64,000 bases of DNA from Tubulanus polymorphus. Its lineage: Eukaryota; Nemertea; Palaeonemertea; Tubulaniformes; Tubulanidae. The position numbers and the translations under genes are program-made. The DNA is taken from contig NC_134026.1 in the NCBI RefSeq assembly GCF_964204645.1, forward strand, positions 21,656,650 through 21,720,649. The letters run 5' to 3'. A model generated the notes under the pieces. The model was not told the origin of the DNA, did not search any database, and was given only the letters and a program-made list of their open reading frames with translations. Below, one piece after another: positions 1 to 64,000 of the stretch. The stretch's first letter is position 1. Each line of letters begins with the position of its first letter.

Positions 1-1232
1 TAATGAAAAGATGGGGAATACGGACATCGTGGACCCCATTGTTTTTCAGTTACTCCATTCGGAATGTGGGGAATTTCACGCCGTACAACGACTTTTTATT
101 TTCTACGTGAGACGTATATATACGAAAGAATCTCGATCACTTTTGAACGTAATTGTTCACGAATTGATTTTCTCGAAACAGGTGTGAGTGCCTTGGTGTG
201 ACTGACCCTGTGTTCGACTTTAATTCAAAGTGCAGTTATGAGACTTTTTCACATGGTATAAAATTATCTCATTTCCCAATATGTTTAGATGAAATTATGT
301 ACTTCTATTTGATCAATCTAATATACTGAATATCCTGGAATTATCATATTTCCTATGTTGAATGTTTTTGTCATGTAACTTGTATGTATGAATGGGGCGT
401 GAATGTGAGTGCGTGGGCGACTGGGCCTCTCAGGTAATAAGTTTATTTTAACTTCACCTGTCGTCCAACGTCCTATTTTACAATATTTTGTACTAATTCC
501 TACTACTTTATATTGTAATTTAATTCGTAAATAAAACATTAATTGATTATATGTATAACAACAGCATTCGACACACAATTCATAAGGCGAAGCCACGATA
601 ATATGCCACGTTATGCAGTCTAACATTTGATTTCGTTTCAAAATTGAGATATTTTTACGGCGCACATTCCAAACGCATGAAATGGCATGTCTCGCCAAAA
701 CGAGTATGATTTTCATTTGAAAATTGCTAAGCGCTCTCAATCAAAGGGATCAGGAATGAACTAGTATAAGCAAGCTAATGTAAGAATTTATATACAATAA
801 TTTTTATGCCCTGTTTTGAAATGGGAGTTTTCATAAATTACCCGAGTCGATGCATGCACAATTATTGAGACAAAGCAAATCCCCGCCATAATCCGTGGAG
901 TCGTGCCAAGTAAGTCAAACGATTGCGTATTTCGTTAATAATGTTCATTGCCCGGATGTGTTTGAATGCGTGCCCCGTAGCCATTTGGATTTGAATTGCT
1001 AACCTATAAGAACAGAACGCATAATTTTGAATTCAAATGAAATTATTTGTTCCTGAGACGAAGTTATACATATATACATAAACTACCAATATGTTATATA
1101 TATATACACAACAAGATTGCACAGAGCTAAATTATTCACATAATAACAATCAAAATACTGTGCGTCAGTATTAATAATTAAAGTCTATTTACTCCTGAGT
1201 TATCTTATAGTTTTCATACGTGTGATGATAGT
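1..1232. other. Non-coding flank, probably 3' UTR/downstream of the PTB gene
   Basis: No coding exon is recognisable here. It lies directly downstream of the minus-strand PTB-domain gene, so part of it is probably that gene's 3' UTR. It is AT-rich with short TA runs near 1070-1110. An open frame on the minus strand at 318-740 has no recognisable domain and is not supported. Confidence 0.4.
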
Positions 1233-2396
1233 TTATTTTTGGTTCGTTCGAAACGAATGACTTCGAACGACATGGTTCTCCGCTAATTGACTGACTCTTG
1301 GACTGCTGTGTTGAGGCGAATTGACGCGCACCGGGTACTCGCTATGAGGTCTGGGCCGCCGAGAAATGTCGGCTCCACCCGGCCTGAGACGAGATTCGGG
1401 CAGAGACTGGTGAAGCGGCGATTCGGTCAGACTGGACGATAAACCCCCGTCGTGAGAATAATAACCGTCGTCGCTGCTTCTAAGTTTCGGGCTATTCTTG
1501 AAGTCCGGTGAAACGTACTGATCGTGGGGCGCGGGTTTTCGATGATGAACATCCGTCGCTAGATTCTCCTTCGATTGTGAGGATTCGTCAACTTTACGTA
1601 TAAACGCTCCGGTCGGGGCGAAACTATTGAATTGCAAAGATTTACGTTTTTTGTGCAGATCGCCACGACTGCGAGAGATAGTGTCATAGTCGACGGGCGG
1701 GAGCAGGATCGGCGCTCCGTCCCTGACTTTAAGCTTTTCGCGCAGTTCGGAATGAATAATGTCGAAAATCGGAGGTTTTTCGTTCGATGGCGTCGACGAA
1801 ATATCTTTAGCCTCAGATCCACTGCCCGTACTGCCAGACGACCCGAAGCTTCGGCGACTACCATTATCACTGGCTGGTAAAGATCGCGAACGTGGCAGAA
1901 TTTGGCCTTGTTCCACTAAATCTCGTTCGATGCGTACAAGTCTTTGACGATGTTCGGGTATGTCGGCCAACTGATTTAGGTGTTGAGCCAACATAGCGGC
2001 CGTTTCGGGCGAATCGCACCGGTAACCGTGGACGTGTACAGCGTTATTAGTCTGGGGATTGTAGCCCAGGTAGATAACACCGACGGTATCGTGATCAGGC
2101 GCCTCTCCCTGACACGCGAATGTCACATCCTTCGCAGGAATCGGCGGATATTTCACTTTTTCGCTTTTCCGCACTCCTCGTCCATTCACGGCTTCTTGTA
2201 TGATTTTCACGTCTTTCTTACTCACTTGAATGGTAATTTTCGTCAACGGAATATTCCTGTTACAGCGCCATTTTTCGACCAGCCCGCCGAGTACGGGAAT
2301 AACGAACTGCCGCCCGTACAAGCCCCGACATTCGTGCCAGCCCAAATAACACACGTAATACTGCGATTTTCTGATATCCTTCATTTTAGCTGCCAT
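1233..2396 (-). CDS. PTB/PID-domain-like adaptor protein, 387 aa, single coding exon
   Basis: An uninterrupted 387-codon frame. An in-frame TAA lies nine codons upstream of the ATG, so this ATG (MAAKMKDIRKS) is the first possible start. Residues about 9-145 have the pattern of a phosphotyrosine-binding fold: an initial YYVCYLGW strand, a KITIQVSKKDVKII strand pair, DVTFACQGE, then GVIYLGYNPQ and an alpha-helical PETAAMLAQHLNQLA end. Residues about 165-387 are low-complexity and rich in Ser, Pro, Arg and His, with several RSxS and SP motifs, so probably a disordered phosphorylated tail. PTB adaptors bind NPxY-type peptides or phosphoinositides at membranes; that role is inferred from the fold only. 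The exact family is not recognised. Neighbours show no functional link. The lack of introns contrasts with the other genes in the window. Confidence 0.8.
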   Translation of the reverse strand: MAAKMKDIRKSQYYVCYLGWHECRGLYGRQFVIPVLGGLVEKWRCNRNIPLTKITIQVSKKDVKIIQEAVNGRGVRKSEKVKYPPIPAKDVTFACQGEAPDHDTVGVIYLGYNPQTNNAVHVHGYRCDSPETAAMLAQHLNQLADIPEHRQRLVRIERDLVEQGQILPRSRSLPASDNGSRRSFGSSGSTGSGSEAKDISSTPSNEKPPIFDIIHSELREKLKVRDGAPILLPPVDYDTISRSRGDLHKKRKSLQFNSFAPTGAFIRKVDESSQSKENLATDVHHRKPAPHDQYVSPDFKNSPKLRSSDDGYYSHDGGLSSSLTESPLHQSLPESRLRPGGADISRRPRPHSEYPVRVNSPQHSSPRVSQLAENHVVRSHSFRTNQK

Positions 2397-5329
<2,933 letters not shown>

Positions 5330-8300
5330 ATGACGTCAAGAACAAGGAAATACTGCGTCCAAAGAACGGCTTCGACGAAGGACACGCGGGAGCCGGGAAA
5401 ATTCCGAAAAACTCATGAAGAATTCGTTTGGCGATTGGATCCTAAGTATCAATCGACGAAGCGATGCGCGAGCATGCCGGCGAAATTTCGACAATATCGC
5501 TCGATTGACGAGGATATATTCAACGAATTAAAAGAAAGTTCCGTCGATCCTCTGCCACTACCAATGATCTCACAAAACGGTGGCGAGTCTATTAGTTCAG
5601 AATCATATACCGAAATAACTAATAATTATCAGTACCGCCCGCACAGCAGCAGTCTAGCAAGACGAAGATTCTTCGCAGAAGCCAGCGAGATTCATGAACT
5701 TCCGGAAAAAAGTTGCCACGAAATGGAAACATTTCGAGTCAGTCTGTCGGTTATTCCTTGTACCAATTATAAAATGCGACAATTACACAGTGAATCGAGA
5801 GGTAAGATTATTTTCTTTTATTGGCAATCTTGGGCCAGTAGCTCAAAAGTTGGTTAAGCGGATAGTTGACATAGTAACAATAGAAATTGTATTATTGCTA
5901 TGATTTATCCGCCGGCTATCTTTAATCAACTTTTGAACGACTGACCTCTCAGTTTTAACTCTGCCACCAAATTCACTGCTTGCTTGTATAACATCCAGAG
6001 TGACATTCTGTACCTCATATTATTACAGTTTTAATTCGGTCACCAGTCACTTACGTACTTGCTTGTACAACGTTGACACATTAACATCGTTGACACCGGG
6101 CAATTCTTCATATTTTCTACTGAACTTTTACCGATATTTCAAATAGTCGATATGTAACAAGAACTCTTCACAACGATATCAACAACAAAGTTTAAAAAAA
6201 AAACATATCCAATCTTTGTCTCGCGAGACGTGGTTCCTGAATTTAACACTTGACCTGGCAAAACATTTCGTAAGCGTCATTAGAAATTTGCTTGCTTACG
6301 TGTGTAGTTAGAATTTGAGTGTATAGGCCTACATTCAAGTGAAAGGAAACATTTAAATATTGTATGAACATTTAAACGAATGATATCATAAACTCAGCAC
6401 CGTACGTTCTACCAAATTGATATCCATATGAATTGCTATTCAATTAGCAAAGCTTAACTAATGTAAATTGGTCCGGTCAATTTTAAGTACTCTCGCTGTC
6501 GATGTAGACATAGGGACTCAATGTTGCCCACAACTGTAGATATCTATGCCACAACTGATGATGATTAACAACAGATTTTAATAAATTCTGTGTCACCAAA
6601 AGAATCTGGCCTCGAAAAATACGGCAATATCTGCTGGATATTAATTTTGTCAGTCTGTTGGGGGCCAACGATAGCAAATCCTGATAAAATAGAAGTCTGA
6701 TAGCAAGCGAGAAAACAAGGCTAATTTTTTCGATATCGGCTGCACTTAAATTTGTAATATTTGCGGTCGCATTAGTGTAACAGACAGCGCCCGCTTTTAA
6801 TTGTGTCGGCGAAAATTGACCTTCGATAACATAAATCTTCGACCCCGAAAAGGAAGTTGCAGTTCAGTATCATACGCACGGTCGGTGTCATACAAGATGG
6901 AAGTGGAAACACAGCCGAAAACCAGCACCGAGGAGTCAACTGAGTCGACCGATAGCGGGGAAACCGATACGGATGAAACCGGTAGTAGTAGTAGTAGCAC
7001 CGGCAGTAGTAGGAAAGGTAGTTGTAACCGTGAGGAAAATGTGCAACAGAAAATCGAGGACGATGAGTTCGTTAGCGAATTCGATAAGGTTCTCGACGAT
7101 GAAGAGTTGATGAAACAAATGCAAGAAATCGAACTCGAAAACAAACGAAACGAAGCTGACGGGCATGACATTTGTGAAAAGCTCGACGACGAAGAGAGTG
7201 GAAAGGAGGTTGGCTCAACAAGCGAAAAGGATGGCGCTACCGATGAAAAGGATGAGGATTCAGTAAAGGAGGATAGTAAGTTGTATTTTCTCTGGAGTGG
7301 TAACATGTACTGAAAGACAAATGTAACAATGTCGATCTATGTAATTAATATACGTAATAATTCGCCTCGTTTGCGAGAACACAAACGCAATACATTCAGT
7401 CAAGTTGTAAGTCGACATGGTTAAGTCAAAGAGTTGTTGTAGCAATGAATAATGCATAAGCGACAAGCACCTCGGGTAAATTAATCTTGGAAATCACGGG
7501 AGCGATTGCTATAATCTTACTCGTTGTATAGTGAAGATATAGTGCACGTATACACGTAAACAAAGTTTGATCAAAATAATTTCGCTGATAATCATCCGGT
7601 CTAGTTTTCGGACATCAGTGACTAAAAATATATATCTAATACGTTAGAAAATACTCATGGTTTTATTTGTGTTAAATAGCTTTGTCAGTTCATATATTTG
7701 TCGAATTCATTCGAACGCAATTGTTCAAAGGCCTTGGGGAGTCAGCGTTAACGAACCAGCGTTAACGATGACTACAGCCGACACAATCGCAGCATCTGAA
7801 CTATATATAGGCGTGCTTTGATAAAATTCCATCGCTATATGATTACTTCGTTATACTTGTATAAAAATAACAAAGATACGATCTTGTTCACAGCATTCCA
7901 GAATGACACAGACTTGTGAAATGCGCCAACAGTTCTAACCACTTACTAGGCCCCACGCTAAAGAGAACATGTATACACTGCATCCATTCGATGACCGTTT
8001 GGTGAATTCATAACTTCATGTGTACATGTATTCCTTCGCTTACAGATAGAATTTGGAAAAAAAGCAGTGGCAATATTATTCGGTCAGTAGATTTTGTAGA
8101 TTTCAGAAATTTTCAAACATACTGAGATCGATTTGAGATATTTTCAGACGTCTTGGAAATATCGTCGAAATTTCTTATTTCCGAACACCTTCATCCACTC
8201 ACCCACACGTCAAACTATACGTTATACGGAAAAATGTATTTCTCATCACAATTGACTTATCAAGATCGTAAAATTTAATTATGCTATTTCATTGTGTAAT

Positions 8301-11300
8301 GGGGTAATTAGGTTTAACATCTCGATTTTCTTCACTCCACCCATTTCCTTCATCATTCTCCATTCTGATATCAATGCGCGTACATACCGGTACACGTAAC
8401 GATAGCAGACGATAGTTTTAAAGTATATCGGATACGAATTCCTAATGTCAACAATGATCAGGAAATATCAATATTCAAAACAGGTGATCCGACACGTCAC
8501 ACAAAAAACAAGTAAGATTTCAAAGCTCTAAGCTTAAAGCTTCAAAATCGCATATGGCACGAATCTTTTAAAAGATCACATAAATATTGCAACAATGAGG
8601 ATATTTCTTTTCTGTGTAAAACTGCATCTAAAATTTTTGATAAGGCTTATAACCTTAGAATCAGCTGACAAAGTACTTTATTGTTTTGTTTTGAACTATG
8701 ATACAGAATACAGCTTCTAGAAAATATCGATTCTCTTGACAAAATCACAAAAAATAACAGCTCCGAAGATTCATTTGAATTTTGTATATTTCAAAGGGCG
8801 TGTTGTTTGTTGTGCGGAAAATTTATGTACATACTTCGTTCACAACTGATTGATTTGAAATGCATTATTGACATTCTTTTGAGTTGAAGTTGATTGCTTG
8901 ATAATATCAATTAGCGCGTAGATTCTTTTTTATCGCAAGCTAATGGAAGCCATATGCGTTCGTTGTTTACCTTATTATCGTATATACGATTATTGAATAA
9001 TTGTCTAAGGTTACCTCCTTGTTCAAACTATGAGCGCGATAGACAATATGTCTATGACACGATGAAGCTTTATAGTTATCTGTCACCTAGTTATATTGAT
9101 TTCATTAGCCTAGTATTACTATTCATGTATTACGAAATGCCTTGATAATGAATCAAGTAAATGATCTATTTGCTAATAGGATACTTTTCATAACTGAAAA
9201 TTTTTATCTCCTTTTAAAAACGTTTGGAATCAAACTGGGCGCGTTTTTCGTAAAATTCAACGAATAACAATTAGAGCGGAGTAGAATTTCTGATCAAAAC
9301 TCGCAATTATATTTTTCAGGTCATTCGACAATCTCTTCTAGCAGCAGTACAACTACCAATGCTTCAAACTCGGCTCCCGTCGTCACCGAAGACACCGCTC
9401 AGGTCACCGAAGATGAGCATTTTCAGACGACAATGGTAGAAAGAAACGGAAAATTCTCCGAAGACGAATTGAGGAAAGTATGCCCAGGAGAATGGGAAGA
9501 CGCACCGAAGGCACCGCCAAGACGACTGAGTGGCCTGGCGAGGCAGAAACTTGAAATGGACAGTTTTGATGAACAGACGATAAAAGCTGAGGAATGTTCG
9601 CAACAAAATACGAATCCCTTTGAAGAAGATGAAGAGCTGGACATCAACGGACAAGAAGTTGTGCTTGAGGATAGAATACAAGCCGTACACGTAAGTCGCA
9701 AGATTGAGCTAGAATCTGATGAAGCGAAGACGAACCTCATAACGAATTCGACGCCTATAAGAAATCACGCACCGCCCGCTAGTTGGAACGAGCCGAAAGA
9801 CGAAGAGAAGATCGTAATGACGTCGACACTAGAAATGGAAACAACTCCGCTTACGATAGAAATCCTTGACGATTCGAAAACGTTGGAAAACGACAGAGTG
9901 ATGATATACGAGAAAAACTCCGCCGCCAAACTCGCCGATGAATCGCCGTCTCCGAATACATCCAATTTCAGCGCCGAAATTAACAAAGCCATCGACACGT
10001 TGGATAGTGCAATTACAAGAAGCAGTCCGGCTTGTAGTAGACAATCGGCCGAATCGTCGGATACAGCCGATTTCAAACATCACCAGGGACATTTCGTAGT
10101 TGTGGCAATCGACTTCGGTACTACTTTCAGCGGATACGCGTTCAGTTTTACCAGAGACCCAAAAAGCATTCACATGATGCGCAAATGGGAAGGCGGAGAC
10201 CCAGGGGTCATCAACCAGAAGACACCGACCACTATACTTCTAGATCCTGAAGGCCGCTTTCACTCGTTTGGCTTTACTGCCCGCGATTTCTTTCATGACC
10301 TTGACCCAGATGAATCGAAGAAGTGGCTCTATTTCGAAAAGTTCAAGATGGTGCTACACCACAACGCAGTGAGTACCGTTCATTAGAAATGATCAGCGAT
10401 CTTTGTTGCTGTTGAATGATACCTTTCACATCAGCATTATGAACATTTATAGTATTAGATAAATTATCAATTGTTAGAAAATAGTATATTTCTATTTCTA
10501 AACCTTGTGGTAGAAAAATAAGCAAAAGCGAAAAAACGCCAGAAGGAAATCGGTCCAGCCCGTTATTCCGTGTTGGTGGTTTGATAAAAAATTCGTTAAA
10601 ATAGCAGGACAAAACAACAAATGATGTCATAATACCATAACACAATCTATCTTGTCCTATCTATAAATAATTCAGAACCACTTGATAAGCAGCTTCTAAT
10701 TATATTTTTGGATTCACGCCACAACGAGTTTATCTGATGAAAATGCCGTTCATCCTTCCGCAAATAATATCACTAAGCAGATATATATGTAACATGCTGC
10801 ATCACTGATACATCCTGACTTGAATTTCGGTTTGCTCGGAATATATCACATATGCCGTTCGGGCATATACCATATTCAATTAATGGTGTATATGCCGTGC
10901 GGGCATTTATATACTCTTTTTGAATTAATATCATGATTCTTTTTATTTCCAAGGACTTGAATGAAGAAACCACTTTGATAGCCAGCAATGGAACGGAGTT
11001 GCCGGCGACGAAAATTTTCTCGAGCGCTTTGCAGTTTTTCAAGCAGCACGCGCTGCAGGAATTGAGCGATCAGGCCGCTATAAAGATTCTGAACGAAGAC
11101 GTCAGATGGGTGATCACTGTGCCCGCTATCTGGAAACAGCCTGCCAAACAATTCATGCGGCAGGCCGCGTATGAGGTACTGCGACCAAAGCCTAAACCAG
11201 TAAAACTATTGTAGATACAGAGCGGGTATGGCAACTCAAACAAGATTTCAATCCGGCACACTACTGTAGCCTACTAGAGTGTATGCATGGGCAATACCAC

Positions 11301-14300
11301 TTTTCCTCGTTGCCTATCAATCCGGGCACAAGTACCTTTCCCCCAGAGAGATTTTTACTATAAGCTATGGTTACAATACCAAAACATATGCATTTGAACT
11401 GTATATCAAAGAGGATGTTATGCCGGCCCAAGACCTGAAGATATTTCTTTTTTTTTAAAGGCCGGTATTGCCAGTCCAGAATTTCCGGACCAACTCATCA
11501 TAGCACTGGAGCCCGAGGCAGCTTCGGTGTACTGCCGCCGTCTGCGCATGTACCAACTCGTACCGGAAACACCGAAGAAACGACCGTTAGTAACCCCGAA
11601 AAAAGAAACGCCCGAACCGATGAATATGGATCTAGTGACGGACGATATAACTATCGGTAGGTAACTCGTGTACGGAAATTCATTGCGACAGAAGGAAACG
11701 TGTAAAACATAATGCACATTTCACACTTCACTTAATACAATATATAATATATAAATTACACCTCCACTTTTTGTTATAGATCGTTAAGTCATTTCAACTT
11801 TTATTTCTACAAGCCATTCGGGCATTTTGATTTCCATTTTGATTTTTTTTGTTCATTTTGTGAAGATATTGTAAAAACATATACGATTATTTTATTCAAT
11901 ATTTCTATCTTTTAAAAACTACGATTTAAGAATCTGTTTTCATTTTGGATTTCACAAATAAGGAGATTTAAATTAACCTTATGGTTTCATTATATCGCAA
12001 ATGATTTCTTATCTTGAATGGTGTCATTTCAGAAGTAGACGACTTTTCATTTTCTAAATATCCTGTTCACTTGGAAAAAGAAGAACAGCTTGAACGGCTA
12101 CTGAGAGGTCAGTACGCTTTGAGCTGCCATCAATGATTCCACGGAGAACGCTATTTTGCTCTGATAAAAATTTTCAATATCTTGCCTAGCTTATTTGATT
12201 CGTGTTAATTCCCTGTATTCAATTCACATAGCTGAGATATCTCTTAGTGCAGTCGAACTTCCCAGATACAAACATACGAACGTTGGCTGAAAAGACTTTT
12301 CATAGAATACATATACGATGATTATTCCAAATTTAGGATATTAGCACGTCAAATCCCTGTCGCACTCTGCACCACCCTCCTGCATTACCGTTTAGCTTTC
12401 ATTTATTCGAAATAAGCTGTCAAGAACATTTTCATAAAAATCACGTATATTTGTGGATACAAGATGATTGGTATTGTAATGTTTTTGGTACAGGGACTAG
12501 GTACATGGTGGTTGACTGTGGAGGTGGTACGGTTGACATTACCGTGCATGAAATGCAAAAAGTCGAAGGCAAACTGAAAGAATTGCACAAAGCTACCGGA
12601 GGCCCGTATGGGTCAGTCGGTAAGCATAAAATACCAGATGGTATTTGCAACATTGACCTAACGGAAGCATAATCCTACAATAACCATTGATAAAACACTA
12701 TATTCGTGTTATGGTGATTATCTTTAGAAAATCCCTCATTAAGTTAAGTCCGAAAATGTTTCCTTGAGCTAGTAGTTTATTCAACGTTTCGACTAACCTA
12801 ATAATCATCTTCAGTATCCCTGAAGATGACCATTAGAATAAAAGCGAAACATCGAATAAACTATAGCTCAAACAAACATTTTCGGACCTCTAAATCCCAT
12901 GGGAACCAAATGAATGGATTTGATCAAGATAATACCTTCGTTATTTTATGAATCGACATTGTATTGTAAACAATTCCAAGATTCAAACTATACAGAAGAG
13001 AGATACATCTTGTACGGAAACATGTACTGTATATTTTGTTCGATGCGTTGTAAAATTTGTGAACGATACAAATTGAATCTGGATCTGAATCTGTTTGCAG
13101 GGGTGGACCAAGAATTTGAACAGCTACTGATTGCCATACTAGGTAAAGAGTTCATCGAAGCGTTTAGGTACCGACGTCCAGCAGGATGGGTTGATTTGAT
13201 GATAGCGTTCGAATCACGTAAGCGAGCAGCTAGTCCCTACAAAGACAACCCGTTAAATGTTTCCCTGCCATTTTCGCTGATCGACTTCTACAAGAAACAC
13301 AAGGTATGATATCTTGAAATTTGAAAGATTATTACACGAATTCTTCAGTTTCTCAACATTTTGAATCTCAGTGAGCGTCATTGGTAAACATTCTAAACCA
13401 TACTAAAAAAATCACTTCATCAACGCTGGTTGAATATGGAAAAATCCGGCTCCGATTAAAATGTGCTTCGGTTCGTTTTTAAGGGTGGACAAGTTGAGAC
13501 AGCCGTGAGGCGGTACGCTGACCCGAACGTTCGTTGGTCGTCGCAGGGAATGTTACGTCTGATGCCGGATGCCATGAAGAAACTTTTTCAACCGACTTTA
13601 GAGAAAATAGTCGAAGTCGTCGGAGACGTACTAAATCACCCTGACGCTAAAGGTACTGTTTAAATACACAAATTCTTTTAATTACAGGCCGAGGTCGATT
13701 TCAAGCTACGGATCCGCCTGTGATAGATCACAGCAGTAACTCACTGACATGCTCGTGACAATCCCAGGGGCATGTTAGGAACTTACCAGAATATCAGACA
13801 ATGGATTGAAGATCGTCATCAATTTTAAAACGGAAAATCATAAAAGAATATGAACCAATTTTTTTCGGATTCATATTTCAGGTTTGCAGTACATGTTTTT
13901 AGTCGGTGGTTTCGCCGAGTCGGCCCTATTACAATACAGAATTCGTCAAGAATTCGCCCACATTGTCAAAGTCATTATCCCGCAAGGCATGGGACTTTGC
14001 ATCCTGAAAGGTGAGTTGTTATTGGCTTTAGATGCCACTGCCCACTAGAGCTGTCGGCTGAGGTGAATGTATAGATGTGTGCCAATTTTTTCAAAGTTTT
14101 AACTATAAACCTACTTTTCACCAATTTTATATGATTCAATATGCGGTGAGCGAATATTTTTAGGAGCCGTCCTTTTCGGACTGGATCCCACTGTAGTCAC
14201 TTTGCGCAAATCGAGATTGACCTACGGTGTCGGCGTGCTGAATCGGTTTGTCGACGGTAAACATCCCAAGAAAAAGCGCGTAGAAAGAGATGGAATCGCC

Positions 14301-14642
14301 TGGTGCACTGATGTTTTCGACAAATTCGTCTGTGTCAACCAATCGGTAGCTTTGGGCGACACGGTGCTGCGCAGCTACACGCCGGCCAAGGTCGGACAAA
14401 AACAGTGCATCATTCACATATACTGCTCAGACCGGGAGAACGTGCAATTCATCACCGATAAGGGCGTAAAACGATGCGGCACGCTATGCTTGGACTTCTC
14501 CGATACTCAGTATCAGCCGTTACCGAAACGAAGGGAAATTCAGGCGCGAATGCTTTTCGGCGATACGGAAGTGAAAGTAAGCGCTCTCGATGTCACCAGC
14601 GGGAAATGTGTGCGAGCTGCAATAGACTTCTTGAATAAATGA
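5330..14642 (+). CDS. HSPA12-like: HSPA12-like divergent Hsp70 with long N-terminal extension (11 coding exons, 1175 aa)
   Basis: Exons: 5330-5801, 6868-7275, 9320-10368, 10954-11175, 11461-11656, 12033-12107, 12494-12619, 13101-13303, 13484-13652, 13882-14010, 14164-14642. Phases agree throughout and total 3528 nt. The ATPase core starts near residue 555 with [15 protein letters not shown] (phosphate 1). It continues through [57 protein letters not shown] (phosphate 2), LVGGFAES (adenosine) and GAVLFGLDP, and ends in IDFLNK. All of these are hallmarks of HSPA12A/B, the atypical Hsp70 branch with an ATPase-like domain but a divergent substrate region. Vertebrate HSPA12A is 675 aa; here the first ~550 residues are an extra Ser/Thr/Glu-rich, probably disordered region. 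Exon 2 has a weak polypyrimidine tract, so ATG 6897 may be an alternative start (1008 aa). The donor at 11176 (GTACTG) is weak but is set by homology. Linkage of exon 1 is the least certain part. Confidence 0.9.
5331..5338. promoter_or_regulatory. CRE/ATF palindrome TGACGTCA overlapping the first start codon
   Basis: The exact full CRE octamer shares its first two bases with the ATG of the long HSPA12-like form (cgATGACGTCA). It may be a functional CREB/ATF site if transcription starts just upstream, or may be coincidental coding sequence (Met-Thr-Ser). Confidence 0.35.
5831..5946. mobile_element. MITE family A copy 1 (GGGCCAGT..GCTCAAAAGTTGG termini)
   Basis: Inverted termini GGGCCAGTAGCTCAAAAGTT and TCAACTTTTGAACGACTG flank a short AT-rich core with the inner motif GTTGACATAGTAACAAT. 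It lies in intron 1 of the HSPA12-like gene. It is related to copies at 18074-18211, 39369-39503 and 46997-47146. No coding capacity, so non-autonomous. Confidence 0.8.
7276..9319. other. Intron 2 of the HSPA12-like gene (2.0 kb)
   Basis: Bounded by GTAAGT at 7276 and TTTTTCAG ending at 9319. I see no repeat family member, RNA gene or coding exon in it. Confidence 0.6.
10839..10907. repeat. Small inverted/duplicated motif (ATATGCCG..CGGGCAT)
   Basis: Two copies of a short motif, CATATGCCGTTCGGGCATAT and TATATGCCGTGCGGGCATTT, lie about 35 bp apart just before exon 4 of the HSPA12-like gene. Each is itself nearly palindromic (ATGCCGNNCGGGCAT). Confidence 0.6.
12746..12888. mobile_element. Fold-back MITE with AGTCCGAAAATG termini
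   Basis: Arms of about 65 bp (from AAGTCCGAAAATGTTT to AAACATTTTCGGACCT) surround a centre with CATCTTCAG and CTGAAGATG. It lies in intron 7 of the HSPA12-like gene. Both strands carry the pattern CTGAAGATGA..GCGAAAC/GTCGAAAC then AATAAAC. A related element with AGTCCGAAAAAGTTTT ends is at 42492-42640. Confidence 0.75.
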
Positions 14643-14988
14643 TTTACTTACTGCGTGTGCGATAGAAGTAAAAATCAAATATTTTTATACCCGACACATG
14701 CTTTAAGCTACTAAGGATAATTCATTACAAAAAGAAACTATGAAGAAGGGCTATTTTATCATGTATATGAGACACGTCTGTTATATATAGATGCATTAAA
14801 CGTGGAATAATGTAATTTGCTTTTAATTCTCTGCTTCAAATACCTACCCTCTTCGTGATACGTATGCAAATTAAGCACGATCATCTGCCGGTAATTTCAA
14901 ATATCTCGGATTTTAACGTTAACGCGTTCTGAACTTGTAACACTGAATGCCAAACGTAATGAATATTGTACATTTATACTCAATAAGT

Positions 14989-14994
14989 AATAAA
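14989..14994 (+). terminator. Probable polyadenylation signal (AATAAA) of the HSPA12-like gene
   Basis: AATAAA lies 347 bp past the stop codon, in an AT-rich 3' region. An AATAAA also overlaps the stop codon itself, at 14635, but is unlikely to be used. The choice is by position only. Confidence 0.45.
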
Positions 14995-15599
14995 CGAATC
15001 GAATAAGGAAGGAGTATTTTTATAGATTTTTGTTATCCTTTCGAATCCTGTTGACAACAGAGTTTCTCCGTCCAGGGTTCTTCTCGGGTTTTCCCCTCGT
15101 AAAAATGAAAAACCTCAAATTCGAACAAAAATTGTTACCAGTCAAATTTTTATACTTAGAGGAAGCTACAGAGGGCTATTACAGAGGGCGTTTACTTTCG
15201 TACACCATCTGTCCATCCGCCCGTCTGTAGTTGGCTTCTAGATTCTTTGAGAAATTTTCAAGAAGTTTTTATGGTGTTGATATTTTGTTTGTGGCCATTT
15301 TTGTTCGGTAAAATCAACACTTTTTGCATACATGTATATTCTTTGATGTTTTCATGGGAAATTTAGAAGACACCCTGGTCCCTGGTCAGTCTCGAGTCTA
15401 ACGAGTTTCTGTGTCATTGGTTTTTGTAGATGTTCACCAGGTGGCGTTGAATATTGAAATTGTCAGGCATTTCAAACCACTTCCGGGCATGGCGTCCCTG
15501 GGCCCTTAGTTGAGATAAGTACTTAGACAATTCAAATCTTGGGTTTTTGCACATATCATATCGAAACCGAATCACACGCGTAGTCGTTCGTTTCAGAGC

Positions 15600-15675
15600 A
15601 CATGAATCAACATCTCCTGCGGCAGGGGTTCGAACCTGATCGTGTCGCTAGGCTCAGCCACGACACGAAAGGAGA
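15600..15675 (-). mobile_element. tRNA-derived SINE fragment
   Basis: The reverse complement reads GTGGCTGAGCC then ATCAGGTTCGAACCCCTGCC, which contains a pol III B box (GGTTCGAAcCC). It aligns with the better copy at 50985-51170 (GTGGCGAGTCTCGATGCAAT, then CAGGTTCGAATCCCTGCCGG). It is a head fragment only. Confidence 0.6.
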
Positions 15676-15690
15676 GTCTCGATCCTATCG

Positions 15691-15885
15691 ATGCCGGGGA
15701 GTATGACAAATCAACTAAATAACGTATTTCTCCGCTGCCATCGTCGAAACACGTTTATAAGTGGTAAATGGACATTGAAGCCTCGGGGAGACGGGCCTGA
15801 CCAGGATCTGAGATCGTTATTTGATGAGCTCCAGAAAACCGAAAATGAAAGACTATCGCAGATATTAAAACCAGTGAAAGTCGAT
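15691..15885 (+). pseudogene. Possible orphan coding fragment, function unknown
   Basis: An open frame starting MPGSMTNQLNNVFLRCHRR and containing the amphipathic stretch DLRSLFDELQKTENERLSQI looks more protein-like than its surroundings. A GTGAAA after ATATTAAAACCA could be a weak donor. No convincing acceptor precedes it, because a SINE head abuts it. There is no partner exon and no recognised domain. It could be an orphan or decayed exon, or chance. Confidence 0.2.
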
Positions 15886-17245
15886 TACATATCGTTATTT
15901 ATTTCAAATATATTAGATTTATTATTTTTCTTTTAAAAAATTCTTACATCCGTAGCTGCTTACAACATCTTTTATACTCACATAATGTAATTCATAATAC
16001 GACCGGGGTTTTCAAGAATTCTTCCAGAAACCAAGCTGGAATTCTTCCAAAACTAAATGACACATTTGGTCGAAAAACCTCAAAAACCAATGACTCATTT
16101 TGTCAGAAATCGACTAGAAAACAGTTCTCCAATTTAGTAGTTGAAATCATGAACAATTGTTTAAATTTCGCTAACATACATAAACATATTTTTCTTGGAT
16201 AAATGATAATGCTATAATTTGAAACATTAACAAAAATCTTATCTTAAACGCACAATAAGATTATATTATTCACCATAAATACACAATCATCAATTCGATA
16301 AGATTTTCTATTCCATAAATCAAGTCCATAAAATGCTTCTTCTGTGGAAATATAGAGAGTTTAATAAAGAAGAAAATGATATCATTCTTACAACTATAAA
16401 TGCAACATTATACATGTAGGCCTACTATACAGCACCCAGCTCCAAGGCTATGGAATCTAAATCGTCGAGACCAAAAAACCTACTTTCCATAATAGAGGAA
16501 TTCCATCCTAGTTAAACAATGGGATCGCCATTTTCCCCTGAAAGAAATATCTGAATGTGATACCGTCACTGGTCAGTAATATCATATAAAAACTATCTTA
16601 ACCAGTTGAGCATCAAAAACAAAAACTCGAATATCAAAATTTCAAAAAATAATGTAGGTAGCGATTCAATTTCTAAAAGCAACCAAAAAAAATATCATGA
16701 TGACCATAAAATCCAAAATTAACAAGACAATACGTCAAGAACAACAAGTCATAGATTCTGAAGTAAATGGTGTGTTAAAATTCTGTTTTTTTTTCATTTC
16801 CCGGGCTTGTTTCCTAGTTTTTGAGTTGGAATGTTGATACGAAGATTCATAACATTGAAAAGAATGTATGCATAGAAATTCTATTCAGTCATGGTAAATC
16901 AAGTCTATATATCAATACATATAGTGATAACAATAATACAAATGCAACCACCATACGCAAATACGTGGGTCAATTAATTAGCAATAACACAATAAGGATA
17001 TTCTTTGAAGAGAATTTTATAATCTGTAAAAAAATATTTCGATATAGTGGTACGGCTTTAATGTAGAGGAGAAAACCTTTTGAATATACCGTTTCGTTTA
17101 GGCTTCATAAATTTTTTAAGATTATTTTAATACCCTATAATGAATGTCATACAATGATAATGTAATTGAAGATTATGCGATTAACATGGCTTTAATTTTG
17201 CAATTGTAACAGTTATGTTTATCATTGACATAAGACAAGTAACTA

Positions 17246-17496
17246 TAGCCGCGATCACACAGAGACGATGTGGCCCGGGCCAAATATCCCTGGACCAGGG
17301 CCGCGTCAAATTTGGCCCGTGCCTAATTAGAGCGCACGTTCACATGTTAACCATTCACTCAGTACTAAATGATGCTTAAACAAAGCAAAGTGAGTCAATT
17401 CCAGTTACAATTCACACGCAATAATTTGTCCCGTGCTAAAATTTGACTCTGGCCTAATCTGGCCCTGGCCAAAAAAGCTCATGTGATTGCGGCTTA
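17246..17496. mobile_element. MITE family B copy (GCCGCGATCACAC termini)
   Basis: Termini TAGCCGCGATCACAC and ATGTGATTGCGGCTTA are inverted. Inside are GGCCCGGGCCAAAT and ATTTGACTCTGGCC. It is one of about seven copies in the window (others near 30.9, 33.7, 34.6, 36.1, 42.1 and 44.9 kb). Confidence 0.85.
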
Positions 17497-18073
17497 TGAT
17501 ATTCAATATTGTTGCATTGACCAGGACCATTTGTAATTCTGTTATTCTATCTTGAATATATTGAAACTCAATTCTATTACATACATAGAGAAAACAGCAC
17601 ATTTGCAAAAAAAAAGATTTCTAAAGATGAGAAAATTTGTCATTTATTTTTCATCTTTGATTACATCGAAACACAACGTATATATCTGTATATATCAACT
17701 CATTTGAGAAGATTCGATTTGATAAAAAAGATACAACGCGATAATACCATAAAAGTAGGGCATCACAAAACATTCAGAAAGAATACAATTCATCCTTGGA
17801 ACATAAAACTTGGCAGATCACTGAACAAAAAATGCATTTTATTGAGAGTACCACTCAACTAATACTTTTGTAGTACAGTGAAGCTAACGCATGTCAGATC
17901 GCTGTTCGTCGGACAGTTTGACCGGTTGGAAAGAGTTTCTAGGTCCAGAATTTTCATTCGGTTAATTTTCCTATCAAAATCTATCTAAGCCGGATTTATA
18001 AGTCTGTCGTCCCTAAGTCTGACGAACCTCTGAAAAAAAGTTTGTCAAAGGATTAGCAGTGTCAGGTGGTTGC

Positions 18074-18211
18074 CTGGGGCCAGTCGCTCAAAAAGTTGGT
18101 TAGAAGAGTTAACAAGTGGATAGTTGACATAGTGACGATTAAAAGTTCATTGTTAATATGGTATTTATCAGCCAGTTATCTTTTATCAACTTTTGAGCAA
18201 CTGGCCCCTGG
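18074..18211. mobile_element. MITE family A copy 2
   Basis: CTGGGGCCAGTCGCTCAAAA on the left and TTTTGAGCAACTGGCCCCTG on the right form near-perfect inverted termini. The core contains GATAGTTGACATAGTGACGA as in the other copies. Confidence 0.85.
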
Positions 18212-19451
18212 TTTGTTTTCTTTGAGAGATAAAATATCCCACACAAAGTAAGTTTAATTTGTACTTTTACTTGAAGTTGAATTTTTTCAAATGTCCATAA
18301 ATTCCACTTTTCTGATCTACGCAATTTCTTCTGTAGTGTACATTTGACCTCAAAACAGAATATAGATGAAAACACATCCATTCCATTCCAGCAAACAAAT
18401 TATAACTTACATCTCATGACCATAATCAATATAACATAATTATGATCTAGTTTAACAATTAACCTTTTACAAAATTTACAAACTTTAACAATATCCGTAT
18501 ATATGACTATTGTATGTCAATATGAAAACTGCTATAGCAAGACTAGTCTCAATCTAGGAATTACCATATTTACATTAAAAACTTTTAAAATGATTTTTCC
18601 ATTCAGTCAATGAGAATAGACCATAAACCCTCTATGACTATGAAAAGAATTAGAATTTTGTGTATAAAGGACAAGGACTTCCTATTGGTATCATAGATAC
18701 TGTCTAAGTTCCATTCTACTGTGCGACTGTCAGCAATCCAGATTATTCTTCCAACGCGGCAATCCATAGATTCGACTTTTCCTTCTTGTTTAAATCAACG
18801 GAAATGGAACCTTACCGACGAACACTCAAAAGATAACCTTCTGATGTTTAATGCATTTCCTTCCTGTTCATAGGCTGTAGCGAGGACTCATGAAATCCAA
18901 CAGCTACATAAACATTATTATTATCATAACCATGTATTCATGTCAATGATGTGTTATGGCTATATATGGTCGCGGCGGAATTAATGGCTGCGTGTCCATG
19001 CACACCCGGTGCTGAGGTCGTTATTCTCCAGCGCTAGTGATTACAGCTAGCACTCGTAGAAATACATTTCTTACTTGATTTACCAACGACAGACAAACCG
19101 TATCAATGTTGCGTATCGAAAAGCATTTCTTCATACATCTTAGGGCAATCACGAACGCGCAAGAATTGTATTCGTCAGTTATTCAAAGATCTTGACTTTC
19201 AATCATACAGTCCAGTCCACATTCGATGTCGCAAGATGAACGTTTCATCCGACTTCATATCATCAGCTAGAACCGGCGTGCCTGGGTGACAATGAAATGC
19301 AGATAGGCAAATTCTCAAAGGGACACTCGAAGACAAAATCTTGGAGAACGATCAGGCAATTTATCCCATTCGTCGATAAAGCGACGCATTTGAAAGGAAC
19401 TGAATATCCTGAGTCGAATGACACTAAAACTGAATAAATGAATAGCTTTAT

Positions 19452-48058
<28,607 letters not shown>

Positions 48059-50380
48059 AGTGCACCCTATTTTGGCAGCTGTTCACTTAAAGCATCAGAT
48101 CGGGGAAATGCCCGATCTATGCTTTCAAATATCAATTAAAAAATGAACGTTCATTTGGTTGATAATCCATTCACGTTCATTATATAATCCATTATTCATA
48201 ATCTGCATACATCATCACTCACTGAATTTGTCACTAATGGATTCACAATTATCGCAGTGTTCTGTATAATGTTTCTACTTCCACGCATTTTTATTGCTTT
48301 AGATACCAATATATGGTGAAGTTAAGCAGAGACACACAGTAACCGCATCGCAGTTTAGTTTCCCGATAGGATATTTCCGCGCAGCCCAGAATGATATCTG
48401 AAGAAGTCAACAACCAACGAATAGGTCACTATCAGATACAACTGCTCCGGGGAACATGCTCAGTAACCATCATTGCAGACACCATCTCTGAAGATATTAA
48501 CACTATAAGTAACAGTTCAGGTTAGGCCTAATTGTTAACGAATACATCCAGCTGCGTATTAAAAGCTAAACATTGATTAGCGATGAAAAAGTAGCCTACC
48601 CATCAACACATAAATCAATCAGCCATCTAGTTCAGCTAGTTCAGAAGATTGAAACTATCGCACATAAGCTCAGTTAAAAACGCAAAACTCACCACAACAG
48701 TCAACCAAAAAAACCAAACAAAAGTCTTATGTTCCTTTTAATCTTATATCTCCTCAATGAGTTGAGACCAAAATCCACGGTTGCTGATTAAAAGCTAAAA
48801 TAATTATTGAAAAGTTGAATTTAACTCACAATTGCGGATAACAGTAGAATGGAGCCCGGTTGTACTGCGCGCTTAAATCGTACACTGCTGAACTGAAAAT
48901 GACTGACTGTCCATTTTCTCTTCCGGGTTCAGGGTTTTCCAATTTCTGTAGCTAGCGAGTGTTGTACTTGTTAGGTCTCATACCTCGGTGCGAGCGCGTA
49001 ACTGGAAACTCGGGGACCCGAAACGATGATGATATTAACGACATTGTTATCAAAATAATCGTTCCACGAAATTGAATGATTTAATCTATTTAGCGTAGAG
49101 ATCGCTGCGATGATAGCTTGTTACATTCCATGATTTTTTATTCTACGCATTTTATAGTAAAGGGATATGTCACATCCAAAATCTATGCAAGCCACACGGA
49201 AAAGCCCTCACAGTTCAAAAAGATGATAAAGTAATATAGTTATATAGGTTTTCCGTGGACCATAATTTGACGAATCTCATGCGGTGATTTCGTCAAATCA
49301 ACCCCTTGATCAAACTTGAATTTGAGAGGTGAATTTGACAAATTGCGTACCAGACGTGATTTTTTGCCCGAGTCATGAATTTCTCGAACTTTTTCACGAT
49401 TGAATTTTTCATAGCGCCTACTTTCAAATCATTTATTTGGGCGAGATCTGACTTCTAGTCGAAAATCTTAATCCCTTGATACCCGGGACCAAGGACATCC
49501 ATCCTTGCACGAGATATCGTAAGTAAGTAGGCCTACGCTGTGAGGCTAAGAAATTTTGGACTGTAGGCCTTCTAAGGCCATTTCCGCGAGTATGGTACAT
49601 TCAAAACAAGATCTCAAAAAATTCAAGCTAAAAACAAAGCTACCATTTTCTACATCTTATGGTTGGGCTATTATTCTTAAAACGTTTTTGAGATTCAAAC
49701 ATTTTTGGCTATGGGCGTCTCAGAAATTGGAGAACCAGACTTCTTGACCCCGAACTTGAAGAGTTAATAGAAAATGTGACAGGGGCCGGGGATCTAGAGG
49801 GGCGCACTCCCAAAATCCATATCACATATCAATTAAAAAGTCGTAGTCCCTCGAAGCCTTTGGAAAACCAGGGATTTGAAAAACCAGTTTTTTATTTTAC
49901 AGGGATACTTGGGTTGGTGATTGATAGGCCTACTGGTTTTATTCATTCACTATCGGTTGCGAGCCTGTGTGGAAAGAAAATACTCATTTTTGCATTTTTG
50001 GAAATACAGAGGACAAACATGAATTTCAACTTTTTTATGTATCAGTTAAATATTTTTCATTATTCCGTGAAGTTTGAACAACTTGACATTTTACGGGCGC
50101 ACCCATCCGGTCTCCCCTTGGATCCGCTCGCGGCATCTGTTAGTGTGTAACTGTGCCGATTCGGTGACGTTTCGTACTGCGGTTTCGCAATCAGAAATTG
50201 TCCCGATGCGGCGTCGAATCATTCCGCGCCATACGCTAACGATAAAACAAACAATCGAGCATCAATTTGATTTTCATTTCATTGTTCGCCGCCGGTGTGC
50301 TTTTTTGATTTAACTTTGGTAGATTATCTTTTCTGACTACACGAAGGACGGGTATTATTAGCTGTGGATAAATATTAAGA
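48059..50380. promoter_or_regulatory. Shared 5' region between STK32 (-) and the small-protein gene (+)
   Basis: The two genes diverge from this 2.3 kb. A CpG-richer patch at 48970-49030 could hold the STK32 promoter or a 5' UTR exon: the minus strand reads CGCGCTCGCACCGAG then GTATGAG, a good donor, and an AG lies just upstream of the STK32 ATG. A second CpG-richer patch at 50090-50240 (with GGTGACGTTT) precedes the plus-strand gene. A dispersed repeat occupies 49130-49261. No coding exon is seen. Confidence 0.35.
49130..49261 (+). repeat. Dispersed repeat, copy 2 (first copy at 45402-45566)
   Basis: Same word order as copy 1: TTTTATTCTACGCATTTTAT, GCAAGCCACACGGA, AGTTCAAAAAGATGATA and ATATAGGTTTTCCGTGGA. 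Confidence 0.7.
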
Positions 50381-53300
50381 ATGCCGTGCGGTATAAAGAG
50401 AAGCCACAATATGCGCACAGATGAGGCGTGTGGTGTGGTTGTTGAAGACGAAGAAAAGAAACGAGATCTCAACCAGAACGTCCATCATCATCATGTGGTG
50501 GTAAATCCACAGGGACTTGACACAAAAGGATTTTGACTCCAGTATCCTAGGTACTATATATAAAAAGTCTGGTAAAAGTGCAGATCCGCACCTCCTCGTG
50601 ATCGACGCAATCTACTGAATGACAGAATCAAGGCTAAAATCTAGTGAAGATATCTTAGAATTAACCAATGGAAATCGTACTGAATTGCTGCTGATGACAT
50701 TTTGAATCTGAAACAATGATAATTAATGTAATTGATTGAACCGTTTACGGGGAGAGGTGCGGATCTGCACTTTTACCAAAAGTCTTTTTATAATAGTACC
50801 TAGGATACTGGTGTCAAAATCCTTTTGTGTCAAGCCCCTCTGTAAATACCATATAGTTAAAGCTTAGAACTGTTGAGTAGATTTCACAGAAGAACTATAA
50901 ATGGGAAAACCCGGGCTAAAATGAAACAGGATATCTGATTGGCTAATAATGACCTCATCTAAGCTGCGCATATACCTGCGCACCTAGTCTTGTGTGGCAC
51001 GGTTTTGTACCGTGGCGAGTCTCGATGCAATCAGGTTCGAATCCCTGCCGGAAAGGATGGTATCAACAGCGACGTATCCTTCATTTTTAGGGGGGATGTA
51101 GTCTGAATACCAGTCGTTGTTACCGGTTCCCTACAACGTCTGACGCTAAAATATCATATAAAGGTTACCTCCTGTTAATTGCAATGCAACAACTGATTTT
51201 AGTGTCAAATCAAACCTTTGTACTCAAATAAATTAATTAGTTAGGCTACCTTGTTGACTTTGAAAACGGGTTTTAGGCCTATAGCCTAATAATATTTTTG
51301 ATGATTTATATCGCGAACAGGAGAATTTATTGATTTGATTTGAATTGATTGCCACAATCGGGATTTCCAATAGGCCTACGGACTAAATGTGAAAATTCAA
51401 TATGTCTCTCTAAATGTTTTTTTTTGTTGGTAAAACGCATAAATTTTGGTCAATTTTACCATAAGAATTTGAAAGAAGAACAATATCTGCATTGGCATCA
51501 ATGTCAGTCCAAGTTCAAGTCCGAATCTGTAATTTATACTCCCATCATGCAACACGAAAAACCGTCATGTTTGTTAAGTTGCTTCACTTCAACTGTTTTT
51601 TGAGGCGACTAGTAAAAAGTTTTGAGTTACTACGATCGTCAAAAGCTACTTAGGATTACAAATTCATGCACAAACAATAGTTAACTTGCATCTGATTACA
51701 GAACAGTCAGTTTGAGGTAAGTTGATGGTGATTTGAGGAGTGAAATAGATGCTCAAAGCCTCGGCCCTCAAAGTGAGGGACGAAAATTAACCTTATATGA
51801 GCACTTTCGCCCTAGACGTTGTTTGAGGAACGACGGCTAGGTACTAGACCAGGGGGATGTGCACCCTTGTCCCCCTAGATCAACCCCTGCATAGGCCTAG
51901 TCAGTAACCTGTCTGTGGTTTAGTTTCAATATCGGATATTTTCACCAACTCACAGGGACCTGACATAAAGTTTTTGACCCCAGTATCCTAAGAACTAAAG
52001 TTTACACTACAAACTAACTAGCATGGCCTTACAGACAAACCATATAGTTTTGATGTTAAAAGTGTTTTAATGTGATGAGAATTTTGGTGAACTTGAATTT
52101 GATAGTTCCATTTTTTCTTTGAATTCTTTTTCCAATGAGATTTTCAATCATCATCATAATTTTTCAATATATTCTGATAAATCATAGGCCTAGGTCTAAT
52201 ATGATAGATATCTTCACAGTGAAGATTCCATATGATAATTCCAGTAAATCACTGGAATTATCATCCAATTCGAAATTTAGTCATTCTTTTCCATCGAGTC
52301 TGGCTTCAAAAACAGTGCAGATGGGCTACTTGCCCATTTTTGTAGTAGCCTAAATAATTTAAATATACCCTCCTAACGATCTCGCAATTTTGCGAGCGGA
52401 ATAGGCCTATATTGAAATCTCATTGGAAAAAGAATTTCCTTGTAGCAGAGTTGGATCCGGGTTAAACTAATAAAAATCGATGTAAATTTGCGTGTGTGAA
52501 ACGGACTACGATGATTAAACTCAAAATTTTTATTTGAATTACATTTAGCTGATTAACCTGAACTAGGGCCTTGATCTCCGTGGATGAATAAGCCCATCCG
52601 ATTTTAAAAGCTTACCACCAAAGATTTGGTAACTAACTACTCGGCACACCCATTGCTTAAGACTTAAATAAAAAATGCAACATAGTTGTACTCGAGCTAA
52701 AAAACAAATGATGATACTTCTTTCATATTTCTTCTCAGGATGCCTCAATCTACATGAATATGTATGATATTAAAGAGTTCAATTGAGTTGAATGATGCCA
52801 TTTTATTTTTTTAAAGTGTTTACCTATGATATACCTTAGTGGGCTATGTACTGACTTCATACTTGTTCACCTATTGCCCGAAGGGTTGTTATAAATTGAT
52901 TCTCAAGTTCGGCTCCTAGGATTTGCTGTTACCATCACGTTTATGACCCACTTTCATATCATTAGAACATAACCCGACCGAACGATTCGATAATGGTGTC
53001 AACTTAGTTCAGAATAAAGGCGACCTGCTAAAGAATGTAGTGCTTCCTGGTGAAATAGGCCAAACTACGTTCGAAAGTGTCATTTTCCCGACACAATTCC
53101 GCTGTACGATAAAGCGTGTCGCAATAAAAATCAATTGTCTGTCGGGAAACAAAGAGATGATCGGTTTTGTACAATAAAGAATGAAATATAGTTGATATAA
53201 TGATATTTGCATTTTTAAAAGTATTTACGTGGCAGGAGATTATATGCGCGTTGACTGATTACAGTTGGCATTTTAGGTACATTGGTAGTAGACAACTCCG

Positions 53301-54609
53301 AATTCCAAATTATTTAATTACAACTCATTTGAGCGTAGAATCAATCCCTTTTTAACTCAGAACTGAATCTAGTGGAATTGTTTTTATCCTAGACTCAATT
53401 CTATGTCCCATGAATGGAGTATTGTAACCCAGGGGCTGGTTTTATCTTTAACCCTAACCCAAGACTTTTAAATCTTGTGAAGAAAAGTTTTATTTTGGAT
53501 ATGCGTAAAACTACCGGTACTTAAGCTTGGGTTAGGTTATTGATGTCATGGTGTGCAAGATATGTTTTTTATAAAGAATTATTGGCTTAGTCTTCTAATG
53601 CAGTGTGTTGAATGTCTGTACAGTAGTTAAAGGCTATTGTCTTTCCTTGATTTTTTTGCTGTTCATTTCGTAGCGAATAAAACTGCTTGAAATTTGTGTC
53701 TTAATCTAGGAGTGTATCATTAAGAAAATAAAACCTAAAATCATACTACTGTTTTTTTTTTTCAGAAAAGACCATGTTATGATATGTTAGGCGTTCACGA
53801 AAGGTTAATGGATGTGAATGAGAGCGACCACGCAATGGACATAGGTGAGCGTAAAAACATAAAATTGAAAATGGTAGGCCTACCTAAAATCTTGAAAATG
53901 GTAGAATAACTTTTGAAATCATGCAATTATTGATGGCAAATACAGTAGTAGCACTCGCTTAATTCGGATTTTCCAATCCGAATTTTCACTTGATTCGGAT
54001 GAAATAATTGGTCCATCTGGAACCGTATAAACTATTATGCATTATATGGAGAAATCTGACAGTCCCTAGTCATCCGAATTAAGCGAGTTCTACTGAACAA
54101 CTGAATTTTTTACAAATGAGAAGATTTTCAGAATTTTCTCAGAAACTCAGGGTGTAGAGTATCGGGGTACATTCCAAAACCTTTGCCAGAAATTGTCATT
54201 TGGGGTTTTGTTAATTGTCATTCTATGGCTAAATTTTCAGAGTATGATAATTCTGCAGAAAATGTTCACCTCAACTGCACCAGTAATTCGTCTTTACAAA
54301 CCGTAACACCGAGTCACAATCAGGTAGGCCTATGATGATGGTCTTGGGTTTCTTTGTAACTCAATTTCGTTGTACTAAACCATACATTTTGTTGTGAACT
54401 TTATTTTCAAATTCATTTCGCAGGCATTATTGAACACACCAGCAGAGATTGACAGCCGGCAATGTCCTCGCTGTTTGGCCGGTGAATCAGTACGTATCTA
54501 CAGTAAATACAGTAAATCGAATGAAAGGCCGAGCGGGATTGGTTAGAATGGTGTATAATGATATTTTTCTTACTCATTTCAGGGACATATCACCCACATT
54601 ACTCGATAA
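50381..54609 (+). CDS. Small Cys-containing protein, 124 aa, five exons, family not recognised
   Basis: Exons: 50381-50500, 53766-53844, 54241-54323, 54424-54489, 54583-54609. All junctions are GT-AG and phases agree (375 nt). An in-frame TAA lies four codons upstream of the ATG, fixing the start. The product begins MPCGIKRSHNMRTDEACG, has an acidic EDEEKKRD stretch and a HHHH run, then KRPCYDMLGVHERLMDVNES, an Asn/Ser-rich middle, and a C-terminus with IDSRQCPRCLAGESGHITHI. The CPRC plus GHITH end looks like a conserved short motif, possibly a zinc-binding half-site, but only one CxxC is present. No signal peptide or membrane segment. The role is unknown and I name no function. The 3.3 kb first intron contains a fold-back element. 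Assignment of exon 1 is less certain than exons 2-5. Confidence 0.7.
50508..50842. mobile_element. Fold-back transposon with ~90-bp inverted termini
   Basis: The left arm includes CTTGACACAAAAGGATTTTG, CAGTATCCTAGGTACTAT and GTGCAGATCCGCACCTC. The right arm carries GAGGTGCGGATCTGCAC, ATAGTACCTAGGATACTG and CAAAATCCTTTTGTGTCAAG. The spacer is about 150 bp without coding capacity. The left edge is only about 7 bp from the exon 1 donor of the small-protein gene. A single-arm relic is at 51953-52005. Confidence 0.9.
50985..51170 (+). mobile_element. tRNA-derived SINE (best copy)
   Basis: Contains a consensus pol III B box GGTTCGAATCC at 51034-51044 within TCAGGTTCGAATCCCTGCCG, preceded by GTGGCGAGTCTCGATGCAAT, a plausible A-box region. 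The tail CCAGTCGTTGTTACCGGTTC is of non-tRNA origin. Fragments at 15600, 45838 and 55935 share the head. Confidence 0.7.
51953..52005. mobile_element. Relic of the 50508 fold-back element
   Basis: CACAGGGACCTGACATAAAG, then TTTTGACCCCAGTATCCTAA, matches the outer left arm of the 50508-50842 element; the rest is missing. Confidence 0.6.
53943..54095. mobile_element. pogo/Tigger-like MITE (CAGTAG..ACTCGCTTAATTCG)
   Basis: Starts CAGTAGTAGCACTCGCTTAA and ends CCGAATTAAGCGAGTTCTACTG, inverted, preceded by TA. CAGTAG..ACTCG ends are typical of pogo-group Tc1/mariner derivatives. It lies in intron 2 of the small-protein gene. Confidence 0.65.
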
Positions 54610-55324
54610 ATGCCGCAAACGTCGAACAAGTTCAGCTGATCTCCAAAACATATCCACAAATACTTATAACAATTCCACAAAACAGCCCAAATTTCTTCTG
54701 TTTTTCATTTCTACAGTTGAGAACCATACGTGCGCATGACCCACCAAAATATTTTTCGGACAACTAGGCTTTTACAGTTGTTTGTCTCAAAGCTGCATTT
54801 TATTTTATTATCATTAATGTTTTACTTAACCTATGTCCTTATCCCAGGATTCATAGCGAGTCTCCAAAGTATTTCCTTTTCATACAAATTTCAAAAAGTG
54901 CTTAATTTCTTAGGTACCCCAAATGATTTTTTGGCGTTATGTGTTTTACCAATGACCAATGTTAAATGCCTATTTATTTGCTGTGGGCTTCAACAAACTT
55001 TATGTGACGGATTAGGACGAGAGTCGCAGTCTTATATGATAAGAAAAGTGTCACAAAAATGCTTAGCTTACTTCTACCTCGGCCTAACTACATTTACTGC
55101 CGGTATGAACCCTGTTGTATCAGACATAGGATTTTTAATGTGCTGAATGTACAAAGTACAAAAAAATATAATTGTACCAAATTATAATATCTTATTTTGC
55201 ATTTGTTATACCTGGTAACAGAATAACCGCTATAACTACCAGGCAGCTGTAGTTTAATGCCACATTAAGCGTTTAAGACTTTGTATTTTTTTAGCTGGTA
55301 TTCTTGTTAGTGCTATATATACAC

Positions 55325-55345
55325 TGTATATACATGTTGTAAATA
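55325..55345 (+). promoter_or_regulatory. Two Pumilio-type motifs upstream of a poly(A) signal
   Basis: TGTATATA at 55325-55332 and TGTAAATA at 55338-55345 both fit the PUF consensus UGUAHAUA. They sit 14-34 bp before an AATAAA in the presumed 3' UTR of the small-protein gene. AT-rich sequence raises the chance of a random match. Confidence 0.35.
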
Positions 55346-55358
55346 TTTATTACCCTGT

Positions 55359-55364
55359 AATAAA
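55359..55364 (+). terminator. Probable polyadenylation signal of the small-protein gene
   Basis: AATAAA in CCTGTAATAAATCTG, 750 bp after the stop codon. It implies a 3' UTR much longer than the 375-nt coding sequence. Position-based inference. Confidence 0.45.
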
Positions 55365-55418
55365 TCTGAAATCAAAAGTTTATAATTGCTTTTTTGTCAA
55401 TATTTTAGGATGTATTGA

Positions 55419-55765
55419 CGGAGTTAAGCTAAGCTCAGGTCAACTTGCAACCCGACTAGAGTGGTAAGAACAGTGATAGTACTCACAGGACTGTTGATTG
55501 TCGATTCATGTGTCTCATGATCTTAAGAGCGCCAGGTCAATTATAACTCGATCATCACCACGTGACGTTACACTCATCCCTGATTGGCTACAATGATCTG
55601 ATCTGGTTGTAGAAACATCTTGTTCTATCCGCACGATCAGTTTGCGATCAATCCACCGCAGTTGCAAGTAAACTAGTGCCGATAAGGTTCCCGATTGTCA
55701 CTGACTCGCCTCTGATTTGATCTGATTAGGTCGTAAGTCGATCAGAGCTTAGCTTTAGTTCCAAT
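55419..55765. mobile_element. Inverted-end element (GGAGTTAAGCTAAGCT..)
   Basis: GGAGTTAAGCTAAGCTCAGG at the left is mirrored by GATCAGAGCTTAGCTTTAGTTCC at the right. The interior is rich in GATC/CGATCA words. About 345 bp, non-coding. Confidence 0.5.
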
Positions 55766-55934
55766 GGAAGGTTTATCAGTGGTGGATGGACAAATTCTGT
55801 GTGAGAAAATGTTGAGGGAAGTACTTACCCTATAAATGTTCAGAAATGCATGCACTGTAGACATCCGGAGAATGATTCTTCAACAACACTTGAAGCAACC
55901 AATTGATGGACCCAACATAAGCTCTGCATTCACA

Positions 55935-56035
55935 ATGGACAATTCATCCTCCCTGGCAGGGATTCGAACCTGGTGATGGCTTAGAGACTGCTGTGGGTAT
56001 GAAATGATGGTTTCATGCCATGGCTGTGTAGTAAT
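55935..56035 (-). mobile_element. tRNA-derived SINE head fragment, minus strand
   Basis: The reverse complement reads CCAGGTTCGAATCCCTGCCA, including a perfect B box, preceded by TCTCTAAGCCATCA. Related to the plus-strand copy at 50985. Confidence 0.55.
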
Positions 56036-56105
56036 TACATTTTGCACCCTCAATCAAAGTAAATAGGCTCTTCAAGGCAACAGATCAATCACTAAACTGG
56101 GCATA

Positions 56106-56173
56106 CAGTCATACCTCGATTTAACGCCACCCTTGGGGATTCCTGATATTTCTGTTAAATCGAGGTATGACTG
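56106..56173. mobile_element. 68-bp pogo/Tigger-like minimal element with TA target duplication
   Basis: CAGTCATACCTCGATTTAAC at the left and GTTAAATCGAGGTATGACTG at the right are perfectly inverted over 20 bp. TA lies on each side (56104-56105, 56174-56175), the Tc1/mariner target-site hallmark. The spacer is only about 28 bp. Confidence 0.85.
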
Positions 56174-56175
56174 TA

Positions 56176-57542
56176 CATATATTTTATAGTTCAAACCAAT
56201 GCGAGTATGTTCCAAGTTATGGAGGTCAAGCGACTCAATGAAGGCAATTTGAAGATAACCATGTACTGGTAACCTACCAACTGTAGGCTGGACCCATATC
56301 CACTACTAATAACAATAATCAAAGATGAACTGCCTATATAATTCAAGTAGGCGTCTTTATTGCAATAACCAGTTATTACATGTACTATAACATTGGCCAT
56401 AATAATAATGTACAAAATTCTGTAGAATTACTAATCAATACATAAGAAAGCATGGTCCAGATTTTCCATAAATTTGTCGCAGACATTGATTTAGTAAGAA
56501 TTCATGTAAGGGGCCGTGCATCAAGTATGTATGCTATAGGTTTTTAACCCCACGTCCACAGTATGTATGCCTTTAGTACATTTATCTTACTAAAACCCCT
56601 TTTGCAAACATACTTTGTGACCATACACCCTCCCCCCAATAATGATGTTGACAGGCAGTGAATTAATAGGTATTGATACGATGTTCAAAATTTAAAATAG
56701 ATGAATATTTAATCGAAAAATCACTCCTGTGCTGAACATCAAGTCCCCCATATAAAGTAATGCACGTTTTGGCTTGACCCCCCACCTTAACCATGTACAC
56801 TTTTGTACTGATTCACCCACATACTTTCTGTACAGCCCCAAACAGCATACCAGTAGCTATTTTATAATTCTGTGTTGTATGTACAGCAAACATTAAAATT
56901 AATTTATATAAACCCATTATGAATAAAATATCCAGATAACATTTCTTTTTTAAATATTCATGTACATAAATACCAATCAATAAGGCCTTTCACGCGCCGA
57001 AAAAACCAGTCATAATTACACTTATAAAAGTCCTATCTACAATCATTCATTAATTTTGTTTTTGAATGAAGTAATCAACTTTTTCTTCTACTATCAACCG
57101 AAGTTACCTATCACACAAACGCTTAAATATAAAATTGCCATCAAATTCACAATGCCATCAAGATTACTAGTGCCTTTAGGTCAGAGCTCACAAGACCATT
57201 CTGTCTATCTCGAGACGAATATCATTTCAGCCATCAAACTTTTCCCCGAATTTCCGAGGAATCATATGATTAAACCTAACATACGCAATCAAGTCAGTTG
57301 TTCAGAAATCGAGGCGATACCCAGGGTAAGGTAGAATCTACCCTGACGAACTTTGTTTAATTAAAAATCTTACAAAACACAAGCCCAAATATACTGAATC
57401 TTGATACTTTTCATATTCTTCCGTAACATTTGTCAACGTATTATGAGTACTACTCGGATTGAATCGAAATTATTCAACTCATATCACACTTTCCAAATCC
57501 TTTTTCTACCCTTTTAATTGGCGCACATCTACATTGCATATT
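56176..57542. other. Non-coding stretch below the kinesin-5 stop codon
   Basis: Includes the presumed kinesin-5 3' UTR. Open frames at 56191-56415 (-) and 57056-57334 (+) have no recognisable content. No RNA gene or repeat family member is seen. Confidence 0.4.
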
Positions 57543-60500
57543 TCACTGATTTGAACTGCGTAGCGGTAATTTCGAACGCGGGGCACTTTTCGGCGTCGCC
57601 GCATTAGTTTTCTTTTTTGGTGTCCGAGTTGACGAAGCGATTCGAGCTTTTTTCACTGGCGCTACGGTGGCAACCTTCTCTTTCTGGGCGATTTCTATGT
57701 TTTCTTTCGATTCAACATCGGCGAGCTGGAATAATACAAAGATCGGGTTACAAAATTTGCCAATATAAGAGATGGTGATCTTAATGGTAATCATTCCATT
57801 CATTTCAAATGATAAAATCAAATTGTTACCCGTAGATCTTCACAACTGAAGCCAATTGTATCGGCAATAGCAGAATCAGCTGTAGAGTCCTACAAAATCA
57901 TCAAGTACAAACATCAATAGACTGAAATAGTGACATGAAGCATTGCTGCAGGTGCAAAATGACGATTGCCATTTTTCAAGCAGTCAAGAGTTAAAAGCAG
58001 ACTAATACCAGTAAGTATTTACCAGACCAATTGATCAAAAATGATTTAGGCCATTAACAGAGAAGTACATACTTAGTGTCAGTTCCAAGTTGCTTCCAGT
58101 TGACACATTACTTCCAGTTCACTGGGGAAATGTACTAAGTGCCATGGAACTGGTGCCAAGTGTGCCAAATTTCATTAATCAAACAACAAATTTACCTTAG
58201 AAATACTAGCTTCACTAGCTACACTTTCTTCACTCGACGAATTCTGAAGAAGATATAAAGGTAATCATTTTCATCTTTTAAATAATTCCATCGCATGGGT
58301 CAAATTTTACGCACAGGGATCATTCATATTTATTACGTACGCATGAAATTTGACTTTTTCATCCCCCCCCTTCCTGTACGCAAAATTTCCATATACATAA
58401 AGCATAACAGTACGCAATTGCAATGACTCCTCCCCTAATGCGTATTTAATAAATGAATGATCCCAGAATCAAATTGAAATCCAATTCTATCTATTACTAA
58501 CCAGTAAACTATAATCGCTATCCTCTGGTAACGGCACCGTCGTCGCCTGGTTCAGATTCTCCTCTTGCATCATTTTGTGGAATTGACCGAGCAAAATATC
58601 GTGAGGCTGCGTTTTGACGATTCGTTTCGGGTACGGGAACTCGCGTCGAACGGGAGTCGTGCCGGTCGGCACGTCTTTCATCAGTTCCTCCGTGACGAAT
58701 CGCTCCACGTTTGCGCCTTGATATTTCACCGATTGCGACGTTCGCGCGGCGAAATCGCCCGCGCTAGATTCGTGCTCCGCGACAGAGTGCCGCAATTGAT
58801 CGACGTTCTCTTCGTGGTATTCCTGTTGCATGGACATCAGACTGATAATCTCCACCGTTCGACTAGAACTATTCGATGCAAGCTCCTAAAGTGAGAAATA
58901 TTCGAAGTAAGAAATAGAACTCGGGCCGAACTAGGGGTCCAGGGATACATAATGCCTGTTTGTTTACCTGACAATCAGTAGAGAGCTGTTCATTCATTGT
59001 TTCTAATGTCGAGCTGTATTCATTTACTGAAGCTAATAGATCATCCGTATGCCGAGTGCAACTCTGAAATAATCAAAAAAATTTTTCAAAAATTATTTAC
59101 CAGCTCATCTTAATACTGTAAATAATGGCAAATCAAAATTAGGCTAAACAAAAATGATACCTTGTTTCTCCACAGCGGCCGGGTCATTTTTGTAAAATAT
59201 GATAAAATTTATAAACAGTTCATTTCTATAGCGGCCGGGTCTGTTACGGTAAAATTGATCACGATTTTAAAAAAAGTAATGTATAGGGTAGATAGGCGGC
59301 CGGCCGGGTCAACATTTAAGCTCAGCAGAGCGGAGAAACAAGGTATCAATTTTTTTTTAGCCTTATTTAACAAACCTCTTCTTGTTGCTTCAATAGATTT
59401 GACACAGCAGATTCAACTTCACATTTTGACTCTTCTAATTGACTAGTTAATTCTTCAACCTAAAAAACCATACAGATAATCTTATTCATGTAACAATGCA
59501 CTTATATTGTTCTTTCAATCGAATAAAATTTGTCATCCTACTACAGTTCAAGCACTAAATCTACCCTCTGTAACTCTTGAGAAAATATCAAACTTGCAGA
59601 GTTTTTTTTTTCAATTTCAAGACGTAGCGACAATACGATAAAGCTTTTTCATCGAACATTTATTTATTACTAATTCCTGCAATAAGTCTTGGCCAACACG
59701 CGTTGATCACTGTGCATTTTAAAACGTCAAAGCTGGCTGTGATATGGACAATACACAAACTACACAGTCACAGCCAACTTAAACATTTCGAAAATTTGCA
59801 CCACCTCTTTTATGCCTGGAGTCACAGTTTCGTAGATATCAAAATGCGTCAAAGCAGGCTGTGATATGAAATAACACATAACACAAACACAACCATGTTT
59901 AACGTATCAAAATATCCTATTTCTCGAACTTTTTCTGCATCAACCACAGTCTTTAAGTCGTCCATCGTGGGCAGTATTAGTAATCACTGACATCACTTCA
60001 GACGTCTCTATTTTGGAGACCCAATTCGTATTTCCAATATCGAGCGCAGGTTATAATTTTGATCAATTTAACATTATGTTGGTCACAACTACTGAAGTTA
60101 GCTTCACGGCAAACACCATTCTTTATTATTATTATTATCACTTATTTTCCAATCCTGTCATAATAGTCACCGTAAAACGTCAAAGCTGGCTGTGATATGA
60201 TTACACTCAAGTGAAGAGATAATATAGCATACTCACAGTTACCTTTAACGTTTTGAAATGACCAGTTCCTTTATGAAGACGCGCAAGTAGCATTCAAAAG
60301 ACGTCAAAGCTGGCTGTGATATGATATAACCGTACATAATCACAGGTACCTTTAACGCCTCTTAGAAATGCCATCAATTCGTAGGATTCAGACATTCCTC
60401 TAAGACTTTTCATCGTTGAATAGCTTTGTAAATCGTAGCACGTCAAAGCTGGCTGTGATATGACCTGAATTAAACATTGCATACTCACAACCACCTTCAA

Positions 60501-63500
60501 CGCACCACAAAATTACTCTCTAAAAATCCATGTAAAATCTATACAATCACTTTTGCAGCATTCTTACAATTCACTGGTTTTATCTACAGTCCAGACACGG
60601 TCCCTACCGATCAGTCATTCCTGGATATAAGAAGTTTTCAAGGAGAAAATTTCAAATTTTGAGTGTCCATATCACTTAGGTGCCAATTACTGTAGAATCC
60701 TCCTTAATTAGTACTGTTATCTCCGTTAACCGGTTACAAAGTGGTTTTGTAAGCAAATTTGTATCCTTAACACCACTAAACTCAGTTTCTAATTCGGTAA
60801 CTGCTAATGGGATTAAAAAAATTTCTGGTCCGAACTGTACCAAGTTGTTGAGGAATCAAGTTGTAGGAGCCTGCTCGATATCGTGCTAACATTTAACCAA
60901 GCCTAATGATATTAGAGCATATTTTTGATATCGAACATTATCGTTGCGATGGTAGGTAGAACAGAATAATCGCAACACGTCAAAGCAGGCTGTGATATGA
61001 ATAAAGTCTCGACATATTCACAACCAGTTTCAACGCGTCTCGGTTACTATTTCCAATGGCCATGAATTCCAAGAGGAATCGCATTGAACACCGTGTTACA
61101 CCCTAATAAGCTACCTTGGCACGTCAAAGCAGATTGTGATATGGTATGACGAACATATTCACATAATCACAATCAACTTCAACCCGTCAAAATAACCAAA
61201 TCTTCTTTCATGAGAACAGCAATTTCCGACCATAAACTTAATTCATTATCCCGGAAACACTAATAAGTCATAATAACGCGGCATCGAATGCTATTTCAGT
61301 CGACGAAAGTGAAGAAAAGCTTAGAGCATAAAATAGAAACATACCTTCTTTATGTGCGATTGTGTTACCGACTGGTCAATTTGTGATTGCTTTTCATACG
61401 TGCACCTCGCTATGGCAGGATCTTCGTGTACAGTTTTCAATGAACTGAAATTAAGCGGAAGACAAACGTGTTGATTGATTTTCGTTACCACTTGCTTCGT
61501 TCTCAACCACCGAAAAAATGTGCATTTTTAGAAATATTGAAAGAAAACATACCATAAAGTTAACTCTTCCATGTCAGTGACCAACTTTCTCGTTTGTTCG
61601 ACATTCTCGGTGAGCTGTTACACAAGAAGAAATGACATTATCATAAATGGCTATTCAGAAAGTCTAAACAGTTAACAGCAGGACCCAGTTCCACAGCCAT
61701 GAGTTGAGAGTCAACTCTGAGCTCCTTTTCAAATGTTCCACTTATATTTATTTGACTTGCTCTTCCCCCGTCTCTCCTCTGAGATGCAGGTAAGTGGCTA
61801 CCCACTTAAGACTCACCCACCACAACTGTGAACTCAATCATTCAATTAACTTACACCTGCATGTCCTTGCTTTAGATGATTTTGTTGTTCACAAACCATA
61901 TTGTCCAGTAAATCGCTTATTTCCGACATGACTTTCTTTTTAATATTTTGTGCTAGTTCATTATGCGAAGATGTCAATTGCGATGTGAGTTGATTTTGAC
62001 GGTCGAAGCTCTGATTGGACTGCTGTATGTAACTGACAACATGCGATTGTAACGAATCGACTTTTTGCTGTTGGGTTTGTACGAAATTCCTGAGAAAGCT
62101 TTCTTGTCGAGCCATCTGAAAATCATCAAAAATTTCATATTCTAGTTTTTAGTGCCTATTCAGACCTATTCAAGCACGAAAGCTTTTATAGAATTTTAAG
62201 AAAAATCAAATATGTTGATACAAAATGTAGAATGCTGTTATATTACACCTACCTGTTCTTTCACCATTGCACTGAGGTCCTGTAAAGCCTGGTGTTGTCC
62301 ATCAAATCGTCCTTGAATAGTATCCATCAGAGGTTGATAAAGTGTTTGTCTAAAATTGCCCAAATGCGATATCTGACCAGACTAAGAACAAAAAAATAAA
62401 ATTAAAAAAATATTTCATGTTAGAATAAAATTTTTCTATAAAGCATCAGTACGAAATACTTTTCCAAGATTTTACCTGCCGTTGTTGTATTTTATGCGAT
62501 AGACTTTCAGTTGTCTGTTGAAGATTCTGTGAATAGCTTTTGTGATGATTTTGTACGAGATCTTTATGTTGATGAACAGCAATTAGAAGAGTTGACGTAG
62601 CCTCGGATAACGCTTTCATTTCGTCCCTTCGTTCTTGGATACTTGAATCTACATTGCACGAAACCAACCGAGTTGAGAAGTAACAATTGAGATTATGTTT
62701 TTAACCGGGGTCCCTATAGATCAATCACTCCCCCGATACATGTTTCAAAGGAGAAAAATTTCAAGGAAGCGCGGAACGCGAGTACATCAGTGCCTAATTT
62801 CATAAGCAAATTTCCATGCTGGACACTACTAAACTTGGTTTCTACTTCGGAAGCCACCTAATAAGGTATCAAAAAGATCCTGGTTCCAACTGAACTGAAT
62901 TAGGCAAAGTCCAGTGCACAACCACTTCTAAAGTATCTAGTTGCTTATTTCTCAAAATTGAAGGAGTTTTTTTAAAGGAGTTTCTGGCATTTTGCTCAAA
63001 TTAGGACTTTCCACCACCTTCAAAAGCATTTTCTGTTTAAAAGCAGTTTTCAAGGAATCGTATCAAGGAGTCATCTCATAGGGACTGTGAGAAATCATCG
63101 AAAACTGTCACTGGTTATAAACATTCAAAAATTTCAAATGAGCTACAACAAGGTCTATGCAGGAGTGAATGATTTTTACCTAACATGTGCTGCATCGTCC
63201 GACACCAGTCAGTCTGAGATGAGCTGAACGACTGCAGATCCGCATCGATGGTACCGATATCGCTCGTGAACTTCGATAGAAACCGCGTCTGACACGATTC
63301 ATTTTGCGTCTCGACGCTGCGAAACCGGTCGAGTTTAGCGTGAAGACCGATCACATCGGTCGTCGACTCATCGACCGTTTGTAATAACTGCGACAAAAAA
63401 AAAAGAAACACGTTTACACTAACGTTGATACCGGGATTAATCAAAATACTATAAGAATGATCGTAGATAATAAAGAGGGGGTAATCGCACGGAAAAATCC

Positions 63501-64000
63501 TATCTATCCAGTGCAAATCTAGCGAGAGACTTTTCTTCAGGGCTGCTAACCTTTGAAAAGTTCTATCAGTTACAACTGAATTTTTTTAATTGAAATAAAT
63601 ATGTCAGAGAAGATCAAATCAATCAGTATCAATATTAAAGCTCTCAGTAAAATCTTTCATATTTCTATATGCATCAAACAAATCAAATCAGCATTTCTCG
63701 ATCTTACTACATAATTCAAATTCTGGTAGGCCTACTTGAATTCTAATTCTAATTCTAATTGGGAATACACATATGACATTGGGCCAGCGTTGAATATAAT
63801 CACCTCATTAGCTTGTGAATAAAGTGTCTTCTCGGTTTTCACGTGTTCGTTGACGAGATGTTTTTGAGCGTTGCGTTCGTAAATCGTCGTTTGCAGTTTC
63901 GTTTTCGTTTTGTCGAGCGTTTTCGTCGTCTGTTCCAAATTCACAGTCGTCGTGTGCAGCTGTTCGGTCATTTCGTCCAATTCCGCTTTCGTTATATTGA
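57543..64000 (-). CDS. KIF11: Kinesin-5 (KIF11/Eg5), 3' part: stalk, BimC box and tail; runs off the window
   Basis: Exons in transcript order: 63804-beyond 64000, 63180-63387, 62476-62648, 62253-62381, 61855-62115, 61553-61614, 61345-61444, 59376-59459, 58968-59063, 58502-58885, 58196-58243, 57830-57889, 57543-57725. All junctions are GT-AG and phases agree, giving about 660 residues. Kinesin-5 is the homotetrameric plus-end motor that separates spindle poles. The motor head lies off the window. The stalk is Gln/Ser/Lys-rich coiled coil; TTDVIGLHAKLDR matches vertebrate TTKDVSGLHSKLDR. The BimC box (58621-58680) reads VPTGTTPVRREFPYPKR with the CDK1 target Thr before Pro, as in vertebrate PTGTTPQR. 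The C-terminus is basic and ends SKLPLRSSNQ, comparable to vertebrate SRLPLRAQ. Intron 59460-61344 hosts the miR-2 array. Confidence 0.95.
59141..59363. mobile_element. Inverted-end element with GCGGCCGGGTC repeats inside
   Basis: AGGCTAAACAAAAATGATAC and CTTGTTTCTCC at the left are mirrored by GGAGAAACAAGGTATCAA and TAGCCT at the right. Inside, GCGGCCGGGTC occurs three times (near 59176, 59232, 59299), strikingly GC-rich in an AT-rich intron. It lies 13 bp below the kinesin-5 exon at 59376. Confidence 0.75.
59722..59788 (-). ncRNA. mir-2: miR-2 family hairpin, copy 1 (last in transcript order)
   Basis: On the minus strand a 5' arm (TTTAAGTTGGCTGTGACTG) folds onto a 3' arm. The predicted 3p product occupies 59723-59744 and starts UAUCACAGCCAGCUUUGACG, with the miR-2 seed AUCACAG. 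It lies in the sense orientation in kinesin-5 intron 59460-61344. Confidence 0.88.
59845..59906 (-). ncRNA. mir-2: miR-2 family hairpin, copy 2
   Basis: Predicted 3p product at 59845-59866: UAUCACAGCCUGCUUUGACG, the A-to-U variant at position 11 also seen in copy 6. The 5' arm AACATGGTTGTGTTTGTG pairs with it, with wobbles. Confidence 0.85.
60040..60105 (-). ncRNA. Possible decayed miR-2 hairpin between copies 2 and 3
   Basis: The minus strand reads CTTCAGTAGTTGTGACC, like the 5' arms of the array, followed after a loop by TTATAACCTGCGCTCGAT in place of TATCACAGCCTGCTTTGAC. It sits where the array spacing predicts another unit. The seed is destroyed, so it would be a pseudo-miRNA. Confidence 0.35.
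60176..60252 (-). ncRNA. mir-2: miR-2 family hairpin, copy 3
   Basis: Predicted 3p product at 60176-60197: UAUCACAGCCAGCUUUGACG. The 5' arm is AACGTTAAAGGTAACTGTGA. The loop is about 12 nt longer than in other copies. Confidence 0.88.
60299..60359 (-). ncRNA. mir-2: miR-2 family hairpin, copy 4
   Basis: Predicted 3p product at 60300-60321: UAUCACAGCCAGCUUUGACG. The 5' arm is GCGTTAAAGGTACCTGTGAT. Confidence 0.9.
60438..60504 (-). ncRNA. mir-2: miR-2 family hairpin, copy 5
   Basis: Predicted 3p product at 60439-60460: UAUCACAGCCAGCUUUGACG. The 5' arm GCGTTGAAGGTGGTTGTGAG pairs over about 20 positions with a few mismatches and one G-U in the seed-proximal stem. Confidence 0.92.
60590..60890 (+). 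repeat. Dispersed repeat inserted within the miR-2 array
   Basis: Shares GGTCCCTA..GATCA, AAGGAGAAAA, TAAGCAAATTT, ACACCACTAAACT..GTTTCTA and TGGTCC/GGTTCCAACTG words with 62705-62930 in another kinesin-5 intron. It accounts for the abnormal gap between hairpins 5 and 6. Confidence 0.65.
60974..61040 (-). ncRNA. mir-2: miR-2 family hairpin, copy 6
   Basis: Predicted 3p product at 60976-60997: UAUCACAGCCUGCUUUGACG. The 5' arm is GCGTTGAAACTGGTTGTGAA. Confidence 0.9.
61118..61189 (-). ncRNA. mir-2: miR-2 family hairpin, copy 7 (first in transcript order, altered seed)
   Basis: Predicted 3p product at 61120-61141: UAUCACAAUCUGCUUUGACG, seed AUCACAA. The 5' arm GGTTGAAGTTGATTGTGATT has changed in step: GATTGTGA pairs perfectly with TCACAATC. 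Closest hairpin to the upstream kinesin-5 exon (156 bp). Confidence 0.88.
62705..62930 (+). repeat. Dispersed repeat, second copy
   Basis: Contains GGGGTCCCTATAGATCAATC, AAAGGAGAAAAATTTCAAGG, CATAAGCAAATTTCC and ACACTACTAAACTTGGTTTC, in the same order as 60590-60890. It lies in the kinesin-5 intron between exons 63180 and 62648. Confidence 0.65.

Follow-up and report, generated by a model that had tools for sequence, protein, structure and literature searches.

Seven mir-2 hairpins in an intron of the kinesin-5 gene of Tubulanus polymorphus

Intron 17 of the kinesin-5 gene of the palaeonemertean ribbon worm Tubulanus polymorphus contains a sense-oriented array of seven mir-2 hairpins, which are very probably genuine miR-2 genes that would have been captured long ago, multiplied in place, and be co-transcribed with their host and cropped by Drosha. 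The miR-2 microRNAs form a large protostome family whose expansions have no settled purpose. The family itself is well known; no mention of kinesin-5 as a miR-2 host was found in the literature searched.

The array and its host intron

The window (the whole 64,000-nucleotide stretch of DNA analysed here) includes part of an intact kinesin-5 gene on the minus strand (57543-64000), whose coding start is at window coordinate 68228, past the window end, and which has 23 exons and 1,093 amino acids in the public protein. The identification of the host as kinesin-5 (KIF11/Eg5), proposed in an earlier note made from the sequence, was confirmed by a match of 553 bits to KIF11, versus 294 bits for KIF3B, which scored highest of the non-kinesin-5 chains in the 60 matches listed, and by the presence of kinesin motor (PF00225) and kinesin-5 C-terminal tail (PF13931) domains. 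Intron 17 (61344-59460, minus strand; 1,885 nt, phase 0, GT...AG) is the longest of the 22 kinesin-5 introns, the next being 955 nt. Its borders are defined by splice sites, by an open frame over the junction and by the same junction in the public annotated protein P0001; upstream of the array is exon 17 (61345-61444, minus strand, ending ...SHIKK) and downstream is exon 18 (59376-59459, minus strand, beginning VEELTSQ...). A candidate kinesin-5 exon at 62857-62758, absent from the public protein, was dropped.

An Rfam covariance-model scan of the window found seven mir-2 hairpins (RF00047) at 59718-61189, all within intron 17 and all on the minus strand. Since kinesin-5 is on this strand too, the array is in sense with its host in a spliced intron, as the earlier note had it. 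From the 5' splice site to the 3' splice site, the hairpins (with the 22-nt seed arm of each) are hairpin 1 at 61115-61189 (61141-61120), hairpin 2 at 60971-61040 (60997-60976), hairpin 3 at 60434-60507 (60460-60439), hairpin 4 at 60295-60362 (60321-60300), hairpin 5, the longest, at 60171-60255 (60197-60176), hairpin 6, with the weakest fold, at 59840-59909 (59866-59845) and hairpin 7 at 59718-59790 (59744-59723). Seven had also been the count in the earlier note, which put their length at about 65 nt; by Rfam they are 68 to 85 nt long. They are not mirtrons, since none comes closer than 155 nt to the 5' splice site or closer than 258 nt to the 3' splice site.

Assignment to the miR-2 family, likewise made in the earlier note, was upheld. 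All seven hairpins cover model positions 1-72 of 72, with E-values of 7.6e-9 to 1.2e-3; three pass the Rfam gathering score of 45.5 bits, and the other four score 44.5 to 35.2. Four hairpins carry the 20-nt seed arm TATCACAGCCAGCTTTGACG without a mismatch, two with one mismatch and one with three, where the chance expectation is 0.00 copies (0/100 shuffles). The expected seed AUCACAG (nucleotides 2-8 of the 3' arm) is present in six of the seven; the copy at 61115-61189 instead has AUCACAA, so that seed position 8 is altered. Some copies can also be told apart by how their arms end (GACGUG, GACGUC, GACGUU or GACGCA). One hairpin also has a plus-strand mir-2 match (26.2 bits, versus 39.1 on the minus strand), as is usual for near-palindromic hairpins. 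Elsewhere in the window, three matches to plant MIR models (39369-39503, 42495-42636 and 25852-25977) are below the gathering score and may be inverted repeats.

When each hairpin was folded, all seven were better than their dinucleotide shuffles, with z from -2.9 to -6.9; none of 200 shuffles folded as well for six hairpins, and 1 of 200 did for the seventh. Stable imperfect hairpins with a conserved arm on the 3' side are thus present throughout the array. A scan of the intron in 80-nt windows, which missed hairpin 5, gave eight windows with z below -2.5, seven of them on the other six mir-2 hairpins. The eighth, at 60944-60865, is away from the mir-2 hairpins.

Other mir-2 loci and the transcription of the array

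The genome was scanned for further mir-2 hairpins, and at least 14 were found, all 14 in sense introns of three genes: seven (half of those detected) in the kinesin-5 intron, six in PPP4R1 and one in DNA ligase 1 (LIG1). The six PPP4R1 hairpins are accompanied by mir-71 and constitute the classic cluster (C3:4553143-4556695). The kinesin-5 array does not have mir-71 alongside it: a word search of the window for mir-71 that allowed 3 mismatches found nothing, nor did the window's Rfam scan give a mir-71 hit at E up to 1. The LIG1 introns contain three candidate mir-29-seed hairpins in addition to the one mir-2. A mir-2 match at C10:3670714 (24.6 bits, E 2.6) was set aside as chance.

The kinesin-5 array resembles the protostome mir-71/mir-2 cluster, represented here by PPP4R1, in its mir-2 family, its conserved 3' arm and its several hairpins on one strand, and differs from it in lacking mir-71, in its host, and in the wider separation of its copies, which are spaced 122-537 nt from start to start (about 100-515 nt from arm to arm), compared with 71-101 nt between mature miR-2s in flatworms (PMC4405270). 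Multiple mir-2 loci are likewise present in flatworms, also spiralians, with two clusters in trematodes and five in the planarian S. mediterranea (PMC4405270), but these are described as miR-71/miR-2 clusters, and so include mir-71, unlike the kinesin-5 array; the available part of that paper makes no mention of a KIF11 or LIG1 host for them. The difference from the mir-13b-1/13a/2c and mir-2a-2/2a-1/2b-2 clusters of Drosophila is that Tubulanus keeps a mir-71 cluster elsewhere, the kinesin-5 array being an extra locus.

The hairpins could be real mir-2 genes transcribed from a promoter of their own, in or upstream of the intron, with their output uncoupled from kinesin-5. A promoter scan found an E2F-type site immediately ahead of the LIG1 start codon. 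The 800 nt preceding the PPP4R1 start, which as annotated may not be the true one, contained no such site (TTTSSCGC), and neither did the 800 nt preceding the start codon of kinesin-5, the last of these results being in keeping with uncoupled transcription. Against uncoupled transcription, hairpin 1 is only 155 nt past the 5' splice site, which leaves little space for a separate promoter, the array is in sense with kinesin-5, and each of the three mir-2 loci detected lies in sense introns; a separate promoter is considered unlikely.

Maintenance and origin of the hairpins

The copies are 90% identical to each other in the seed arm and, by ungapped comparison, only 26% identical (equal to random) in the 30 nt on the 3' side of the hairpins, which indicates that the array is old and has been maintained. 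The helix shared by the copies is 93.5% paired in register, versus 34-51% after a shift of one to three columns. Cells altered on both sides numbered 8, against a shuffled mean of 3.0, a value reached in 2 of 500 shuffles. Two of the five measures of this test were like the shuffles, namely pairs changed on both sides (4 versus 2.4, as high in 80/500) and further pair types (14 versus 11.4, 39/500), and the structure tested was itself derived from the same sequences. Double changes preserve pairing, including in the seed-variant copy at 61115-61189. With the Rfam matches and the folds, this pairing bears out the earlier reading of the hairpins as microRNAs.

That the array is a decaying or non-functional tandem series of one-time microRNA hairpins is very improbable. 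The altered seed position of one copy and the four hairpins under the Rfam cut-off are what decay might produce, but a seed arm that is still 90% identical beside saturated sequence, together with double changes that retain pairing even in the seed-variant copy, is not expected of neutral copies. It is next to inconceivable that the array is a dispersed repeat (a satellite, a MITE or another hairpin-forming element) resembling mir-2: MITE-like repeats are present in the same kinesin-5 gene, but two repeat words of that gene occur at 14,738 and 2,887 places whereas the mir-2 20-mer occurs at 12 in the whole genome, with 11 in the three loci, a copy number that rules out a transposon or satellite origin and the transposon-like dispersal of the arm that the earlier note had named as counting against its reading.

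On the preferred reading, of maintained microRNA genes, the kinesin-5 array seems to descend from a single captured copy that multiplied within the intron. In a tree of the hairpins the seven kinesin-5 copies are on one side of a branch (support 75/98) that was recovered in 74% of bootstrap trees, from 80 columns with none of 11 inner branches strongly supported, and from a MAFFT alignment that placed the 5' arms of the two hairpin groups out of register and so may contribute to their separation. One extra base in the 5' arm, relative to the Rfam consensus, is common to all seven kinesin-5 copies and missing from five of the six PPP4R1 copies and from the LIG1 copy; its presence in one PPP4R1 copy means that it is no proof alone of a single founder.

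Predicted output and its significance

The ancient arrival of a mir-2 hairpin copy in the kinesin-5 intron would have been followed by multiplication within it; the hairpins would be transcribed as part of the kinesin-5 pre-mRNA and cropped out of the intron by Drosha, the predicted mature product being a UAUCACAG-type miR-2 from the 3' arm. This miR-2 is probably made when kinesin-5 is on in dividing cells, which would receive it because kinesin-5 is a mitotic motor, and most likely appears as a pulse in proliferating cells through co-transcription with the host. Each kinesin-5 pre-mRNA could yield up to seven copies, adding to the supply from PPP4R1 and repressing mRNAs that contain UGUGAU sites. 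Cell-death genes are among such targets in flies. A possible 7mer-A1 miR-2 site (TGTGATA, 57482-57488, minus strand) is located 55 nt past the kinesin-5 stop codon in the putative 3'UTR, and a second at 57109-57115 (minus strand), 428 nt past the stop, may fall beyond the 3'UTR; if functional, these sites would add feedback on the host.

S/M-phase genes account for two of the three mir-2 hosts and 8 of the 14 hairpins, in a sample of three loci from which the idea itself arose. Tentatively, cell-division genes may have captured miR-2 on more than one occasion (seven copies in kinesin-5; one in LIG1, beside three candidate mir-29-seed hairpins), so that miR-2 output would be wired to S/M phase. 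Fly mir-11 has a miR-2-like seed. The last intron of Drosophila dE2f1 contains mir-11 and mir-998, the latter bearing the mir-29 seed (PMC4109884), and so parallels such capture with the same two kinds of seed: Tubulanus too has intronic microRNAs in proliferation genes, with mir-2 and mir-29 seeds together in LIG1. The Tubulanus hosts differ from dE2f1 in being kinesin-5 and DNA ligase 1, with mir-2 itself instead of mir-11.

The kinesin-5 array represents the spread of mir-2 to new loci without mir-71, and may be a spiralian counterpart to the fly intronic microRNAs that dampen the cell death driven by a cell-cycle gene. If repeated capture is true, a circuit linking proliferation to protection from cell death arose repeatedly in protostomes, or persisted across changes of host. 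With half of the detected mir-2 hairpins in a mitotic motor gene, miR-2 is predicted to peak in dividing or regenerating cells of T. polymorphus.

The hairpin array and its kinesin-5 host

Seven hairpins, each 68-85 nt long by their Rfam spans, are present on the minus strand at 59718-61189, at start-to-start distances of 122, 331, 124, 139, 537 and 144 nt. All of them match the Rfam mir-2 model (RF00047) over its full length, with E-values between 7.6e-9 and 1.2e-3. Three score above the 45.5-bit gathering threshold; the others reach 44.5, 42.0, 39.1 and 35.2 bits. Four copies carry the 20-nt seed arm without a mismatch, two with one mismatch and one with three, where chance predicts none, and the hairpins fold better than dinucleotide shuffles (z -2.9 to -6.9). 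The earlier note had claimed seven miR-2-family hairpins of about 65 nt; the family and the count of seven are borne out by the full-length matches and the folds, and the size is corrected upward.

The array belongs to a kinesin-5 (KIF11) gene on the same strand, which runs from 68228 (beyond the window end) to 57543. The motor scores 553 bits to solved KIF11 chains versus 294 bits to KIF3B, the best non-kinesin-5 protein among the best 60 listed, and both a motor domain and a kinesin-5 tail domain were detected, so the host had been named correctly. The 23 exons to which the public annotated protein P0001 (1,093 aa) maps include the junction SHIKK|VEEL, which spans the array. The protein's closest relative among the matches listed is a kinesin of the nemertean Lineus longissimus (1035 bits versus 892 for the next); Tubulanus polymorphus is itself a palaeonemertean, within Spiralia and Protostomia. 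Intron 17 (61344-59460, minus strand, 1,885 nt, phase 0), longer than any of the other 21 introns (the runner-up has 955 nt), holds the whole array, in the sense orientation within one intron that had been claimed. Hairpin 1 starts 155 nt past the 5' splice site, which leaves little space for an intronic promoter, and 258 nt lie between the end of hairpin 7 and exon 18; with both ends this far from the splice sites, the hairpins are not mirtrons.

Copy number, age and constraint

A dead array would have lost its arms, yet the 22-nt seed arm, described in the earlier note as a nearly invariant 3' arm, retains a mean identity of 90% between the seven copies (ungapped comparison). A recent satellite would show alike flanks; the flanks here, compared at 31-60 nt from the seed-arm start, just outside the hairpin (ungapped, 3' side only), have 26% identity, which is random. 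As for a transposon, the mir-2 20-mer was found with up to 2 mismatches at 12 places in the genome (six in intron 17, four in PPP4R1, one in the DNA ligase 1 gene LIG1 and one with a broken seed) and its reversed control at none, versus 14,738 places (reversed control 14) for CTGGACCCAGTTCCACAG, a repeat word that occurs exactly in kinesin-5 intron 9, at the same tolerance, and 2,887 places (reversed control 2) for an arm word of the inverted repeat at 59146-59357. Dispersal of the 22-mer by the hundreds had been set beforehand as one way to refute the microRNA reading, which these 12 places leave unrefuted.

The repeats of the host gene include a MITE-like inverted repeat with 26-nt arms in intron 18 (59146-59357) and CTGGACCCAGTTCCACAG words in intron 9 (about 2463-2480 of the kinesin-5 extract L019) and intron 15 (window 61679-61696, one mismatch by eye). 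A sequence similar to the CTGGACCCAGTTCCACAG repeat, at 294-418 of extract L049, yields plant MIR matches below the Rfam threshold.

With the two arms in register 93.5% of the helix is paired, versus 34-51% after a slide of 1-3 columns, double-sided pair changes occupy 8 cells versus 3.0 in shuffles (2/500 as high), and covariation scores 0.228 versus 0.153 (0/500 as high), all for a structure derived from the seven sequences being tested. The number of pairs with double-sided change (4 versus 2.4 shuffled, 80/500 as high) and that of further pair types (14 versus 11.4, 39/500 as high) showed no excess under the same test. The copy at 61115-61189 has the seed AUCACAA, and its opposite arm bears matching changes. 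By these sequence comparisons the array is old and maintained. It is a real, maintained, sense-intronic mir-2 array, a reading whose strength comes from the hairpins and the host and not from the one-base insertion considered below.

Other mir-2 loci and the probable origin of the array

The genome was scanned with the Rfam mir-2 model, giving 21 matches at E <= 10 among the 60 scored of 59,540 first-look candidates. Once six antisense readings of counted hairpins and the weak, isolated match at C10:3670714 (24.6 bits) are excluded, at least 14 hairpins remain: seven in kinesin-5, six on contig C3 and one on C4. Of these, seven exceed the cut-off; the weakest retained is C3:4555356 (29.7 bits). 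At lax E the mir-2 search also gives matches in 8 of 14 prokaryote control genomes, above the cut-off in none. The six on C3 form a cluster with mir-71, which sits at its upstream end (C3:4553143-4556695, minus strand), in sense within a PPP4R1 intron (4556773-4552826). The single hairpin (C4:25613847-25613915) is on the same strand as its host, in LIG1 intron 3 (25614107-25613594), and all 14 detected hairpins are thus sense-intronic. Kinesin-5 acts in M phase and DNA ligase 1 in S phase, and these two host genes carry 8 of the 14.

In a tree of all 14 hairpins (80 columns), in which no inner branch is strongly supported, a branch with support 75/98, recovered in 74% of bootstrap trees, separates the seven kinesin copies from the others; when these hairpins were aligned with MAFFT, the two groups had their 5' arms out of register. 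All seven kinesin copies have a one-base 5'-arm insertion relative to the Rfam consensus, which is absent from the LIG1 copy and five of the six PPP4R1 copies and present in the sixth (C3:4555356-4555422). Kinesin copy 2 and the PPP4R1 copy at C3:4553624-4553693 have identical 22-nt seed arms. Multiplication in place from a single founder, presumably derived from one of the PPP4R1 copies, fits these sequences best. The mir-2 family is described as originating within the mir-71 transcript and expanding later; several lineages, Drosophila among them, have lost mir-71 (PMC3763532).

LIG1 intron 6 (C4:25612706-25611754, extract L048) contains three further minus-strand hairpins (C4:25612577, 25612436 and 25612315) whose 3' arms begin with UAGCACCA, the mir-29 seed (z -3.7, -5.3 and -5.3; 0/300 shuffles as good). 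Rfam calls mir-29 for the middle one alone, at 27.3 bits (cut-off 46.7), and none is among the listed matches of the genome-wide mir-29 scan; they are therefore regarded as mir-29-seed candidates rather than mir-29 members. A mir-29 hairpin pair, bearing UAGCACCAUUUGAAAUCAG and a closely similar sequence as arms, is present on the minus strand at C3:26638064-26638134 (62.1 bits) and C3:26638250-26638327 (46.4 bits, just below the cut-off; extracts L054 and L055). Open reading frames with collagen-like repeats, possibly a nested gene, were noted on the opposite strand of the large LIG1 intron 7 (C4:25609050-25610423, plus strand, L048).

The seed of mir-11 is similar to that of miR-2. In the fly, the last intron of dE2f1 carries mir-11 and mir-998, the latter with the mir-29 seed, and mir-11 represses cell-death genes regulated by dE2F1 (PMC4109884). 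LIG1, with mir-2 in intron 3 and mir-29-seed candidates in intron 6, echoes this arrangement. An E2F-type site directly precedes the LIG1 start codon; the full E2F motif is absent from the 800 nt upstream of kinesin-5, which counts against a simple shared E2F model.

Candidate target sites and proposed role

Candidate miR-2 sites (UGUGAUA) are found 55 and 428 nt past the kinesin-5 stop codon (57482-57488 and 57109-57115, minus strand), spotted post hoc against a background of about 0.1 per kb per strand and perhaps outside the 3'UTR. UGUGAUA is absent from the 1,500 nt past the last mapped codon of LIG1 and PPP4R1; one CUGUGAU is present at 845 of this stretch in PPP4R1.

No paper treating miR-2, KIF11 and introns together was found in the openly licensed literature, and mir-2 in KIF11 is undescribed in the titles and abstract openings of the best-ranked openly licensed papers, in agreement with the earlier note, which knew of no described link. 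None of the papers best ranked for Tubulanus polymorphus, microRNA and genome names the species. The mir-2 family is known; the kinesin-5 host arrangement, which the literature search covered, appears to be new, and the DNA ligase 1 parallel may be new as well.

The sequence, strand, intron and family of the kinesin array are established. From established microRNA biology, the array would be co-transcribed with kinesin-5, Drosha would crop the hairpins out of the intron, and the mature product would be the 3'-arm miR-2. Given the role of kinesin-5, miR-2 output would be highest in dividing cells, and its targets, to judge from the fly, may be mRNAs with UGUGAU sites, death genes included.
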